From assembly GCF_032818155.1 (NCBI RefSeq), contig NZ_CP102589.1:3520001-3584000 (forward strand): a stretch of 64,000 bases of DNA. The letters are read 5' to 3'. Positions 1-64,000 of this stretch are shown piece after piece. Under the pieces are notes generated by a model. The model worked only from the letters and a program-made list of their open reading frames with translations, ran no database searches and was not told the origin of the DNA. Numbering within the stretch: the stretch's first letter is position 1; each line of letters begins with the position of its first letter. This DNA comes from Niallia taxi (GTDB taxonomy: Bacteria; Bacillota; Bacilli; Bacillales; Cytobacillaceae). Both the position numbers and the translations under genes were made by a program.

Positions 1-176
1 TCCCATCAACCTTTGACAGTGAAAAGGTTTCCCAATTTGGCGCAGACACACCATTCGGCCGTGCTGGCCAGCCTAGTGAACTAGCACCAGCGTATGTGTA
101 TTTAGCAAGCGAGGATTCCACTTACGTCAGCGGTCAAATTATCCATGTTAACGGAGGATATGTCGTTAACGGGTAA
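1..176 (+). CDS. Short-chain dehydrogenase/reductase, C-terminal end (partial)
   Basis: Only the last 57 codons are present; the reading frame enters at base 3 and ends at TAA 174-176. The peptide has the classical SDR C-terminus: a GRAGQPSELAPAYVYLAS segment followed by YVSGQIIHVNGG, which in this NAD(P)-dependent oxidoreductase family lies after the substrate loop and forms the last strand of the Rossmann fold. Related Bacillus proteins are the general-stress SDRs of the YhdF/YhxC type. The substrate cannot be inferred. A clear terminator follows, so this is the end of its transcription unit. Confidence 0.88.
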   Translation, partial: PSTFDSEKVSQFGADTPFGRAGQPSELAPAYVYLASEDSTYVSGQIIHVNGGYVVNG

Positions 177-189
177 AAAATTTTACAGC

Positions 190-232
190 AAAAGCCGTCT
201 ATCGAATTAACTTTCGACAGGCGGCTTTTTTT
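190..232 (+). terminator. Rho-independent terminator of the SDR gene
   Basis: The arms AAGCCGTCTATCGA and TCGACAGGCGGCTT form a stem with a short AT loop, followed by a run of seven T. Confidence 0.85.
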
Positions 233-339
233 ATTGAACCTCTTCCTGCTTTTTTGTTTTGCTCTTTTAGACAAATTAACTAACTTTTTTCCGATAATTT
301 ATTTACTTTTATATATAACCATGTTATTGTACTAATTGT

Positions 340-349
340 AATTCCAATT
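340..349. promoter_or_regulatory. Possible CymR-type operator upstream of tcyP
   Basis: AATTCCAATT lies about 50 bp upstream of the tcyP start; its complement reads AATTGGAATT. In B. subtilis the cysteine repressor CymR controls tcyP through a longer motif that, from memory, ends in ATTGGAATT. Only this half of the motif is recognisable here, so this is a suggestion, not an identified site. Confidence 0.3.
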
Positions 350-400
350 TAACCGATAGGGATTAAAGAAATTATACATATATAATAGGGGGAAACTACT

Positions 401-1804
401 TTGGACATATTTTTAACGGTTGTTAATATTGTCGTTTTATTAGTTTTACTTGGTGTTTTATACTATATGCAAAGAAAACACGTATCCTTCTCAAAACGTG
501 TTTTTACAGGGCTAGGCCTTGGTGTTTTATTCGGAATCATTCTTCAATTAATTTATGAGCCAACATCTGATGTGGTTGTTCAATCAAATGATTGGTTCAG
601 CCTGATTGGAAGCGGATATGTGAAGCTTCTGCAAATGATCGTTATGCCGCTAGTATTTATTTCTATAATTTCTGCTTTCACTCGCTTGAAAAAAGCCAGC
701 AATATTGGAAAAATCAGTGGTTTAGTTATCGGAACATTATTAATAACTACTGCTATCTCAGCAGGAATCGGGATTGCTGCTGCAGTCGGATTTGATTTAA
801 AAGCCATCGACATTACATCTGGTGATGCAGAAGCGCTTCGTGGTCAGCAGCTTGAGGAAACCTTAACAACAGTGGAAAGCACAACAATTCCACAAAAGGT
901 GCTTGAATTCCTGCCAGCAAATCCATTCTCAGACTTGACTGGAGCCCGCCCTACTTCCACTATCGCAGTCGTAATCTTTGCGGCATTTGTTGGAGTAGCC
1001 TTACTTGGTATTAAACGTAAAAATCCAGAGCAAGCTGCGTTCTTCGAAAAAATCGTTGATTCTGTTTACACGGTTATCATGCGTATCGTTACATTAGTAT
1101 TGCGCTTGACTCCATATGGAATTCTTGCATTAATGGCAAAAACAATGGCAGGCAGCAACCTTGATGCCATCGTAAAATTAGGTAAGTTTGTTATCGCCTC
1201 TTATGTGGCACTTATTGCAATGTTTATTGTTCATTTAATCATTCTTGCTGCTCTGAAATTAAGTCCAGCTAAATATGTGAAGAAGGTACTTCCTGTCCTT
1301 TCATTCGCATTTACATCACGTACTAGTGCAGGAACATTGCCATTGAACATTGATGCACAAAAATCTAAATTAGGTGTTTCTGAAGCAATCGCAAACTTCT
1401 CTGCTTCATTCGGTGTATCAATCGGCCAAAACGGCTGTGCAGGTATCTATCCTGCAATGGTAGCTGTTATGATCGCACCAACTATTGGGATTGATCCATT
1501 GTCACCGAGCTTTATTATTTCCTTGATCCTTGTTGTAATGCTTAGCTCATTTGGAGTTGCAGGTGTTGGTGGTGGAGCAACATTCGCTACATTGATTGTT
1601 CTGTCCACACTTAACATGCCTGTTGCACTAGCTGGATTATTAATCTCTGTTGAACCATTAATCGACATGGGCCGTACTGCCTTGAACGTCAGCGGTTCCA
1701 TGGTATCTGGTGTTGTTGCAAGTAAAGCATTAGGTGAACTAGACAAAGACACTTACAACAAAGATATTGACCTAAATTCTCCTTCTAGCAGCACTGCTGT
1801 ATAA
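401..1804 (+). CDS. tcyP: L-cystine symporter TcyP (dicarboxylate/amino acid:cation symporter family)
   Basis: This is a 467-residue protein of the DAACS (GltP/SLC1) family and a good full-length match in size and sequence style to B. subtilis TcyP (YhcL), the sodium- or proton-coupled L-cystine uptake system. Visible family features are an N-terminal membrane helix, a LLQMIVMPLVFISI helix, the serine-rich re-entrant loop around SFAFTSRTSAGTLP, the FGVAGVGGGATFATL segment and the DMGRTALNVSGS substrate and cation helix near the C-terminus. The start is TTG at 401, preceded by AGGGGGA at a good distance; no better ATG is present. It stands alone between two terminators. Cystine is the expected substrate by homology; glutamate or aspartate is the alternative in the wider family. 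Confidence 0.85.
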   Translation: MDIFLTVVNIVVLLVLLGVLYYMQRKHVSFSKRVFTGLGLGVLFGIILQLIYEPTSDVVVQSNDWFSLIGSGYVKLLQMIVMPLVFISIISAFTRLKKASNIGKISGLVIGTLLITTAISAGIGIAAAVGFDLKAIDITSGDAEALRGQQLEETLTTVESTTIPQKVLEFLPANPFSDLTGARPTSTIAVVIFAAFVGVALLGIKRKNPEQAAFFEKIVDSVYTVIMRIVTLVLRLTPYGILALMAKTMAGSNLDAIVKLGKFVIASYVALIAMFIVHLIILAALKLSPAKYVKKVLPVLSFAFTSRTSAGTLPLNIDAQKSKLGVSEAIANFSASFGVSIGQNGCAGIYPAMVAVMIAPTIGIDPLSPSFIISLILVVMLSSFGVAGVGGGATFATLIVLSTLNMPVALAGLLISVEPLIDMGRTALNVSGSMVSGVVASKALGELDKDTYNKDIDLNSPSSSTAV

Positions 1805-1811
1805 TGAAACA

Positions 1812-1848
1812 TTAAACCAGGCATTCATTTAATGCCTGGTTTTTTTTG
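1812..1848 (+). terminator. Terminator of tcyP
   Basis: The arms AAACCAGGCATT and AATGCCTGGTTT enclose a short loop and are followed by an uninterrupted run of T. Confidence 0.9.
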
Positions 1849-1926
1849 TCTTCTTTTCCTTATAGGTTTTCATCAAATTGGCTACACTGGTGACAAATAA
1901 CTTGTAAGAAAAAGGAGAGTAGGATA

Positions 1927-3687
1927 ATGATTGATTTGGCCTCCATCTATCATCGGACAGGAGATAATTATTGCTATCTTTATCAAGATGATATTTTCCA
2001 CATTCGTATTCGGACAAAAAAAGGAAACGTGCAGGCCATCACTTTACTATATGGTGACCAATATGACTTTGCTGGACACAGATGGCAAACCTTCTTTCTC
2101 GACATGCAAAGAACAGGCTCCGACAAGCTGCATGATTATTGGCAAGCCTCCATTAAAGATAAACAAAAACGGTTGCGCTACGGCTTTATCATTAAACAGG
2201 GAGATGAGCAAATTACCTTTACAGAAAAAGGCTTCTTTCCATTTATTCCTGAAGACCCTGGGTATTATTTTTGTTTCCCTTATATCCATAAAACAGAATT
2301 ATTTAAACCGCCAAGCTGGGTGAAAGAAACAATTTGGTATCAAATATTTCCTGAACGCTTCCGTAATGGCGATCCTGACAGAAATCCGCAGGAAACTGCT
2401 GTTTGGGGGCAGGATGAACCAGCCATTTCCAACTATTTCGGCGGGGATTTGCAAGGTATTATCAACTCTTTAGATTATCTGCAAGACTTAGGAATTACAG
2501 GCATTTACTTAACACCAATCTTCAACGCTAATTCCAATCATAAATATAATACAATTGACTATTTGCAAATCGACCCCCACTTCGGAGACATCAGCCTCTT
2601 AAAACAACTTGTCCATGAATGCCATAACAGAGGTATTCGTGTAATGCTGGATGCTGTTTTCAACCATTGCGGCTATCTGTTTCCTCCTTTTCAGGATGTG
2701 TTGGAAAAAGGAGAGCAATCTGCATATAAAGACTGGTTTCATGTTCATCAATTTCCTTTGAAGGAAGGCTCTGCTTTCCATTACGAGACATTCGGCTTCT
2801 ATGAGGATATGCCAAAGCTAAATACTGCGAACGAAGCCGTTAAAGAATATTTATTAAATGTTGCTGAATTTTGGATTAGGGAATGTGATATCGACGGCTG
2901 GCGGCTCGATGTTGCCAATGAGGTTGACCATGCCTTTTGGCGGGAGTTTCGCTCTCGTGTTAAAGCAATAAAACCAGATTGCTTTATATTAGGAGAGGTT
3001 TGGCATGACTCGATGCCATGGCTTCGGGGAGAGCAATTTGATTCCGTTATGAATTATCCTTTTCTCTCGAAATCCCTGCAATTTTTTGCTTATGATATGA
3101 TCCAAGCGAAGGATTTCGTAGAAGATATGACTTCCATTATTCAAGCATATCCAGACAATGTGAATGAGGTCCTCTTTAATATTATCGGCAGCCATGATAC
3201 ACCAAGAGTCTTCCAGGAAACTGGATTTAGGCTAAAAAAGATAAAAATGCTATTTACCTTTTTATTTACTTTTCCTGGGACTCCCTGCATATACTATGGA
3301 GATGAAATCGGACTTGACGGCGGGAGTGATCCTGGCTGCAGAAAGTGCATGGTATGGGACAGCGAAAAACAAAACCTAGAATTAAAGGATTACATAAAAA
3401 AACTAATCGAAATACGGAAATCCACTTCTTTGCTCTCAGGCAGCTCTAGTTTCTATTTTCTGAAAGAGCTTGAAAATTGTATTGCTTATTATCACAGGAA
3501 AGAAAATGAGATAATGATGACGGTCATAAATAATAACAATCATGATGTGAGCTACCCTCTTCCTTTCCCGCTGAAAGGAAAAAAGTTAACCATGCCTTTG
3601 ACCTGTCAGGAGTATGCTGCTGAATCCCATGATTTAACCGTAAATCTAGGAGCATACGAAAGTATCCTCCTCCATTTTTCTGTATAG
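1927..3687 (+). CDS. GH13 neopullulanase / maltogenic amylase / cyclomaltodextrinase
   Basis: This 586-residue intracellular glycoside hydrolase has no signal peptide. Residues 1-130 form a CBM34-type N-terminal beta domain typical of the GH13_20 subfamily, which hydrolyses cyclodextrins, pullulan and maltooligosaccharides. The GH13 catalytic barrel follows: WYQIFPERF at about 138, region I DAVFNHCG, nucleophile Asp328 in GWRLDVANE, acid/base Glu357 in LGEVWHD and transition-state stabiliser Asp424 in SHDTPR. A small C-terminal beta domain ends the protein. Its size is like B. subtilis BbmA/YvdF (about 588). ATG 1927 follows AAAGGAGAG. It is not accompanied by a maltodextrin ABC transporter, so its substrate supply is encoded elsewhere. 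The choice between neopullulanase and cyclomaltodextrinase cannot be made from sequence. Confidence 0.88.
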   Translation: MIDLASIYHRTGDNYCYLYQDDIFHIRIRTKKGNVQAITLLYGDQYDFAGHRWQTFFLDMQRTGSDKLHDYWQASIKDKQKRLRYGFIIKQGDEQITFTEKGFFPFIPEDPGYYFCFPYIHKTELFKPPSWVKETIWYQIFPERFRNGDPDRNPQETAVWGQDEPAISNYFGGDLQGIINSLDYLQDLGITGIYLTPIFNANSNHKYNTIDYLQIDPHFGDISLLKQLVHECHNRGIRVMLDAVFNHCGYLFPPFQDVLEKGEQSAYKDWFHVHQFPLKEGSAFHYETFGFYEDMPKLNTANEAVKEYLLNVAEFWIRECDIDGWRLDVANEVDHAFWREFRSRVKAIKPDCFILGEVWHDSMPWLRGEQFDSVMNYPFLSKSLQFFAYDMIQAKDFVEDMTSIIQAYPDNVNEVLFNIIGSHDTPRVFQETGFRLKKIKMLFTFLFTFPGTPCIYYGDEIGLDGGSDPGCRKCMVWDSEKQNLELKDYIKKLIEIRKSTSLLSGSSSFYFLKELENCIAYYHRKENEIMMTVINNNNHDVSYPLPFPLKGKKLTMPLTCQEYAAESHDLTVNLGAYESILLHFSV

Positions 3688-3808
3688 CAGGATGTAAGGA
3701 AAGCCCCTCCTTTCATCCTGCTTCTTCATTATCTTGGAAAAAAAATCTTGTTTAACACTTATAATAGTACTATCATTTACTATTATAATCTCACTAAGGA
3801 GGACTTTT

Positions 3809-4711
3809 GTGGAACAGACTAATGGATCTAAATCGATTGCCATCCCATTGGCAATTTCAATAATAGCAATCTCCTTTTCTGCTATTTTCGTTAAATGGTC
3901 AGATGCTCCAGCAACGATATTAAGCATGTACCGTATGTGGCTTGCAGGAATACTGATGCTTCCAATGGTCTACATAAACAGAAAGGAATTTAAGAAGCTT
4001 TCAAAAAAAGACTGGCTGTTTCTCCTGTTTTCCGGAGCCTTTCTAGCGCTTCATTTTGCTTTATGGTTCGGTTCCTTAAAGCTAACAACTGTTGCAAGCT
4101 CGACCATTATTTTGGCTCTTCAGCCGCTAGTATCATTGTTAGGCGGATTTCTCCTTTATAAAGAGAGAACTACTTCAGCTGCCATTATGACGATGGGAAT
4201 TGCCATCATTGGAGCAATGATGATCGGTTGGGGCGATATTGGGTTAAGCAAAGCAAGCTTACTTGGCGACCTTCTATCCTTTCTAAGCGTAATAGCTGTT
4301 GTCGGCTATTTGCTGATTGGACAGTCCATTGTAAAAAAGGTTTCCCATTGGGTATATACATCCAGCGTTTTTTTAATTGCCGCAATACTGTTGACTATTT
4401 TCAATTTAATTACAAGTGAGGCTTTAACAGGCTACCCACCAAAGGAATGGGGCATTTTCCTGCTGCTTGCGATTGTTCCATCACTTAGTCATGTTATCAA
4501 TAACTGGCTGTTAAACTATGTGAATGCTACAACTATTTCTATGAGTATTTTAGGAGAACCAGTTGGAGCAACAATTCTTGCTGTTCTTCTTTTGAATGAA
4601 AGACTAACAGGCTCGCAAATTGCTGGTGGAGTCTTAGTACTAGCAGGCGTATTTTACTTTCTGCTTCAGCAGCAAAAACCAAAGTCCGTCCAACAAGAAA
4701 AAATTGTCTAA
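3809..4711 (+). CDS. EamA/DMT-family transporter
   Basis: This is a 300-residue polytopic membrane protein with ten predicted helices and an internal duplication of two EamA domains (about 10-145 and 160-290). Typical DMT signatures are present: a first-helix ISIIAISFSAIFVKWS segment, HFALWFGSLKLTTVASSTII in repeat 1 and SILGEPVGATILAVLLLNE in repeat 2. I chose GTG 3809 because AAGGAGG sits 5 nt upstream; the open frame extends 25 codons further without a ribosome site. Members export or import amino acids, sugars or drugs, and the substrate here is unknown. It is a single-gene unit with a terminator shared with the convergent gene downstream. Confidence 0.85.
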   Translation: MEQTNGSKSIAIPLAISIIAISFSAIFVKWSDAPATILSMYRMWLAGILMLPMVYINRKEFKKLSKKDWLFLLFSGAFLALHFALWFGSLKLTTVASSTIILALQPLVSLLGGFLLYKERTTSAAIMTMGIAIIGAMMIGWGDIGLSKASLLGDLLSFLSVIAVVGYLLIGQSIVKKVSHWVYTSSVFLIAAILLTIFNLITSEALTGYPPKEWGIFLLLAIVPSLSHVINNWLLNYVNATTISMSILGEPVGATILAVLLLNERLTGSQIAGGVLVLAGVFYFLLQQQKPKSVQQEKIV

Positions 4712-4726
4712 TAGAAAAGCCAAGCA

Positions 4727-4757
4727 TGAAAAAACTGGAGAGAGACTCCAGTTTTTT
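4727..4757. terminator. Bidirectional terminator between EamA gene and AlkC-type gene
   Basis: AAACTGGAG and CTCCAGTTT arms have A-runs on one side and T-runs on the other, so the hairpin can end transcription from both convergent genes. Confidence 0.85.
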
Positions 4758-5842
4758 TATGCTTGAACAAGGTCAAACTCAAGCGCTGCCTTTTCTGCTC
4801 CATTCACAATAATCGTTATTCGATGAACACCTGGGTAGTGCTTTCTTGTTGTCAAATCCTTGAAGGATTGTTTTTTTGTAAAGACCTTCTTCATAACACC
4901 CTTCCATTCCATTTCGGAAAGATGAAATACTTTTCGACTTTGCTTGCCATTAGCTTTCACATAATCTATCGCATACTCTACTCTCACCTTATGTGGTACT
5001 TCCAATTCTGATGTTAAACTGAAAGAGAATTCTATACTCTCCTCTATTAAAAGCCTTTCAGGAGTAATCCTAAAGTTAGAAACTGTCAGATTGTCATTAT
5101 TCTCAAATCCGAAAATCTGCAGAACACGAGGATCGCCCTTTTTCAGCAGTGATCTGCAAGCATGCTTGATAATCCAGTTTGTCTTCTGATTTTCTCCATA
5201 CCAGCTTTCGGCAATTTCCACAGCCAAATCTGGATTAATCCTGGAAATATCATTAAGATTATTGGCGACGCTTTTTCTCACATATAATGATTCATCTTCC
5301 TTCATCTTTTCTAAAATCACGAGAACAGGCGCAGGTTCCTTTTTCAATGCAGGTACTGACAAGCCCCATGGCAGCCTCGGCCGACAGCCTTCACTTGCGA
5401 GTCTGCGGATATGCTCATTTTCACTACTAGCCCATACTTCCATCTGAGCAAGCATTTTCGACTGGTCTTTTATTAGAAACGGCCGTACAGCAAACTCTGA
5501 GGTAGAGAACTGTGTGAAATAAGCAAGAGTCTCAATCGAAAGCTCCCAATCCTCCAGCCCGTATTGCTCCACAAAATCTGGGAATACTATTCCTCCAAGT
5601 CCGGTAAATGATGGTGCACATTGTCTTAAAATAGTAATGGCTTGACCATAATCCTGCGGCAGAACAGGCGCAAGGGATAATGTAATCTGACGCATTCTTT
5701 CCTTTAACGCTAACTCCTCCCACTCTGTTTCAAACAAACTGCTGCGAAACCTTTCCTTATCAAATGCCGGATAATGTTGTGTGAACACATCCTCCAGCTT
5801 CGTAATAAACGCCAAATCATAAATGTTTTTTAATGGCTCCAT
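4757..5842 (-). CDS. DNA alkylation repair protein, AlkC type with C-terminal Ig-like domain
   Basis: This 361-residue protein has an all-helical HEAT-like repeat region (about 1-235) with the AlkC/AlkD-superfamily signature RRLASEGCRPRLPWG at about 145-160 and further HEAT helices (VRKSVANNLNDISR). Family members are DNA glycosylases that remove alkylated bases such as 3-methyladenine or 3-methylcytosine. Residues 245-361 look like a beta-rich domain (KVRVEYAIDYVKANGK to the end), matching the AlkC2 architecture, in which an immunoglobulin-like domain follows the HEAT repeats. The ATG at 5842 has only a weak upstream AGGAG-like sequence. The gene is monocistronic. The class is well supported; the lesion specificity is inferred from the family. 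Confidence 0.8.
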   Translation of the reverse strand: MEPLKNIYDLAFITKLEDVFTQHYPAFDKERFRSSLFETEWEELALKERMRQITLSLAPVLPQDYGQAITILRQCAPSFTGLGGIVFPDFVEQYGLEDWELSIETLAYFTQFSTSEFAVRPFLIKDQSKMLAQMEVWASSENEHIRRLASEGCRPRLPWGLSVPALKKEPAPVLVILEKMKEDESLYVRKSVANNLNDISRINPDLAVEIAESWYGENQKTNWIIKHACRSLLKKGDPRVLQIFGFENNDNLTVSNFRITPERLLIEESIEFSFSLTSELEVPHKVRVEYAIDYVKANGKQSRKVFHLSEMEWKGVMKKVFTKKQSFKDLTTRKHYPGVHRITIIVNGAEKAALEFDLVQA

Positions 5843-5998
5843 ATAGACCTCTTATCCCTTTTTTTCTAATCATATAAGATTAAGGGTTTTATATCAAATA
5901 CGTGTCCATAGCAAGCACAAGCGCTCCTTAAATGCCGTTATACTGGCAAGCAGCTGTCATCACAAAATAAGCGGAAGCATCTGCCCCCGCTTTATTTA
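5843..5998. other. Short intergenic region with asnO terminator
   Basis: The gap holds the upstream region of the AlkC-type gene and, at about 5966-5995, a GCGG/CCGC hairpin that reads on the minus strand into a T-rich stretch and probably ends asnO transcription. Confidence 0.5.
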
Positions 5999-7846
5999 TT
6001 AGTCGACAATATTAATATTATAATCTTTAAACCAATAGTGAATTTGCGCTAAATGGGCAAGAAGCTGCGGACCTGTCATAAGCTGGCCGAACCAAGGCTC
6101 TTTAAATGCAGCTCCTCCTGTATTAATGATTTCCTTTAGTTGATTATAATCAAAGAATTCATATAAAGCTGAATCCTTCTCTGCCAGAATTCCTGTCAGC
6201 ATATCTGTGACTGTTTTTGTATAAACAGGGTTATGCGTCTTTGGATATGGACTTTTCTTCCGATACAGCACTTCATCTGGAAGAATTCCCTCAAGTGCTT
6301 TACGAAGCAATCCCTTTTCCCTGTTTTTATAATTTTTCATTTCCCAAGGTACGTTCCAGACATATTCTACTAGCCTGTGATCTGCAAATGGAACCCGGAC
6401 CTCCAAGCTCGCACCCATGCTCATCCGGTCCTTTCTTTCTAAAAGAGTTGTCATGAACCATAGTTGATTCAAATAAAACAGCTCTCTCCTTTTTGCATCT
6501 TCAGCACTTTCACCTTCCAATTTCGGTGTTTCAGCAATTGTCTGGTTATATTTATCATACATATAATCCTCAAGCTGCAGCTTGCTGCTCCATTCCTTCT
6601 TTAAAAGACCTTGCCGTTCCTGAATGGACCGCATCCATGGAAATCCGCCTCTGGCAAGATCTGCTTCTCTCCTGAACCATGGATATCCGCCGAAAATTTC
6701 ATCAGCACATTCACCGGACAGACTTACAACAAAGTCTTTTTTGATTTCACGACAGAACCATAGCAAGGAAGAATCGACATCTGCCATTCCCGGAAGATCA
6801 CGAACCGTAACCGCCTCATGAAGATATTGGGCGAGCGTTTCCTGTGTAATGATACAGTTATGATGAATCGTTCCAAAGGTGTCTGTCATTTTCTTAATAT
6901 AAACGCCATCAGAATTAGGCTGGAATTCATTTGCTTTAAAGTACTGATCATTGCCTTCATAATCAATCGAATACGTGTGAAGTGGTCCTTTGCCAGATTT
7001 CTCGTATTCCTTTGCAGCAATCGCCGTAATGGCACTTGAATCCACCCCTCCTGATAGGAAGGTGCTTAACGGCACATCTGAAACGAGCTGTCTAGTGACA
7101 GCGTCCGTGAATAGGTATCGTACCTTTTCAACTGTTTCATCAAACGTATCTTCATGCTGTTCGCTTTTTACATTCCAATAACGCCATATCTTCAAGCCAT
7201 CATGTGAGAATTTTAATGCATGCCCTGGTCTTAATTCCTTAATGCCTCTAAAAATTCCTGTACCAGGTGTATGAGATGGCCCTAGTGCAAATACTTCTGC
7301 CAATCCCTCTCTGTCTAATTCTGCCTTTACTTGAGGATGTGCAAGGATAGCCTTAATCTCTGACGCAAATAAGAAGCTTGAGCCAACCTCTGCATAAAAC
7401 AGCGGCTTAACACCAAGACGGTCTCTGGCTACAAACAGAGAATTTCTTTTTTCATCCCAAACAGCAAAAGCATAAATTCCATTTAAGTATTGTAAGCAAT
7501 CTTCTCCCCATTCCATATAAGAAGCCAATAAAACTTCTGTATCAGAATGGCCGTTAAATGAATATCCTTTTATTAGTAATTCTTTTCGTATGTCCTCTGT
7601 ATTGTACAACTCACCGTTATAACAAATCGTATAGTCTAATTCCTGCGCACGCTTTGTCATTGGCTGGATTCCGCAAAGGGGGTCAACCACAATCAACCGT
7701 TTATGACCAAAGCCTGCATGAAGTGCGCTCCATACATTCGTGTCATCTGGGCCTCTTTTTTCCAGTGTTTCTGCCATAACAGACAATGTTTTTTCTTCTT
7801 TTCTCAGGTCTTTTCTGTAATCAACCCAACCTGTGATTCCACACAT
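5999..7846 (-). CDS. asnO: Glutamine-hydrolysing asparagine synthetase (AsnO type)
   Basis: This 615-residue class II glutamine amidotransferase makes asparagine from aspartate, ATP and glutamine. The start is set at ATG 7846, giving MCGITGW, so that Cys2 becomes the N-terminal nucleophile after methionine removal; AAAGGATG precedes it. The open frame runs 21 codons further upstream but would bury this cysteine. The amidotransferase domain (1-200) shows YNGELYN and the GHSDTEVLL motif; the synthetase domain has the ATP-pyrophosphatase loop LSGGVDSSAI and GECADEIFGGYPW. B. subtilis has three such enzymes; the length (614) and a neighbourhood carrying other yis genes favour AsnO, which is sporulation-related there. 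AsnB and AsnH are the alternatives. Confidence 0.87.
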   Translation of the reverse strand: MCGITGWVDYRKDLRKEEKTLSVMAETLEKRGPDDTNVWSALHAGFGHKRLIVVDPLCGIQPMTKRAQELDYTICYNGELYNTEDIRKELLIKGYSFNGHSDTEVLLASYMEWGEDCLQYLNGIYAFAVWDEKRNSLFVARDRLGVKPLFYAEVGSSFLFASEIKAILAHPQVKAELDREGLAEVFALGPSHTPGTGIFRGIKELRPGHALKFSHDGLKIWRYWNVKSEQHEDTFDETVEKVRYLFTDAVTRQLVSDVPLSTFLSGGVDSSAITAIAAKEYEKSGKGPLHTYSIDYEGNDQYFKANEFQPNSDGVYIKKMTDTFGTIHHNCIITQETLAQYLHEAVTVRDLPGMADVDSSLLWFCREIKKDFVVSLSGECADEIFGGYPWFRREADLARGGFPWMRSIQERQGLLKKEWSSKLQLEDYMYDKYNQTIAETPKLEGESAEDAKRRELFYLNQLWFMTTLLERKDRMSMGASLEVRVPFADHRLVEYVWNVPWEMKNYKNREKGLLRKALEGILPDEVLYRKKSPYPKTHNPVYTKTVTDMLTGILAEKDSALYEFFDYNQLKEIINTGGAAFKEPWFGQLMTGPQLLAHLAQIHYWFKDYNINIVD

Positions 7847-8102
7847 GATAATCATCCTTTCTCGTGGAATTGTGATTAGATAGCAATCAGTATGGAGTAT
7901 TGTATGCATGATATAAAAAATGGTTATTTGTCCTTATAAAACAAATCTTTAAAACATTCCTGCTGCATAATTCAGTTTTTTTATGCCCTATCGTTTTTGC
8001 TCTAAAAAAGCTAAATCACAAAATAATAATGCATGGAGTTATAAATTAGAACTTAAATGTCTAAAAAGAAATTATGGGAAGTAATTGGGAGGTTTACAGG
8101 AA

Positions 8103-8666
8103 ATGAACAATCAGCAGAGATTAAAGCTTATTGAGTACCAAACCCGCGCCTTTACACAAGGAACTGTCGAATACATCAGTGACCAGTGGATTTTTTTCGA
8201 CGATGAAACAGAAGAAGCAACCATGCTAGATGAATATATTCATCAAGAAGTGGAATTATTCTGCTTTAACAAATGGAGAAAAGGAATCCTTTTAGATGAA
8301 GGCAGAATTAACAGCTCCGGCTCCATTTATGGGATGTGCAATGAAGATAAAATCAGGATTAGAAAGCATCTCGTGTTCTCATTGGAACGGCTGCTGGACG
8401 AAATCAGTGATGATAGCTTTTATCAGTTTATCACCACCCTGAATTCCATGAATTTTTCAATTTATGACTGTATATACTGTTATAACCAATTAACCTTCTT
8501 AAGAGATGATAAAAGGAAATATGGTGTGAATATGATGATTTTTGACAATCAGGAAGGATTATGCAGTGTTAATCACCACTTTTATTATAATGAAAAAATC
8601 ACGGACAGATTTGAATTCACGTTAAACACCGGTAAAAGAATGATTATTGAAAAGCTTTCCTCTTAA
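8103..8666 (+). CDS. DUF2777-like protein of unknown function
   Basis: This is a 187-residue soluble, acidic protein without signal peptide or membrane segments. I recognise it as resembling the Bacillus-specific DUF2777 family (possibly the YisN group that neighbours asnO in B. subtilis), with moderate certainty. It is rich in aromatic residues and has a cluster YDCIYCYNQLTFL. ATG 8103 follows GGGAGG with 10 nt spacing; the longer frame from 8085 includes the ribosome site itself and is unlikely. It is divergent from asnO and has its own terminator. No biochemical role can be stated. Confidence 0.7.
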   Translation: MNNQQRLKLIEYQTRAFTQGTVEYISDQWIFFDDETEEATMLDEYIHQEVELFCFNKWRKGILLDEGRINSSGSIYGMCNEDKIRIRKHLVFSLERLLDEISDDSFYQFITTLNSMNFSIYDCIYCYNQLTFLRDDKRKYGVNMMIFDNQEGLCSVNHHFYYNEKITDRFEFTLNTGKRMIIEKLSS

Positions 8667-8669
8667 GTA

Positions 8670-8708
8670 AAAAACCTTCAGCAGAAGTTTCTGCTGAAGG
8701 TTTTTTTG
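8670..8708 (+). terminator. Terminator of the DUF2777-like gene
   Basis: ACCTTCAGCAGAA and TTCTGCTGAAGGT arms are followed by a run of T. Confidence 0.9.
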
Positions 8709-8742
8709 CAACGAGGTGATAGCTAAACCTTTAATCAATCAA

Positions 8743-9240
8743 TTATATTTCTGCCCAGCCATAAACAAGCTCATTTACCACTTTATCGGCAATTGTGTCT
8801 TCCAGTATGCCTATCTTCTTACCTCCAAGTGCTTCATAAAACTGGTATGCTTTATTGCCTTCCAGTACTAAAATAACCATACTCGTCAGACCAATTTCAC
8901 GTAAATGATGCTTTACTGCTTCTGTCAGTTTCCTTCCGATACCCTGCCCCTGATATTTCTCAAGTATGTAGATAGCATATAATTCTCCATCATACCCTGC
9001 AAATTCACCACTTCTTTCCTTCCCTCCACAAGCAAAGCCAACAATTTTTCCTTTTGTATTTTCAGCAACATACACATTGCCATTCGGTATATTTACCTTC
9101 CACATTTGCTCCCTTTCCTCGTAAGATAATTGGTCCAAAAAGGAATCAGGAATAAGATTTTTATATGTCGTTCTCCAAGCATCTACGTGCACTCTAGATA
9201 TCCCGCTCGTATCTTCTATGATTGCCTTTCTTATCTTCAT
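8743..9240 (-). CDS. GNAT-family N-acetyltransferase
   Basis: This 165-residue acetyl-CoA-dependent acetyltransferase fills the size of a single GNAT fold. The beta4-alpha3 acetyl-CoA loop is visible as LEKYQGQGIGRKL (motif A, R/Q-x-x-G-x-G/A) at about residue 98; motif D is LYAIYILEKY, and the late NKAYQFYEALGGKKIG segment is typical. ATG 9240 follows AAGGAGGACGAA; a longer frame exists but lacks support. The substrate is unknown: the family includes protein, peptide and antibiotic acetyltransferases. The gene is monocistronic on the minus strand. Confidence 0.87.
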   Translation of the reverse strand: MKIRKAIIEDTSGISRVHVDAWRTTYKNLIPDSFLDQLSYEEREQMWKVNIPNGNVYVAENTKGKIVGFACGGKERSGEFAGYDGELYAIYILEKYQGQGIGRKLTEAVKHHLREIGLTSMVILVLEGNKAYQFYEALGGKKIGILEDTIADKVVNELVYGWAEI

Positions 9241-9543
9241 TTCGTCCTCCTTCATGCTTGTAAGTCCCAATAGGAGCAGTGTTAAAAACTTATATGAGTA
9301 ACATGCTACTTTCATTTTCCCTTTTCCCTATTATTTCCTCTTTTTTAAAAAAGTCACTGCTTACCACTTAATAAAAATAAATAAAAAAGTAAATTTAATA
9401 AGATTCAAATGTTACTAAGTTAACAAAACTGTTTATTATTTAAATATAAATCTCAATATATTTACAGTAATTAATCTTTATGTTATTTTTATAAAGATAA
9501 TACATATTTAATTTAACTATTTGTATTGAAAGAAGGGATCTCC

Positions 9544-10446
9544 ATGCAACTAGGAATCGACAATTCCTCATTAGTTGTTTATGAAGCACTTGCCAGCGAA
9601 GTTCGCATCAAAATCATTCAGCTCCTCAGCAAAAATAAAATGAATATAAAAGAAATTGCCGAAGAATTGGAAATCAGCAGTGCTATTGTAACAAAGCATA
9701 TAAAAAAACTTGAAGTTGCAGGCTTGATTAAGACAGAAAGAGTACCAGGAAAATCAGGATTACAAAAAATATCGATACTTAAAGTTGATCATATTGAGAT
9801 AAATTTTCCGAAAAAGATATTTCACTCATTTGCTGCATATGAAACTGCGGTACCAATTGGACATTATACCGATTATGATTTAAAGCCGACTTGTGGACTA
9901 GCAACAGAGAAGGAGTTTATCGGCAGAGTTGACGAGCCCCGTTATTTTATGGATCCAAAAAGAATGGATGCTGAAATTCTTTGGTTTACACAAGGATTTG
10001 TACAATATAATATTGCCAACTTCCTGAAAAAAGACGAGAAATTACAGCAATTTGAAATAAGCTTGGAAATTTGTTCAGAGTTTCCATTTGCCAATGATGT
10101 ATGGCCATCAGATATTACCTTTTCTTTAAACGGAATTGAGTTGGGAACATGGAGAAGCCCTGGGGATTTTGCTGATACAAGAGGTAAATTCACACCTGAT
10201 TGGTGGCCGCATAACATCAATCAATACGGCCTGCTTAAAACAATTCGAATAACGAATCATGGCACCTATATTGATGGTGACCCAATGTCTCAAATAACAG
10301 TAGATGATCTTGATACTAATACAGACAGATGGACACTTCGAATTGAGGTAAAAGAAGACGCTGAGCATGTTGGTGGCGCCACTATATTCGGAAAAAAATT
10401 CGGCAATCATGATCAAGATATTAATTTCAAACTATATTATTTATAA
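9544..10446 (+). CDS. ArsR-type transcriptional regulator with large C-terminal ligand-like domain
   Basis: This 300-residue protein has an N-terminal winged-helix domain (about 8-85; YEALASEVRIKIIQLL, then the recognition helix region in EELEISSAIVTKHIKKLEVAGLIK), typical of ArsR/SmtB repressors. No metal-binding Cys or His pattern is present in it. Residues 100-300 form a second domain rich in aromatics and acidic residues (GTWRSPGDFADTRGKFTPDWWP, GGATIFGKKFGNHDQDI), which looks like a beta-sandwich; similar two-domain regulators are common in Bacillus and Paenibacillus. ATG 9544 follows AGAAGGGAT. The upstream 228 bp is extremely AT-rich. No neighbouring operon suggests its target. Confidence 0.75.
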   Translation: MQLGIDNSSLVVYEALASEVRIKIIQLLSKNKMNIKEIAEELEISSAIVTKHIKKLEVAGLIKTERVPGKSGLQKISILKVDHIEINFPKKIFHSFAAYETAVPIGHYTDYDLKPTCGLATEKEFIGRVDEPRYFMDPKRMDAEILWFTQGFVQYNIANFLKKDEKLQQFEISLEICSEFPFANDVWPSDITFSLNGIELGTWRSPGDFADTRGKFTPDWWPHNINQYGLLKTIRITNHGTYIDGDPMSQITVDDLDTNTDRWTLRIEVKEDAEHVGGATIFGKKFGNHDQDINFKLYYL

Positions 10447-10448
10447 TA

Positions 10449-10486
10449 ATGAAAGAAACCGCCTTTTTAGGCGGTTTCTTTCATTA
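10449..10486. terminator. Bidirectional terminator between ArsR-type gene and DUF3243 gene
   Basis: GAAAGAAACCGCCT and AGGCGGTTTCTTTC form a near-perfect stem; its edge overlaps the stop codon of the convergent gene. Confidence 0.9.
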
Positions 10487-10789
10487 GCTGACCAGCTTAA
10501 CTAGCATATGAGCAAGCTTGTGCTGTTCCTCTTCGTTTCCTGCTTTCCAAAGCTCCTGCAGCAGTTTTTCCTCTCTGTTGCGCGGCTCTTCTTTCGCAGC
10601 CAGAAAATCTCCTACTTTTTGTGCAGCTTTTGCAATTTGCTCTTGATCTAATCCTAGTTTGTCTGCTTTTTCTACCTTGTCTGCCAGATATTGTTTAAAT
10701 CCGTCAAAGCTTGATAAAATTTCTTCCTTCTTTTCACTATCCATGTTTTGAAGCTTATCATTTACTTTTGATTCTAATTTGTTTTCCAT
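10484..10789 (-). CDS. DUF3243 family protein
   Basis: This is a 101-residue soluble, highly charged helical protein. The conserved DUF3243 core is visible: FKQYLADKVEKADKLGL, then the diagnostic AAKEEPRNREEKLLQELWKAG and EEEQHKLAHMLVKLV to the C-terminus. B. subtilis YmfJ belongs to the same family (about 85 residues); this copy has about 15 extra N-terminal residues. ATG 10789 has AAGGAGTGAGTC upstream. The function is unknown. It is alone between a terminator and an AT-rich gap of 100 bp. Confidence 0.85.
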   Translation of the reverse strand: MENKLESKVNDKLQNMDSEKKEEILSSFDGFKQYLADKVEKADKLGLDQEQIAKAAQKVGDFLAAKEEPRNREEKLLQELWKAGNEEEQHKLAHMLVKLVS

Positions 10790-10890
10790 TATGACTCACT
10801 CCTTTTTTTAGTGTTAGTGTATATATTCCCAAAGTAATCCTGTTAAAACTATTAAATTACCATTGGAATATATTACTATTCCTCATGAAA

Positions 10891-11742
10891 TCAGTAAGTC
10901 CAATGTGCTGGTTGAATTAATGCTGGCGGTATTTTAGTATCTTTATCACCTTTAGCAGCATTCAACTGGACTTGAGTCAAAAATATGCTGTTTCGTAAAT
11001 CAGCTCCCCTTATATCTGCATCTCTTAAATCTGCTCCGATAAAATCAACGTATCGCATATCTGCATTTCTTAAATCTGCTGCAATCAGCCATGCTCCCCT
11101 GAAGCTTTCTCCTCGTAAGTCCAGATTGCGTAAATTTGCCCCGATTAAGTCACTGCCTTTCTTCTTCCTTCCTTTTGAACGCTCGCCTTTTTCCGCTATG
11201 ATTTTCTGCCGCAACAGCTCACTTGTCTTCACAAGGAGCGCATTGACGATAACCCTTGTTTCAGGAATATTTATTTCCATTAATTCCTGAGGTTTTAATT
11301 CAGTTAATCTGCTTGTCTTTTGAAATATCGTCTCTAGTTCTTGTCTTATCTCTTTTGTAGCATGAAGCTGCAGTGCTTCCTCTAAATAATAGAGCATCTC
11401 ATGAAGCTGCTGCATGATAGGAAAAACCTTAAACATATCCTTTGCCACTGCTTCCTTTCCTTGCCAGCTTACTCCTTTAAAGGTGAACTGCGACACCTTT
11501 TGGCCTGCGCCAAAGCATTCGAACACTGTACAGCCCTTAAAGCCTTTTGTGCGAAGCTTGTCATGTATGCCACAGCGGTAATCGCCCCGTAGATTCCTAC
11601 ACGGCTTCCCACCCTCCTTATCTTCAGCGAATTCGGATGATTTACCAAACGGCAACGCAACACAGCATAAGCCAAAACAATTTTCACAATCCGGCTGCCA
11701 CCATCTATTATCATTTTCTGTTGCTTGAATTTCTTTGATCAT
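10891..11742 (-). CDS. Cys-cluster plus pentapeptide-repeat protein
   Basis: This 283-residue protein has two parts. Residues 15-85 hold many cysteines: C-x2-C-x3-C-C in DCENCFGLCCVALPF, then PCRNL, YRCGIHD and GCTVFECFG. The C-x2-C-x3-CC pattern is like the metal-chelating YkgJ-type domain. A helical linker follows (about 100-195). Residues 200-260 are pentapeptide repeats with central Leu/Phe and preceding Ala/Asp (SDLIGANLRNLDLRGESFRG, then ADLRNADMRYVDFIGADLRD), which fold as a right-handed quadrilateral beta helix. Pentapeptide proteins can mimic DNA or mediate protein contacts. I cannot assign a role; metal binding is inferred. Confidence 0.82.
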   Translation of the reverse strand: MIKEIQATENDNRWWQPDCENCFGLCCVALPFGKSSEFAEDKEGGKPCRNLRGDYRCGIHDKLRTKGFKGCTVFECFGAGQKVSQFTFKGVSWQGKEAVAKDMFKVFPIMQQLHEMLYYLEEALQLHATKEIRQELETIFQKTSRLTELKPQELMEINIPETRVIVNALLVKTSELLRQKIIAEKGERSKGRKKKGSDLIGANLRNLDLRGESFRGAWLIAADLRNADMRYVDFIGADLRDADIRGADLRNSIFLTQVQLNAAKGDKDTKIPPALIQPAHWTY

Positions 11743-11775
11743 TTCTTCACTTCCTATTTAGCTTTTTTCCAAGCA

Positions 11776-12378
11776 TTAGTCCCCAAGCTTAATTTCATAC
11801 TCCATGCTTTTAGCCGTGTCAGCAGCAGCATTTACGCCATAAAGCCTTGTCAATATATGAAAGGACATATCAATGCCCGCAGATATTCCAGCAGAGGTGA
11901 TAATCCTGCCTTCATCAACGAATTTTACTCCACGTTTTACTGACACAAGCGGAAACTCCGCCTCGAGCCTATCGACATCCATCCAATGTGTTGTTGCAGC
12001 TTTGCTGTCAAGTAAGCCCGCCTTTGCCAGCAGCAATGCACCTGTGCAGACAGAGGCAATTAGTTCAGTGTGTGCAGCTTGCTCTTTTATCCATTTAATT
12101 ACATTCTGATTGCTTAATTCTGTTGTTTCCGCTCCATATCCGCCTGGCACGATGACAATATCCAAGTAAGGATGATCCACAAAGCTATAGTCTGGCTTAA
12201 CTGTTAATCCATTTCTGGCACTTATCTGCTTCCCTGTCTCTGAAACAGTCACTACATGGCAGAAATGATTAGCACGCTCTTCAGGTGGCGCAGCTAAGGA
12301 AAAAACTTCATAAGGGCCTGCGAAATCAAGAACTTCTACTTCATTAAATAACAGTATCCCAACTGTTTTTTTCACCAT
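11776..12378 (-). CDS. DJ-1/PfpI family protein (isonitrile hydratase-like)
   Basis: This 200-residue class I glutamine-amidotransferase-like protein has the nucleophile-elbow cysteine in IASVCTGALLLAKAGLL and the following TTHW segment, which is characteristic of the isonitrile hydratase (InhA) and AraC-N-terminal branch of the DJ-1 superfamily. The early acidic residue is in VEVLDFAGPYEVF. The glycine loop VPGGYGAET is present. No DNA-binding domain is attached. I place the start at ATG 12378 (MVKKTVGILLF), 10 nt after AAAGGAGG; the ATG nine bases upstream touches the ribosome site. Isonitrile hydratase activity is a family-based guess. Confidence 0.82.
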   Translation of the reverse strand: MVKKTVGILLFNEVEVLDFAGPYEVFSLAAPPEERANHFCHVVTVSETGKQISARNGLTVKPDYSFVDHPYLDIVIVPGGYGAETTELSNQNVIKWIKEQAAHTELIASVCTGALLLAKAGLLDSKAATTHWMDVDRLEAEFPLVSVKRGVKFVDEGRIITSAGISAGIDMSFHILTRLYGVNAAADTAKSMEYEIKLGD

Positions 12379-12463
12379 GGCAATCATTCCTCCTTTCCTA
12401 AACCTATAATAATTCACCAAATTACTGTTATTTCCTTCCTTTATAAGCAGGTTTTTCTAATAC

Positions 12464-12491
12464 AAAATCCCTTCCTCTAAGAAAGGAAGGG
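12464..12491 (-). terminator. Terminator of the lnr-like operon
   Basis: On the minus strand CCCTTCCTTT and AGGAAGGG arms precede ATTTTGT, just downstream of the last permease gene. Confidence 0.75.
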
Positions 12492-12500
12492 AAATCAATT

Positions 12501-13589
12501 CTATACATGTCTTCGTTCAATAAGTCGTATGCCAACACCAAGCATCACTGTCCCCATCAGCATTAAGATACCAACAGGAAACAACAGCTCCATTGGTGCC
12601 GCTCCTTCAATAATCCCCCGCTTTAACAGCTCCATTCCATATGTGACAGGAACAAATTTTGCGAGCAGGAGCAAAAAGTCTGATTTAACAATTTCCATCG
12701 GCCAGTATGCTCCGCCAAGCATCGCAAAACTAACTGCAACTAAAGGAATAAATGCATTGAATTGGCTCACTGTTTTGACAAGCCCTGTTAATAAAATTGT
12801 AAGTGCCACAATTGCATATAAATAAGGAATAACAACTCCGAACACTACTGCAAAATTGCCATGGAAGTCCACCCCTGTACCGAATCTGAAAATAAGGAAA
12901 ATAAGCATAATCTGCATATATCCTAAGAAAAAGCTAAAGAAAAGGTGTCCAAGATACAGCTGTGTCTTGCTTGTTGATGATAGGATAAAACGGTCCCAGA
13001 TGCCATTTTGTTTATCCCGGAGAATTTCTACAACAGTATTTGCCACGGTATATATGCTGAAGAATAAGGTGAAACCAAACAACGCCTGCAGAGATTGGTC
13101 ATAGCTGCTTTGTTGCTGCGATTTAGCGAATGTTATCGGCAGTAGTGGTTCTTTCTCAATAGCCTCCACCTTTGTCTCTGCTTCCTTTTTATCCTGTGCA
13201 TTGTTGATAATTTGTTGTTTTTTAAAGCGGTTTTGATAATATTTTTCTAAATAGCGATTTACTGCGAGAGTGGTCTCTGTATCTGCCGCTCGATAAACAG
13301 TATAAGAATCGTCTGCAAGGTCTGCACCAAGATCTGATTTTCCATCTTCAATTTGCTGCAACACTGCTTTTTCTGCTATTAGTTTAAACTGAAAGCTGTC
13401 ACTTTTATTTAGCTCCTGCACGATTGCCTCTGCATTACTAGTGTTCTTTGCAAAGACTGGTATTTCTACCTTTGTGAAGGAACTGGATCCAAGTAAAAAA
13501 GCAAAGACTGCACAAATTATAGTTGTTATCAAAAATGCCCCTGGCTTACGCAAAAACCTTCTGAATTTCCCCCAAAGTATGCCGTTCAT
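12501..13589 (-). CDS. ABC-2 type exporter permease, LnrN-like
   Basis: This 362-residue membrane subunit has one N-terminal helix (about 16-35), a large extracytoplasmic domain (about 36-165) and five to six C-terminal helices, the classical ABC-2 export permease layout. It contains NTVVEILRDKQNGIWDRFILSS, the conserved coupling segment before the TM bundle. Its ATG overlaps the stop codon of the preceding permease gene (ATGA), showing translational coupling. Gene order kinase, regulator, ATPase, permease, permease matches B. subtilis lnrJKLMN (yfiJKLMN), a resistance system for linearmycin-type polyenes and a biofilm-related exporter. The substrate is inferred only from this arrangement. 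Confidence 0.8.
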   Translation of the reverse strand: MNGILWGKFRRFLRKPGAFLITTIICAVFAFLLGSSSFTKVEIPVFAKNTSNAEAIVQELNKSDSFQFKLIAEKAVLQQIEDGKSDLGADLADDSYTVYRAADTETTLAVNRYLEKYYQNRFKKQQIINNAQDKKEAETKVEAIEKEPLLPITFAKSQQQSSYDQSLQALFGFTLFFSIYTVANTVVEILRDKQNGIWDRFILSSTSKTQLYLGHLFFSFFLGYMQIMLIFLIFRFGTGVDFHGNFAVVFGVVIPYLYAIVALTILLTGLVKTVSQFNAFIPLVAVSFAMLGGAYWPMEIVKSDFLLLLAKFVPVTYGMELLKRGIIEGAAPMELLFPVGILMLMGTVMLGVGIRLIERRHV

Positions 13590-14848
13590 ATAATCGCACC
13601 TCTTTTCCTCATTAATAACGCAAATGCACCCAGCAGCAAGGCACCGCTAAAGAGGAGTATGGCTTCAATCTGTCCTGTTATATCTAAAATATTATAGCCT
13701 TGGTAAACCTTGATATAGGCAGTGATTGTAGCACCAACTGGTGAATACTCGCCAAGCTTTTCCATAAATCCCCCAATTGCACTGAGATCAAAATAGCTGC
13801 CGCCAATAAAGGCTAAGATTGGAATCAATAAATTAGTAAACAGGGTTGGCACACTTCTTGAATCTGTTCGAAAAGCTAAGGCTGCCGCAAACACTGCAAA
13901 GCTTGCTGCCAAAATATTTAACAGGATTGTTACTAAAAAATATTGGATAAAGCTTGAGAACACAACTCCATATATAACAGCAGACAATCCAAATAATAAA
14001 TGTAATTGTATAAAGGATAGGAAAAAGGCAGATACAAATATGCCAAGGAAAAATGTATATGGAGATACATTTGCCAACAGAATACGCTGGTACATATAAT
14101 CCTCTTTTTGTTGAAAGGCAAAGCCGGCAACAGTTGAAGCTACATAAAACACAAACATCGCACACATGCCTATTGCATAATAGGCAAAGGCATCAACCTC
14201 TTTTTTCTTTGTGATACTTTCCATGCTGCCGAAAACCGGTTCATTTCCCTGCGATTCCTGTGAAAGATCAATATTTAAGTCTGCAGCCGTTTTTGCATAA
14301 GAAAGCTCCTGCTGGTAGCTTTCTAAAATGTCTTTTAAAACAGTTGCCGAAAGTGACGTGCTGTCCTCCTCTTTAAAGCTCCATGCTGCTGACATCTCTT
14401 TGCCATCAAGCAATTTGTGATAAAATTGCTCTGTAAATCCGGATGGAATGGTTAATATTCCGCTGTACTCACCTTTTTTTGCTTCTTTATCTGTGATAGT
14501 GACTGTCACAATCTTTTTTAGTTCTTTATTTTCTTGCAGTTCATTTATAAAAGCAGCAACAGGATCTATGGAAGAAACAGTCGCAATCTTTAGCTGTTTT
14601 TCTTCAAGACTTAACGAAGAACCATTTATTTCTGATATTTTTTCTTGCTGGGCTTTCACAGAATCATCCTTTAGCAGCACTAACAGTTTTGCCTGCAAGC
14701 TGCTAGAATCCTCCCCGCCATCCATAATAGCTCCAAGCGCACTTCCTAGTATTGTTATTAATATAAAAGGCATCAGCAGGAGGACGACCAGCTCTCGAGG
14801 CCTTCTCCATATCATGAGAATTTCCTTTTTCACCATATGAAAGAACAT
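13586..14848 (-). CDS. ABC-2 type exporter permease, LnrM-like
   Basis: This 420-residue ABC-2 permease has helix 1 near residue 20-42, a long extracellular domain (about 45-225) and six helices toward the C-terminus. The N-terminus MFFHMVKKEILMIWRRPREL is typical, with the amphipathic elbow helix preceding TM1. A PVGATITAYIKVYQGY segment is present in the last third. It lies 11 bp downstream of the ATPase gene and overlaps the next permease gene by 4 bp, so the two permeases very likely form a heterodimer with the ATPase. It corresponds to LnrM in the lnrLMN arrangement. Confidence 0.8.
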   Translation of the reverse strand: MFFHMVKKEILMIWRRPRELVVLLLMPFILITILGSALGAIMDGGEDSSSLQAKLLVLLKDDSVKAQQEKISEINGSSLSLEEKQLKIATVSSIDPVAAFINELQENKELKKIVTVTITDKEAKKGEYSGILTIPSGFTEQFYHKLLDGKEMSAAWSFKEEDSTSLSATVLKDILESYQQELSYAKTAADLNIDLSQESQGNEPVFGSMESITKKKEVDAFAYYAIGMCAMFVFYVASTVAGFAFQQKEDYMYQRILLANVSPYTFFLGIFVSAFFLSFIQLHLLFGLSAVIYGVVFSSFIQYFLVTILLNILAASFAVFAAALAFRTDSRSVPTLFTNLLIPILAFIGGSYFDLSAIGGFMEKLGEYSPVGATITAYIKVYQGYNILDITGQIEAILLFSGALLLGAFALLMRKRGAII

Positions 14849-14859
14849 TGTCTCTCCTC

Positions 14860-15792
14860 CTAATCTCGAAGCTTTCGCCCTGTCAGATGCAAAAATACAT
14901 CCTCTAGGCTTGGTGTTTCGATATTTACTGCTAGCACATTCACCTGATGCTCCTCTGCAAGGCGGAAAATATCCTTCAGAAGCTGGACTTCCCTTGGAAT
15001 AATCAACGTGATAGTTGTTTGATTTATAGAAAGATGCTGTACATTCGGTAAGTCTCTTAATCTTTCAACAAAAGGATGCTTTATCATTTCAATATGAATG
15101 TTAATCGCTGTCTCTGCCGAAAGAATATTTTTTATTTCCTCTTTTGACCCTGAAGCGATAACTTCACCATGATCCATGATATAGATTCTTTTACATAAGA
15201 ACTCGACTTCTTCCATATAATGGCTTGTATAGAGAACAGTAATATTTTGTTCCTCGTTCAACCGTTTCACTGTCTCTAATATATGATTTCTTGATTGTGG
15301 ATCAATACCGACTGTCGGCTCATCCATAATGATAATTTCGGGTGAGTGAATAAGGGCAACACCTATATTCAACCGTCTTTTCATCCCTCCAGAAAATGTC
15401 TTAACAAGATCCTTCTGTCTATCCTTTAAACCAATAATATCCAACACTTCATCGACTCTCGTTTGTAATAATTTAGTGGGAATCCGGTGCATCTTACCGA
15501 AAAAAACTAAATTCTCTCTTGCAGTAAGCTCCATATAAAGGGCTATTTCTTGCGGAACTACGCCAAGTATTTTGCGCAGCTTCTCAGGTGTTCTCAGAAT
15601 GCTTTCATTATGCAGCCTAACATCGCCGCTGCTTGGCTTTAGCAGGGAAGATATCATGGAAATAGTCGTTGATTTACCTGCGCCATTCGGACCAAGCAGA
15701 CCAACTGTCTCTCCCTTTTCTAAATAAAGATTGACCGAATTGACTACCTTTGTTTGTTTAAACTGTTTGGATAAATCAATTACTTCTAGCAT
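14860..15792 (-). CDS. ABC transporter ATP-binding protein, LnrL-like
   Basis: This 310-residue nucleotide-binding subunit has Walker A GPNGAGKST, Q-loop VPQEIALYMEL, signature FSGGMKRRLNIG, Walker B IIIMDEPTVGIDP and the switch histidine in YTSHYMEEVE. The C-terminal 80 residues are the extra domain common in drug-export ATPases of the DrrA/LnrL type. I set the start at ATG 15792 (MLEVIDLSKQF) with AAAGGATG upstream. It powers the two ABC-2 permeases encoded immediately downstream. In the B. subtilis counterpart the ATPase gene directly follows the response regulator gene; here a DinB-family gene lies between. Confidence 0.85.
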   Translation of the reverse strand: MLEVIDLSKQFKQTKVVNSVNLYLEKGETVGLLGPNGAGKSTTISMISSLLKPSSGDVRLHNESILRTPEKLRKILGVVPQEIALYMELTARENLVFFGKMHRIPTKLLQTRVDEVLDIIGLKDRQKDLVKTFSGGMKRRLNIGVALIHSPEIIIMDEPTVGIDPQSRNHILETVKRLNEEQNITVLYTSHYMEEVEFLCKRIYIMDHGEVIASGSKEEIKNILSAETAINIHIEMIKHPFVERLRDLPNVQHLSINQTTITLIIPREVQLLKDIFRLAEEHQVNVLAVNIETPSLEDVFLHLTGRKLRD

Positions 15793-15903
15793 CGTCATCA
15801 TCCTTTCTAATGACAGCATAATATTTTTACAAGTTTTTTCCTATACCTAAAGGTCATTAATTGCGGTAGTTATTGAGTGACTTAAGTCACTTTTTCTTAA
15901 GCA

Positions 15904-15941
15904 CAAAAAAACGCCTCCACCTTTAGATAGAGACGTTTTAC
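15904..15941 (-). terminator. Probable terminator of the DinB-family gene
   Basis: On the minus strand AAAACGTCTC and GGAGGCGTTTTTTT form an imperfect stem ending in seven T. It separates the dinB-like gene from the downstream ABC genes, so the lnrL-like gene needs its own promoter. Confidence 0.7.
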
Positions 15942-15955
15942 CATTAATACTTAAA

Positions 15956-16435
15956 TCAGCCTTGTTTTTGCATTTCCTTTGTTGGTCCAAGTACACCTGG
16001 CACTGGTAAGCCAGCCTGGCGCAAAAGAACTGTCATTTGTCCTCTGTGATGGACTTGATGCTGAATTAGTGTTCCAAGTACAGATCCTTTTGTCATTGGT
16101 CTACCGAACGTGTCGACTGTTTCAAGCAGCACTTCATCTGTTAAGGATTTCGCAGCTTCCGCAATATCTGCAGCAATTGTTTTATATGCTTGGACAATTT
16201 CAGCTGCAGTGATAGTTTCTGCTGTTTTATCTGTAGCTGGTTTTACCTGAATACCTGCAACGCCAGCAAAAAAGGCAGGACTTGTAGATAAATGCCAGCC
16301 TAACCAGCCAAGCGTGCTGTGGCCTTCAACAATTGCCTGACCAAGTTTCTCATCTGTAAGTGCTTCTAAAACTTGCAATGTTCCATGTGCAGACGCATTC
16401 CAGTCTGCAATAAAATCTTCTGATTTTCTGTACAT
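15956..16435 (-). CDS. DinB/YfiT-family putative metal-dependent enzyme
   Basis: This 159-residue four-helix-bundle protein has the three metal-ligand histidines of the DinB fold: one in GWLGWHLSTS (about residue 48) and two in HQVHHRGQMTVLLRQAG (about 127-131). Family members use a divalent metal for thiol transfer or related chemistry, and many bind bacillithiol; the actual reaction is unknown. The ATG at 16435 is preceded by a weak AAATGAGGG site. It sits between the two-component pair and the ABC genes of an otherwise contiguous lnr-like cluster, with its own terminator, so it looks like a later insertion or an added function. Confidence 0.83.
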   Translation of the reverse strand: MYRKSEDFIADWNASAHGTLQVLEALTDEKLGQAIVEGHSTLGWLGWHLSTSPAFFAGVAGIQVKPATDKTAETITAAEIVQAYKTIAADIAEAAKSLTDEVLLETVDTFGRPMTKGSVLGTLIQHQVHHRGQMTVLLRQAGLPVPGVLGPTKEMQKQG

Positions 16436-16512
16436 GTAAAACCCTCATTTCATCTTTTTTCTAAACACACTAAATCATCATAACATTTTTAAGGTAGATA
16501 GACCAAAACCAG

Positions 16513-17154
16513 TTATATAAGGTCATTCTTTACTGCAAAGATGGCCAATTGTGTTCGATCTCGCAAATCAAGCTTTTGCAGGATTTGTGTAAGCTGATTC
16601 TTGACTGTTCCGACAGATAAAAACAGCTCGCCTGCTATCTCTTTATTCGTTTTGCCAAGTCCAACGTGCTGAACAATTTCGATTTCTCTGTCAGTCAGGA
16701 TATCGATTAGGTCTGTTTGCTTTACAGGCTTGTTTTCCTTCAGCAGCTTTGGCATGACCTTTGCGGCAACATCATCATGTATGCTCATGCCCCCAGCAAG
16801 ACAGCTTTTAATGCTGTTAATAAGAGACACGCCGTCAGCACTTTTCAGCAAAAATCCATTTGCACCTTCTCGGAAGGCTTTAATGGCATACTCTTCATCA
16901 TTAAATGTAGTCAAAATTAATATTTTAATAGAAGGGTACTCTGCCCTTATTCGTTTTGTTGCTTCAAGTCCATCCATAACAGGCATGCGGACATCCATCA
17001 AAATAAGGTCTACGTGATGTGATTTGACAAGCTCTAGTACTACCTTGCCGTCCGCTGCTTCTGCTACTACTTTTATTTCCTTATCTTGTTCAATTATCAT
17101 TTTCAAGCCATTTCTGACAATTGCCTGATCTTCTGCAATCAACACATTAATCAT
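16513..17154 (-). CDS. NarL/FixJ-family response regulator, LnrK-like
   Basis: This 213-residue response regulator has a receiver domain (1-118) with acidic pocket AEDQ near residue 8, the phosphorylation-site aspartate in LILMDVRMPVMDG (about 54), Thr in ILTTFNDEE and Lys in LLKSADG. The LuxR-type helix-turn-helix (about 148-210) is seen as LTDREIEIVQHVGLGKTNKEI and SVGTVKNQLTQILQKL. Its ATG overlaps the kinase stop codon (ATGA). With the kinase it forms the LnrJK-type pair that would switch on the ABC exporter in response to membrane-active compounds; the inducer here is inferred. Confidence 0.87.
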   Translation of the reverse strand: MINVLIAEDQAIVRNGLKMIIEQDKEIKVVAEAADGKVVLELVKSHHVDLILMDVRMPVMDGLEATKRIRAEYPSIKILILTTFNDEEYAIKAFREGANGFLLKSADGVSLINSIKSCLAGGMSIHDDVAAKVMPKLLKENKPVKQTDLIDILTDREIEIVQHVGLGKTNKEIAGELFLSVGTVKNQLTQILQKLDLRDRTQLAIFAVKNDLI

Positions 17155-18257
17155 TTACTCCGCTCCTCTGCAGGTAAGCTGCCTGTCAAAATAAACTGCT
17201 TGTCATGCTGCAGAATTGACAGCTTTCCGCCTTCTTCCTCAAGTCTTTTCGCCATATTTTCAAGGCCGAATCCTTTATGTACCGGATGTTTATGATGGTA
17301 AGTATTTTTTATTTCAAAGGTAAGATACCCAATTGGAGATACGCCAATATTTAAGAAAACCTCTCGATTGCTTCCATATTTCATGGCATTCGTCAGCCCT
17401 TCCTGAATTGTCCGGTAAAGGACTGCGTTTTTCCTGTTACTGAGCTGAAGGCGCAGAACACCTTGTCTAGCCGTAAAATGAACATGAATGGTATTTTCAC
17501 TTTCAAGCTTTTTTATTAGATGAACAAGTGCAGACATCCCTTGTAGGTCTTCTGCCTGAAGCAGACGGACAGCTCTTCTTGTTTCCTCCAAACATTCTGC
17601 AGCAAGTTCTTTAATAATTGGATAGGAGCCGTTCTGAAGCTCTGGACGCAGCAGCTCGACCTGCATGATAAGGGCCGTTAGCTTATGTCCTACAGCATCA
17701 TGCATCTCCCTTGCTATCATGCTTCTTTCTTCTGCTCTCGCCGTCTTTTCGTTATGAAATGCTCTCCGCTTTTGCACCCTATAGTCATTCAGCAAGGAAT
17801 CATATGTCTCTCTAATATGCTTATATTCTTTATTTACCTCACTAAGTCGATAGATCACTAACCCTAAAAAGACATTTATAACAATAACAAGCAGAATTGG
17901 CAGCCCAAAAAGCACAGAGGCTGATAAAATATTTAAGCAATTCAGCACAATCAAAGCTACTGTACTCGCTCTCCCCTTTACCTCCTGCATCATTTCTAGC
18001 AAATAGAAAAAAGACAGTATGTAAAGATAGAAAGGAATTGTTTCCTCCCATAAAAAAATTAAGCCTTGCGTCAGGCCAAGAAGAAGGATATAAATATAGA
18101 CCTTTTGGCTAATTATGGGCAGAAGGAAATATAAAATAAGCATAAGTGTGCAGGTAAACAAGTAAATAAAAAAAACACTGCTGTCCTTATATGCGGTTAT
18201 AAGTGCCCCTGACCACATGGAGAATAATAAAGCTAGCTTTATATAATATGATTGCAT
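17151..18257 (-). CDS. Sensor histidine kinase, LnrJ-like
   Basis: This 368-residue kinase has five or six N-terminal membrane helices (about 1-135) and almost no extracellular loops, so it probably senses within the membrane. A coiled linker follows, then a HisKA_3 dimerisation domain with the phospho-acceptor in REMHDAVGHKLTALIMQ, and a HATPase domain with N-box EGLTNAMKYGSN and G-box HKGFGLENMAKRLEEEGG. I prefer ATG 18257, about 10 nt after GGGAGAGAG; a start six codons upstream is possible. It belongs to the group that faces NarL-type regulators, here the adjacent overlapping gene. Confidence 0.83.
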   Translation of the reverse strand: MQSYYIKLALLFSMWSGALITAYKDSSVFFIYLFTCTLMLILYFLLPIISQKVYIYILLLGLTQGLIFLWEETIPFYLYILSFFYLLEMMQEVKGRASTVALIVLNCLNILSASVLFGLPILLVIVINVFLGLVIYRLSEVNKEYKHIRETYDSLLNDYRVQKRRAFHNEKTARAEERSMIAREMHDAVGHKLTALIMQVELLRPELQNGSYPIIKELAAECLEETRRAVRLLQAEDLQGMSALVHLIKKLESENTIHVHFTARQGVLRLQLSNRKNAVLYRTIQEGLTNAMKYGSNREVFLNIGVSPIGYLTFEIKNTYHHKHPVHKGFGLENMAKRLEEEGGKLSILQHDKQFILTGSLPAEERSK

Positions 18258-18339
18258 GGGGTCTCTCTCTCCCATTCCATTAATCTATTGCTAATTTACC
18301 AGATATTTCTTTTGGTGGTCAATACTAAAACAACAGAAG

Positions 18340-18368
18340 AAGGCTCTGCTTTTTTCAAAGCAGAGCTT
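18340..18368 (-). terminator. Possible terminator of yisL
   Basis: GCTCTGCTTT and AAAGCAGAGC form a perfect 10-bp stem just after the yisL stop; the following minus-strand sequence is T-rich (CTTCTTCTGTTGTTTT), not a clean T run. Confidence 0.6.
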
Positions 18369-18374
18369 CCCAAA

Positions 18375-18716
18375 TCATAATGCAACATACCCAATATACA
18401 TGACGAGCACAAGAGCAATTGCTAACTGTCCCCAGAGGATTCTTACTCTTCTCCCCTTTTCCAGCCTGACTAATATCATTTCAATCATGCTGATAACCCA
18501 AATTCCGACGAGTGCCTTCAGCATATACATGGCAGTAAATGTCTCTACACGCAACAGCATCATTACGCCAGAAAAAATAATGAACAGATACAAGAGCCTT
18601 GTTATCATATGTATTATTTTCTTGAATGTTACTTGTCCCGTTGTTCTTAAAAGTAAAACAGCAATGAAAAGAACTAATGTGAGCATCCATGAAATGAAGT
18701 GGATTTGGCCAAACAT
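18375..18716 (-). CDS. yisL: YisL family (UPF0344/DUF1516) membrane protein
   Basis: This 113-residue protein has four membrane helices and almost no soluble part. The N-terminus contains HFISWMLTLVLFIAVLLL and the last third EKGRRVRILWGQLAIALVLV, matching the Bacillus YisL family (about 118 residues). ATG 18716 follows AAGGAGGTGGGCAG. The function is unknown. It lies just downstream of yisK in the same direction with a 59-bp gap, as in B. subtilis, and may be cotranscribed with it. Confidence 0.82.
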   Translation of the reverse strand: MFGQIHFISWMLTLVLFIAVLLLRTTGQVTFKKIIHMITRLLYLFIIFSGVMMLLRVETFTAMYMLKALVGIWVISMIEMILVRLEKGRRVRILWGQLAIALVLVMYIGYVAL

Positions 18717-18775
18717 CTGCCCACCTCCTTATTAAATAGGATGCACGTTTCTCTCCATTTATAGTAGAGTTTTCG

Positions 18776-19678
18776 TTAATCTTTTCCAACAGTGTTATGC
18801 AACACCCCAATTCCCTCCACTTCTATTTCTATTACATCACCATCACGCAAAAATCTTGCCGGCTTAAAGCCCTTGCCTACTCCAGCAGGTGTTCCTGTCG
18901 CAATTAAATCCCCTGGTTCAAGTGTCATACCTGCCGATAAGACGCTAATTACTTCTTCAATAGGAAAAATAAAATGCTTTGTATTGGAGCTTTGTCTAAC
19001 TTCTCCATTTACTTTAGTCGAGATGTCCAGATTATTTGGATTAGGAATAGCCGATTTCTCGACAATCACTGGTCCAAGCGGTCCACTTCCGTCCAAGCTT
19101 TTTCCGATAAAAAACTGCTTATGTCTTGCTTGCAAATCCCTTGCAGTAATATCATTCAAAATGGTATAGCCAAACACATACTCTAATGCCTTATCCTGCG
19201 GAATTGCTTTGCCCTTTTTGCCGATAACAACACAAAGCTCTCCCTCATAATCGAGCTGCTCTGTTACATCACTATGTAAAGGTATTGTTTCCTTTGGTCC
19301 GATTACAGTTGTCGGTGCCTTCGTAAACACCATGACATGCTCTGGTATATCATCTTTACTGCCCATCTCTATTGCATGCTCTTCATAATTTTTCCCCACA
19401 CAAAAAATATTTTTTGCAGGCTTTGGAATTGGGGCAATAAGCTGTGCCTCCTCCAGTTTAACAAAACAGTCGCTATTTTCTTTTGCCCATAGAGCTACCT
19501 CCTTTGCACCTTCAACAAAATCACTGCCCATTTCAATACATTGAATCATGTCATCTGGAAATGGCCGTCTTCCAGATTTCTTTTCCTCTGCATCATTGAG
19601 TGGCAAAATACTGTTATTCTCCTCATTTAATACTGCAATAACTTGTTTAGCATTAAGTAAAGCTGTCGCAAATTTCAT
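18776..19678 (-). CDS. yisK: FAH-family hydrolase/decarboxylase YisK
   Basis: This 300-residue protein matches YisK in length. The FAH fold (about 85-300) carries the metal ligands in YEGELCVVIG (two Glu) and the downstream Asp of NDITARDLQ, with GTPAGVGKGFKPARFLRDGD near the C-terminus. B. subtilis YisK was shown to be an oxaloacetate decarboxylase and it affects Mbl-dependent cell shape; in the wider family, acylpyruvases and fumarylacetoacetases are alternatives. ATG 19678 follows an AAGGACGGGATT site. yisL lies downstream in the same orientation. Confidence 0.85.
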   Translation of the reverse strand: MKFATALLNAKQVIAVLNEENNSILPLNDAEEKKSGRRPFPDDMIQCIEMGSDFVEGAKEVALWAKENSDCFVKLEEAQLIAPIPKPAKNIFCVGKNYEEHAIEMGSKDDIPEHVMVFTKAPTTVIGPKETIPLHSDVTEQLDYEGELCVVIGKKGKAIPQDKALEYVFGYTILNDITARDLQARHKQFFIGKSLDGSGPLGPVIVEKSAIPNPNNLDISTKVNGEVRQSSNTKHFIFPIEEVISVLSAGMTLEPGDLIATGTPAGVGKGFKPARFLRDGDVIEIEVEGIGVLHNTVGKD

Positions 19679-19921
19679 GTAATCCCGTCCTTATCCTAGA
19701 TATATAGTTTAATATTTATTCAATTATAAACTTTCAGACAATAGTATTCAAACCTCACTCACAGGCTTTGTCCTAAAATGTATGAAGATGAATTTGTCAT
19801 AGGCCAACCTTCCAGCTGAATAGGTTAAAAGGAGATGGCTCTATATTTGCTGGGCGAATGTATCACACTCCGCAGAAACACCACATAGAATGTAAAGAAT
19901 CTTATGTAAAGGATGTTGATT
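19679..19921 (+). promoter_or_regulatory. gerP operon promoter region
   Basis: This is the divergent gap between yisK and gerPA. In B. subtilis gerP is transcribed late in the mother cell by sigma-K and repressed by GerE. A possible sigma-K -10 like element, CATAGAATGTA, is seen at about 19886-19896 with an AC about 16 bp before it, but this is a poor match to CATANNNTA. No stronger element was found by eye. Confidence 0.35.
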
Positions 19922-20143
19922 ATGCCAGCTATTGTAGGAGTCGCACAAGTGATATCCATCGGGAGCAGCTCGATCTTTAATATTGGCGATGTTTATAAGA
20001 TAATGCCGATTTCTAACGCAAAAACATTTTCTGGTTCTGGTTCATTCAACACAGGTGACGGATTAAATATCACGAATTATCGAAGTGCCACAAACACAAC
20101 AGATAATGATGGCATTGATCAAGGCAATTTCTTGAATGCATAA
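19922..20143 (+). CDS. gerPA: Spore germination protein GerPA
   Basis: This is a 73-residue protein and the first gene of a complete gerPABCDEF operon. GerP proteins act in the spore coat and are needed for nutrient germinants to pass through it. The paralogous GerPA/GerPF signature is clear: PAIVGVAQVISIGSSSIFNIGD, a small-residue-rich middle GSGSFNTGDGLNITNYRSAT and an acidic end. The start is ATG 19922, 4 codons inside the longest open frame, with AAAGGATG upstream. It is paralogous to GerPF at the other end of the operon. Confidence 0.92.
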   Translation: MPAIVGVAQVISIGSSSIFNIGDVYKIMPISNAKTFSGSGSFNTGDGLNITNYRSATNTTDNDGIDQGNFLNA

Positions 20144-20174
20144 ATTTTTTCTGACATTGGAAAAGGTGATAATA

Positions 20175-20417
20175 ATGAATTATTTCATTCAACAATCAAT
20201 AACGATACACACAATTAAAATTGGCGGTATTACAAACTCATCTGTTTTTCAAATTGGCAGTTCCGGTATTATTAAACCGAATTCTTATCTTTATAATACT
20301 GGCGGATTCACTGAATCAGCACCGAGCGCCACAGAAGAATCAGCTTCGTTTACTGGTGTAAATGTGGCAGACGATAGTGTTGTTATGTCACCCTCTGTTC
20401 CATTGACAGGACCTTAA
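20175..20417 (+). CDS. gerPB: Spore germination protein GerPB
   Basis: This 80-residue protein starts MNYFIQQSITIHTIKIGG and contains SSVFQIGSSG, the typical GerPB core, followed by a Ser/Thr/Ala-rich low-complexity end. ATG 20175 has AAAGGTGATA upstream; the longer frame starting at 20136 overlaps gerPA and lacks a site. It is in the second position of the gerP operon, 31 bp after gerPA. Confidence 0.9.
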   Translation: MNYFIQQSITIHTIKIGGITNSSVFQIGSSGIIKPNSYLYNTGGFTESAPSATEESASFTGVNVADDSVVMSPSVPLTGP

Positions 20418-20436
20418 GATAACTAAGGAGGTACGA

Positions 20437-21078
20437 ATGATGTCCCAACAATTTTACCATTATGGCGATCAGTTACAATCTTATCTGCAGTACTTAGAAA
20501 AAAGAATCGTATCCTTGGAGAAAGCTGTCACCGAACTGACAAAAGAAGTAACTGAACTTAAGAACAGACCTTCTGTTCGAGTAGATCGTATTGAATACAG
20601 CTTTGATCAGCTTAAAGTGGAAACATTGGATGGGACACTCAACATCGGCTTGAATCCGGCAGATTTGCAGAAGATTGAAGAGTTAGCCATTAATCCAGGA
20701 AATTCTGTTCAGCCTGGCGGACCCTTTTATCCACCGCAAATAGATCCTAAGCAAATGATGACAAGATCGATGGAGTTGGAGGAAACTCTCCTTACTTATA
20801 TTCAAATGGAGCTTCCAGAAGTGATTATGAGAAAACAAGCAGAACTGGGTATGGAGGAGGACGAAGCTTACATTGCTTTCATTCAAGAGGATGTGACGAA
20901 GCAGCTTCCTACAAGAATACAATATTATTTGCAGCAACGGCCAGCTTCTGGAAATGAAGAGGATACAAATCAGCAAAATGAAGCAGTGATTTCTGCATTG
21001 AAGCAGGAAATAGAAAATGGTGTGCAGATTTTCTTAAGCAATATTCCGGATAATGTTAAGGGGAGGAACAAGGAATGA
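20437..21078 (+). CDS. gerPC: Spore germination protein GerPC
   Basis: This 213-residue protein is the largest of the operon. It has an N-terminal coiled coil (LEKRIVSLEKAVTELTKEV at about 20-40), a VRVDRIEYSFDQLKVETLDGTLNIGL beta segment typical of GerPC, then a helical, Glu/Gln-rich C-terminal half. Two adjacent ATGs follow AAGGAGGTACGA; I kept the first. In B. subtilis GerPC is part of the coat-located GerP assembly. Its stop codon overlaps the gerPD start (ATGA). Confidence 0.92.
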   Translation: MMSQQFYHYGDQLQSYLQYLEKRIVSLEKAVTELTKEVTELKNRPSVRVDRIEYSFDQLKVETLDGTLNIGLNPADLQKIEELAINPGNSVQPGGPFYPPQIDPKQMMTRSMELEETLLTYIQMELPEVIMRKQAELGMEEDEAYIAFIQEDVTKQLPTRIQYYLQQRPASGNEEDTNQQNEAVISALKQEIENGVQIFLSNIPDNVKGRNKE

Positions 21079-21254
21079 ACTTTCAAGTATACAATCGCGA
21101 GCTTGCAGTGGGAGATATTAAAATTATCGGTGTATCAAGCTCCTCTGTATGCATTGTCGGCGACGTACAGACTATACAGCTTGCATCCACATTTGACACA
21201 CCTGCAGAATCACTGATTATTGGCCCATTTGTGCCGCTAATCCCGAAAGGCTGA
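21075..21254 (+). CDS. gerPD: Spore germination protein GerPD
   Basis: This is a short 59-residue gene translated as MNFQVYNRELAVGDIKIIG, followed by SSSVCIVGD and ending FVPLIPKG, which is the GerPD pattern and length (about 58). ATG 21075 overlaps the gerPC stop by 4 bp, and GGGAGGAACAAGGA precedes it. Its position between gerPC and gerPE is conserved. Confidence 0.92.
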   Translation: MNFQVYNRELAVGDIKIIGVSSSSVCIVGDVQTIQLASTFDTPAESLIIGPFVPLIPKG

Positions 21255-21258
21255 CAGT

Positions 21259-21708
21259 ATGCTGCAAAGAACTTCTGTTGTTGACAATGTGCGTCTCAAC
21301 GTTGCTTCCTTTTCATCTACAGTTGAATTCGGAGACATATCCTATTATCAGGCGTTTTCAAGGGCACTTGCCGTACAGAGGGAGCGAAAGACTTTCTTTG
21401 GCAATGAAGGACCTTTTGATTATCCCATTTTCTCCGAACCAATTCCTATTCCGCCAATTACAGAAAATATCAATATCATGTACCATCAAACAAAGCCAAT
21501 TATTAAAGTGAAAAATCTTGATATTACTGCCGTTTCAGCATCATCCTTGCTGCAGGTTGGCAGCACCCGTCACATTTATGCTGAAACGAGGATTAAGCAT
21601 ATAAGACAGCTCGAAAAACATTCTGAAGAATTAATGAACCAGACCATCATTCCCCTCGAGGAGATACATTCATCACCGGGAACTTCAATCATTAACGGAA
21701 GTCAATAA
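21259..21708 (+). CDS. gerPE: Spore germination protein GerPE
   Basis: This is a 149-residue protein with an N-terminal MLQRTSVVDNVRLNVASFSS-type segment and a VEFGDISYYQAFSRALAVQRE motif typical of GerPE; the C-terminal part shows LQVGSTRHIYAETRIKHIRQL. It begins 4 bp after gerPD, so translation is probably coupled. It is the fifth gene of the coat-associated germination operon. Confidence 0.9.
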   Translation: MLQRTSVVDNVRLNVASFSSTVEFGDISYYQAFSRALAVQRERKTFFGNEGPFDYPIFSEPIPIPPITENINIMYHQTKPIIKVKNLDITAVSASSLLQVGSTRHIYAETRIKHIRQLEKHSEELMNQTIIPLEEIHSSPGTSIINGSQ

Positions 21709-21753
21709 ACCGGGTTGCCAAACAGCTTTATTACATTTAAAGGAGGGGTTTTT

Positions 21754-21972
21754 TTGCCTGCCATCGTAGGTCCAGTACAGATTGTTAACGTTGGAGAGGG
21801 AATCGTACAATTTGGCGATTCATTGTTCATATCCCCAAAGGGAAATTCGAAAGTTTCTTTAGGCTCAGGTGCATCAAACACAGGTGCATTTATCATTACT
21901 AATAACGGGTTAAGTGCAACTAATTATGTAGATACTAGTCTGATTGACCAGCCGACCTCAGCCAATAATTAG
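21754..21972 (+). CDS. gerPF: Spore germination protein GerPF
   Basis: This 72-residue protein is paralogous to GerPA (PAIVGPVQIVNVGEGIVQFGD, then GSGASNTGAFIITNN). The start is taken at TTG 21754, about 6 nt after AAAGGAGGGG; the upstream extension to 21715 contains this site and is unlikely to be translated. It is the last gene of the operon. Confidence 0.9.
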   Translation: MPAIVGPVQIVNVGEGIVQFGDSLFISPKGNSKVSLGSGASNTGAFIITNNGLSATNYVDTSLIDQPTSANN

Positions 21973-21973
21973 C

Positions 21974-22019
21974 AGACAGAAGATGAAGAAACATCATTTC
22001 CTCCCTCTTCTGTCTTTCG
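21974..22019. terminator. Hairpin between gerPF and yisB
   Basis: AGACAGAAG (21974-21982) and CTTCTGTCT (22007-22015) are perfect 9-bp arms with a 24-nt loop, followed by TTT. The last codons of the convergent yisB lie within the arms and loop, so both genes share this sequence. The T tract is short, so efficiency is uncertain. Confidence 0.5.
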
Positions 22020-22302
22020 ATTTTTTCACCTTCTGCAATTTTGTAGAAGGCTGTTTTTTTATCCATGCCAAATACTTAGCTATTTGCGGATCATCTTGCA
22101 GCAGTGCGACATTATTCAGCCTTACAGCCAACTCTTCATTTGTATATAAGGCATGAATTTGCTTATGGCATGGGATACATAAATCTGCTGTTCCTAAGTA
22201 AGCCCCGCCCATTTCCCTTGGTGTCAGATGATGCGCTGTTGTCTCCACATCCTCTCTTAAGCATAATTCACATGTGCCAATTTTTTTCTTTACCTTTGTC
22301 AT
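21994..22302 (-). CDS. yisB: HNH endonuclease-like protein YisB
   Basis: This is a 102-residue protein with an HNH/McrA-like zinc-finger nuclease motif: CELCLREDVETTAHHLTP (C-x2-C then the HH of the catalytic beta strand), LCIPCHKQIHALYTN (C-x2-C-H-x3-H) and a Lys/Arg-rich tail. It matches B. subtilis YisB, a single-domain HNH protein next to gerP. ATG 22302 follows AAGAAAGGAAGCAATA. DNA cleavage is the family activity; its biological role is unknown. Confidence 0.87.
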   Translation of the reverse strand: MTKVKKKIGTCELCLREDVETTAHHLTPREMGGAYLGTADLCIPCHKQIHALYTNEELAVRLNNVALLQDDPQIAKYLAWIKKQPSTKLQKVKKSKDRRGRK

Positions 22303-22395
22303 TATTGCTTCCTTTCTTAAGAGAAGTGCATGTATATCTTTTTCCCATTTCTACTGGAATTCATGATAAATATAACAAATTGGCTGAAAGAAAAG

Positions 22396-22427
22396 AAGCT
22401 GTCCAAAAGCGGACAGCTCCTAAATTG
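22396..22427 (-). terminator. Terminator of addA
   Basis: On the minus strand GAGCTGTCC and GGACAGCTTC form a stem followed by TTTTCTTT. Confidence 0.8.
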
Positions 22428-22431
22428 CAGT

Positions 22432-25400
22432 TTACATCTGCAAGATATTTGCACCATCAAAGAAATACAAATACTTCTCATCGATCGGTTTTTTAAGAAT
22501 TTTTTCAAGTGAATCTGCATACAGGTCAATTTGCACACGGTAGCGAGATTCCAAAACTGGTTTAGCTTCCTGATAACCATCTTTAAATCGGTCTTGAATG
22601 GCATCCGTTTTATAATCAAGAAGCACGGTCCCTTTTTCATCTTCAAAATATACGTCGATAATTCCTTGGACAAGAATTGGCTCATCCTCACCTTGCCAAT
22701 CCGTATAAACAGAGCTTGCTGGGTAGGCGATATTAAATGGTATCTCACGGACAAGCTTTTTGGCATTACGCATACGCTGCCCAAGCTCCGTCTTAAAGAA
22801 GGACACAATTTGCCCAGCCTCAATTGCCTCTGCCTGTTCTTCTGTTAAAAGCTCTTTTGCTACCATTTCGTCCACTAGCAGTATAACATTCTCCTCAGAT
22901 ATATCCTCATCCAAGCGAACATGCTGCATAACCATATGCATAGCTGTTCCTTTTTCAGCAGGACTCAGCTTTTTCTCCTGCATAAACTTCGGCCTGTTCC
23001 AAATTGTTTTTCTCCGTGTTTGAACTAGCTCTTTTCCGCTTTGCTCATCCAGTCTTTCACTTTGTCTTTTCAGCTCTGACACTGATTGCTTAGAACGATA
23101 GATTGTACCTTCAGGGAAGGCATACTTCCAATTAAGCGTGCGCTGGATTTGTTCCTGATATTCAGAGGAAACTTCTATTTTTCTTCCGTTTGTAACCTTT
23201 TCCAGCCAGCCTTCTTCTTCCTCTAAGTCTTCAGCAGTAAAAGCCAGCAGCTCTTCCTTAGGCAAAATACGTATTTCCCACGATGATGGATGGACAGAAA
23301 CTTCTCCTTTATCCAACCAGCTTTCCAAATGAATACCTGCTGCATCTTTATGTCTTACAAGGGCTGGTCCGATCCAATCCAAATAAGAGCGTGCAGAAGC
23401 CCTGTCGAATTCATTAAGAAGCCAATTGGAGTGGCCTGCCGCCTGTGCCCATTTCAGCTTGGACTTCTCAATATCTTTGACAGAACCGACTAGCACCAAT
23501 TTCTCTTTAGCCCTTGTCAATGCCACATAAAGTACCCGCATTTCCTCTGCTAGAAGCTCCATTCTCTTTTTCTTCACAAATGCTATTTGTGGTAAAGAAG
23601 GATAAGATATACGCTTTTTGGCATGAATGTACTTCGTTGCAAAGCCAAGATCCTTATCAAGCAAAAACGGCTTGCGGAGATCCATCGTATTAAATTCTCT
23701 TCCAATACCTGCAAGGAAAACAAATGGAAACTCAAGCCCTTTACTGCTGTGGATTGTCATAATCCGCACAACATCTTCTTGCTCTGTCAATGCCCTTGCA
23801 GCTCCAAGGTCATTTCCTCTGTCTCTCATTCTTTCGATAAAACGCAAGAAGCGGAACAGCCCGCGGAAAGAGGTGGATTCATATTGACGAGCACGATCGA
23901 ACAAGGCTCTTAAATTAGCCTGTCGCTGATTTCCACCAGGCAAACCGCCAACAAAATCATAAAAATGAGTGTCTCTGTACAGTCTCCATACTAAATCTGA
24001 CAAAGCTCCTCGCCTTGCTTCTGTACGCCATTCATGGAGCATACTAAAGAATGGTGCAATTCTTTCATACACCTCCTCTGTATTTGCTGTCCTTGCTCCC
24101 ATAAAAGCTTTAACAGCATCATAAAATGCTCCTTGCTTTTGGGCAATTCGGATTTTACTCAGCTCTTCTTCCGTCAAGCCGACAATTGGTGAACGAAGCA
24201 CTGCTGCTAACGGAATATCCTGATATGGATTGTCAATTACCTTCAGCAATGACATCATAATATTCACTTCGGTTGACTCAAAATAGCCTGTTGTCAAATT
24301 AGCATATGTTGGGATATTAAACTGCTTCAATTCCTCCATAATAGCAGGTGCCCATGTCATGGAACGCAAAAGAATGACCATATCCTTGTACATCACAGGT
24401 CGGTAAGATTTCGTTTTTGCGTCATACACCTCCTGCTTTTGGTCGAACAGCTCCTTCATTTTTTGGGCAATCACGCGCGCTTCCAACTGAGACTGTTCCA
24501 ATTCAAGTGCATCAAACTCGCTGTCTTCTCCTTCTGCCTCGTCACTTGATACAGAAGTATTCTGATTGACAAGTGCCAGTTCAATTGGATAGGTGGTCTC
24601 CTCTGGGTATGAAGCTCCCTTTGCCAGTTCTGCATCCTTGTCATATTCAATTTCCCCGACTTTAACACCCATTATCTGTTTGAATAAATAGTTTGTACCG
24701 TCCAAAACTTCTCTTCTACTGCGAAAGTTCCTTGCAAGGTCAATCTTATTACCAGAATCCTCGTCTTCCTGGAAGCGATTATATTTAGCCAGAAACAAGT
24801 TCGGTTCTGCAAGGCGGAATCGATAAATGGACTGCTTCACATCGCCAACCATAAACAGATTGCCATCTGATTCGCTGTCTGCTGTCACAAGCTGGAGAAT
24901 AGATTCCTGCACCATATTGACGTCCTGATATTCATCGATTAGTACTTCTTTAAACTGCTTGCGGTAATATAAGGCTGCAACAGAAGGCTCTAATTCCGTT
25001 GTTTCTGTATTACGTAATATTTCCAAGCAATAATGCTCAAGGTCAGCAAAATCAACTAAGCCCTTTTCCGATTTCATTTTCTGGAACCGCTCAGAGAAGG
25101 CTGCAACAAGCCTTGTCAATGTTTCCACATGGACCTTCATTTCTCGCATATCCTTGATAAAGCCTTCAGGCAGTCTGCCAAATAATTCGCTTTGCATTTC
25201 CTGCAGTATTTTCTTGGCTCTTTCTCTTATCTTCTGAGCTTCTTCTATTAAAGCAGGGTCGTACTCGTCTCCCTTGCAAGCCTTGGCTCTAGAAAATTTC
25301 AATCCTTGCATTGCTTCATATAATGTTTTCCATGAGTCGTTTTTCGCTTGTTGAATAATGTCCAAAAGGCTTAAATCATCAAGGAAATTACTTGCCCTTG

Positions 25401-26172
25401 GCGCAGGCCCGCCCGGTCGCTTCGTTAATTCCAAACCATACTCCAAAAGCTGTCTGACACCATCCAATTGAAGCTCTATACTTACAAGTAACTCTTTAGC
25501 AAATGGAAGCTCTTCTATTGCCGCCGACTCTTCTATGTCATACATTTGTGCCAATGACCCTAAATAAGCAGATGGAGACGGATTTGCCCGCGAAAAGTCA
25601 TACACTTCCTGAATGATTTTTTGCAGAGCATCATCACTTCTGTCATTTGTGAAAGCATCAACCAAATCGAAGAAAGCGAGATTCTCATCTTTGCCGTACT
25701 CTTCTTCAAACAGGTCTTCCACACATTCATCCCGCATTAATTGTGCTTCTGTTTCATCTGCTATTCGGAAGCCTGGGTCAAGATCAATCATGTAATAATA
25801 TTTACGAATAACCTCTAGACAAAAGGAATGGATTGTTGATATATGCGCTTTATTTAATAGTGCCAACTGTTTCTTCAGATGCTGAGATTTCGGATTAGCA
25901 TTGATTTCCTTTTCCAGCACATCTCCTATTCGATGCTTCATCTCTGCAGCCGATGCATTTGTAAATGTAACGACAAGCAGTTCATCAACATTAATTGGGT
26001 TGTCTGAAACAATTTTGCGAATCATTCTTTCTACAAGGACTGCTGTTTTTCCTGAACCGGCAGCTGCCGCTACTAAAATATCGCTGCCGCTCAGCATGAT
26101 CGCTTTCCATTGGTCATCTGTCCACGTGGCATCCACTGGTTTCTCTGGAATATCAATTATTTTCATTTGCAT
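22432..26172 (-). CDS. addA: ATP-dependent helicase/nuclease subunit A (AddA)
   Basis: This 1246-residue UvrD-type helicase plus nuclease is one half of AddAB, the Firmicutes counterpart of RecBCD, which resects double-strand breaks up to Chi. Walker A VAAAAGSGKTAV lies at about 34-45, motif II is LIDEYQDVNMVQ, then GDVKQSIYRFR, LARNFRSR and the helicase VI region VLYVALTRAKEKLVLVG. The C-terminal RecB-like nuclease motif is VLLDYKTDAI at about 1195. The length is close to B. subtilis AddA (1232). Its start overlaps the end of addB by 20 bp, so the two are translationally coupled. MQMK and MKII starts cannot be distinguished. Confidence 0.95.
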   Translation of the reverse strand: MQMKIIDIPEKPVDATWTDDQWKAIMLSGSDILVAAAAGSGKTAVLVERMIRKIVSDNPINVDELLVVTFTNASAAEMKHRIGDVLEKEINANPKSQHLKKQLALLNKAHISTIHSFCLEVIRKYYYMIDLDPGFRIADETEAQLMRDECVEDLFEEEYGKDENLAFFDLVDAFTNDRSDDALQKIIQEVYDFSRANPSPSAYLGSLAQMYDIEESAAIEELPFAKELLVSIELQLDGVRQLLEYGLELTKRPGGPAPRASNFLDDLSLLDIIQQAKNDSWKTLYEAMQGLKFSRAKACKGDEYDPALIEEAQKIRERAKKILQEMQSELFGRLPEGFIKDMREMKVHVETLTRLVAAFSERFQKMKSEKGLVDFADLEHYCLEILRNTETTELEPSVAALYYRKQFKEVLIDEYQDVNMVQESILQLVTADSESDGNLFMVGDVKQSIYRFRLAEPNLFLAKYNRFQEDEDSGNKIDLARNFRSRREVLDGTNYLFKQIMGVKVGEIEYDKDAELAKGASYPEETTYPIELALVNQNTSVSSDEAEGEDSEFDALELEQSQLEARVIAQKMKELFDQKQEVYDAKTKSYRPVMYKDMVILLRSMTWAPAIMEELKQFNIPTYANLTTGYFESTEVNIMMSLLKVIDNPYQDIPLAAVLRSPIVGLTEEELSKIRIAQKQGAFYDAVKAFMGARTANTEEVYERIAPFFSMLHEWRTEARRGALSDLVWRLYRDTHFYDFVGGLPGGNQRQANLRALFDRARQYESTSFRGLFRFLRFIERMRDRGNDLGAARALTEQEDVVRIMTIHSSKGLEFPFVFLAGIGREFNTMDLRKPFLLDKDLGFATKYIHAKKRISYPSLPQIAFVKKKRMELLAEEMRVLYVALTRAKEKLVLVGSVKDIEKSKLKWAQAAGHSNWLLNEFDRASARSYLDWIGPALVRHKDAAGIHLESWLDKGEVSVHPSSWEIRILPKEELLAFTAEDLEEEEGWLEKVTNGRKIEVSSEYQEQIQRTLNWKYAFPEGTIYRSKQSVSELKRQSERLDEQSGKELVQTRRKTIWNRPKFMQEKKLSPAEKGTAMHMVMQHVRLDEDISEENVILLVDEMVAKELLTEEQAEAIEAGQIVSFFKTELGQRMRNAKKLVREIPFNIAYPASSVYTDWQGEDEPILVQGIIDVYFEDEKGTVLLDYKTDAIQDRFKDGYQEAKPVLESRYRVQIDLYADSLEKILKKPIDEKYLYFFDGANILQM

Positions 26173-29100
26173 TTGCCTCCTTTCTAATTAATTCAAGTGC
26201 TTCTTCCTTCGAGAAGGTTTGCAGTTTTCGATATTGGTTTGATTCAAGCCCCTCATCAAACTGGCAAACAGACTTAAATGAACAAAAAGTACATGGCGAC
26301 TTTTCCTTCAGCTGGTATGGAGCAATCTCCACATTCCCGCCGATAATTTTGTTACCTGTTTCCACATATTTATGACGAACAAATTTTTGCAGAGATGAAA
26401 AGTCCTCCCTGCTGGCAACCTTAGAGCGCTTCGTCAATGTGCCGTCTGTTTTAACACCTGCTGGCACAATTGGCGAGTCTCCTTTTTCGAGACTGCCGTC
26501 CATCAGCTTAATAACATCCTCTTTACCGAGCATCAAGCCATTCATCTTAAATTTTTTGAACAGCTCCTCCTCGATTTCATCAAGAGTCAATACTTTTTTA
26601 GTACTCAAGACTGGATTATGAACATGGAAGTACAATACTCCAGCAGGATTTGCCTCCTTCTCTACAAGGATGCTGCTGTTTGAAATGATAAGATCCAGGT
26701 ATGTCAGCATCTGTAAAGACAGACCATAATATACTTCGTTCATGTTCAGCTCATGTGCGCTCGATTTATAATCAATGACACGCAAATATACTTCATTATT
26801 GAGCTCCGCTTTATCCACACGGTCAATTCTTCCCACTAGCTCCATTTTCGTGCCGTTTCTTAGTGAAAAGCCCATTGGCGGCAGCTTTCCTTTTGGTCCA
26901 AACTCCAGCTCTAGATCAATAGGAGCAAACCCGCTGTATTTCGCATGCTCACTTAAGATAAAGGATGCTCGGCTGATAATCTGTTCAAGCTTTCTTTTAA
27001 TATAATGGTGCCTGTTCGTGCTTAGCAGTATTTCATTCTGCAATTTCGGTGCCAGCATTTCAACTGCATCCTTTGCAAGCATCTCACACTGCTCTCTTGT
27101 CAGGTCAGACCACATCATGTTTTCATGCAAAACTGTTTCGGCAATGTATTTTAAGGCAGCATGAAATAAATCTCCAATTGCAGGAGCCTCCAGCCTATAT
27201 ACTTGTCTTTCCTTCAGCTTTAGTCCATGTGTGGCGAAATGAGAGAACGGACATGACTGAAACAATTCCATTCTTGAAACACTAGCTGTAATGCTTTCCC
27301 CATAGAGCATTGTGCTCGTTTCATCTGCTAATGAGCTCGTTCTGTTTTGATATGTCAGGCTTGAGAATACCTTTTTAGCAGCTGCCCTCCATTGGTCGTT
27401 GTCTATATAGGCATTGTAAACATCCCACCAAAAATCATAAATTGGATAATGTCTTTTCTTTAGCTGCAGCTGACCATTTAAATAGGACAAGCTTGTTTTT
27501 AAGTCAACCGCATAGCCTAGCTGACCTAACTCAGATAATTCCTTCGGATCTGCCATAAAGTAAAGCGTCTTTGCTTCAGGAACAAGATCACGCATCCGTT
27601 TTACATATAAGGATGGAAGTAATGACTTGCCTTCGTCATTTGCCAGCGGATATGTTAAATATAGTCGTTCTGAGGCAGCAGTGAACGCCTTGTATGCAAG
27701 AAACTCTTCATCAAGCAATCTCGTTTTGCTTGTCGGTGCAAGCTTCATGCCTGCTTCAACAAGACTCTCTCTGTCACTGTCTGCAAATATCCCGTCATCT
27801 GTAAACTTAGCAGGAAATACACCTTCATTCAGACCGATTACAAATGCTGCTTTTATCCTGCCAAGACGGGAGTTTTCTAAATCAGCAATTAACACCTGGT
27901 CAATTGCCGGTGGAACTAAGGAAAACTTTAAGGTATCAAGTCCTGCATCCAAAATGGTCGCAAATTGCTTTCTTGCCATTTCCTCTTCGCCAAGAATTTC
28001 CACAAATTGATCAAGCAAATCTACAATACTATTCCATGCCTGGTCATGCTCGCCTGCTTTAACAAGCTCCCCCTTCTCTTCCAGCTCGACCTTCCATAAA
28101 TCCATTTTCTCCGGAACCTCAAGCTCTTCTAAATAAAGATATAATGCTTCACACTTCGCTCTTCCTGTCTTGGCCCTCTTTAGCCTGTTTGCCAGCCGCA
28201 TTATTGGCGCAGCCAAGGAGAGACGAAGTTCATTCAGCTCCTGCTCCATCTGCTTTTCACTGTCTGTCTGAACGCCTTGATCCCATTCAAGCCCTTGGAA
28301 TCTCCTGTATTTCCAGCGCTCTTTTCTTGTCCACTTATCTCCTTTTATGCCGTATGCCAAGCAATAGTTTTCCAGCTTATCTACCTTTTCTCTTATATTG
28401 CTCTTACGCATATGCAATGGAAACAGCAGCTCTGTCTTAACCGCCCTAAACACAGGCTCATACCGCCAGTTTGTTTCAATAATTTCCAATGTAGAGCGAA
28501 TTAACTCAACAAGGGGATGAAAATGCATCGTTCTTTTCTGGTCAATAAAAAAAGGAATTTCATAATCTGCAAAAATAGTTTCTATGATATTTTGATATTC
28601 ACCCGTATTACGGGATAAAAGGCTGATGTCACGATAGCGGTAGCCCTGCTGTCGAATAAGCTTCTTGATTTCCCGAGCAACACCCTCAATTTCTGCTCGT
28701 GGATTGACACTTTCAGCAAAACGCACAGCAGAATCTCCTGAATAAGGAACTGCCGGTCTGCTGTCAAAATGCGCTTCAATATGTTTAAGGGATTCGTGCA
28801 TATCCCTGTGTATCTCACCAAAAATCTCCTCTTCCACTTCAACGCCCAATTGTCTTGCAAATGAGTAAATGGTTGCGTAGGTTTCCTTTGACATTCTGAA
28901 GAGATCTAACTCATTTGCAAAACTGTTTCTTTCAGGCTCGTCCACTGTAAAGGTAATGGTTACATTCTTGCATGTCTGAATAAGCTGCTGAAGGATTAAA
29001 TACTCCTGTGGCGTAAAGCTATAAAAGCCATCAATAAAGACCTCTGCCTTTTTTAAATATTCCGAGCTGCTGACCTTCTCTGCAAGCAAGCGGAAATAAT

Positions 29101-29650
29101 CTTCTCCATCAATATATTTTCCAAGCATGTTTTCCTCAAAGCTTTGGTAAATAATCTCTAAATCATGCAGTTTGTCCAAAAGAGCTCTATCTGTATTTCC
29201 TGCTTCAGCAATACCCTGTTGTCTGCCACCGAGTTCCTCTGGTGTCACACAATATCTCCTGAATTCTGTAACCAGCTGTTCCACTTGGCCAATAAAACCA
29301 TTCTTATCTGCCACCTTTTTGAATAATGACAGTTCCTCTTTCTTTTCTTCAATAATGCTGCGAATGAGCATGCTGATACCGACACTGTTTATATGCTGTC
29401 TGGAGATGCCTCCTGTTTCCTGCAATACTCTCCATGCAAGTCTTGTAAAACTGTACACTTGGGCACGGAACATGCCGCCAAGTCCTTCACTTCCTGCTAA
29501 GTTTTGATCTGACATAAATGTCATCTGATCTGGTACTAAATAGATAATAGGATTACCTTCTGGATCTGCAAACAGCTTTTCCCGAATAGAATCTATACAA
29601 AAGGCAGTCTTGCCGCTGCCTGATCGTCCAGCTAATAATCTAACAGACAT
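26153..29650 (-). CDS. addB: ATP-dependent helicase/deoxyribonuclease subunit B (AddB)
   Basis: This 1165-residue subunit of AddAB has an N-terminal P-loop GRSGSGKT (residues 8-15) and a helicase-like body that in the family recognises Chi. The C-terminal nuclease domain carries LRVIDYKSSA and the four-cysteine Fe-S cluster staple: one Cys in LFQSCPFSHFA and three in SPCTFCSFKSVCQFD. Hence an intact iron-sulfur nuclease. ATG 29650 follows GAGGAGG; the open frame extends six codons further upstream into the ribosome site. Length matches the B. subtilis protein (1166). It precedes addA in the operon. Confidence 0.95.
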   Translation of the reverse strand: MSVRLLAGRSGSGKTAFCIDSIREKLFADPEGNPIIYLVPDQMTFMSDQNLAGSEGLGGMFRAQVYSFTRLAWRVLQETGGISRQHINSVGISMLIRSIIEEKKEELSLFKKVADKNGFIGQVEQLVTEFRRYCVTPEELGGRQQGIAEAGNTDRALLDKLHDLEIIYQSFEENMLGKYIDGEDYFRLLAEKVSSSEYLKKAEVFIDGFYSFTPQEYLILQQLIQTCKNVTITFTVDEPERNSFANELDLFRMSKETYATIYSFARQLGVEVEEEIFGEIHRDMHESLKHIEAHFDSRPAVPYSGDSAVRFAESVNPRAEIEGVAREIKKLIRQQGYRYRDISLLSRNTGEYQNIIETIFADYEIPFFIDQKRTMHFHPLVELIRSTLEIIETNWRYEPVFRAVKTELLFPLHMRKSNIREKVDKLENYCLAYGIKGDKWTRKERWKYRRFQGLEWDQGVQTDSEKQMEQELNELRLSLAAPIMRLANRLKRAKTGRAKCEALYLYLEELEVPEKMDLWKVELEEKGELVKAGEHDQAWNSIVDLLDQFVEILGEEEMARKQFATILDAGLDTLKFSLVPPAIDQVLIADLENSRLGRIKAAFVIGLNEGVFPAKFTDDGIFADSDRESLVEAGMKLAPTSKTRLLDEEFLAYKAFTAASERLYLTYPLANDEGKSLLPSLYVKRMRDLVPEAKTLYFMADPKELSELGQLGYAVDLKTSLSYLNGQLQLKKRHYPIYDFWWDVYNAYIDNDQWRAAAKKVFSSLTYQNRTSSLADETSTMLYGESITASVSRMELFQSCPFSHFATHGLKLKERQVYRLEAPAIGDLFHAALKYIAETVLHENMMWSDLTREQCEMLAKDAVEMLAPKLQNEILLSTNRHHYIKRKLEQIISRASFILSEHAKYSGFAPIDLELEFGPKGKLPPMGFSLRNGTKMELVGRIDRVDKAELNNEVYLRVIDYKSSAHELNMNEVYYGLSLQMLTYLDLIISNSSILVEKEANPAGVLYFHVHNPVLSTKKVLTLDEIEEELFKKFKMNGLMLGKEDVIKLMDGSLEKGDSPIVPAGVKTDGTLTKRSKVASREDFSSLQKFVRHKYVETGNKIIGGNVEIAPYQLKEKSPCTFCSFKSVCQFDEGLESNQYRKLQTFSKEEALELIRKEANANENN

Positions 29651-29765
29651 AATTGCCTCCTCGAACACTTAATTTCTCTTTTTATAATATCATAGAAACA
29701 AATGTTTGCCCTACTAAAGAATACTCCTAGCACTTGCCAATATTTTCACTGAACCCTCTCTTTAA

Positions 29766-29803
29766 TCAAAAAAAAATAGGCGCTCAAATGAGCACCTATT
29801 CTT
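29766..29803 (-). terminator. Terminator after the signal peptidase gene
   Basis: On the minus strand AATAGGTGCTC and GAGCGCCTATT arms are followed by a long T run. The stop codon of the gene lies at its edge. Confidence 0.9.
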
Positions 29804-30356
29804 AAAAATTAAACTGAATATCACGGAGCGGCCAGTACCGTAAGCTGACTTTTCCGACTACCTGATCAATGTTAATAAATCCAAAATGTCTGCTGTCCCA
29901 GCTGCCTAAACGATTATCTCCAAGAACAAACAGCTTTCCTTGTGGCACTGTTTCTTCTCCTGTGATTTCTTCAAGAGTAAAGTCGCCTGTCAGCTTTCCA
30001 GCACTCACTTGACTTCGGTAAGCATCCAAAAAATTCTCTTCATATTTTTCCCCATTAATATAAAGATGATCATCCTTATATTCCACCTTATCCCCTGGAA
30101 TACCTATCACCCTTTTAACATAGTCCTCTTTATCATTCGCATGGAAAACGATCACATCAAAATGATGGAAATCACTGACTTTATAACCGATTTTATTGAC
30201 AACTAGTTTATCCCCATCCTGCAAGGTAGGCATCATCGATTCGCCTTCCACCACGTAATTAGAGAAGAAGAATGCTCGAATAATGACAAAGATGACAATT
30301 CCGATAGCAAATGCTTTCAACCACTCTATGCCCTCTCTTTTTATTGCTTCTTTCAA
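29802..30356 (-). CDS. Type I signal peptidase (Sip/LepB)
   Basis: This 184-residue membrane-bound serine-lysine peptidase cleaves signal peptides of secreted proteins. One N-terminal anchor helix (about 14-31) precedes box B with catalytic Ser40 (EGESMMPTL), box D with catalytic Lys81 (YVKRVIGIPGDKVE) and box E GDNRLGSWDSR. It is of the short Gram-positive Sip type. In B. subtilis, sipV follows yhjE; here the gene upstream is also a TVP38 protein, so it is probably the SipV position, though the sequence is not decisive between SipS, T, U and V. ATG 30356 follows AGGAGATAGC. The gap to the upstream gene is 30 bp. Confidence 0.92.
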   Translation of the reverse strand: MKEAIKREGIEWLKAFAIGIVIFVIIRAFFFSNYVVEGESMMPTLQDGDKLVVNKIGYKVSDFHHFDVIVFHANDKEDYVKRVIGIPGDKVEYKDDHLYINGEKYEENFLDAYRSQVSAGKLTGDFTLEEITGEETVPQGKLFVLGDNRLGSWDSRHFGFINIDQVVGKVSLRYWPLRDIQFNF

Positions 30357-30386
30357 ATGCTATCTCCTCCATGCCTTGTATAAACA

Positions 30387-31007
30387 TTAATTCCCTTGTT
30401 CTCTTTCTTTTTCTGCAGTAACATTCATTCTGGCCTCGACCCTTTTTCCTACAAACCATAACACAAAAATCGCAATGGCAACAGGAATTGTACGAATCGG
30501 CTGTGTAATCATTGCCTGTAGATCATAACCAATAAAGCTGATAGTAATGATCATCACAAGTTTACCGGCAACAATGGCGAGAAAGTACTGCTTCACCTTT
30601 ATCCGCGAAAGTCCTGCTACAATATTCACTAATGCTGAAGGGGTGAATGGAAAGCACAGCAGGATAAATAAAGGTCCAAATCCATGCCTCTCTATCCATA
30701 TCATTAGCTTTTGCACTTTCTTATGATTGCGAATAAAGCTTAAAAGCCTCTTTTGGCCATACTTTCTGACAAGCAAGAAGACAAGCAGTGCCCCTCCGCA
30801 AGTGCCTATCCAGGAAAACAGAAAGCCAAGCCAGAAACCAAAGGCATTCACATTTGCCAAAATGAACAGAAAAAGTGGCAAGAAGGGAACAAAAGATTCC
30901 AGCAATGGCAGTAAAATGCCTGGCAATGGACCAAATGCCCGATAGCTTTCTAATAATTGCATAATATTTTCTAGTGTAAACCATTCTTTTAATGTAGCTA
31001 TATCCAT
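30387..31007 (-). CDS. TVP38/TMEM64 (DedA-like) membrane protein
   Basis: This is a 206-residue integral membrane protein of the VTT/SNARE-associated domain family. About five or six helices are visible, with the family core FPFTPSALVNIVAGLSRIK and a G-x-x-x-G-rich GFLFSWIGTCGGALLVFLL helix. It corresponds in position and length to B. subtilis YhjE. Related proteins act in lipid scrambling or membrane homeostasis, but no activity is established for this branch. ATG 31007 follows CAAGGAG; the longer frame has no site. It is probably cotranscribed with the signal peptidase gene. Confidence 0.82.
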   Translation of the reverse strand: MDIATLKEWFTLENIMQLLESYRAFGPLPGILLPLLESFVPFLPLFLFILANVNAFGFWLGFLFSWIGTCGGALLVFLLVRKYGQKRLLSFIRNHKKVQKLMIWIERHGFGPLFILLCFPFTPSALVNIVAGLSRIKVKQYFLAIVAGKLVMIITISFIGYDLQAMITQPIRTIPVAIAIFVLWFVGKRVEARMNVTAEKEREQGN

Positions 31008-31123
31008 AACGAAAACTCCTTGGCATATCATTTCAAGCAGGTTTATTTCTGTGGACGACTTATTGCGTTCTTGTTAGTGGGCTTTTATACCAGTTATTAG
31101 AGTTTATGCCTAAAGTCTCTCAT

Positions 31124-32068
31124 TTATTTTGATAAAAAATCCTGGATTTCAGCCCTATTTGTTTCTATATCTACACCGAGAACGGCAGCCCCATTGACCC
31201 TCAGATCCTGATATGTACCGTCTACCGGTATTCTCAATGTTTCTACCTCTTGGTTTTTATGGCGAATTAAATCAGATCCTACATAAATTATATCCTTTGT
31301 ATTCATACTCGTATTGATATAAGGCATCATGACGCCCGCCAATTTAGGCAGTTTTGCGACAGTCTGTACACCCGAAATTTGAGAGGCGAGTGCCTCGAGT
31401 GCCTTTTGCTGTCTTTGGACTCTTCCAAAGTCAGAGATAGCGTCATGTCTAAAACGCACATATCCGAGAAGCTGCTTCCCGTTCAGCTTTTGCAACCCTG
31501 GCTCCAATGTAACCCCAATGTTTTTAGACATTTTCTTCTCCACATCTATCTCAACACCATCTGGAAATGCCTCATCAATAAGTGCCTCAAACCCTTGGAA
31601 ATTAACAATGGCATAGTATTGGAGATCAACATCAAAGTTTTCCTTAATAGTTTGTCTCAACAGCTCTGGTCCACCTCTTGTAAAAGCGGTGTTTATTCTG
31701 TCTTTTCCATATCCCGGTATATCAACATACATATCCCTCATTAAGGAGATTAGCTTATAGGTGCCTTTTTCTGGATGAAACTGGGCTACCATGATGGTAT
31801 CTGTACGTGATTGCTTGTCTCCTTCTCTGGCGTCACTACCTAGGAGCAGGACATTTGTGCCGCCATACTGATCCTTTTCCCCGTTAAACTCATATTCAAC
31901 CTTTTCGATTGCACCATTCTCCAGTGCCTTATTCTTCCCTGCGTTATACTGAACAAATATGTATACAGCCGCAAATATTACTAACAAGACAAGAAACAAA
32001 AAAAAGACTCGGCCTTTTCGTAACTTTCTTTTTTTCTTCCTTGTTTGTCTATATTCTGATCTCTCCAT
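31124..32068 (-). CDS. LytR-CpsA-Psr (LCP) family cell-wall polymer ligase
   Basis: This 314-residue protein has a basic cytoplasmic N-terminus (about 1-20), a single membrane helix (22-40) and an extracellular LCP domain. Key family residues are visible: NVLLLGSDAR, SRTDTIMVAQ, SLMRDMYVDIPGYGKDRINTAF and YVRFRHD..DFGRVQRQQK. LCP enzymes of the TagT/U/V group attach wall teichoic acid or other polymers from undecaprenyl-pyrophosphate to peptidoglycan. Paralogues cannot be separated here. ATG 32068 follows AAGAAAGGAAACAATAAGGG. It is monocistronic, with a long leader or intergenic region upstream. Confidence 0.88.
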   Translation of the reverse strand: MERSEYRQTRKKKRKLRKGRVFFLFLVLLVIFAAVYIFVQYNAGKNKALENGAIEKVEYEFNGEKDQYGGTNVLLLGSDAREGDKQSRTDTIMVAQFHPEKGTYKLISLMRDMYVDIPGYGKDRINTAFTRGGPELLRQTIKENFDVDLQYYAIVNFQGFEALIDEAFPDGVEIDVEKKMSKNIGVTLEPGLQKLNGKQLLGYVRFRHDAISDFGRVQRQQKALEALASQISGVQTVAKLPKLAGVMMPYINTSMNTKDIIYVGSDLIRHKNQEVETLRIPVDGTYQDLRVNGAAVLGVDIETNRAEIQDFLSK

Positions 32069-32341
32069 CCCTTATTGTTTCCTTTCTTTCTTCATTCTTA
32101 TATCTATTTAACGTTAAATTATCAACAAAAGTTTCTTCTTCAAATTGTTGCCTTTAAAAGTAATAAATAACCCTTTTCATTAACAGTCAGAAATTTTTCT
32201 GTGTTTTTAGGTATTATCTATTATCTTATCAGATAAATAGATATGCAAACATTTAATTTCCATATTTTTTATTTACATTTCAGTAATATTAAAATAATAT
32301 ACGACTATTTACCATACATACATGCCTTCATAAACATAAAT

Positions 32342-32371
32342 AAAAAACGCCTGCCGACAATGGCAAGCGTT
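32342..32371 (-). terminator. Terminator in the LCP upstream region
   Basis: On the minus strand AACGCTTGCC and GGCAGGCGTT arms with loop ATTGTC are followed by TTTTTA. No protein-coding gene ends here; it closes the candidate RNA described in the next entry. Confidence 0.85.
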
Positions 32372-32562
32372 AATATCAGATAAACACCTTTGAAGATGCT
32401 TGTTTCACTTAAGGCAGGGGATATTGATTTCCGCTTCAGGCTTTCCTCAGCCGGGGGCGAACTACTTAGCCACTACTGCGCTAAACCGTCTGCTAGGTAC
32501 TTACTTCTCACCATTCCTGTAACAGTCTCACCGTGCAGCGAAGATCCATTTCCCTTTTATAC
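32342..32562 (-). ncRNA. Candidate structured small RNA or leader RNA, family not recognised
   Basis: In a 526-bp gap between an S9 peptidase gene and the LCP gene, about 180 bp (32380-32555) is clearly richer in G and C than its surroundings and ends at a strong intrinsic terminator on the minus strand. A TATAAA lies at 32556-32561 in the right place for a -10 element, without a convincing -35. Local pairings are visible in the minus-strand transcript: GGCT-GAGGAA-AGCC, a longer-range UUCGC with GCGGA, and GGAU with AUCC. No reading frame of note lies within. I compared it by memory with T-box, SAM, TPP, FMN, lysine, cobalamin, Mg, c-di-AMP, 6S, SRP, tmRNA and RNase P signatures and saw no match. 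It could be a free RNA or an attenuator for the LCP gene, whose start is 275 bp beyond the terminator. Confidence 0.5.
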
Positions 32563-32594
32563 AATAGCTATTTTCTATTTTCTATTTTCTTTTC

Positions 32595-34580
32595 TTATAA
32601 GTACTCAATAAACCAGTTATTAATATAATCCAAGCGGGATATGCGCAATGTTGGTTTGCCGCTTCTGGACAGCTCGTGGTTGGATTCTGGGAAACGGACA
32701 AATTCCGTTGTCTTTTTCTGCTTTTTCAGTGCTATAAACAGCTGTTCTGCCTGCTCAATTGGGCAGCGGAAATCCTTTTCTCCATGCAAGATTAACAATG
32801 GTGTTTCAATATTATTCGCATATGCTAGCGGAGAATGCTTCCATAGTGTTTCTATATCATTTAGATCAGCTTTGATTTGCCATTCAGAGAAATAATAGCC
32901 AATATCACTTACCCCGTAGAAGCTGATCCAGTTAGAAATAGAACGCTGTGTGACAGCGGCTTTAAAGCGGTTTGTATGGCCGACAATCCAGTTTGTCATG
33001 AATCCACCATAGCTGCCTCCTGTTACTCCCAGGCGTGTTTCATCAATAAAATCAAAGTTTTCTAAGGCGAAATCAACGGCATCCATGATATCTTCATAAT
33101 CCTTTCCACCATAATCGCCTCTGACCGCATCAACAAAGTGCTGACCATATCCGTGACTTCCCCGTGGATTAATGAACAACACAGCATAACCATTTGCTGT
33201 AAGTGTTTGAAACTCATGGAAATACGAGTTAGCATACATCGCATGTGGACCACCATGGATTTCAAGTACAAGCGGATATTTTTCTCCTTCTTTAAAATCA
33301 GCAGGCTTCATTAGCCAGCCATGAAGATCCCAGCCATCTCTGGATGTCAGTTCAATTGGCTCTGCAGCAGCAAAGATATGCGTTTTTGCAAACTCTTTAT
33401 TAACATCTGTCAGCTTTTCTACCCCACCTGTTTCCAGGTTCAGACTGTAAAGATCACCTGGTTCTGTTGGCGTGCTGATTGCTACTATCGCCTGCTTCAA
33501 GCTTCCGCCTGTGGAAAGTCCGTACACATGCTGATTATCTATCAAGCTTGGATAAATTTCGCCATCTTCATTGCCAAAGTAAACGATCGTATTGCCGTGA
33601 TCTGATGCAAGGAAAACAAAGCTTCTGTTGTCTTCACCCCAGAGGATTCCTGGTGTCACAGTTCCCTGCTGAAAATCGCCAATTGCAAAATCGCCGACAT
33701 TTACGTCCCAGCCTTCCGTTAAACAGCGAAGTGCCTCAGTTTGCAAATCATAAGTGTATATTTTGGACAATGTTGCATTTTCATATTCGCGGCCGCCGCC
33801 GATAATTCCGATTTTTTTGCTATCAGGCGACCATGTTACTCTTCCGTACTGGCCATTTCCTGCCGTTATCTTTTTCCATTCTTTTGTTTCTAATATGTAC
33901 AGATATACGTCTGTAGCAAAGCTGAAATCCTTGTCCTCACTATCGTCTGCAGTAATAGCAAGATATTTTCCATCAGGAGACCAGCTTTGCAAATGATAGT
34001 CATTTTCTCCTGAAGTAATTTCCTCAAGCTCGCCTGTTTCTTTATTGATGACAGCAACATGGCTGTAGCTTCCATCCCAAAAGCCAGCACTGTCTGACTT
34101 ATACTTCATTTTATCAAATGCTAAAGCAACTGGTTTTTTTTCTGTCTTTTCTTTCCCTTCTTTATCTTGCAGGCTTTCGTCTTTTCCAATGCTTGTTTGA
34201 AATGCTAATTTCGTTCCATCTGCTGACCAAACAGGGTTTGATGCACCATTGCGCACAAAAGTAAGCTGTTTTGCTTCCCCTCCATTTTTGTTTAACACAA
34301 AAATTTGGTTTTTGCCGCTGCGATTAGATAAAAAAGCAATTTCCTCTCCATTCGGCGACCATCTTGGTGATGTATTGCGGTATTCTCCAAATGTCCACTG
34401 CAGTGTTTGACCGCTTTCCTCTAAGCTTTTATAAAAAATATTGGAATAATAAGCATCCTTCTCTTCAGAAATTCCTGTTTCCACATACAAGAATCCTTTT
34501 TTATCTGGGCTCACTTGTGGATCTACAATTGATTTTAATCTGTATAAATCATCTGATGTTATCTTTTCCCATTTTCCCAT
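32595..34580 (-). CDS. S9-family prolyl oligopeptidase-type serine peptidase
   Basis: This 661-residue cytoplasmic protein is similar in size and layout to B. subtilis YuxL. Residues 15-400 are a beta-propeller with WD40-like TolB repeats (SPRWSPNGEEIAFLSNRSGK, PVWSADGTKLAFQ, QSWSPDGKYLAIT, VTWSPDSKKIGII). The C-terminal alpha/beta hydrolase domain has the catalytic Ser in VTGGSYGGFMTNW, Asp in GEKDFRCPIEQAEQ and His in PESNHELSRSG. It is of the acylaminoacyl-peptidase group, which removes N-terminal residues from short peptides. I used ATG 34580, 9 nt after AGGGAGGA; a GTG six bases upstream is less likely. Confidence 0.9.
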   Translation of the reverse strand: MGKWEKITSDDLYRLKSIVDPQVSPDKKGFLYVETGISEEKDAYYSNIFYKSLEESGQTLQWTFGEYRNTSPRWSPNGEEIAFLSNRSGKNQIFVLNKNGGEAKQLTFVRNGASNPVWSADGTKLAFQTSIGKDESLQDKEGKEKTEKKPVALAFDKMKYKSDSAGFWDGSYSHVAVINKETGELEEITSGENDYHLQSWSPDGKYLAITADDSEDKDFSFATDVYLYILETKEWKKITAGNGQYGRVTWSPDSKKIGIIGGGREYENATLSKIYTYDLQTEALRCLTEGWDVNVGDFAIGDFQQGTVTPGILWGEDNRSFVFLASDHGNTIVYFGNEDGEIYPSLIDNQHVYGLSTGGSLKQAIVAISTPTEPGDLYSLNLETGGVEKLTDVNKEFAKTHIFAAAEPIELTSRDGWDLHGWLMKPADFKEGEKYPLVLEIHGGPHAMYANSYFHEFQTLTANGYAVLFINPRGSHGYGQHFVDAVRGDYGGKDYEDIMDAVDFALENFDFIDETRLGVTGGSYGGFMTNWIVGHTNRFKAAVTQRSISNWISFYGVSDIGYYFSEWQIKADLNDIETLWKHSPLAYANNIETPLLILHGEKDFRCPIEQAEQLFIALKKQKKTTEFVRFPESNHELSRSGKPTLRISRLDYINNWFIEYL

Positions 34581-34785
34581 ATACACTCTTCCTCCCTTTA
34601 TTAGCTACTTATTATTTCGCCATCAGAAATAAATTCCCTTCAAGACAAAATGCATTTAATTTAATTTTTGTAGAAAAATAAGCAAAGCCATAAAAATTTT
34701 AAACCAGCTTGAAAGGACTATGCAAATATTGTACTATTTGAATAGAACATTTGTTCTTATCACGATTACAAGGAGAAGATTAATT

Positions 34786-35148
34786 ATGACACGCATTCCG
34801 GAGAAGGATAGATATATCATGGAGCAAGCCATTTATCTGCCCATGCTGTTAACCGTTCTAAACCGCGATCTCCTTACAATCAAAAAGAGCAATTTCAAGC
34901 TAAAGCAGCCTTACATTGATCTTGTAGAGCTAACAATGAAAACAATACATACGGAGCTGCGAAAAACTAAGGAATATATGCAAAAGCATAAGATGAAGGT
35001 AGAAGAGGTAAAAAGAGATGAAGCCTTTACAATGTATTTATTCTTATATAATGGCTATGAAGAGTATCATAATTATTTCAACCCAAGACTTCGCAACAGA
35101 GTACAGGAGCTTTTAGAATACTATCTATATAGACGGCATACTGGCTAA
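34786..35148 (+). CDS. yhjD: YhjD-like protein of unknown function
   Basis: This 120-residue soluble, basic helical protein matches B. subtilis YhjD in length and character (MTRIPEKDRYIMEQAIYLPM start, then LKKSNFKLKQPYIDLVE-like and EYYLYRRH near the end). ATG 34786 follows AAGGAGAAGATTAATT. Spore-related expression is reported for related genes, but no function is known. In B. subtilis yhjD lies next to yhjE and sipV and close to comK, and the same genes are found together here in different orientation. It converges on comK with only 20 bp between stop codons. Confidence 0.75.
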   Translation: MTRIPEKDRYIMEQAIYLPMLLTVLNRDLLTIKKSNFKLKQPYIDLVELTMKTIHTELRKTKEYMQKHKMKVEEVKRDEAFTMYLFLYNGYEEYHNYFNPRLRNRVQELLEYYLYRRHTG

Positions 35149-35168
35149 AAGAGCTTGTCCTATTGATT

Positions 35169-35666
35169 TTAAAGCGGCTTTTCGCTGTCTTCCTGGTTAT
35201 GGCGTATTTTTGTCTGCAACAAATTTGTTCTTAATATTTGGTTGTTAAAAGTATGAAAGGAAACGTTAATGGATATTCTCCGATTATTACGGAATATGAC
35301 AGTTGTTTTTCCTCCTCCCTCTATTATTCTGTCCGAAATATGATGAAGAAAGAACCACATGCAGGCATGGTTTGTAGGAGAGTGAGTGGGAAATGCGTAA
35401 ATCGTGCTCTTGGAATCAATTGAAATTGGCAGCTTATGCTTATAGTTCATGAGCACTCTCGTTCCTTTTCGTTTCCCTTCATATGTGCACCCGAAATACT
35501 CACAGCTTCGCTTAATAATTTTGCTTGGTGGCAATTTGCACATATAAACGTTAGCTCCTTCATATATTTTAGAATAAACATCACCATTCTTTTGTAATTC
35601 AGGCAGGATTGCTAGCGTATGATAATTTACTTCATATAAATCAAGATTATTCTTTTCTTCAGACAT
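35169..35666 (-). CDS. comK: Competence transcription factor ComK, short C-terminus
   Basis: This 165-residue protein is clearly ComK: YEVNYHTLAILPE, KIIKRSCEYFGCTYEGKRKGT, HKLPISIDSKSTIYAFPT and FHTFNNQILRTNLLQTK align along the B. subtilis protein. ComK binds AT-boxes and activates DNA-uptake genes and itself. B. subtilis ComK has 192 residues and ends with a region containing the FMLYPK motif that MecA binds for ClpCP degradation; this protein stops before that point, right after the equivalent of position 165. There is no obvious continuation in another frame downstream. ATG 35666 follows AAAGGAGTTATAAAA. It might be the ComK2-like form known from the B. cereus group. Confidence 0.9.
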   Translation of the reverse strand: MSEEKNNLDLYEVNYHTLAILPELQKNGDVYSKIYEGANVYMCKLPPSKIIKRSCEYFGCTYEGKRKGTRVLMNYKHKLPISIDSKSTIYAFPTHSPTNHACMWFFLHHISDRIIEGGGKTTVIFRNNRRISINVSFHTFNNQILRTNLLQTKIRHNQEDSEKPL

Positions 35667-35870
35667 TTTTATAACTCCTTTCTTTAAGCTGGATTGCTAA
35701 ATGCATAGAGTATTCTCATGATAGCATGCGTTTTTTCAGATTTGTAAACAGATTGAAAATTGTCTTAAATAATTCAAAATTCCGCTCCATTTTCTAAATT
35801 TTTAAATAATATCATTGATATTTTCATTTTTCTGCCATATAATATTAAAAAGGCATCAGGGGTGAGTCGA

Positions 35871-36107
35871 ATGAATGAAAAGTCGTACACTGAGTTAACT
35901 AAGTTAAGTGCTATGAAGAAACAAAAAGCGCAAGAGACTTATGTGAAAGAACTTTACATTGACATGCTGCTTGTTGAAATCCAATGGAATCTAGAAAAAG
36001 CAAATTTAATGACTCAAATTGATCACGCTATAGACGAAAGAAATGAAGCTGAATTTATTCGGCTGAGCAAACAATATACACAATTATGTAAGCGCTTCGA
36101 TAACTAA
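35871..36107 (+). CDS. yhzC: IDEAL-domain protein YhzC
   Basis: This 78-residue acidic and helical protein contains the IDEAL motif region ELYIDMLLVEIQWNLEKANL followed by IDHAIDERNEAEFIRLS, near-identical in layout to B. subtilis YhzC, which is also next to comK. IDEAL domains are short peptides found at protein ends and in ComK-region proteins; YhzC has no defined function. ATG 35871 follows AGGGGTGAGTCG. It is divergent from comK and followed by two terminators. Confidence 0.82.
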   Translation: MNEKSYTELTKLSAMKKQKAQETYVKELYIDMLLVEIQWNLEKANLMTQIDHAIDERNEAEFIRLSKQYTQLCKRFDN

Positions 36108-36114
36108 TCCTGTT

Positions 36115-36156
36115 GAAGGCGTCTATGGGAACCTCCCATAGACGCCTTCTTTTTTT
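36115..36156 (+). terminator. Terminator of yhzC
   Basis: GAAGGCGTCTATGGG and CCCATAGACGCCTTC give a perfect 15-bp stem with loop AACCT, followed by seven T. Confidence 0.95.
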
Positions 36157-36157
36157 G

Positions 36158-36199
36158 AGGAAAAGGGCTAAGCTCCTACTTGAGCTTAGCCCTTTTCCT
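36158..36199. terminator. Second terminator hairpin, serving yhfN on the minus strand
   Basis: AGGAAAAGGGCTAAGCTC and GAGCTTAGCCCTTTTCCT form a perfect 18-bp stem. On the minus strand it follows yhfN and runs into AAAAAAA-rich sequence; on the plus strand it backs up the yhzC terminator. Confidence 0.8.
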
Positions 36200-36203
36200 C
36201 CTT

Positions 36204-37481
36204 TTAATTTTCACTGTTTTTCAGCAGAATGCTTTTTTCCTCAAGTACAGATATTCTTTCAAGCATAGTGGGATGACTATAGCGGAACACTTTCACGAGA
36301 AATGGTGGATTTACCTCACTGAGCCCTGTTTTAGCAAGTTTTTGGAAGGTAGTAATCCCAGCTTCTGGATCACTCGTCAATTGGACCGCATAATTATCTG
36401 CCCGTTTCTCCTCATATCTCGAAACAATATTAGTTAGCGGATTTACTGCAAACAGCAGCATCGAGATTAACAGCAGGATTAATGGAAATGATTGATAATC
36501 CTCAACTCTTGAAATTTTAAGGGCATCCCCCCACTTACTTACTAAAACATTCATCAGCTTATAAATAAAATACAATCCGAAAAATGACAGCACAAGCGAA
36601 AGAGCAATTCCAAAGTAAATATGTTTTTCAACATAGTGCGCCATTTCATGAGCCATAACAAATAATATTTCATTATCCTTCAGCTCTTTCGTGGTTGTGT
36701 CCCAAAGGACGATTCTTGAATTGGAGCCTATTCCTGTTACATAGGCATTTAAAGCATTTGTCTTATCTGACATATTTACCTCAAACACATGTTCAGCGGG
36801 TATGTTTGATTCTTTTGCCAATGCAAGAATTTTCTCCTCTAGCTGCTTATCACTCAAGGCAGTAAAGTTGTTATACAGCGGGTCAATGATAACGGGCTGA
36901 ATAAATGTCAAAAACAAAGTGAACGGAACAGAAAGCAGCCATGCGTACAGCCACCAACGCTTTTTACTCTTGTTCATCAGCCAATACAGGACGATAAAAA
37001 TCACAAACATAATTACATAGTTCACCCAGAAATCAATCAATTCATCCTTCATCCATGAAGGAAAGCTCTGTGTAGAAATATGATAATCCGTTGATACCTT
37101 ATGACCGATATAGCTTAATGGAAAAGTTGCTATATACGCCATAAGATTAAGCCAAAAGAGATAAATCGCCTTTTGGATGATTTTATATTTACCTGAATCC
37201 TCGCCCCATTTTCGAAATGCTTTTGAAAAACCAAACAGCAGGATAAACAAATAGATTAACCATTCCAAAGGAGTCGATATAAAAAACATAAAGTTTTTTA
37301 GTTTAGAATATTCATCATTTAAAGCAAGCTCTCTGTTGTTCAAAAAAGTAGCTGGATCTGCAGCCGTTCCTTGAAATTCGAAGGGGAGCTTCGAGTCCGC
37401 AAAATAAAACAAGTACCAATAAAAAAACAAGCCGTACACGATGAATAATAATACTGAATAAAAACCTAGTTTCCTTGCCAT
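36204..37481 (-). CDS. yhfN: M48 (Ste24/CAAX-type) membrane metalloprotease YhfN
   Basis: This 425-residue polytopic membrane protease has six to seven helices. The zinc site is FVMAHEMAHYVEKH (HExxH) at about residue 290 with the third ligand Glu in YEEKRADNYAVQL at about 365. The N-terminal CAAX-protease extension and SHPTMLERISVLE C-terminus are typical of the Ste24 branch. It matches B. subtilis YhfN in length. I set the start at ATG 37481 with AGGAGGGGCATA upstream; the long N-terminal extension in the open frame overlaps the lplJ terminator and is not credible. The substrate is unknown; membrane protein quality control is likely. Confidence 0.88.
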   Translation of the reverse strand: MARKLGFYSVLLFIVYGLFFYWYLFYFADSKLPFEFQGTAADPATFLNNRELALNDEYSKLKNFMFFISTPLEWLIYLFILLFGFSKAFRKWGEDSGKYKIIQKAIYLFWLNLMAYIATFPLSYIGHKVSTDYHISTQSFPSWMKDELIDFWVNYVIMFVIFIVLYWLMNKSKKRWWLYAWLLSVPFTLFLTFIQPVIIDPLYNNFTALSDKQLEEKILALAKESNIPAEHVFEVNMSDKTNALNAYVTGIGSNSRIVLWDTTTKELKDNEILFVMAHEMAHYVEKHIYFGIALSLVLSFFGLYFIYKLMNVLVSKWGDALKISRVEDYQSFPLILLLISMLLFAVNPLTNIVSRYEEKRADNYAVQLTSDPEAGITTFQKLAKTGLSEVNPPFLVKVFRYSHPTMLERISVLEEKSILLKNSEN

Positions 37482-37569
37482 TATGCCCCTCCTTGCCTTG
37501 TACAACCTTATTACTATTAATAAGACTAATAGGCGACATTTAGAACAAGAAGTTTTTGCAGCATCATTA

Positions 37570-37606
37570 AAAAAAGTACTGGGAAGTGGCCCCAGTACTT
37601 TTTTTG
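37570..37606 (-). terminator. Terminator of lplJ
   Basis: AAAAAGTACTGGG and CCCAGTACTTTTT arms with a 9-nt loop, T run on both sides. Confidence 0.9.
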
Positions 37607-37610
37607 CCAT

Positions 37611-38600
37611 TTAATATATTAAGTGGATAAAATCTTCCTTCGTTATATTACCAAAATAATGCTTAATCGATGTTTCCTCAAGCGCCTTTTCTAGTTCACT
37701 TCTGTCATATCGCAAGCCAGTCAGTTTATTCTCGATGTCGGAAACATCACCAACCCCAAAGAAGTCACCGTATATTTTGCAGTTTTTGATAATACCTTTT
37801 GCCACATCAAAACGAACGTCAACTTGTCCAACAGGGAAGCGATGGGAATGCTGAAGATTAAATCTTGGTGATTTACCATAGTTCCAATCCCAGTTTTGAT
37901 AACGTTCTTTAGAAATGGCATGGATGTTTTCCCAATCCTGCTCTGTCAAAACATACTCCTGAATGTTTTCTTCTCCCTCAAACAAGTAGTTCAAGATTAG
38001 GCTCTTGAATTCTTCAATACTAATTTGCACCTTTAAAAATTCAGAAATATTGGCAACCCTGCTTCTAACAGACTTTATCCCTTTAGATTCAATTTTATCT
38101 TTTCTAACCTTTAATGCAGACACAATATGGTCCATTTCAGAATCAAACAAAAGGGTGCCATGGCTGAACATTCTTCCTTTTGTGGAGAATTGAGCATTAC
38201 CCGAAATCTTTCTGCCTTCTGCCAATAAGTCATTACGGCCGCTTAATTCTGCATTCACACCCATGCTTTGCAATGCCTTAACAACAGGCTCTGTGAATTT
38301 ACGGAAGTTATGAAAACTGTCACCGTCGTCCTTTGTTATGAAGCTGAAGTTCAAATTGCCTTTATCATGATATACTGCACCGCCGCCAGACAATCTTCTA
38401 ACTACGTGAATACCGTTTGATTCGACATAATCTGTGTTAATTTCCTCAATTGTGTTCTGGTTTTTGCCGATGATGATAGATGGTTCATTTATATAAAACA
38501 ATAGGTATGTCTCATTGATATCTAGATTTTTAAGCGCATATTCTTCGATAGCCAAGTTGATGCGCGGATCTGTGATGCCTTTATTATCAATAAAAAGCAT
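37611..38600 (-). CDS. lplJ: Lipoate-protein ligase LplJ
   Basis: This 329-residue enzyme activates lipoate with ATP and attaches it to lipoyl domains and GcvH. The family signature RRLSGGGAVYHDKGNLNFS at about 68-87 and the KISGNAQF lysine-bearing loop at about 130-140 are intact; the C-terminal accessory domain (about 245-329) is present, as in LplA/LplJ. The length equals B. subtilis LplJ (331). ATG 38600 follows AGAGGGGTGTACAT. The gene is monocistronic. Confidence 0.92.
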   Translation of the reverse strand: MLFIDNKGITDPRINLAIEEYALKNLDINETYLLFYINEPSIIIGKNQNTIEEINTDYVESNGIHVVRRLSGGGAVYHDKGNLNFSFITKDDGDSFHNFRKFTEPVVKALQSMGVNAELSGRNDLLAEGRKISGNAQFSTKGRMFSHGTLLFDSEMDHIVSALKVRKDKIESKGIKSVRSRVANISEFLKVQISIEEFKSLILNYLFEGEENIQEYVLTEQDWENIHAISKERYQNWDWNYGKSPRFNLQHSHRFPVGQVDVRFDVAKGIIKNCKIYGDFFGVGDVSDIENKLTGLRYDRSELEKALEETSIKHYFGNITKEDFIHLIY

Positions 38601-38763
38601 ATGTACACCCCTCTTTTCATTCTTCTAATTAAAATATATCATAACTTCTAATAAAAGAATATTTAGTCCTTATATACTATAACTAAAATTCGTCGAATTA
38701 GCACTTTTTTTGTCCCTTTTTTTGTTATTAAAATCAGTAAATTTGTAGATTTTAGTATATTTC

Positions 38764-38802
38764 AAAGGGTATGGTCGGGCTTTTCACCCGACCATACCCT
38801 TT
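38764..38802 (-). terminator. Terminator of yhgE
   Basis: GGGTATGGTCGGG and CCCGACCATACCC form a perfect 13-bp stem directly behind yhgE; on the minus strand TTTGAAAT follows, a rather short T tract. Confidence 0.75.
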
Positions 38803-41008
38803 ATTCTGCCGCCGCTTCTGTAAACTGGCGTCTATAAGCAAATGTGAAATAGATAATTGTTCCTGTAATAAAGAAGATTGGATACAATGCTAGAATCCCT
38901 GCATTATGCCACATAAACGTAAAGTCTCCCGTTGAAATGACAGATCTCAACCCTGCAACAGAATAAGACATTGGCAGGAGCGCATGAACATGCTGCATGA
39001 AATCAGGGATTAACTCCAATGGGAATGTTCCGCCACTTGTTGTCAACTGGAATATCAACAGAATAACAACGATAAAACGGCCGGGATTCCCAAGAATTGT
39101 AACAAAGAACTGAATGATCGAAAAGAATACGAGACTCGCAATGATTGTAAACAGAATAAACAATGGAATGCTTTGCACTTCCATACCCAACACAACAATC
39201 AGTACAAATGATGCAACTAATGCCTGTAGAATTCCGACTCCTGCGAGAATAACTGATTTACTCAAAAACCAGCGCAGACCGTTTTTCGGCACTCCTTCTG
39301 GTTCATTAAAAGAGAATACAATAGAGAGCATTAATGCACCGACAAACAGTCCTAAAGAAATGAAATAAGGCGCTAAGCCAGTTCCATAGTTCGGCACTTC
39401 TGATACTTTCTCATCTGAAACAGTAATTGGTGCTGCCATCATATCATACGTTTTGTCATCAGAATGGATGGAGCTGGCATCATTAGCACCATCTGCAAGC
39501 TTTTCTGACAGTTCCTTGCTGCCATCTGATAATGATGACGTTCCATCAGCAAGATCCTTCGATCCAGCTTCCAGCTTACTTGTTCCGTCTGATAATGCTG
39601 CTGAACCTGTGGACAATTGATTCATACCTGATAACAGTGAATTCATCCCTGTTACAAGCTCGTTTGAACCACTTGCAGCTTTAGCAAATTCTGTTTCATA
39701 TTTACTCATACCTGCAATAAACTGCTCTTGCCCTGCAACCTGCTTCTTAGAGCCTGCCTCCAATTTAGCACTGCCATCTGCAAGCTGTTGAGCTCCTGTT
39801 TGAAGTTGCTTAGAGCCTGCACTTAAATCTGTTAAGCCAGCAGATAAGCTTTGGCCACCTTGAGCCAATTGATCTGCCCCCTGTTGCAGTGCCTGTGTGT
39901 TTGTAGCAATATTGCCACTGCCATCCACCAGACTTTGAAGTGCTGCCTCTAATTCCTGCTTCTTATCTTCAGGCAGTCCTTCAAGCATAGGAAGGATGGA
40001 ATTAACTGTTTCTTGAACTTGCTTAACACCCGCATTCAGCTGTGATGCTCCATCAGCCAAGGCTTTGGAATTGCTGCTCCATTCTTGAAGCCCTGATGTC
40101 AGTGTAGCAGAACCAGCTTGTAATTTATCTGTTCCGTTTATCAATGCAGGGATGCTGCCCTCAAGCTTTTCCGCCCCTTCTTTTGCAGAGGTGATGCCAG
40201 CTAATATGGATGAATCTCCCTCTTTCAGCTGTGATGCAGCACTGGAAAGATCCTTCTGACCATCTTGGAGCTGCCCTAATCCGCTTGAAAGACTTTCTGC
40301 ACCTGTTAGTACCTCTTTCGCACCAGAATTAGCAGCATTCACTCCATCTGTAAATTCAATTGATTTACCAGCAAGTGTTTTCAAGTTTTTGTAAACTTCT
40401 TGTGAGCCTTTATTAACCTTGTCTGTTCCATCACTAAGATCCTTTGCCCCAGTACTTGCATCTTCAAGTCCTAATGCCATTTCACTTATATTTTCAAACA
40501 CAGACTTCGCATATGTTTCTGTTACTTCCTTACCTACACCCTCTTTAATTTTTTCAACGGCAGAATTGCCAATTTGAGAAGAGATAAAGTTAAACCCAGG
40601 ATTAGAAACATATTTTAAATCCAATTTTTTTGGATTGTCATCAAGCAAGGTTGTCGCGTTTTCGGAGAAATCCTTTGGAATCTCAATCAGCATATAATAT
40701 TTTTGATTTTCTAAATCCCTGTAGCCTGCCTTCTTATCTACAAATTGGAAGTCAAACTCCTTGCTCTCTTTCAGATTGTCGACTAAGTCTTTGCCGACTT
40801 CCAACTTTTCACCATTCATTTCTGCACCACTGTCCTCATTCACGACAGCAACAGGCAGCTTTTCCAAGTGTCCATATGGGTCCCAAAACGCCCAAAGGTA
40901 AATTCCTGCATATAATATCGGGATAAATATGATTGCCAGGATGGAAATGAGCTTCATCCTATTTTTAAATATGGACGCAAGCTCTGCTTTCAATAAATTT
41001 TGTTTCAT
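38801..41008 (-). CDS. yhgE: YhgE/Pip-domain membrane protein
   Basis: This 735-residue protein has one N-terminal helix (about 18-38), a long extracellular region (40-540) and five to six C-terminal helices: the ABC-2-like exporter layout of the YhgE/Pip family, which includes the phage infection protein of lactococci and type VII secretion EsaA-like proteins. The extracellular stalk is built of degenerate repeats with a period of 7 or 11 residues, of the form L..G...L..G (for example LADGSAKLEAGSKKQVAGQ and LSDGTSKLEAGSKDLADGT). No ATPase partner is nearby. I chose ATG 41008; GTG three codons upstream is possible. It is preceded by the TetR gene yhgD in the same direction, probably its regulator. 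Confidence 0.88.
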   Translation of the reverse strand: MKQNLLKAELASIFKNRMKLISILAIIFIPILYAGIYLWAFWDPYGHLEKLPVAVVNEDSGAEMNGEKLEVGKDLVDNLKESKEFDFQFVDKKAGYRDLENQKYYMLIEIPKDFSENATTLLDDNPKKLDLKYVSNPGFNFISSQIGNSAVEKIKEGVGKEVTETYAKSVFENISEMALGLEDASTGAKDLSDGTDKVNKGSQEVYKNLKTLAGKSIEFTDGVNAANSGAKEVLTGAESLSSGLGQLQDGQKDLSSAASQLKEGDSSILAGITSAKEGAEKLEGSIPALINGTDKLQAGSATLTSGLQEWSSNSKALADGASQLNAGVKQVQETVNSILPMLEGLPEDKKQELEAALQSLVDGSGNIATNTQALQQGADQLAQGGQSLSAGLTDLSAGSKQLQTGAQQLADGSAKLEAGSKKQVAGQEQFIAGMSKYETEFAKAASGSNELVTGMNSLLSGMNQLSTGSAALSDGTSKLEAGSKDLADGTSSLSDGSKELSEKLADGANDASSIHSDDKTYDMMAAPITVSDEKVSEVPNYGTGLAPYFISLGLFVGALMLSIVFSFNEPEGVPKNGLRWFLSKSVILAGVGILQALVASFVLIVVLGMEVQSIPLFILFTIIASLVFFSIIQFFVTILGNPGRFIVVILLIFQLTTSGGTFPLELIPDFMQHVHALLPMSYSVAGLRSVISTGDFTFMWHNAGILALYPIFFITGTIIYFTFAYRRQFTEAAAE

Positions 41009-41029
41009 AATATCCACTCCGTTTTACTG

Positions 41030-41052
41030 ACCATTTTGTTCATATGGTCATT
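41030..41052. promoter_or_regulatory. Candidate YhgD operator upstream of yhgE
   Basis: TGACCATTTTGTTCATATGGTCA is an inverted repeat with TGACCA and TGGTCA as outer arms, located between yhgD and yhgE. TetR regulators often bind such palindromes next to their own and partner genes. Confidence 0.55.
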
Positions 41053-41072
41053 TTTATTCCTAAAAAAGAGGA

Positions 41073-41651
41073 CTATCTTATAGACAATCCCTCTAATAAG
41101 GATCTTTCAACCGTTAAGGCTATTTCCTCTGCTTGAAGAGGAGTATGATTCTTCTCCCAATCAAAAATCAATGAAATATACAGCTTAAAGATAATAAATG
41201 AAGTCAATTCAGGATCACATTGCTTTATTTCTCCTTTATTCATTGCTTCCTGCACATGCCCCTTCATATAATTGAGTATAGCATTCTCCAGTCGGTTTAT
41301 AACTTCCTTCACTTCCAATGTTCCCATTTCCTTTTGCTCTTCAAACAGCTTTATTGTAAGCTGATGCTCTTTTCTGTATTCTAGCATCCTCATAATGGTG
41401 CGGTGCACATTGTCCATAAAGGTTGAATTAGGATCAAAGGAGGCATCTGCCTCTATCTTCATCTCCATAATGAGCCCTGTTATAATCTCATCAAAAAGCT
41501 GCTCCTTATTCTTAAAGAACGTATATATTGTTCCCTTCCCAACATTTGCTATCTTAGCTACCTGATCCATCGTCGTCGCTTTGTAACCAAACATGGAAAA
41601 GGATTTTGCCGCAGCCTCCAAAATAAGCTTCTTCCGATCCACAGCCAACAC
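41073..41651 (-). CDS. yhgD: TetR-family regulator YhgD
   Basis: This 192-residue repressor has an N-terminal TetR helix-turn-helix (ILEAAAKSFSMFGYKATTMD, then VAKIANVGKGTIYTFFKNKEQLFDEI) and an all-helical ligand/dimer domain. The start is taken at TTG 41651 after AGGTGAAGAG. The yhgD-yhgE pair is conserved in Bacillus, and an intergenic AATGACCATAT-type dyad (TGACCA with TGGTCA at 41030-41050) overlapping the yhgE upstream region could be its operator. A second TGACCAAAT/ATTTGGTCA pair lies at 41721-41743 upstream of yhgD, supporting autoregulation. Confidence 0.85.
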   Translation of the reverse strand: MLAVDRKKLILEAAAKSFSMFGYKATTMDQVAKIANVGKGTIYTFFKNKEQLFDEIITGLIMEMKIEADASFDPNSTFMDNVHRTIMRMLEYRKEHQLTIKLFEEQKEMGTLEVKEVINRLENAILNYMKGHVQEAMNKGEIKQCDPELTSFIIFKLYISLIFDWEKNHTPLQAEEIALTVERSLLEGLSIR

Positions 41652-41720
41652 TCTTCACCTCTTATCATAGGCTTTTAAAATAAGCAGATTATTAGTATTT
41701 CATCTTCCAGCTAATCAAAA

Positions 41721-41743
41721 ATGACCAAATGAGGAATTTGGTC
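41721..41743. promoter_or_regulatory. Candidate YhgD operator upstream of yhgD
   Basis: TGACCAAATGAGGAATTTGGTCA carries the same TGACCA/TGGTCA outer arms with the same 23-bp total length as the palindrome before yhgE. The two together suggest one repressor controlling both genes. Confidence 0.6.
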
Positions 41744-41837
41744 ATAAAGTTCAAATATGAATATAACATATGCACAAAACTAGTGCAATAGAAAGCAGCC
41801 AACGTTTTTATCAAACGCAGCTGCTCCAAAAACTAAC

Positions 41838-42779
41838 TTATTTAGAATGAACGGACAAGCTGTCCAATACCACTGTTGCCAGTGCATCAATAAATTCAGG
41901 CTGCGCGTTCGGCATTTCTGGTCTGTAGTAAGCTGCACCAACCTCTTTAGTGACAACAAGACATTCATAGTCATTGTCAAAAAGTACCTCTAGATGGTCT
42001 GCCACGAAACCGACAGGAGTATAGACGAATGCTTTATATCCATGCTTTTCATGAAGCTCTCTTGTCAGGTCCTGAACATCTGGTCCAAGCCATGGATCTG
42101 GCGTGTTACCAGCACTTTGCCAGCCGATGTAGTAATTAGATACACCTGCGGCATTTGCAATTAAGTCAGCTGTTTCTTTCAATTGATCCGGATATGGATC
42201 GCCATATTGAAGGATTTTTTCTGGCAAGCTGTGTGCTGAAACGATTAAAGCTGAGTTGTTTCTCTCTTCTTCTGGCATATTGCGGAAAGCTTCTTGCACC
42301 TTTTTAGACCAATACGCAATAAATTTCGGCTCATTATACCAGCTTTCAATACTATGAATGGTTAAACCGCCAAGCTCTTCTGCAGCTTGTTTCGCTCTGC
42401 CGTTGTATGATTTAATGCTGAATGTGGAGAAATGCGGTGCCAACACAATGCTGACCGCCTCTGTAATTCCGTCAGCATGCATACTTTTAACTGCATCCTC
42501 AACAAATGGCTCAATATGCTTTAAACCAATATACATTTTAAATTCAATATCCTCTTGAATAGAATTTAAGTGTGCTTCAAGACTTTCTGCTTGCTGTTGC
42601 GTAATTTTTGCAAGAGGAGAAATCCCTCCGATAGCTTCATAACGGCTTCGCAAATCCTCCAGCATTTCATCTGTTGGTCTTCTGCCATGTCTAATATGTG
42701 TGTAGTACCTTTCAATATCCTCTTCTTTATATGGAGTTCCGTAGGCCATAACCAATAGCCCCATCTTTTTTCTAGTCAT
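41838..42779 (-). CDS. hemH: Coproporphyrin III ferrochelatase HemH (CpfC)
   Basis: This is a 313-residue soluble ferrochelatase of the Gram-positive type, inserting iron in the coproporphyrin-dependent heme pathway. Characteristic stretches are [29 protein letters not shown], the catalytic-histidine region [13 protein letters not shown] (about 180-190) and the Glu-bearing [14 protein letters not shown]. The length is like B. subtilis HemH (310). It follows hemE by 26 bp. In B. subtilis the next gene is hemY; here it is absent (see findings). Confidence 0.93.
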
Positions 42780-42805
42780 TCCTCTTCACTCTTTTCTATA
42801 TAATA

Positions 42806-43858
42806 TTATCGTCTATTATTTATTGCTTCAGCAGAATATTCATGGATAAAGCTTGTTAATCTTTTCAGAACAGCAGGATCTACCTCTGGGAATACGCCAT
42901 GGCCAAGATTGAAAATGAATCCGTCTTGTTTGATGCCCTGGTCCAATATTTCCTTCGCTCTAGCCTCAATTACATTCCATGGTGCCAAAAGTATCGCAGG
43001 ATCTAGATTGCCTTGTATTGCTTTCGTAATCCCTTTTTCTCTTGCTTCCTTAATGGATAGTCTCCAATCGAGACCAACTACATCTAACGGCAGGTCATTC
43101 CACTCAAGAGCAAGATGGCTTGCTCCGACCCCATGCATAATAAGCGGCGTGTTTTCTTTTTTCAATTCTGTAAAAATCTTATTCATTACAGGCTTAATGA
43201 AGTGTCGGTAATCGTCCACATTCAATGCACCGACCCATGAATCAAAAATTTGAATCGCGCTTGCACCTGCATTTATTTGGGATTTCGCATATGTAATAAC
43301 CATGCTTCCCAGCTTGTCCATCAATAAAGACCATGCCTCAGGCTGTGAATACATAAATGCTTTTGTTTTATGATAGTTTTTTGAAGGGCCTCCTTCAATC
43401 ATATAGCTGGCAAGTGTAAATGGCGCTCCTGAAAATCCAATCAACGGCACATCCAGCTGCTCTTCGGTTAATAACTTAATCGTATCAAGTACATAGGCAA
43501 TATCTTGTTCAGGATTTAACACACCAAGCTTCGAAACATCCTCCAATGTTTTAATTGGATTATCAATGACAGGACCAATGCCTGACTTAATTTCAACATC
43601 AACCCCAATTGCAGGAAGTGGTGTCATAATATCCTTGTATAGTACTGCTGCGTCAACATTGTATTGATCTACAGGCAGCTTTGTTACGTATGCACAAAGT
43701 TCTGGTTGATGGGTAATTTCAAAAAGAGAATACTTTTCTTTTATCGCTCTGTATTCTGGTTGAGAACGTCCAGCTTGACGCATATACCAGACAGGAACAA
43801 AATCAGTTTTTTCTCCTTTTGCCGCCTTAATAAATGTATCTTTCATTTCCTTACTCAT
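42806..43858 (-). CDS. hemE: Uroporphyrinogen decarboxylase HemE
   Basis: This 350-residue enzyme decarboxylates uroporphyrinogen III to coproporphyrinogen III. The signature [15 protein letters not shown] (about 26-40) carries the substrate-binding Arg residues, followed by [20 protein letters not shown] (UROD signature 2) and [14 protein letters not shown] at the C-terminus. ATG 43858 follows AGGTGGACATATTAAGA; the open frame extends five codons upstream. It is the first gene of a hemEH operon. Confidence 0.93.
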
Positions 43859-44253
43859 TCTTAATATGTCCACCTTTCTATTGCTTATGTTTCCATTGTA
43901 ATATATAAATCATAAATTCAAAAACAAATTAACTATAATCATTATTAAATTATAATATTTATAAATAAAAATGCAATAAAAAAGAATGCCCTTATAACAG
44001 ACACTCCGTATTTCCTTTTTAAATAACAGTTCATTGGGTGTATAAACTAAATATATAACTTTTTCACTATCGTTGTATACAAAACCTACTGATTTGTCAC
44101 AAAATAGACTAATTTAACTCTTTTTTTATTCCCATTTTCTAACTATAACAAACAAGAAAGAAAATCGCTGTGTATATATCCTTATCAGTTAGCCATTATA
44201 AAAAAGTATTATTGCATCAATACAATTTTAACGCTATAAAGGGGACCTAAAAA
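43859..44253. other. Divergent intergenic region hemE / CotF-like gene
   Basis: This is a very AT-rich 395-bp stretch containing both promoters. I see no hairpin with a T tract, no open reading frame with a ribosome site and no repeat. A mother-cell promoter for the coat gene is expected but not identified. Confidence 0.5.
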
Positions 44254-44877
44254 ATGAGAATTGCAGCACATGAAGCAAATGCACTGAATGAATTGACATT
44301 AAGCTGTGTCAATAGCATCACCAACATGGGATATATGATTCATCATGTCCAAGACCCAGAGTTCAAATCCATTCTGCAAAGACACTTCCCTCTACACATA
44401 AGAGATTATAATATGAAGGTTGAATTTTTGAACAAAAGAGAAGGTGCAACAACTGAGCTTCCATTACTTAAAGAAGAAGCAAAGCTCAATCAATTCACAG
44501 AAATGGTCGCACCTCAAGCACCTCCTGTTCAGCCAAGAACAGTTGTTGAAAATATGAATGACAGGGAAATGGCTACTGCCTACTTACTGACATTAAAGCG
44601 TGCCGGCAGGGAATACGCCTGGAATGCGATGGAGATGGCTAATCCAGAAATCCGCTCTTTTTGCCAAACTGCATTCATGATGAGCTGTTCTCATGCATAT
44701 GACATGTGGCAATATATGGTTAAAAAAGGCTATTATGTATTAGAGCCAGCAGATGAAATGGCTGTTCAAAAAATGGGGTCGATGTATTTGCTTGTACCAG
44801 AAACAAATCCGCAAATGCAAGCCCATCTGATGAATCAAAATCCTATTGCAGGACAGAGTAACCAGCTTTATCAGTAA
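44254..44877 (+). CDS. CotF-like spore coat protein
   Basis: This 207-residue protein contains the CotF/YhcQ-type coat domain at about 105-175: MATAYLLTLKRAGREYAWNA and IRSFCQTAFMMSCSHAYDMWQYMVKKGYY. The first 70 residues are also helical (a second, divergent ferritin-like pair), and the C-terminus is rich in Gln, Asn and Met. Proteins of this family are coat components of Bacillus spores. ATG 44254 follows AAAGGGGACC. It has its own terminator. Confidence 0.85.
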   Translation: MRIAAHEANALNELTLSCVNSITNMGYMIHHVQDPEFKSILQRHFPLHIRDYNMKVEFLNKREGATTELPLLKEEAKLNQFTEMVAPQAPPVQPRTVVENMNDREMATAYLLTLKRAGREYAWNAMEMANPEIRSFCQTAFMMSCSHAYDMWQYMVKKGYYVLEPADEMAVQKMGSMYLLVPETNPQMQAHLMNQNPIAGQSNQLYQ

Positions 44878-44885
44878 TTATTAAA

Positions 44886-44922
44886 AAGGCTGCTTGCAAA
44901 AAGCAAGCAGTCACTTCTTTTT
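44886..44922 (+). terminator. Probable terminator of the CotF-like gene
   Basis: GGCTGCTTGC and GCAAGCAGTC arms with AAAAA loop are followed by ACTTCTTTTTATT. Confidence 0.65.
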
Positions 44923-44998
44923 ATTTCCTTATAACTTGCATCTATAGTATCCTTAAAAATGAAAACGCATAACACTTAACGTTTTTTAGGAGGTTGCT

Positions 44999-45502
44999 AT
45001 GAATATCTATTTAGCAAGCGGAACATATGATTTTTTAGTTAAGAAATATGCACAACAAATTGATCAGCAATCCTTGATTGCCATGCAAGTTTACGGAGAC
45101 GAAAACGCCGTGTTGTTACATGAAACTTCAGGACCTTCCATTTTTGCTGCTCCAAGAAAATATGAAACGGTTATTGACAAAGGTGATTTCACCGACAAAA
45201 AATATGCCGTTATGAATCATATTCCCGTCACAGATGAACACAAGCCTTTGTTCGAACAAAATATAAAGCGTTCATTAGAACAAATAGACTCACAAATAAG
45301 CGCATATCGATTTATCCGTCCATTAAAAGGAGATACTTATATCATTTTGTCAGTATGGACTGAAAGAAAAGACTTTATTATTTGGAAACAAAAAAACAGT
45401 ACACTAGATTCTCCTATAACAGGAGATCCAACTAATGGCGGAATATTCCAGCATGCTATGTTTAATGGTAAAGCATATTTGCTTGAGCTTACTATTTCTT
45501 AA
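44999..45502 (+). CDS. hmoB: Heme-degrading monooxygenase HmoB-like (YhgC)
   Basis: This 167-residue protein matches YhgC/HmoB in length and context (heme genes nearby). It comprises an N-terminal alpha-beta part and a C-terminal antibiotic-biosynthesis-monooxygenase (ABM) domain (about 65-165) of the ferredoxin-like fold, with MNHIPVTDEHKPLFEQNIKR and YIILSVWTERKDFIIWKQ. Members cleave heme to release iron. ATG 44999 follows TTAGGAGGTTGCT. It is monocistronic. Confidence 0.78.
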   Translation: MNIYLASGTYDFLVKKYAQQIDQQSLIAMQVYGDENAVLLHETSGPSIFAAPRKYETVIDKGDFTDKKYAVMNHIPVTDEHKPLFEQNIKRSLEQIDSQISAYRFIRPLKGDTYIILSVWTERKDFIIWKQKNSTLDSPITGDPTNGGIFQHAMFNGKAYLLELTIS

Positions 45503-45533
45503 AAAGGAGCAGCTTGCTCCTTTTTTTATTTTA
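45503..45533 (+). terminator. Terminator of hmoB
   Basis: AAAAGGAGCA and TGCTCCTTTT arms around GCT(T) loop, followed by seven T; begins directly after the stop codon. Confidence 0.9.
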
Positions 45534-45941
45534 ACGGAATTTTTTAATAAACTATTTAAATCCCAGCAACCGCTACTTCAAAGGTATAAGCTGAAAGGGG
45601 GATAAAACGACAAAAAGATGTTTTATTTCCAAGGAAATGACACAGAAATTAACAAAAATCCGTAAAATATTGACAATAGGTTCAAGGATACCACTTAGGA
45701 TTTCCCAATACGACCTTATATTTAATATTCACCAAAAGACTATTCCAATGAAACTTCCATTATTAATATACTTATTCTCCAACTAAGTTTTAAGTCCCCT
45801 TCTGTTTAATTCCAATTCCTTCCTATAAAAAAGATTATGGCACACTTATCACCCAATCCTATCCTTCTTCATAATCTGTAATAAATCCGGTCTTAGACAT
45901 TTGCCTAAGCTTTATGTCGGATTAGAAGGGAGTCTTCTGCA
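45534..45941 (+). other. Intergenic region upstream of the split permease
   Basis: AT-rich, 408 bp. TTGACA occurs at 45670-45675 but no good -10 lies 17 bp downstream. A purine-rich AGAAGGGAG at 45924-45932 is the ribosome site of the permease. No open frame, repeat or hairpin of note. Confidence 0.5.
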
Positions 45942-46364
45942 ATGGGTATAGAGCTAACAGCACTCCATTGGATATACGTTTTGTTCATCCTCTTTATTAT
46001 AGGCTTTATGATTATGAGAAGAGACACTACCATCGTATGTATTGTCGGGATTTTTTTGTTGGCACTTACAGCCACAGGATCATTGAGCGGTTCTATCAGC
46101 ACCATATTCAATAGTTTTATTTATGCAATAACAGAATTGCTGCCAACGATTGTAGTCATCTCCATCATTGTTGCTATGAGTAAAATTCTAACAAAAACCG
46201 GGATTAATGATGTCATGATATCCCCTTTTGCAAAATGGATTAGGTCCCCAAGTTTAGCATATTGGGTCATTGGTTTATTAATGATGATCATTTCCTTTTT
46301 CTTCTGGCCATCACCAGCAGTTGCATTGATTGGCGCGGTCCTTTTGCCAGTAGCAGTCAGGGTC

Positions 46365-46410
46365 GGCCTTCCTGCTATTGCAGTGGCAATGACCTACAAA
46401 GGAATCCATA
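46365..46410. other. Left attachment site (attL)
   Basis: Core CAGTGGCAATG at 46381-46391. To the left is the host half-site (CCTGCTATTG); to the right the element half-site ACCTACAAAGGAATCC. Within the inferred attP the CAAAGGA at 46397-46403 is the inverted partner of TCCTTTG at 50601-50607. Confidence 0.8.
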
Positions 46411-46424
46411 AATCAATTATTTTT

Positions 46425-46456
46425 AATCAAAAAAAAGCCTTTCTATTTAGAAAGCC
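46425..46456 (-). terminator. Probable terminator of the GAF-STAS gene
   Basis: On the minus strand AAGGCTTTCT, loop AAAT and AGAAAGGCTT, imperfect at its base, are followed by TTTTTT. Confidence 0.65.
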
Positions 46457-46477
46457 TTATACTTAAAGCAATAAAAG

Positions 46478-47341
46478 TTAATTTCCCGCTATTTTTTCCA
46501 ATGAAAAACCTATATTTTTTAAAGCTCGCTCGAGATTCGCTTCAATAGCAATGTTTTGAAAATCTATATTTGATTTCATGGCCTTTAAAGCAATTTCAGG
46601 GCTCATTCCAGTTAAAATTGGCTTTACACCAATTAGCCCTAACAGATCGACTATTTTTAATAAATAGCTGCTTACAAGATTATTAATCTTACTAATACCT
46701 GATAAATCGATAATTAAATATTCCAATGAAAGCTGCTGACTTTTCGATAGCGCTAGTAAAATAATGTTCTCTGCTGTTTCTTCCCTTATTAAGCCAATAA
46801 TAGGAAGAATTGCAACACCTTTTGTCAGAGGTACAAACGGTGCAGATAATTGTTGAATCTGCTTATTAGCATTATCTAAATCAAGCACATACGATAACAA
46901 CGATGCCATCGTCTCAAATAAATCAATATGACTGTGATTAAACTGAATATTTTTAGTATCTAATCCACAAAGTGTTCCGTAATTTTCACCATCGCCAGAA
47001 TAAATAGGAATACCAATAAAACAGCCGGTCCCCAAATTTTTTGTTACCTCTAACGACTTCGTTAAATCACTCTGGGTTATATCTGAAATGACGAGAATTT
47101 TTTGCCCGTGATCTACACTTAACTTGCAAAAAGTGTCATTAAATGGTGTCGTTTCCCCTTCCTCCAACAAAACATCCTCTTTATTTAATACTTTCACAAT
47201 TTCATTTGTATTTTTATCATTTTTTGCAATAAAAAGTGTATTAACATCTATAAATTTAGCCATTATTTTAAGGATATTAGAAGCTGCTTCATCAAAGTTT
47301 TTATAAACCTTCAAATTTTTACTAAATTCAAAATTCTCCAT
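46478..47341 (-). CDS. GAF-STAS protein, RsbR/stressosome-like cargo
   Basis: This 287-residue soluble protein is in the element. Residues 1-150 form a GAF domain (FIDVNTLFIAKNDKNTNE, DITQSDLTKSLEVTKNLGTG and FIGIPIYSGDGENYGTLCGLD). Residues 165-280 form a STAS domain ending in a typical LERALKNIGF, with VAILPIIGLIREETAENII and LEYLIIDLSGISKINNLVSSYLLKI. Such architecture is that of RsbR paralogues, which build stressosomes upstream of sigma-B. In STAS domains of this kind Ser or Thr residues in the DLSGI-type loop and one helix later are phosphorylated by RsbT; here DLSGISKI is followed by NNLVSS. ATG 47341 follows TAGGGAGTAGTAA. Why an element carries it is unknown. Confidence 0.85.
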   Translation of the reverse strand: MENFEFSKNLKVYKNFDEAASNILKIMAKFIDVNTLFIAKNDKNTNEIVKVLNKEDVLLEEGETTPFNDTFCKLSVDHGQKILVISDITQSDLTKSLEVTKNLGTGCFIGIPIYSGDGENYGTLCGLDTKNIQFNHSHIDLFETMASLLSYVLDLDNANKQIQQLSAPFVPLTKGVAILPIIGLIREETAENIILLALSKSQQLSLEYLIIDLSGISKINNLVSSYLLKIVDLLGLIGVKPILTGMSPEIALKAMKSNIDFQNIAIEANLERALKNIGFSLEKIAGN

Positions 47342-47445
47342 TTACTACTCCCTATATATTTATATATATTATATTTTAGCTGCTTAACTATTTAAATACC
47401 ACAAGTTTGTTAATCATAATCATTTATTATTTGAAACTCTAAACC

Positions 47446-47498
47446 ATAAAAAACTGCAGCCCAATTGTTAGACACTGTCTAACAATTGGGCTGCAGTT
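47446..47498 (-). terminator. Strong terminator of the element's small-gene operon
   Basis: AACTGCAGCCCAATTGTTAG with GAC and its exact complement form a perfect 22-bp stem with a 3-nt loop (47452-47498). On the minus strand it is followed by TTTTTT. It insulates the GAF-STAS gene from the small genes upstream. Confidence 0.88.
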
Positions 47499-47654
47499 CA
47501 TTAAGAGTGCTTTCCTTGTATTCTTATGTATCGAGAGTAATCTCTTTCCTTTAAAAACTCGTTTTCTTTCAATTAGGGTTAATTTTTTTGTACATATGCC
47601 AAAGCTCGTTCTGAATAGACCTAAATTCTTTAATTCTTGTGTTAACTCAGCTAA

Positions 47655-47780
47655 TCATTCCTTTAGGAGAGGGTCACTCGGATTATTTTCGAGCTGTTTA
47701 TTAATAGATAAACAATCCTTCCTTTTTGTCTCCATTATCTTATTCACTCTCTCAATTTCATATAAAAATACCTGTTTCAA
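47655..47780 (-). CDS. Possible 41-residue small protein in the element
   Basis: A TTG at 47780-47778, 10 nt after GGAGGTAG, opens a 41-codon frame (LKQVFLYEIERVNKIMETKR, acidic/basic helical), ending at TGA 47655. The same frame stays open for a further 45 codons after this TGA (LAELTQELKNLG), so the gene may be a longer one broken by a nonsense mutation, or the extension may be chance. It resembles no family I can name. Doubtful. Confidence 0.35.
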   Translation of the reverse strand: MKQVFLYEIERVNKIMETKRKDCLSINKQLENNPSDPLLKE

Positions 47781-47845
47781 TAAGTGCCTACCTCCGCACA
47801 TGCAGCAGTGATAATATTTATCGCTTGGCTGTAAAAAAGGACTGG

Positions 47846-47995
47846 TTATTTCTCCACACTGTCATCTGACTTATTACTATTTATTTTGTTCAATAGGTCT
47901 GTATATTCTAATTCACATTCAATGCTGCAAAAATACCCATAATGATCTGGTTTATTATTACACCCTTCGTTTAAGCACAATTTTTCGTTACGCAT
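47846..47995 (-). CDS. Small zinc-ribbon-like protein in the element
   Basis: This is a 49-residue protein with four cysteines in the pattern C-x4-C-x10-C-x3-C (KLCLNEGCNNKPDHYGYFCS, then IEC), typical of a treble-clef or MYND-like zinc knuckle, and an acidic C-terminus. I set the start at ATG 47995 because TCGGAGGCC lies 4-10 nt upstream, within the 3' end of the preceding small gene; the open frame extends twelve codons further. Small phage and element proteins of this type are often recombination or regulatory accessory factors; that is inference only. Confidence 0.7.
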   Translation of the reverse strand: MRNEKLCLNEGCNNKPDHYGYFCSIECELEYTDLLNKINSNKSDDSVEK

Positions 47996-48008
47996 AAATG
48001 GCCTCCGA

Positions 48009-48131
48009 TTACGTACTTTTTCGGCCATCATCCTTCTTCTTTGCTTGTTCTTTTGAAAGACTTCGAATGACGCCTGGTAACAGATGTTTATTAACTGCTG
48101 CGGCTAATTTATCTGCAGGAATTTTTATCAT
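48009..48131 (-). CDS. Small basic protein in the element
   Basis: This is a 40-residue protein MIKIPADKLAAAVNKHLLPG followed by VIRSLSKEQAKKKDDG and a short tail. It is predicted helical and strongly basic at the end. ATG 48131 has GAGGAGGCGATC upstream. It is the first gene of a divergently transcribed minus-strand unit, next to the zinc-knuckle gene with 13 bp between. Function unknown; a recombination directionality factor is one possibility to test, since those of serine recombinases are small, diverse and encoded close by. Confidence 0.65.
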   Translation of the reverse strand: MIKIPADKLAAAVNKHLLPGVIRSLSKEQAKKKDDGRKST

Positions 48132-48199
48132 AAGATCGCCTCCTCAAACATTTTATGAGCGACAGTCTGTCTGTTATGTTTTGGAAGTAATCTTAATAA

Positions 48200-48480
48200 A
48201 TAAGTTCGTTACTTTTTGGAAAAAGTAATAAAAGCTGTCATACATTAATGATATTTCTCGTTTCGCGAACTAAAACAAAAAAAGCAACTTATGTACACCA
48301 ATAAAAAGGACTGAAAAACTAGAATTGTAATTTCCGATTGTTATTGCCCCATTAATAAAAATTATTAATTGTTATTTGTCTGGCTTTTTGACCAGCTTTC
48401 CTGTTCAATCGCTATCTTTTATTCGCATATTGCAAACTCAATAACCATTCTACATGTTCTCATTACGCGAACACAAATAT
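48200..48480. promoter_or_regulatory. Divergent promoter/operator region of the element
   Basis: This is a 424-bp gap between the small-gene unit and the XRE gene. GTTTCGCGAAC at 48260-48270 and ATTACGCGAAC at 48461-48471 share an ACGCGAAC/TCGCGAAC core, and a degenerate copy AGTTCGTTAC lies at 48205-48214. These are good candidates for operators of the XRE repressor controlling both directions. An open frame of 64 codons at 48369-48563 has no ribosome site and is not called. Confidence 0.5.
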
Positions 48481-48555
48481 TATATTTCTCTTTTTGTGAA
48501 TTTTCACTACGTTTTTACAAATATAGTCTAATATTAATAAAAAGGCGGGATGCTC

Positions 48556-48966
48556 ATGGGTGAGATAATGGGGAAACGACTACGTTTGCTAAGAGAAAAA
48601 AGTGGTTTATCCCAAAAGTTTGTTGCTGAACAAATTGGAGTGAAAAATAATACTCTTTCTGGTTATGAATCGGGTAATAGAGAGCCTGACTCTGAAACAC
48701 TAACTAAATTAGCTGACTACTATGAGGTATCTACCGATTATCTTCATGGCAGATCCGATAATATAAAAGGTTTAACAGCAGAGAACAATAATTATCATTC
48801 TTTAAATGAAATAGATAAATTAATAAAGCAATATGGTATGGAGCAAATGGGATTCTTTGATATCGAACAATGGAAATTCCTTTCTCCCCAAGATATAAAA
48901 ATCGTCGAAGAACACTTTAAGATGATTGTAAAGCTTGCAAAGGAAAGAAATGCTGAACAAAAATAA
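48556..48966 (+). CDS. XRE-family repressor of the element
   Basis: This roughly 136-residue protein has an N-terminal Cro/CI helix-turn-helix (about 5-62): LRLLREKSGLSQKFVAEQIG, VKNNTLSGYESGNREPDSET, LTKLADYYEVSTDYLHGRSD. The C-terminal half is helical and acidic, without the peptidase domain of LexA-like repressors and without a ImmA-type neighbour. Three ATGs are possible (48550, 48556, 48568); AAGGCGGG is best spaced for 48556. It probably represses the divergent small genes and perhaps the recombinase. Confidence 0.82.
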   Translation: MGEIMGKRLRLLREKSGLSQKFVAEQIGVKNNTLSGYESGNREPDSETLTKLADYYEVSTDYLHGRSDNIKGLTAENNNYHSLNEIDKLIKQYGMEQMGFFDIEQWKFLSPQDIKIVEEHFKMIVKLAKERNAEQK

Positions 48967-49006
48967 AGCACCTTGGAATAATTAGCGTCCAGGTGCCTTT
49001 TTTATT
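48966..49006 (+). terminator. Terminator of the XRE gene
   Basis: AAGCACCTTGG and CCAGGTGCCTT arms, with a 12-nt loop and a T run, directly after the stop codon; the recombinase gene therefore has a separate promoter. Confidence 0.8.
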
Positions 49007-49164
49007 ATTAAAAGCAGATTCCATTCAAATGGAATTTTATTTTTTACAATAAAACAGAACGTACGATCCGAATCATTCCACCTAAATACATAGCCATAAC
49101 GTATTAAGTTCTATCATATATTAGCTTTAACTGTACGAAACTGTGTAAGGGAGGAATGATATTA

Positions 49165-50595
49165 TTGAAGGCAGCATTATATACCCGTGTATCGAAGGAT
49201 GAACAATTTCGAGAAGGCTATAGTATTTCATCCCAAAAAGAGCATTGTATTAATTTCACTAAGTCACAAGGATGGGAAATATACGATATATATGTGGAGG
49301 AAGGCGTTAGCGCAAAAACACTGAATCGCCCAGCCATTCTGCGCTTAATTGCGGATGCAAAAGAGCATAAATTTGAAGTAGTTGTCTTTTATAAGCTTGA
49401 TCGTCTTGTAAGATCTGTAAGAGATTTAGATGATCTTCTTAAGCTTTTTGATGACAAAAATATTGCCATAAGGTCTGTAACAGAGCCATTTGACACCACT
49501 ACAGCCATCGGCCGCTTTTTAATTACATTAGTTGCTGCAATAGCACAATGGGAACGAGAGACAATTTCAGAACGAGTCGTCGTGAACATGACAAAAAAGG
49601 CTTTGTTAGGTGAACGTAACGGTGGAAAACCACCTTTTGGATATGAATATAAAAATGGAGAGCTTACTATTAACAAGGAAGAGGCAAACTTTGTAACAGA
49701 CATATTCAGACTTTATAATAATGGCAAAGGCTTGCGTACAATTGCCTTATACCTTCAGCAATTTGGCCTTAAAAAGGATGCCCGAACACTTGCTAGTATG
49801 CTAGAAAATCCCGTTTATATAGGTAAGCTAAGATGGGGAAATAATTCTAAATTAGAGGTAATTGTTTCAGAAGACATTAAGCATCCGGCTATCATTGATG
49901 AGGAAACCTTCAAACTCGCACAAAGGAACAGACAACAAAGAACCGTTGCAGGAAAAAAAGCCACTTCCCCCTTCCATTTCTCAGGTGTTTTGCGTTGTGC
50001 AAGATGTGGCAGTGCCCTTTCTGGCTACACAAAGAAAGCACGTGGAAGCAAGCATTACATCTGCATCGCCAAAAAAAACCATGGGACTTGCGACCTCCCT
50101 ATGTTTACAGAAAGCACTCTAACTACTGAGTTCTTTAACAGTCTGTCTGCTGATAATCCAGAACGCTTTATGCAATATTCACAAGAAAAGCTAAAAGCTC
50201 ATTCAATAAAACAACCTGATACTTCTCATATAGATTGGCTTAAAAGAGAATTGACCGCCATAAAAACGCGTAAAAAAACATGGCTCAAGTCATTAGGAAA
50301 TCAGGTCATTTCCCAAGAAGAGTACTTAGAAATGACGCAGGAAGATACTAAAAATGAAGCATTACTTTCAGAAGAGCTTAACAGCATAGTAGAGGAAAAT
50401 ATACCATTAGATGATGAATTAATTCTAGCTCTATTAACTAATCTATCTGGCATATGGTTGTCTGCAAGTGATTTTGAAAAGAAAAGCTTTATAAATGACT
50501 TATTTGAAACGATAACAATTGATGTGCCTGCCGACTATAAAAGGGCTCCAGGAAAAACTCCCTCCATACTTATCAAACACTTCAAACTTAAATAA
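49165..50595 (+). CDS. Large serine recombinase
   Basis: This 476-residue site-specific recombinase has an N-terminal resolvase domain with catalytic Ser10 in YTRVSKDEQ and the Arg pair in VVFYKLDRLVRSVRDLDDL. Next come the recombinase domain (about 160-260; NGGKPPFGYEYKNGEL and LENPVYIGKLRWG) and the zinc ribbon CARCGSALSGYT with CIAKKNHGTC, then a coiled-coil region (about 350-410; LKRELTAIKTRKKTW). This is the SpoIVCA/phiC31-like integrase layout. I prefer TTG 49165, 10 nt after GGAGG; the ATG at 49156 is only one base from it. It ends 22 bp before the attR core, the usual position of an integrase gene. Confidence 0.93.
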   Translation: MKAALYTRVSKDEQFREGYSISSQKEHCINFTKSQGWEIYDIYVEEGVSAKTLNRPAILRLIADAKEHKFEVVVFYKLDRLVRSVRDLDDLLKLFDDKNIAIRSVTEPFDTTTAIGRFLITLVAAIAQWERETISERVVVNMTKKALLGERNGGKPPFGYEYKNGELTINKEEANFVTDIFRLYNNGKGLRTIALYLQQFGLKKDARTLASMLENPVYIGKLRWGNNSKLEVIVSEDIKHPAIIDEETFKLAQRNRQQRTVAGKKATSPFHFSGVLRCARCGSALSGYTKKARGSKHYICIAKKNHGTCDLPMFTESTLTTEFFNSLSADNPERFMQYSQEKLKAHSIKQPDTSHIDWLKRELTAIKTRKKTWLKSLGNQVISQEEYLEMTQEDTKNEALLSEELNSIVEENIPLDDELILALLTNLSGIWLSASDFEKKSFINDLFETITIDVPADYKRAPGKTPSILIKHFKLK

Positions 50596-50597
50596 AA

Positions 50598-50640
50598 GTC
50601 TCCTTTGCTGGCTATACCAGTGGCAATGGCAATGAACCTT
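50598..50640. other. Right attachment site (attR)
   Basis: Core CAGTGGCAATG at 50618-50628. To the left is the element half-site TCCTTTGCTGGCTATAC, starting 5 bp after the recombinase stop codon; to the right the host half-site GCAATGAACCTTTTC. Confidence 0.8.
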
Positions 50641-51579
50641 TTCGGTCACGGCATTGCCCTTTCCGGCGACTATGTTATTCAAGCAGCACCGAAACTGACA
50701 GCAGATGCAGCAGGGATTTCCGTTGAATCTGTTATGCAGGCCAGCATACCACTTGTAATTGTTATGGGGGTTGTCACCACACTAACAGCCTTTTATTTAA
50801 TTAAAAGAGATATAAAAAGCGGTAAGCTCACACACACAACAGGTCTAACGAGCACCGACACCTCCATCCTTCCGAAAAAGGAAAATCATTTACTGAGTAA
50901 AAATCAAAAGCGCTTTTTCGCAATTCTAATTCCCATACTCTTTGTGCTAGATGTTGTAGCAATGTATCTATTGAACCTTCAAGGCGGGGATGCAACAGCA
51001 CTAGTTGGCGGAACCTCCATTTTTATCCTTATCCTTATCACACTTGTCAGCTATAAGAACAAAGGCCTCGAAAAAACCACAAGCTACTTAATTGATGGTT
51101 TCCAGTTTGGCTTTAAAGTGTTTGGTCCAGTTATCCCTATTGCAGCATTTTTCTATCTTGGTGATTCTGGATTCACCACCATCGTTGGCGATTATCTTCC
51201 AAAGGCTTCACACGGACTCGTCAATGACCTTGGTGTCGCACTAGCCTCAACTGTTCCACTCACAAAAGAAGTAGGCGCCATCACCTTAACAGCAGTCGGT
51301 GTTATCACAGGCTTGGACGGCTCTGGCTTTTCAGGAATTTCACTTGCTGGCTCCATCGCCGGCCTATTCGCACATGCGATTGGCACAGGGATAAGTACTT
51401 TGACTGCTCTTGGACAGATTGCAGCGATTTGGGTTGGGGGCGGTACACTAGTACCTTGGGCACTAATCCCCGCAGCAGCCATTTGTAATGTTGACCCCTT
51501 TGAGCTTGCCAGACGAAACCTTATTCCTGTTGTCGTCGGCTTAGCTGTTACTACATTTGTAGCGATATTAATAATCTAA
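50620..51579 (+). pseudogene. Integral membrane permease, 3' part (gene interrupted by mobile element)
   Basis: These last 319 codons of the permease begin in frame at the attR core (VAMAMNLFGHGIALSGDYVI) and contain about seven membrane helices, with SFKVFGPVIPIAAFFYLGD-like and TGISTLTALGQIAAIWVGGG segments typical of the family. An ATG-like start exists at 50605 (TTG) but without a ribosome site. After excision it would be continuous with 45942-46382. No internal frameshift or stop has accumulated, indicating that the gene is either recently interrupted or still selected for as a unit. Confidence 0.88.
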
Positions 51580-51581
51580 AA

Positions 51582-51915
51582 AAGAGGCTGGGACAAAACA
51601 AAAGATAAGCTTCTAAACACGAATAATAGAATTACAACTAAATTTGAAAAATGAAGGTTGTGTCTAAATAGAATGTTGAGTTAAAGTTAGTTCGTTTCAT
51701 TGCGCTACACCCACTCGCTTTCCGCGGGGAGGAAGCTGAGCCTCCTCGTCTACGCCTGCGGGGTCTCATCCTTTCCTCTATTTCCCTTAGTAGTCGAGTG
51801 GCCTCCGCTCCATTCCACTAAAAACTAAAAAACAAAAAAAGCCGAACTATTTAATCATGGTCGATTAAGTAGTTCGGTCTTTAAGCTGGTTCACATACTT
51901 ACGTCCCAGCCTCTT
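51582..51915. repeat. 334-bp MITE-like intergenic repeat
   Basis: Perfect 13-bp terminal inverted repeats AAGAGGCTGGGAC (51582-51594) and GTCCCAGCCTCTT (51903-51915) bound the region. Inside are a GC-rich block CGCTTTCCGCGGGGAGG with further GCCTCCTCG and GCCTGCGGGGTCTC pieces, which I recall as a widespread repeat in Bacillus genomes, and a 15-bp hairpin CCGAACTATTTAATC/GATTAAGTAGTTCGG (51842-51877). No coding capacity. The outer and inner hairpins may also terminate transcription of the permease and the PAP2 gene. Confidence 0.75.
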
Positions 51916-51929
51916 CGACTTTTCTTCCC

Positions 51930-52586
51930 TTATTGCCCTGCTTTGCCTCTTTTGTTCAGCCTTACCTTTACTATTTCATAAAGTGTAATCCATAAGAATA
52001 GACAGATAAGTCCTAATGTATAGCCGCCAATTATATCTGATGGATAATGTGCACCAAGGACAATTCTGCTTATGCCAATAAGTAACACAAATAAGAATGC
52101 TACTGCAGCAACAATCCATCTCTGTGCTTTATTTTTCAAGCCGCTTGCGATTAAATAGGCAATAAACATATACAGGATAAAACCTACCATTGCATGCCCG
52201 CTTGGGAAGCTCATGCTGTCTGCATCGGTAATTTCATGAAAGGATGGTCTTGGGCGGGCGACAGCTTCTTTAATAATTTTATTAAATTCATTGCCAAGTC
52301 CGACACTAAGTACAAATGCAGCCATTCCTGCATAGTCTCTTCTTCTAATCCAAAGCCAGGCGATCACAACAATGGCGATTGCCCCAATGCCTATTTTGTC
52401 GCCAAATTCAGAAATAAATTTGAAAAAACTGTGGGAATTGTCTGGAAACAAATTAATGAGAGCATTTTGCACACCCTCATCAAAAAATAGGTTTTTTTCA
52501 TTTTTCACAATTGAAATAGTATAAATTAAAATTACAAACGATAATACCACTAAAGCCAATGCTGTTTTTGAGTTCTTGATTCTCAT
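51930..52586 (-). CDS. PAP2-family phosphatase
   Basis: This 218-residue membrane phosphatase has six helices and the three PAP2 motifs on the outer face: KEAVARPRP, SFPSGHAM and SRIVLGAHYPSDIIGG, all with intact catalytic residues. Members dephosphorylate undecaprenyl pyrophosphate (BcrC type) or phosphatidyl phosphates (YodM type). ATG 52586 follows AGGTGGAGGAAGAA. The undecaprenyl versus lipid substrate is not decidable. It is 72 bp downstream of ecsC in the same direction. Confidence 0.88.
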   Translation of the reverse strand: MRIKNSKTALALVVLSFVILIYTISIVKNEKNLFFDEGVQNALINLFPDNSHSFFKFISEFGDKIGIGAIAIVVIAWLWIRRRDYAGMAAFVLSVGLGNEFNKIIKEAVARPRPSFHEITDADSMSFPSGHAMVGFILYMFIAYLIASGLKNKAQRWIVAAVAFLFVLLIGISRIVLGAHYPSDIIGGYTLGLICLFLWITLYEIVKVRLNKRGKAGQ

Positions 52587-52658
52587 TTCTTCCTCCACCT
52601 GCTAATATCTTTTAATGCCTATTTTATCAAAAGCTGCGTTTAATGAGAATATGCATCA

Positions 52659-53414
52659 TTACAGAAGTTTTGGGCTTTCTCCCTCTATAAGCAGATTATC
52701 GCTAGTGTTATCCAAATGTCTGATACGATAGCAATTTTTTGCCGTTTCCCCAAGCTGTTCTAAAAGATTATAATTAGCCACTGCACCAACTGCTGCACCA
52801 ATGATTGGAACAAGCTGCAATAGCTTCACAAAATCAATATAATCCCTGTATTCTTGCTGAAGCTCCTGCCAATCGAGCTTGAGCACCTCTGCTTTCTTTT
52901 CTTCCCAGTTTTCAATAATGTCGAGTAGGTATGGCTTTCTTCCTTCACTGGAGAATGCGAGCTGAAAAACATACAGAAGAAATACCCTCTCTTCATATTC
53001 TTCTGGATCATGGCCATACAATGCTGCAGACTCCATTAAAAACTTCATTTTAATCGCTAGAAGCAATGGGAAGTCTGCCAATCCGACGAGGATTCCGCCT
53101 GCCCCGGTTCCAGCCCCCTCAACGGCTGCAGCTTTTTGGAACTGAGCGATTTTCTTTTCCATTTCTTTATCCATTTCGATAATGGTTCTGTTTGTGTTAA
53201 CAGGCCTTTTGGTTATTTTATTTGTGCCAGCAAGTGTTGCTGTTATCATTTGTTTAATCGCTTCTGTTATAACTTGGTGGACTTTAGCAGGAATATAGCC
53301 ATTCATTTTATTCTGTGCCTTTTTGGACACCCGATTTAGCATAGACGGCCTCTTCAAAATTCGTCGCTTCCAGTCCTTTACCTCCATCATGGCAATGCTC
53401 TCATTTTCCTTCAT
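52659..53414 (-). CDS. ecsC: EcsC family protein
   Basis: This 251-residue protein is the third ecs gene. EcsC-family features: a hydrophobic glycine-rich segment AVEGAGTGAGGILVGLADFP (about 97-116), LLLAIKMKFLMESAALYG and LLQLVPIIGAAVGAVANYNLL near the C-terminus. It is probably peripheral to the membrane, with unknown role. In B. subtilis, ecsC follows ecsAB but is not needed for their phenotypes. A terminator separates it from ecsB here, so it has its own promoter in the 100-bp gap. Confidence 0.88.
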   Translation of the reverse strand: MKENESIAMMEVKDWKRRILKRPSMLNRVSKKAQNKMNGYIPAKVHQVITEAIKQMITATLAGTNKITKRPVNTNRTIIEMDKEMEKKIAQFQKAAAVEGAGTGAGGILVGLADFPLLLAIKMKFLMESAALYGHDPEEYEERVFLLYVFQLAFSSEGRKPYLLDIIENWEEKKAEVLKLDWQELQQEYRDYIDFVKLLQLVPIIGAAVGAVANYNLLEQLGETAKNCYRIRHLDNTSDNLLIEGESPKLL

Positions 53415-53509
53415 ATATTTCGCCCCTTTAAATATGCCTTACATTTGTCTCTCCTTCCTATACATACGTATTATTCCTCTATTTGTTCCCTTTCTTCATC
53501 ACTTTCACC

Positions 53510-53536
53510 ATAAAAAAAACTCCCAAAAGGGAGTTT
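53510..53536 (-). terminator. Terminator of ecsAB
   Basis: On the minus strand AAAACTCCC and GGGAGTTTT arms with loop TTTT are followed by TTTT. Confidence 0.85.
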
Positions 53537-53550
53537 TCGAAAAGCCGACA

Positions 53551-54768
53551 TTAAGCCTGCAGTTTTTTGCTCATATAAAGGGCCACAAATAAATAAGTGA
53601 AAATGATGCTGGCAACCAGCGTCATAAGTCCCATTGTCCAATCTCCTTTTATCGCTATTACAGCAGACAAAATAATTCCTTGTACAGAAAGTATGGAAGA
53701 GATTGTCTTTTTAAAGGACGCTTTACGAAGATCAATCGACAGCGGGTACAGATTAATCCATAGCTTGTCCTGGTAAGCATTCCATAACGGCATAAGCTGA
53801 AGACCTGTCAAATATAAAAATAGAACAGCAAGCAATACCTGCCCCACTCCAAAGGAAAGGAAAAATAATGCTATTCCTCCTATTACGGTAAGCCTCACAG
53901 AAAGACCTAAATAATCTCCTGAGCGGAAGTAGGTTCTCCAATAAAGATTAGAAAAAACAAGTTGCTGACTATAGCCAATTCGATTTACGAATACATCCAA
54001 CAGCTTTCTTCTTTTTATACGGTTACGTAAATGAGGAACGTCTGTGAACATATTTGCTAATTGGTAAAAGCCTGCCATGCGCTTTTCATCCTGTGCAATC
54101 AAAAACTCCCATTTGATCCCCAGCTTGCTTGTCGCCTTCTGGTAATAGAAGAATAGAAGCGCCAAAATAACTAGGACAGCTACTACAAACAACGGTGACG
54201 CATTCGAAAACAGTAAAAAAAGAATGACAAAGTTTATGCAAAATCGAATAAGTGAATCTGCTATATGGTGACTCGTATTAACATAATGCTGAACATGCCA
54301 GCGTATCAGTATGTTTATTCCCTTAACGATACTTAATAAAAGGAAGAAATACCAAAATGATTCGAATTTTCCTTCATTCACTCTTGCATAAAGCGGCATT
54401 AATAAACCAAGCCCCATAAGTAGCAGGTAGACTTGAAATATAAAGCTTAAAAGCAAACAATTAAGAAAGTACTTTTTCATCCTGGACTCTACAGGAATCA
54501 AAAATATTCTGTCAGCATCCTTTAAGAACGTATAGATCGGGCTTTTCGTTACGAGTAACGAAAGCAATATTGCCATAATCCAAGCAACAGGGAACCCTGA
54601 AGGAATGCTTTTCAGCCATTCCTGATAATAATAAGCGCCAGCTCCTAGCAGAAATACAAGCACAAGAACTAAATGTCCATTAAGGATATATCGTAAATAT
54701 TGGGTATATTCCTTCACCGTGGAGTTTATCCTGTCCCTCCACAGCTGCTTTTCACTGAATTCAATCAT
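53551..54768 (-). CDS. ecsB: ABC transporter membrane subunit EcsB
   Basis: This 405-residue membrane protein is the partner of EcsA. Several helices in two groups (about 20-160 and 280-400) are separated by a cytoplasmic loop with LRNRIKRRKLLDVFVNR. It begins MIEFSEKQLWRDRIN, as EcsB does. ATG 54768 overlaps the ecsA end by 8 bp, with AAAGGAAGAGAG as ribosome site; the open frame extends 37 codons upstream within ecsA and is ignored. The Ecs transporter is required in B. subtilis for proper intramembrane proteolysis by RasP, secretion and competence; its transported substrate has been linked to peptides. Confidence 0.9.
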   Translation of the reverse strand: MIEFSEKQLWRDRINSTVKEYTQYLRYILNGHLVLVLVFLLGAGAYYYQEWLKSIPSGFPVAWIMAILLSLLVTKSPIYTFLKDADRIFLIPVESRMKKYFLNCLLLSFIFQVYLLLMGLGLLMPLYARVNEGKFESFWYFFLLLSIVKGINILIRWHVQHYVNTSHHIADSLIRFCINFVILFLLFSNASPLFVVAVLVILALLFFYYQKATSKLGIKWEFLIAQDEKRMAGFYQLANMFTDVPHLRNRIKRRKLLDVFVNRIGYSQQLVFSNLYWRTYFRSGDYLGLSVRLTVIGGIALFFLSFGVGQVLLAVLFLYLTGLQLMPLWNAYQDKLWINLYPLSIDLRKASFKKTISSILSVQGIILSAVIAIKGDWTMGLMTLVASIIFTYLFVALYMSKKLQA

Positions 54769-55501
54769 GGCTCTCTTCCTTTGTAAGCCTAATGTAAATA
54801 TCATCAAGTGTTGCATCAGGCATTTGGAATTCCCTTTTAAGCTCATCCATTGTCCCAGCACATTTGATTTTCCCTTCATGAAGGATGATAATTCTGTCGC
54901 AATATCTCTCTGCTGTTGCGAGAATATGTGTCGACATTAAAATACCAGCTCCCTCTTCCTTCATTTTCTTCATCATATCTAAAAGTGATTGAATCCCAAG
55001 TGGATCTAGTCCAACAAAAGGCTCATCGACTATGTAAAGAGATGGCTGAACCAAAAAAGCACACATAATCATGACCTTTTGCTTCATCCCCTTGGAAAAA
55101 TGGGCAGGAAACCATTTAAGTCTTTTTTCCATTCTAAATTCCTTCAAAAGCTTAGGCATTCTTGTTTTGTATTGCTCCTCTGAAATACCGTATGCCATCG
55201 CAGTCATTTTTAAATGTTCTTCTAATGTAAGTTCATCATATAAAATCGGAGTTTCTGGTACAAAAGTAAATTGCTTACGGTATCCATCCTTGTCTTTTTC
55301 AAAGGTGCTCCCATTTATTTGTATTTCCCCTTTATGTGGTTCCATCAGCCCAATAATGTGGCGGATTGTCGTACTCTTCCCAGCCCCATTCAATCCAATT
55401 AAACCGACTATTTCATTTGAATCAATGGAAAAGGAAATATCCTTTAAAACCGGGTTCCGAGTATAGCCACCCGTTAAATTCTTCACTTCTAAAAGCGCCA
55501 T
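54761..55501 (-). CDS. ecsA: ABC transporter ATPase EcsA
   Basis: This 246-residue ATP-binding subunit has Walker A GLNGAGKST, Q-loop FVPETPILYDELT, signature FSKGMKQKVMI, Walker B LYIVDEPFVGLDP and switch His in MSTHILATAERYC. The length (247 in B. subtilis) and neighbours ecsB, ecsC and the divergent hit gene identify EcsA. ATG 55501 follows TTGGAGGTACGTATTCA. Mutants of the B. subtilis gene are defective in exoenzyme secretion, sporulation and competence. Confidence 0.93.
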   Translation of the reverse strand: MALLEVKNLTGGYTRNPVLKDISFSIDSNEIVGLIGLNGAGKSTTIRHIIGLMEPHKGEIQINGSTFEKDKDGYRKQFTFVPETPILYDELTLEEHLKMTAMAYGISEEQYKTRMPKLLKEFRMEKRLKWFPAHFSKGMKQKVMIMCAFLVQPSLYIVDEPFVGLDPLGIQSLLDMMKKMKEEGAGILMSTHILATAERYCDRIIILHEGKIKCAGTMDELKREFQMPDATLDDIYIRLTKEESHD

Positions 55502-55627
55502 TGAATACGTACCTCCAAGTTTGTATTATCTATATTTTAACAACAATTAACGTTAAATTGAAATTTTTCAACAGCTTTTATTTTTTTTGTGTATATATAT
55601 CCTTCAAAGCGGACATTCTATTTATTG

Positions 55628-56055
55628 AAGGGGAGCACCACTTAAATATTGTTGAAAACATTCAATAATAAAAATGAGGTGTTTGCAAAAGATTATTTTC
55701 TGAAATAATCCAACTGAAACTTCCATTCGTTCACAACAAGGGGATGGTTAGCTTGCATTATTTGTTAAGTATGCCAGAAGATCAATACACCGGTAGTTGC
55801 TTATCCAAGTAGTTATTATTTCCATTACGGAATGAGGTGTGGTGTCGCAGACTGTCATCTATTCTTTATACGTTAACCAACATATAAAGACCTAAATTAA
55901 GGGGATGGTTCGTTTGAACAATGATCGATTTTTCTCATAGAAAACAAATCATTATTAAATGAGGTGTTTATCAAAGAGAATGACCTTTAACAGAACGCAA
56001 TAAGAAGTTCCTCTTCAACGAGGCAGGATCTCTTGATCCTGTCTCTGTTTTTTTG
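55628..56055 (+). repeat. Alternating repeat array with terminator between ecsA and hit (possible RNA gene)
   Basis: Two motifs alternate on the plus strand. Motif B, AAGGGGATGGTTnGnTTG, is at 55738 and 55899, with a degenerate copy AAGGGGAGCACCACTT at 55628. Motif A, AATGAGGTGT(TT), is at 55673, 55831 and 55958. So there are three B-A pairs, spaced about 45-95 bp. Each later copy contains an ATG opening a tiny frame: A copies read MRC and end after 9 to 14 residues (55674-55703, 55832-55876, 55959-56003); B copies read MV and end after 22 and 11 residues (55744-55812, 55905-55940). The array ends at an intrinsic terminator, implying plus-strand transcription. Each copy also contains a Shine-Dalgarno-like GGGGATG or GAGGTG. 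I do not recognise the family. Confidence 0.6.
56020..56055 (+). terminator. Terminator behind the repeat array
   Basis: GAGGCAGGATC and GATCCTGTCTC pair over 11 bp (one G-U) with loop TCTT, followed by TG and seven T. No protein gene ends here on the plus strand. Confidence 0.9.
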
Positions 56056-56145
56056 TTTAATAAAAGCTGTTAGAACAATCTCCTCTGCTTTTTCTATCGG
56101 CTATGATAAAATATATAGAAAACAATTGGAAAAGGAGAATTTTTA

Positions 56146-56565
56146 ATGAGCGATTGTATTTTCTGTAAGATTGTCGCAGGAGAAATTCCTGCAAAAAAAG
56201 TATTTGAAAATGAGCATGTTGTTGCTTTTTTAGATATTAGCCAAGTGACTAAAGGACATACTTTAGTCATTCCGAAAACTCATGTTAAGGATATTTATGA
56301 ATTGACACCAGAAATCGCGAAAAATCTGTTCGAAGTTGTTCCTTCCATCGCAAATGGAATTAAGGAAGCTTTTGAACCAGTCGGCCTTAATACATTGAAC
56401 AATAATGGCGAAAAAGCAGGCCAATCTGTTTTCCATTACCATATGCATCTTATCCCTCGATACGGGAAAGGCGATGGCTTTGGAGCAGTCTGGAAAACAA
56501 ACTTTGATGCGTATTCAGACGAGCAGCTTGTCCAAATTGCTGCAGACATTAAGGAAAAGCTGTAA
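56146..56565 (+). CDS. hit: HIT-family nucleotide hydrolase Hit
   Basis: This 139-residue histidine-triad protein has the HYHMHLIPR triad at about residue 98 with the expected NGEKAGQSVFHYH lead-in. An N-terminal zinc-like motif CIFCKIVAGEIP is intact. HIT proteins of the HinT group hydrolyse nucleoside phosphoramidates and aminoacyl-adenylates. ATG 56146 follows AAAGGAGAA. The position divergent from ecsA is as in B. subtilis (yhaE). Confidence 0.93.
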   Translation: MSDCIFCKIVAGEIPAKKVFENEHVVAFLDISQVTKGHTLVIPKTHVKDIYELTPEIAKNLFEVVPSIANGIKEAFEPVGLNTLNNNGEKAGQSVFHYHMHLIPRYGKGDGFGAVWKTNFDAYSDEQLVQIAADIKEKL

Positions 56566-56691
56566 AGAAAAATACAAAAAAATTTTCTACATAAAAAAGC
56601 TATTGGATAATAGCTTCACGAAATCGCTATCCATGAATTTCACAAGAGGTTTCATGATGTAACCGCACTTAAATTATTTTTTTAGTGTAAC

Positions 56692-56730
56692 AAAGGCAGC
56701 CCTTACCTCAAGTATGGCTGTCTTTTTTTA
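56692..56730 (+). terminator. Probable terminator between hit and serC
   Basis: AAGGCAGCC and GGCTGTCTT arms with a 14-nt loop, followed by five T. The gap upstream (56566-56690) shows no gene. Confidence 0.75.
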
Positions 56731-56800
56731 TCTGTACAAATCATCACAATTTGTTAGTATAAGGGTAAACTTCGTCTACAGAGCACAAGGGGGAAAAAAT

Positions 56801-57880
56801 ATGAAACGCGCATATAATTTTAACGCTGGTCCTGCAGCACTTCCAGAATGGGTATTGCAGGAGGCACAAAAAAGCTGGATGGATTTCAACAATACAGGCA
56901 TGTCTGTAATGGAGCTTAGCCATCGCAGCAAGGATTATGAAGGAGTCCATAATGAGGCTAAGGCTTTGCTTGCATCCCTGCTTTCTATCCCGGAAGATTA
57001 CGAAATTCTTTTCCTCCAAGGCGGTGCAAGTCTGCAATTTACAATGGTGCCAATGAACCTTTTGGATAACGGTCAAACTGGCTATTACGCACTTACTGGT
57101 GTGTGGGCAGAAAAGGCACTTAAGGAAGCAGCTAAAATTGGAAAAACAGAAATTGCTGCTTCAAGTAAGGATGATAACTATACGTATATTCCTGAAGCAG
57201 GCGAAATTCAAGTTCCAGAAAATGCAGCTTATCTTCATATTACAAGCAATAACACTATTTATGGAACACAATGGCAATCCTTCCCGACTGGATTTAAGGT
57301 TCCAGTGGTTGCAGATATGTCCAGTGATATCTTAAGCACACCTATAGATGTCAAAAACTTTGACATTATCTATGCAGGCGCCCAAAAGAATCTTGGACCA
57401 TCTGGTGTTACTGTCGTCATTATAAAAAAGGAGCTTATTAAAAAGAATTCAGCATTGCCTACAATGTTAAGCTATGAAACACATGCTAGCAGTAATTCCT
57501 TATTTAATACACCGCCAACCTTAGCCATTTATTTATTGTCCCTTGTGCTTAAGTGGGCAGAAAATCAAGGTGGTCTTGAAGCTATTGCTGCGATTAACAA
57601 TAAAAAAGCAGAAACATTATATAACGTCATCGACAATAGCAACGGTTTTTATAATGGACATGCAGCTAAAAACAGCCGCTCTAAAATGAATGTAACATTC
57701 ACATTGCAATCAGACGAATTAACAAAAAGATTTTTGGAAGAAGCAAAACAAGCTGGTTTTGTTGGACTGAACGGACATAGGTCTATCGGTGGATGCAGAG
57801 CGTCCATCTATAATGCAGTGCCGTTAGAGCATGTGGAAGCCCTCGCTGAATTTATGAAAACTTTTCAGCAAAACGCTTAA
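56801..57880 (+). CDS. serC: Phosphoserine aminotransferase SerC
   Basis: This 359-residue PLP enzyme converts 3-phosphohydroxypyruvate and glutamate to phosphoserine. Family start YNFNAGPAALPEWVL, PLP-contacting ILFLQGGASLQF, TSNNTIYGTQ and the Schiff-base lysine in YAGAQKNLGPSG (about residue 196) are all present; the C-terminus has GLNGHRSIGGCRASIYNA. ATG 56801 follows AAGGGGGAAAAAAT; the open frame extends further only as a leader. In B. subtilis serC lies close to hit and yhaH, as here. Confidence 0.93.
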   Translation: MKRAYNFNAGPAALPEWVLQEAQKSWMDFNNTGMSVMELSHRSKDYEGVHNEAKALLASLLSIPEDYEILFLQGGASLQFTMVPMNLLDNGQTGYYALTGVWAEKALKEAAKIGKTEIAASSKDDNYTYIPEAGEIQVPENAAYLHITSNNTIYGTQWQSFPTGFKVPVVADMSSDILSTPIDVKNFDIIYAGAQKNLGPSGVTVVIIKKELIKKNSALPTMLSYETHASSNSLFNTPPTLAIYLLSLVLKWAENQGGLEAIAAINNKKAETLYNVIDNSNGFYNGHAAKNSRSKMNVTFTLQSDELTKRFLEEAKQAGFVGLNGHRSIGGCRASIYNAVPLEHVEALAEFMKTFQQNA

Positions 57881-57893
57881 AAACAAGTATCTT

Positions 57894-57922
57894 TAGCAGA
57901 TAGAATCCTCTATCTGCTTTTG
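57894..57922 (+). terminator. Terminator of serC
   Basis: AGCAGATAGA and TCTATCTGCT arms, loop ATCC, followed by TTTGTTGTT. Confidence 0.8.
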
Positions 57923-58003
57923 TTGTTGGACTTACAAATCCATATATATGTAAAACAATAGTAAAATAAGCTATAATGAGAAAAAAAAGACGAGGTGAAC
58001 AAG

Positions 58004-58363
58004 ATGAGTGGAAAAACATTTTTATCAGGATTTATCATAGGCGGTCTTGCAGCAGCAGCAGCAACTATATTCACAACACCTGTATCTGGCAAGGAAGCAA
58101 GAAAGGTGTGTGTGGACAATAGTAAGGCCTTCTTAAAAGAATTTAAGGATTTAAAAGAAGACCTTATTGAAATTAAAGAAAGCATTGCAACTGCCAGCAA
58201 AGAAGGCAAAAATGTCATCGGCACCTTCGTTGACGATATAAAAGTTGCCTTGGAGCAATGGAAAATAGAGATTAAACCACACCAAGAACAGCTAAAAATC
58301 GAGTTAAACGAAATTGAAAAAACAGTATCCGAATTAGAAAACGACTTAAAACAGCAGCAATAA
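58004..58363 (+). CDS. yhaH: YtxH-domain protein YhaH
   Basis: This 119-residue protein starts with a glycine-rich hydrophobic helix (TFLSGFIIGGLAAAAATIF, about 5-24) followed by TPVSGKEARK, the typical YtxH-family hallmark, then an Lys/Glu-rich coiled coil (about 45-119). It is probably membrane-anchored with the coil outside or peripheral. YhaH in B. subtilis is adjacent to hpr and stress-induced. ATG 58004 follows GACGAGGTGAACAAG; a TATAAT at 57972-57977 is a likely -10. Confidence 0.85.
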   Translation: MSGKTFLSGFIIGGLAAAAATIFTTPVSGKEARKVCVDNSKAFLKEFKDLKEDLIEIKESIATASKEGKNVIGTFVDDIKVALEQWKIEIKPHQEQLKIELNEIEKTVSELENDLKQQQ

Positions 58364-58370
58364 CACAAAA

Positions 58371-58405
58371 AGAGAGGAAACCTAACACGGCTTCCTCTCC
58401 TTTTA
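58371..58405 (+). terminator. Terminator of yhaH
   Basis: AGAGAGGAA and TTCCTCTCC(T) arms with an 11-nt loop, followed by TTTT. Confidence 0.75.
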
Positions 58406-58882
58406 TTACCTCCCTAATAATCCACTTAACCATGTTAAATATCCTAACATAAAAATCACTATTTTTAGAAAAAATAAATATACGCATATAGTAAATACGG
58501 AAACTCATGTTAGAAAAAAAATTTCAAATTAGGATTCTGATTTTTCTTACAACTTATTTCTTATTCATTTCTAAAATCGATATTTTTAGAGTATAAAAAT
58601 ATTCAATGACATAACTATTCTATTTCGTAATTAATCTCTCGCTAAAAACCTTCAATTCAAGCTGTTCGCTCCACTTAAAAAGTCACCCACTTTAGAACGT
58701 TAATGTGTAGAATCCATGTATAAAAAGGGTGAATTTTTATTTGAAATGAAAAATATTTATACGATAAAACGTTTTCTTTCAAAAAATATGCTTATTTCTA
58801 AAAATTTCGCTTATTTTTTCTTTATTAATTTTTGTTTTATTGGCATAATGATTATAGATAATAGAAAAGTAGGTGAATAGAT
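58406..58882 (+). other. AT-rich hpr upstream region
   Basis: 477 bp without a plausible gene. TATTTTTAGA occurs twice in direct orientation (58460-58469, 58581-58590), and TCTAAAAAT once in inverse (58797-58805); these could be regulator sites or chance in AT-rich DNA. The hpr promoter must lie here. Confidence 0.45.
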
Positions 58883-59458
58883 TTGGGGATGAATGAAAAA
58901 GAATGCTCAATGAAGGAAGCTTTAATGTTTACTCAAAGAGTAGGACAACTCAGTAAAGCACTATGGAAGTCGATTGAAAAGGACTGGCAGAATTGGATTA
59001 AGCCGTATGACCTTAATATTAACGAACATCATATTTTATGGATAGCCTATCAATTAAATGGCGCCTCCATATCAGATGTGGCGAACTTCGGGGTAATGCA
59101 TGTCTCAACAGCCTTTAACTTCTCCAAGAAGCTGGAGGAAAGGGGTTTGCTCCAGTTCTCAAAAAAAGAAAATGATAAACGGAACACATATGTGTGTCTG
59201 ACAGAAAAAGGCGAGCAAATGTTTTTAAGCATTATGGAAGAGTATAACCCAGAAAACAGTTCTGCTTACTCTGCTGCTTTGCCGATTAAAAACTTATATG
59301 GAAAATTTCCTGAATTACTGGAAATGATGACAATTGTTAAGAATATTTATGGAGAAAACTTCATGGAAATATTCGAAAAATCCTTCAGCAATATTGAAGA
59401 CACTTTTGTTGAACAAAACGGGCAGCTTAAACATAAAGAACCGGCGCCTATGAAGTAA
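58883..59458 (+). CDS. hpr: Transition-state regulator Hpr (ScoC), MarR family
   Basis: This 191-residue winged-helix repressor is nearly identical to B. subtilis Hpr over long runs ([59 protein letters not shown], and NDKRNTYV). Hpr represses extracellular protease genes and affects sporulation and motility; it does so as a MarR-type dimer. Start TTG 58883 lies 8 nt after AGGTGA; ATG 58889 is the alternative. It is followed by a terminator. Confidence 0.94.
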
Positions 59459-59487
59459 TAAACCGATACTCGTAAATGGGATAAAAG

Positions 59488-59527
59488 AAAAAAAAAAGAT
59501 GAGACGCTGTCTTATCTTTTTTTGTTT
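59488..59527 (+). terminator. Terminator of hpr
   Basis: AAAGATGAGAC and GTCTTATCTTT form a stem with a CTGT-like loop, one G-U, and long A/T flanks. Confidence 0.85.
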
Positions 59528-59643
59528 TAACAGACCAGTAAATATTCAAAAACAACTATTGATTTTTTACCCTTTTCGTCGTAAAGTAGCATGGTGAGTT
59601 TTATTAAATTAGAAAATTTCTCCTAACGGAGGGTGATTAGAAT

Positions 59644-60189
59644 ATGAATTGCTGGAAGACAATCAATTTTCATAAACAGTACGGCTTTCAACGCATACTA
59701 TTTATGTCTTCCTTGACAATGGTTTTTACTTTTTTGTTCCTTTATACTCCGACAATTGCACTTTTTGGGCATAACGGCTTAAACGATAACTACTTTTTTA
59801 CATTTGTAGCAGCGTTCCTGCTCGTTTATCCTGTTCATAAACTGCTTCACTTTTTACCGGTTGTACACTTAGGCAAAAAAATTAAAAAGTCCATTGATGT
59901 TCACGGCCGTATTTTCCCGTTAATTTGCATACGGGCAATCGACCCAATTGGAAAAGTTAATTTTATCTTTGCTTTAATTATGCCAATGCTTGTTATTAAC
60001 AGTGTATTGATCATTTGCTGCTTCCTTTTTTCCCATTATGTTCATTATTTCTTGATTATTTTCGCTTATCATTTTGGCATGTGTGTACCGGACTTTATTC
60101 GCATTAAAAGCCTATGGAAGTCACCTAAGTCTTGTTATGTGGAAGAAAATGAGGACGGCATTGAAATTTTGGTGAGTAATGTCAGCTAA
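59644..60189 (+). CDS. DUF3267 membrane protein with degenerate zinc motif
   Basis: This 181-residue protein has four membrane helices. DUF3267 members are putative membrane zincin metalloproteases with a HExxH motif in the second helix. The matching place here reads VHKLLHFLP (about residue 76), in which Glu is replaced by Lys, so classic zinc protease chemistry is doubtful. The last part PDFIRIKSLWKSPKSCYVEE follows the family C-terminal pattern (a basic segment with a proline and an acidic end). It is probably the YhaJ-type gene beside hpr. ATG 59644 follows CGGAGGGTGATTAGAAT. Confidence 0.72.
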   Translation: MNCWKTINFHKQYGFQRILFMSSLTMVFTFLFLYTPTIALFGHNGLNDNYFFTFVAAFLLVYPVHKLLHFLPVVHLGKKIKKSIDVHGRIFPLICIRAIDPIGKVNFIFALIMPMLVINSVLIICCFLFSHYVHYFLIIFAYHFGMCVPDFIRIKSLWKSPKSCYVEENEDGIEILVSNVS

Positions 60190-60346
60190 TGCTTGATGCA
60201 AATAAACTAATTGGACATACGATAATAAAGGAATGAAAAGGATGCATGTATTTAACTGACAAATCATAGGATATAATACTATCTTTTTATTCCTTAATTT
60301 GATATTGTAAGTATCATACAACAATTCTGTCTAAAGGAGGGAATCA

Positions 60347-60529
60347 ATGATGATCTCCATTTTTATTATCCTAGCCATATTAATATTATATAATATTAAT
60401 AGAATGACAAATGCATTATGTACCCAAAAGGAAATACCGGAAGATAAACAACCAAAGGTTTTCCGCACAATTAATGTCCTTATCACGATTCTTTTGATTT
60501 CTTCCTATGTTGATTTATTATTTAGTTAA
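60347..60529 (+). CDS. Small two-helix membrane protein
   Basis: This is a 60-residue protein with two hydrophobic helices (about 2-15 and 42-58) separated by a polar RMTNALCTQKEIPEDKQPK loop. AAAGGAGG 6 nt before the first of two ATGs supports it. Not recognised as a named family; its position between a DUF3267 gene and spore miniproteins is as for small yha genes. Confidence 0.65.
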   Translation: MMISIFIILAILILYNINRMTNALCTQKEIPEDKQPKVFRTINVLITILLISSYVDLLFS

Positions 60530-60582
60530 CATAAACGGAAATAAGTTTCTTAGTAAAGGCAATTGATACCTTTAATGAAAGG

Positions 60583-60614
60583 AAAGCAGCGATTTTCATC
60601 GCTGCTTTTTTTTC
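60583..60614 (+). terminator. Terminator of the small membrane protein gene
   Basis: AAAGCAGCGAT and ATCGCTGCTTT arms, loop TTTC, followed by eight T. Confidence 0.92.
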
Positions 60615-60626
60615 AATTAGAGGATA

Positions 60627-60719
60627 TTAGTAAACCCAGCTTGCTCCGATGATGATAAGCAAAATGAAAAGCACCACTAATAACGCAAATCCTCCGCCGT
60701 ATGCACCTGTACCTGACAT
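60627..60719 (-). CDS. YjcZ-family sporulation miniprotein (copy 1)
   Basis: This is a 30-residue hydrophobic miniprotein MSGTGAYGGGFALLVVLFIL followed by LIIIGASWVY. The GGGFAL(L/I)VVLFILLIIxGA pattern is that of the YjcZ family of sporulation-related small membrane proteins. ATG 60719 follows GAAAGGAGGAGTCTTC. A paralogue lies 48 bp upstream in the same direction. Confidence 0.85.
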   Translation of the reverse strand: MSGTGAYGGGFALLVVLFILLIIIGASWVY

Positions 60720-60766
60720 GAAGACTCCTCCTTTCTAAGTTCAATTCTTGCTGTTTAACTTAGCTC

Positions 60767-60850
60767 TTATAGCCAAGCAGCGCCAACAATAATTAAAAGA
60801 ATGAAAAGTACTACGATTAACGCAAATCCTCCGCCATATGCATGACCCAT
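60767..60850 (-). CDS. YjcZ-family sporulation miniprotein (copy 2)
   Basis: This is a 27-residue miniprotein MGHAYGGGFALIVVLFILLI then IVGAAWL. It is a tandem paralogue of the preceding entry, with AGAAGGAGGTGTTACT as ribosome site. The two genes are probably cotranscribed; no transmembrane partner is known. Confidence 0.85.
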   Translation of the reverse strand: MGHAYGGGFALIVVLFILLIIVGAAWL

Positions 60851-61132
60851 AGTAACACCTCCTTCTAAAGCTGCTACCATATTATTTTGTTAACTGTTAA
60901 GACTGCACGACTTGCTTGCTAACAAAAGTCAGTTTCATGCAGTGAAACATTCACTGCCCCCTTATCCTGACTTCTGCACAACCTAGCACGAATAAGCCTT
61001 AGGCAAATTCTTAAGCTGTTTTTCAAGCTCAATGTATCATATGTCTAGGACCAAAAAACGGAACAGAATATTTACCCAATTTTTTTATTAACTGCAAATC
61101 AATGAGCATTAAGTTTTATAAAAAGCGGATTT
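60851..61132. other. Divergent intergenic region YjcZ-type genes / prsA
   Basis: This 282-bp stretch contains promoters for both sides. I see no gene, hairpin with T tract or repeat. A GC-richer patch (60940-60990) has no obvious pairing. Confidence 0.45.
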
Positions 61133-61160
61133 TTGTTCTTTTGAAAATTTATGATATAGT
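61133..61160 (+). promoter_or_regulatory. Possible sigma-A promoter of prsA
   Basis: TTGTTC (61133-61138) and TATAGT (61155-61160) are spaced by 16 bp, about 45 bp upstream of the prsA start. Confidence 0.4.
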
Positions 61161-61204
61161 AATCATTGGATGTTACAGACTAAACTAACTTAGGAGTGTT
61201 TAAC

Positions 61205-62098
61205 TTGAAAAAATGGCTACTATCCATCTCTCTAGCTGCTGGTGTCCTTGCACTCGGTGCATGTAGCAATGATAGCTCTGATGCAGTTGTGAAATCAGAT
61301 GCAGGTAATATCACTAAGGATGAACTTTATGATGCAATGAAGGAAAAATATGGTGCTACTGTACTGCAATCCCTTCTATATGAAAAGGTACTCGAAGATA
61401 AATATAAAGTTTCAGACGATGAGTTAAATGAGCGGGTCGATAGCATTAAAGCACAGCTGGGAGACAATTTTGAATTGGCACTCCAACAATACGGCTATAA
61501 AGATGAAGATGAGCTGCGTTCTATGATAAAAACAGGAATGCTTCAAGAAAAAGCTGCAGTTAAAGAAGTGAAGGTAACTGATGATGAAATTAAAGCATAT
61601 TACGAGGATTATAAACCAGAGATAGAAGCGCGCCATATTCTTGTTGCAGATAAAAAAACAGCTGAAGAAGTGAAGAAGAAGCTGGATGATGGCGAGAAAT
61701 TTGAAGATTTAGCGAAGGAATATTCAACAGATACGGCAACTAAAGATAAAGGCGGAGATTTAGGCTGGTTCGGAGCAGGTACGATGGTTGCTGAATTTGA
61801 AGATGCTGCTTATAAGCTGAAGGTAGACCAAATAAGTGATCCTGTTAAGACAGAAAATGGCTACCACATTATTCAAGTTACAGATAAAAAGGAAAAAGGG
61901 AAATACGAAGATGTTAAGGATGATATGGAATATGAATTGAAAGTGTCCAAGCTAACATCTGATATCATTAACAGTGCGATGGCTAAAGAATTGGAAGATG
62001 CAGATGTTAAGGTTGAAGATAAAGATTTGAAATCCGTTCTTGATTCGACATCTACTGATTCCACAAGTGGGTCAACAAACACATCTACAAGCAAGTAA
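61205..62098 (+). CDS. prsA: Foldase lipoprotein PrsA
   Basis: This 297-residue secreted lipoprotein is anchored at the outer face of the membrane. The signal peptide [19 protein letters not shown] ends in lipobox LGAC. SurA-like N-domain (about 30-130), the parvulin peptidyl-prolyl isomerase domain (about 135-230: [36 protein letters not shown] and [13 protein letters not shown]) and a Ser/Thr-rich tail follow. PrsA assists folding of exported proteins and penicillin-binding proteins. Start TTG 61205 is chosen, with TAGGAGTG upstream; a start at 61196 gives an extra MFN. Confidence 0.93.
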
Positions 62099-62100
62099 CA

Positions 62101-62141
62101 TAAAAAGGGAAACTAGAGATAATCTCTAGCTTCCCTTTTAA
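62101..62141. terminator. Bidirectional terminator between prsA and yhaL
   Basis: AAAAGGGAAACTAGAGAT and ATCTCTAGCTTCCCTTTT arms with one mismatch form an 18-bp stem, flanked by A and T runs. Confidence 0.9.
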
Positions 62142-62338
62142 TTTTCATACACTCTTTCTTTATCACTGCCTATTTTCTTATGCTTTTCCTCCTCCATCCT
62201 TTTTATATAAACATCGCCTTCTCTTTCGATAATCTCCTGCTCCTGCTGCCTGTCCTCTTTTCCAGACTTAACAGCCATAAATGCACTTACAACAATGCCC
62301 CCCAATACAAACAGCACCCACATTGGTATCTCAAACAT
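62138..62338 (-). CDS. yhaL: Sporulation protein YhaL
   Basis: This 66-residue protein has an N-terminal helix (PMWVLFVLGGIVVSAFMAV, about 5-23) followed by a charged coil EDRQQEQEIIEREGDVYIKRMEEE, the YhaL pattern. In B. subtilis yhaL lies between prsA and yhaM as here. ATG 62338 follows AAAGAAGGGAGCTAATAGT. Role unknown; expression in the mother cell or forespore is expected. Confidence 0.82.
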   Translation of the reverse strand: MFEIPMWVLFVLGGIVVSAFMAVKSGKEDRQQEQEIIEREGDVYIKRMEEEKHKKIGSDKERVYEN

Positions 62339-62429
62339 ACTATTAGCTCCCTTCTTTCGCTTTGTTTTCTCTTAATTACTACATCATATGCTAGAAAAGA
62401 AAGGATATTCATCTTTTATAGCAAGACAT

Positions 62430-62463
62430 ATAAACAGGCTTCCTTCATAGAAAGGAAGCCTGT
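62430..62463 (-). terminator. Terminator of yhaM
   Basis: ACAGGCTTCCTT and AAGGAAGCCTGT form a perfect 12-bp stem; on the minus strand TTTATAT follows. Confidence 0.8.
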
Positions 62464-62474
62464 TGTGTAATCTA

Positions 62475-63422
62475 TTAATTATGGAAGGAAGGCTTGTAAA
62501 AGGATCTGTTTTCCAATGGGAAAATTCTTTCAGAGAACTCACCTGGTTTTACACGTTCTAGTGCTCTGTCTAGCATATTCATCTTCGCATCCAAATTATC
62601 AATATAGTGAAGAATTTCTGCTTCTTTAATAAGAGGTGCTTTTGGGCTGCCCCATTCTGCTTTTCCATGATGAGATAGCACTAAATGCTGAAGGATCATT
62701 ACTTCCTCCCCTTTGATGCCAAGCTCATCTGCTGCTTTTCCTATTTCATTTACCATTATTGTAATATGCCCCAATAGATTTCCCTCTACAGTATACGTGG
62801 TTGAAATTGGTCCAGACAGCTCTTGTACTTTCCCTAAGTCATGAAGGATAATGCCGCCGTACAGCAGGTCTGTATCAAGACTCGGATAAAGCCCTGCAAT
62901 CGATTTCGCTAAATCAAGCATGCTGACAACATGGTAGGCCAAGCCTGAGACGAACTCATGATGGTTCTTCGTTGCCGCTGGGTACTCGAAAAACTCCTTC
63001 TGATGCTTTTTAACAAGATGTCTTGTTATGCGCTGTATGTTAGGATTTTTCATATCAAAAATATATTGGTTTATTTTTGCTTGCATTTCTTCGCTTTCAA
63101 GTGGCGCTGTTTCAATAAAATCTGACAGTCGCACACTCTCCTCTTGGGAAACAAGCTTTATTTGACGGATTCTAAGCTGCATTCTGCCTCTGTAGTTTTG
63201 GATATCCCCATTTATTTTTACAATTGTTTCAGGCTGATATATTTGCTCATCTGCATCTGTAGCATCCCATAGCTTTGCTTCTATTTCTCCACTTTTATCT
63301 TGGAAAATCAATGTTAAGAAAGGCTTGCCATTGCTGGCCAACGCCCTTGCTGAACTTTTTATCAGTAAGTGGGAATCAAACTGATCTCCAACGTCATAGT
63401 GTAGGACTCCTTTTTTATCCAA
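62475..63422 (-). CDS. yhaM: 3'-5' exoribonuclease YhaM
   Basis: This 315-residue exonuclease has an N-terminal OB-fold (about 10-95; [35 protein letters not shown]) and an HD domain (about 150-280; [43 protein letters not shown]). It degrades RNA and single-stranded DNA from the 3' end with Mn or Co. Length and order match B. subtilis YhaM (314). The TTG start at 63422, 9 nt after AAAAGGAGCG, gives [14 protein letters not shown]; the much longer open frame upstream overlaps yhaN. Confidence 0.92.
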
Positions 63423-63481
63423 GGTACTTTCGCTCCTTTTCCATCTATCTTTATTCGTTCCTAGTATAACATTATTTACTT

Positions 63482-64000
63482 CTACCGGTCTCTCTCTAAA
63501 GAGGGCTGCATAAGAGAATGAATTTGCCCTTCTGGAAAATGTTCTAGTAAATGGCTGTGGCATGTAAAGAAAAGCAACTGATTATCCCTGCATGTTTTCA
63601 AGAGCTCAAGCACCTTCTTTGTCCTTTTGCTGTCAAAATTAACAAAGCTATCATCAATAATAATTGGCAGTGGATATTTCTGATAAAATGTTTGAGTAAG
63701 CGCAAGCCTAATTGCCACATAAAGCTGCTCAGCTGTCCCTCTGCTTAGCTCCTTCGCTTCAAAAAAGGTATTGTTCGCACTTTCCAGCAAAAATCCAATT
63801 CCTTCTTCCTTCGGCAATATCCTAACATATTGACCTTCTGTTAAAATAGCGAAATACTCCTCCGCTTTTTGCAGCATAACAGGCAGCTGCTTATCTTTAT
63901 AGGCATTGACCGTTTTTGTCAGGAAATGCTTTGCGGCAGCATATTTCCCCCATTCCTTGACTTCCTCCTGAAACTCATCTTTCAATTGTTTAAATAAATG
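63482..64000 (-). CDS. yhaN: SbcE/YhaN-like DNA repair ATPase, C-terminal part (partial)
   Basis: The visible 172 residues continue beyond the window edge (frame open at 64000). They are the C-terminal ATPase lobe of an SbcC/Rad50-like AAA protein: signature [19 protein letters not shown] (about 80 residues from the edge), Walker [17 protein letters not shown] and the following H-loop [14 protein letters not shown]. Position upstream of yhaM agrees with B. subtilis YhaN (SbcE), which acts with YhaO in DNA double-strand-end processing. The N-terminal part and Walker A are outside the window. Confidence 0.88.

Follow-up and report, generated by a model that had tools for sequence, protein, structure and literature searches.

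A permease gene of Niallia taxi lies in two pieces on either side of a 4.24-kb element, and the question it raises is whether the element has ruined the gene or can be removed from it. The locus sits within a window of 64,000 nucleotides (contig NZ_CP102589.1), the whole stretch of DNA analysed here. An initial annotation had read two frames as halves of one permease, with the same core at both junctions, and had left a choice between recent insertion and conditional excision of the kind known for skin in sigK. The parts of the split gene are these:

45942..46382, + strand: permease 5' half (codons 1-147), from the ORF list and the joined protein; dN/dS 0.009-0.032 against G002, G006 and G005
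50620..51579, + strand: permease 3' half (codons 148-466 and stop), from the ORF list and intact relatives; dN/dS 0.015-0.068
46381..46391, + strand: left attachment core (attL), identical over 11 bp to the right core
50618..50628, + strand: right attachment core (attR), an exact 11-bp match to the left core

The two halves contain no stops and no frameshifts, and joining them at the core gives one in-frame protein of 466 amino acids, as had been claimed. As the gene stands, the left frame reads past the junction into the element and ends at 46466. The core, CAGTGGCAATG, is found exactly twice in the window, where 0.06 copies would be expected (two copies were seen in none of 100 shuffles), and the distance from core to core is 4,237 bp. 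The predicted crossover dinucleotide is GT at 46383-46384, and the symmetry of attP around it extends to 14 of 26 positions in the window and 21 of 26 in the closest sister genome, G002. Relatives might have carried two separate genes, or an uninterrupted gene that did not match the predicted junction. Neither was found: eight congeneric intact permease genes cross the junction without a gap, as does the intact protein P0001 (94% identical), whose residues there are LPAIAVAMAMNLFGHG. The locus is thus one split gene, whose frame precise recombination at the short shared core would restore.

The annotation called the permease YhfA-like. Pfam gave no family above cut-off for an intact orthologue, and the AlphaFold model is of low confidence (mean pLDDT 47.6). 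The conserved leader ahead of the gene prompted consideration of a riboswitch, which was rejected when no Rfam family reached the gathering score. A yhaA-yhfA-yhgC operon has been described in B. amyloliquefaciens, and yhfA appears in a table row from a passage dealing with E. coli and Synechococcus; a search of the literature for yhfA together with prophage and Bacillus found nothing, and a search on prophages, permease genes, attB and serine integrases found nothing on this gene, judged by the titles or abstract beginnings of the papers listed.

The element itself consists of about six ORFs, with a single recombinase. Those that could be characterized are:

46478..47341, - strand: GAF-STAS (RsbR/YtvA-like) cargo protein of 287 aa, with Pfam GAF and STAS domains
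47846..48031, - strand: SM61, a small Cys-containing ORF of 61 aa, present in all three small Niallia elements
48009..48131, - strand: orf40, a 40-aa candidate recombination directionality factor, present in 9 of 9 elements at codon 147
48550..48966, + strand: XRE/Cro-type regulator (Pfam HTH_3, 4.1e-17), kept in the three small elements
49156..50595, + strand: large serine integrase of 479 aa, with resolvase, recombinase and zinc-ribbon domains

The integrase ORF stops 22 bp ahead of the right core, just where the annotation had placed its end, and the element encodes its own site-specific recombinase adjoining an att site. The enzyme resembles the integrases found at the same site in other genomes (90% identity in G006, 81% in G002, 78% in G005). 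Matches to the NCBIfam identities CcrA/B/C and XisF fell far below cut-off, and so it is assigned to none of them. SM61 matched no family in profile searches. No phage structural genes were found among the scanned proteins of the window's element, in agreement with the annotation, and it does not qualify as an active temperate prophage.

The age of the arrangement was judged from relatives, where the annotation had suggested looking for the same element in the same gene. The small element occurs at the same codon of the permease in three Niallia species (G000, G006 and G005), and the GAF-STAS protein exceeds 80% identity in just these three of 13 genomes of the genus, with dN/dS of 0.07-0.09. 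In the pooled comparison with G006, synonymous divergence (pS) is 0.205 [0.172-0.239] in the element and 0.198 [0.172-0.226] in the flanks, and with G005 it is 0.574 [0.524-0.622] and 0.587 [0.548-0.628]. Single genes scatter (dS for the XRE gene is 0.09 versus 0.18-0.28 for the flanks in the case of G006), and at nonsynonymous sites the rate of the element is roughly double that of the flanks (pN 0.038 vs 0.015; 0.102 vs 0.053). The split permease gives dN/dS of 0.020-0.055 between split pairs, as compared to 0.022-0.064 between intact pairs; its halves have remained under intact-gene constraint over evolutionary time. The equality of element and flank pS across three species, while the halves stay constrained, disfavours recent insertion in this lineage and leads me to reject a recent single insertion. 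Of the annotation's two options, it is the second, conditional excision in the manner of skin, that gains support from sequence comparison.

The same gene has been struck many times. I counted 22 insertions, nine at codon 147, 12 at codon 426 and one near codon 163. They are spread over 20 genomes from at least 7 named genera, G005 and V. arenosi each having been hit twice. The count omits G074, even though the left part of its gene stops at the codon-426 site, as well as three cases broken by contig ends (G045, G102 and G066); a further apparent interruption in another genus (G057) proved to be a frameshift near codon 145 with no insertion. The two or three separate att sites are used by different integrases. 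The element at codon 426 in G005 carries terminase, portal and major head genes, and so does a 52-kb prophage at codon 147 in G002, which lacks the small element and its GAF-STAS gene. In a nucleotide tree of the integrases the three small elements group to the exclusion of the G002 prophage (ultrafast bootstrap 97); the amino-acid tree does not separate G002 from G005 (support 56).

These observations bear on the best surviving alternative, that this is an ordinary integrated element, brought in by its integrase and occasionally lost, in strains where the permease is simply off. The integrase does belong to a phage integrase family (PHROG 95), and the site is one that a 52-kb prophage uses. 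Element and flanks have, however, diverged jointly across three species, and still the halves show no decay; the dN/dS of the split gene matches that of intact genes, and a dead gene would be expected to have gathered stops and frameshifts at a synonymous divergence near 1. I consider this account unlikely.

If the element is instead removed in a regulated way, one may look for the regulation, first of all in orf40. Its first 33 codons show pN/pS of 0.14-0.45 in 35 of 36 pairs of elements, the remaining pair (V. arvi vs V. arenosi) having no synonymous change, and I propose that it serves as the directionality factor. The elements at codon 426 also have a small ORF, analogous to orf40 and of a family of 46-69 aa, in 12 of 12 cases, with CATAnnnT upstream in 11 of the 12 (shuffles: mean 2.1, maximum 7). 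In one case, G234, a candidate factor is apparently fused to its integrase. Two promoter-like patterns concern the locus in the window:

45851..45877, + strand: sigma-K-type promoter pattern of the permease, AC-N17-CATAATCT, conserved in upstream regions of orthologues
48152..48177, - strand: sigma-E-type promoter pattern of orf40, ATAACA-N14-CATAAA, with SpoIIID-like AGACAGAC inside

The first, as AC-N16/17-CATAnnnT, is found in 35 of 37 upstream regions of permease orthologues and ahead of 1 of 48 control ORFs (300 shuffles gave a mean of 0.81 and a maximum of 4), and is absent from L095 and L039 in the stretch read. The second, as ATA-N17-CATAnA, precedes orf40 in 7 of 9 elements and 1 of 291 control ORFs, these counts applying to short patterns that were defined after viewing the same sequences, from orthologues that are not independent. 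The two exceptions, both from Viridibacillus, have a sigma-K-type pattern instead, and the SpoIIID-like box attains the full consensus in only two of the nine. No clear sporulation sigma-factor motif was seen by eye ahead of the integrase gene. These patterns lead me to propose that the permease is a mother-cell sporulation gene; that the mother cell needs it is an assumption. SpoIVA is present in 241 of 249 genomes, and the permease in none of the eight without it but in only three of nine chosen controls (37-39% identity), a comparison that has no power and from which nothing follows.

Excision might instead answer only to derepression of the XRE regulator or to stress, as in the active lysogeny of comK, and not to sporulation. 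The XRE gene is divergent from orf40, with TTCGCGAA-like motifs shared near both (by eye), the GAF-STAS protein is of a stress-regulator type, and sprB has both stress and sporulation promoters (PMC4191935), so that a stress route may exist beside a sporulation route. As the sole route it is improbable: the promoter patterns of the target and of orf40 are both of mother-cell type, and an element that left the chromosome of dividing cells would tend to disappear, whereas this one has been kept vertically. Equally hard to credit is that the two halves are translated separately and assemble as a split permease, a notion which purifying selection on both halves and an in-frame start for the right half ahead of the core would allow, but which must contend with a split at a predicted helix (residues 145-161, in a low-confidence model, pLDDT below 50), a left-half tail not conserved between G000 and G006, the lack of a good ribosome site (by eye) ahead of the right half in the window, and a refilled site in G002 with intact alleles nearby, which favour the joined form.

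From the att sites and the in-frame join that they allow, the shared inheritance of element and gene, the constraint on the halves, the linkage of orf40 to the integrase and the conserved promoter-like patterns, I infer, with a probability of roughly three in four, a domesticated gene-intervening element, excised precisely by its integrase and orf40 in the sporulating mother cell. Sigma-E, perhaps with SpoIIID, would switch on orf40, which would make the integrase already present act on attL x attR instead of attP x attB; departure of the element as a circle would restore the permease frame, and sigma-K would then transcribe the complete gene. Because the mother cell lyses, the element would be retained in the spore genome and passed on vertically. 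The resemblance to skin in sigK is suggested by long co-inheritance with undamaged halves together with the sporulation-type promoter sequences, and is strengthened by the sigma-K- and sigma-E-type patterns, the conserved candidate factor and the 22 insertions.

Known systems are laid out in a like manner. As described for B. subtilis and C. difficile, skin has small factors, Skr and CD1234, under sigma-E (PMC5025042, PMC6957869), the latter 72 aa long and under SpoIIID as well (PMC5025042); like the present element, skin is phage-derived and vertically kept, with an integrase and a small (here candidate) factor under sigma-E (here sigma-E-type) control, but its target is a sigma factor rather than a permease with two or three att sites and different integrases. 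SPbeta in B. subtilis spsM uses SprA and SprB, and spsM is transcribed by sigma-K after excision (PMC4191935, PMC6957869). SprB has 58 aa, with a mother-cell promoter starting 20 nt from the start codon (PMC4191935). The two systems share a large serine integrase, a tiny (here candidate) factor with a mother-cell-type promoter just upstream and a target of sigma-K type, but SPbeta-like phages are 131-134 kb long (PMC4191935, PMC6957869), as compared to 4.2 kb here, though the sister species has its 52-kb prophage at the same site. The gin element in gerE of Bacillus cereus ATCC10987 (31 genes, three recombinases, the extra factor GirX, a 9 bp core) is likewise a non-phage intervening element with a serine recombinase, an extra factor (here a candidate), a short core and a mother-cell target (here inferred); it differs in the number of genes and of recombinases from the present element, whose target and candidate factor are new (PMC5595907). 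Finally, vfbin in spoVFB and yin in yabG, the latter reported from a single strain and with a candidate factor having a putative SigK promoter, are intervening elements in sporulation genes, as this one may be, but in different targets (PMC10747680). Most likely, to judge from the sequence, this is a new gene-intervening element of the skin/SPbeta/gin type.

A broader reading seems to me slightly favoured: that the permease is an unrecognised mother-cell gene repeatedly colonised by phage-type serine integrases at two att sites (a different integrase being at the third), each of the two types having a micro-protein factor (orf40 or the 46-69 aa family) under mother-cell control, and that in Niallia one such element, now reduced to about 4 kb, is co-inherited as a regulated, intron-like part while full prophages still exchange at the same site. 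The sporulation genes reported as targets of excisable elements in PMC6957869 and PMC10747680 are few: sigK, spsM, gerE, spoVFB, spoVR and yabG. A permease hit as often as this one would be an unusually recurrent target, and comparing its insertions would make it possible to test why integrases are drawn to genes of the mother cell. Both candidate micro-protein directionality factors go with one integrase type each and are directly testable, and serine integrase/factor pairs are also useful as DNA tools. An uncharacterised permease is thereby predicted to act in sporulation.

The window, which belongs to the genus Niallia, holds two reading frames that are the halves of a single permease, and the 11-bp core present at both junctions occurs nowhere else in the window. 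Joining the halves at this core gives an in-frame protein of 466 aa. The split falls at codon 147, and the element responsible, 4.24 kb in length, encodes a GAF-STAS protein, a 61-aa ORF overlapping one of 40 aa (orf40), a 48-aa ORF, an XRE regulator and a large serine integrase.

45942–46382, left half of the permease
46381–46391, left core
46478–47341, minus strand, GAF-STAS protein (287 aa)
47453–47498, near-perfect inverted repeat
47655–47801, 48-aa ORF
50618–50628, right core
50620–51579, right half of the permease

The 48-aa ORF (76 aa in G006 and lacking a counterpart in the element of G005, both Niallia genomes with the same small element) appears to be decaying. The inverted repeat is not found at the equivalent place in either genome.

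Matches to the right half were found in 126 of 151 genomes, some of them paralogues only (about 33–46% identity). Within the genus, the gene is uninterrupted in eight of 13 genomes (G001, G003, G004, G007–G010 and G012) and split at codon 147 in four (G000, the genome of the window, with G002, G005 and G006); G011 has just 3' fragments, starting near codon 418, at contig ends. Intact genes align across the predicted junction with no gap, including that of the nearest intact protein, P0001 (94% identical), itself most similar to G005, at 95% over the right half. Among the relatives compared, none of the intact alleles comes from precisely the species of the window.

The permease is a recurrent target, with 22 insertions in 20 genomes. 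Integrases at least 55% identical to the window's come from nine distinct genomes (G000, G006, G005, G002, G170, Neobacillus piezotolerans, Viridibacillus arenosi, V. arvi and Anoxybacillus tengchongensis), and all nine lie at codon 147, both halves being seen in five cases (G000, G006, G005, G002 and V. arvi) and one half in the other four. More distant relatives occupy codon 426 in 12 genomes (G005, Bacillus sp. FJAT-29814, G234, the Bacillus MAG G011, Cytobacillus purgationiresistens, Neobacillus mesonae, Lysinibacillus sp. KCTC 33748, L. parviboronicapiens, L. mangiferihumi, Bacillus sp. FJAT-49736, V. arenosi and Ureibacillus sinduriensis), both parts being seen in three: G005, L. parviboronicapiens (element of 4.9 kb) and L. 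mangiferihumi (9.7 kb). Both sites are occupied in V. arenosi (L094, L116) and in G005 (C1; L035, L036, L078), whose permease lies in three pieces, divided by the small element at codon 147 and, at codon 426, by an insertion of about 40 kb that is a prophage by phage-gene scan. A 7.5-kb element with a different serine integrase lies near codon 163 in G013, its core not clear. Of 61 integrase loci checked, tblastn found the permease at 14 and reading of a short contig end found it at L093; tblastn did not find it at the other 46.

The attP sites of four codon-147 elements are symmetric around the same GT (14 of 26 positions in G000, 14 in G006, 21 in G002 and 17 in G005), and in each the symmetry is maximal at that centre, so the GT is likely the crossover point. 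Immediately after it, both junctions of G000 have a G and those of G005 (L036, L078) each have a T, as if the two att sites had been altered together, although this may be chance.

The element of G000 is also present, at the same codon, in G006 and G005. Synonymous differences scatter gene by gene; pooled, they are equal for the element and its flanks (0.205 vs. 0.198 for G006; 0.574 vs. 0.587 for G005; bootstrap intervals overlap), and it is therefore most simply supposed that the common ancestor of the three already carried the element. Nonsynonymous change runs roughly two-fold faster in the element than in the flanks. Split pairs of the permease show dN/dS of 0.020–0.055, as compared to 0.022–0.064 for intact pairs, many split-intact pairs being saturated and giving no value; by these ratios, both halves have been held at intact-gene levels since that ancestor.

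G002 is nearer to G000 than G006 is (dS 0.094 vs. 0.238). It lacks the GAF-STAS gene, and at codon 147 it carries instead an element of about 52 kb with an integrase 81% identical to the window's; this element is a prophage, since terminase, portal, major head and tail genes are present. In the G002 lineage, one element must have left the site and another entered it, or the content was exchanged. The integrase nucleotide tree is consistent with such an event (support 97); the protein tree (support 56) leaves the placement of G002 undecided.

The GAF-STAS protein is similar to RsbR/YtvA regulators, and relatives at 57–72% carry the names of many Bacillaceae, so capture of a stress regulator by the element is possible. 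A relative at 83%, P0122, bears the label Niallia taxi, yet the gene is missing from G002, itself an N. taxi genome, and strains so called may differ. The V. arvi element (L095:1789–9022) encodes a beta-propeller protein and one with DUF4183; the small element at L104 encodes an ASCH protein and one with DUF3231. This cargo may be spore-related.

The pattern AC-N16/17-CATAnnnT lies upstream of the permease in 35 of 37 regions from several genera, as against a mean of 0.81 (maximum 4) in dinucleotide shuffles and one of 48 control ORFs of the window (at least 150 aa). It fits the consensus form of a sigma-K promoter. The exceptions are L095, which has a CATATTCTA box at another spacing, and L039, whose box falls right at the boundary of the sequence inspected; the same block is visible in the alignment of G002 and G005, outside the 37. 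Sigma-K promoters have two blocks with a gap of 14–16 nt, according to PMC517825.

The candidate directionality factor orf40 occurs in all nine codon-147 elements, the 52-kb prophage included, with a weak match in G234. Over 33 codons, pN/pS is 0.14–0.45 in 35 of 36 pairs, several of them saturated at synonymous sites, and the remaining pair has no synonymous change. Upstream, ATA-N17-CATAnA is present in seven of nine elements (doublet shuffles: mean 0.04, maximum 2; controls: one of 291 ORFs), and the other two have AC-N16/17-CATAnnnT (two of 291). A SpoIIID-like core falls within the pattern in seven of nine and the full consensus in two. All 12 codon-426 elements have instead a separate small ORF of 46–69 aa, preceded within 110 nt by CATAnnnT in 11 (shuffles: mean 2.1, maximum 7). 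The exception is G234, and because its ORF opens with an orf40-like N-terminus, the two families are linked. All these motifs were picked after inspection of the same, mutually related sequences, a bias that shuffles and control ORFs reduce without removing.

The layout matches that of SPbeta with SprA/SprB (PMC4191935), the C. difficile skin with CD1234 (PMC5025042), the B. subtilis skin (PMC6957869) and gin (PMC5595907), and nearly all known intervening elements of sporulation genes sit in mother-cell genes, in the view of the authors of PMC6957869. On these grounds I propose that sigma-E would drive orf40, the element would be excised in the mother cell, and sigma-K would transcribe the permease once its frame is rejoined. 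That excision takes place, that the promoters are active, and what orf40 and the permease do are all inferred. No report of this gene as an integration target was found in the open-licence literature, judged mostly from listings. The kind of element is already known; what is new, as far as I have seen, is the target, hit recurrently at two or three sites, together with the compactness of the Niallia element and two candidate micro-protein factors.
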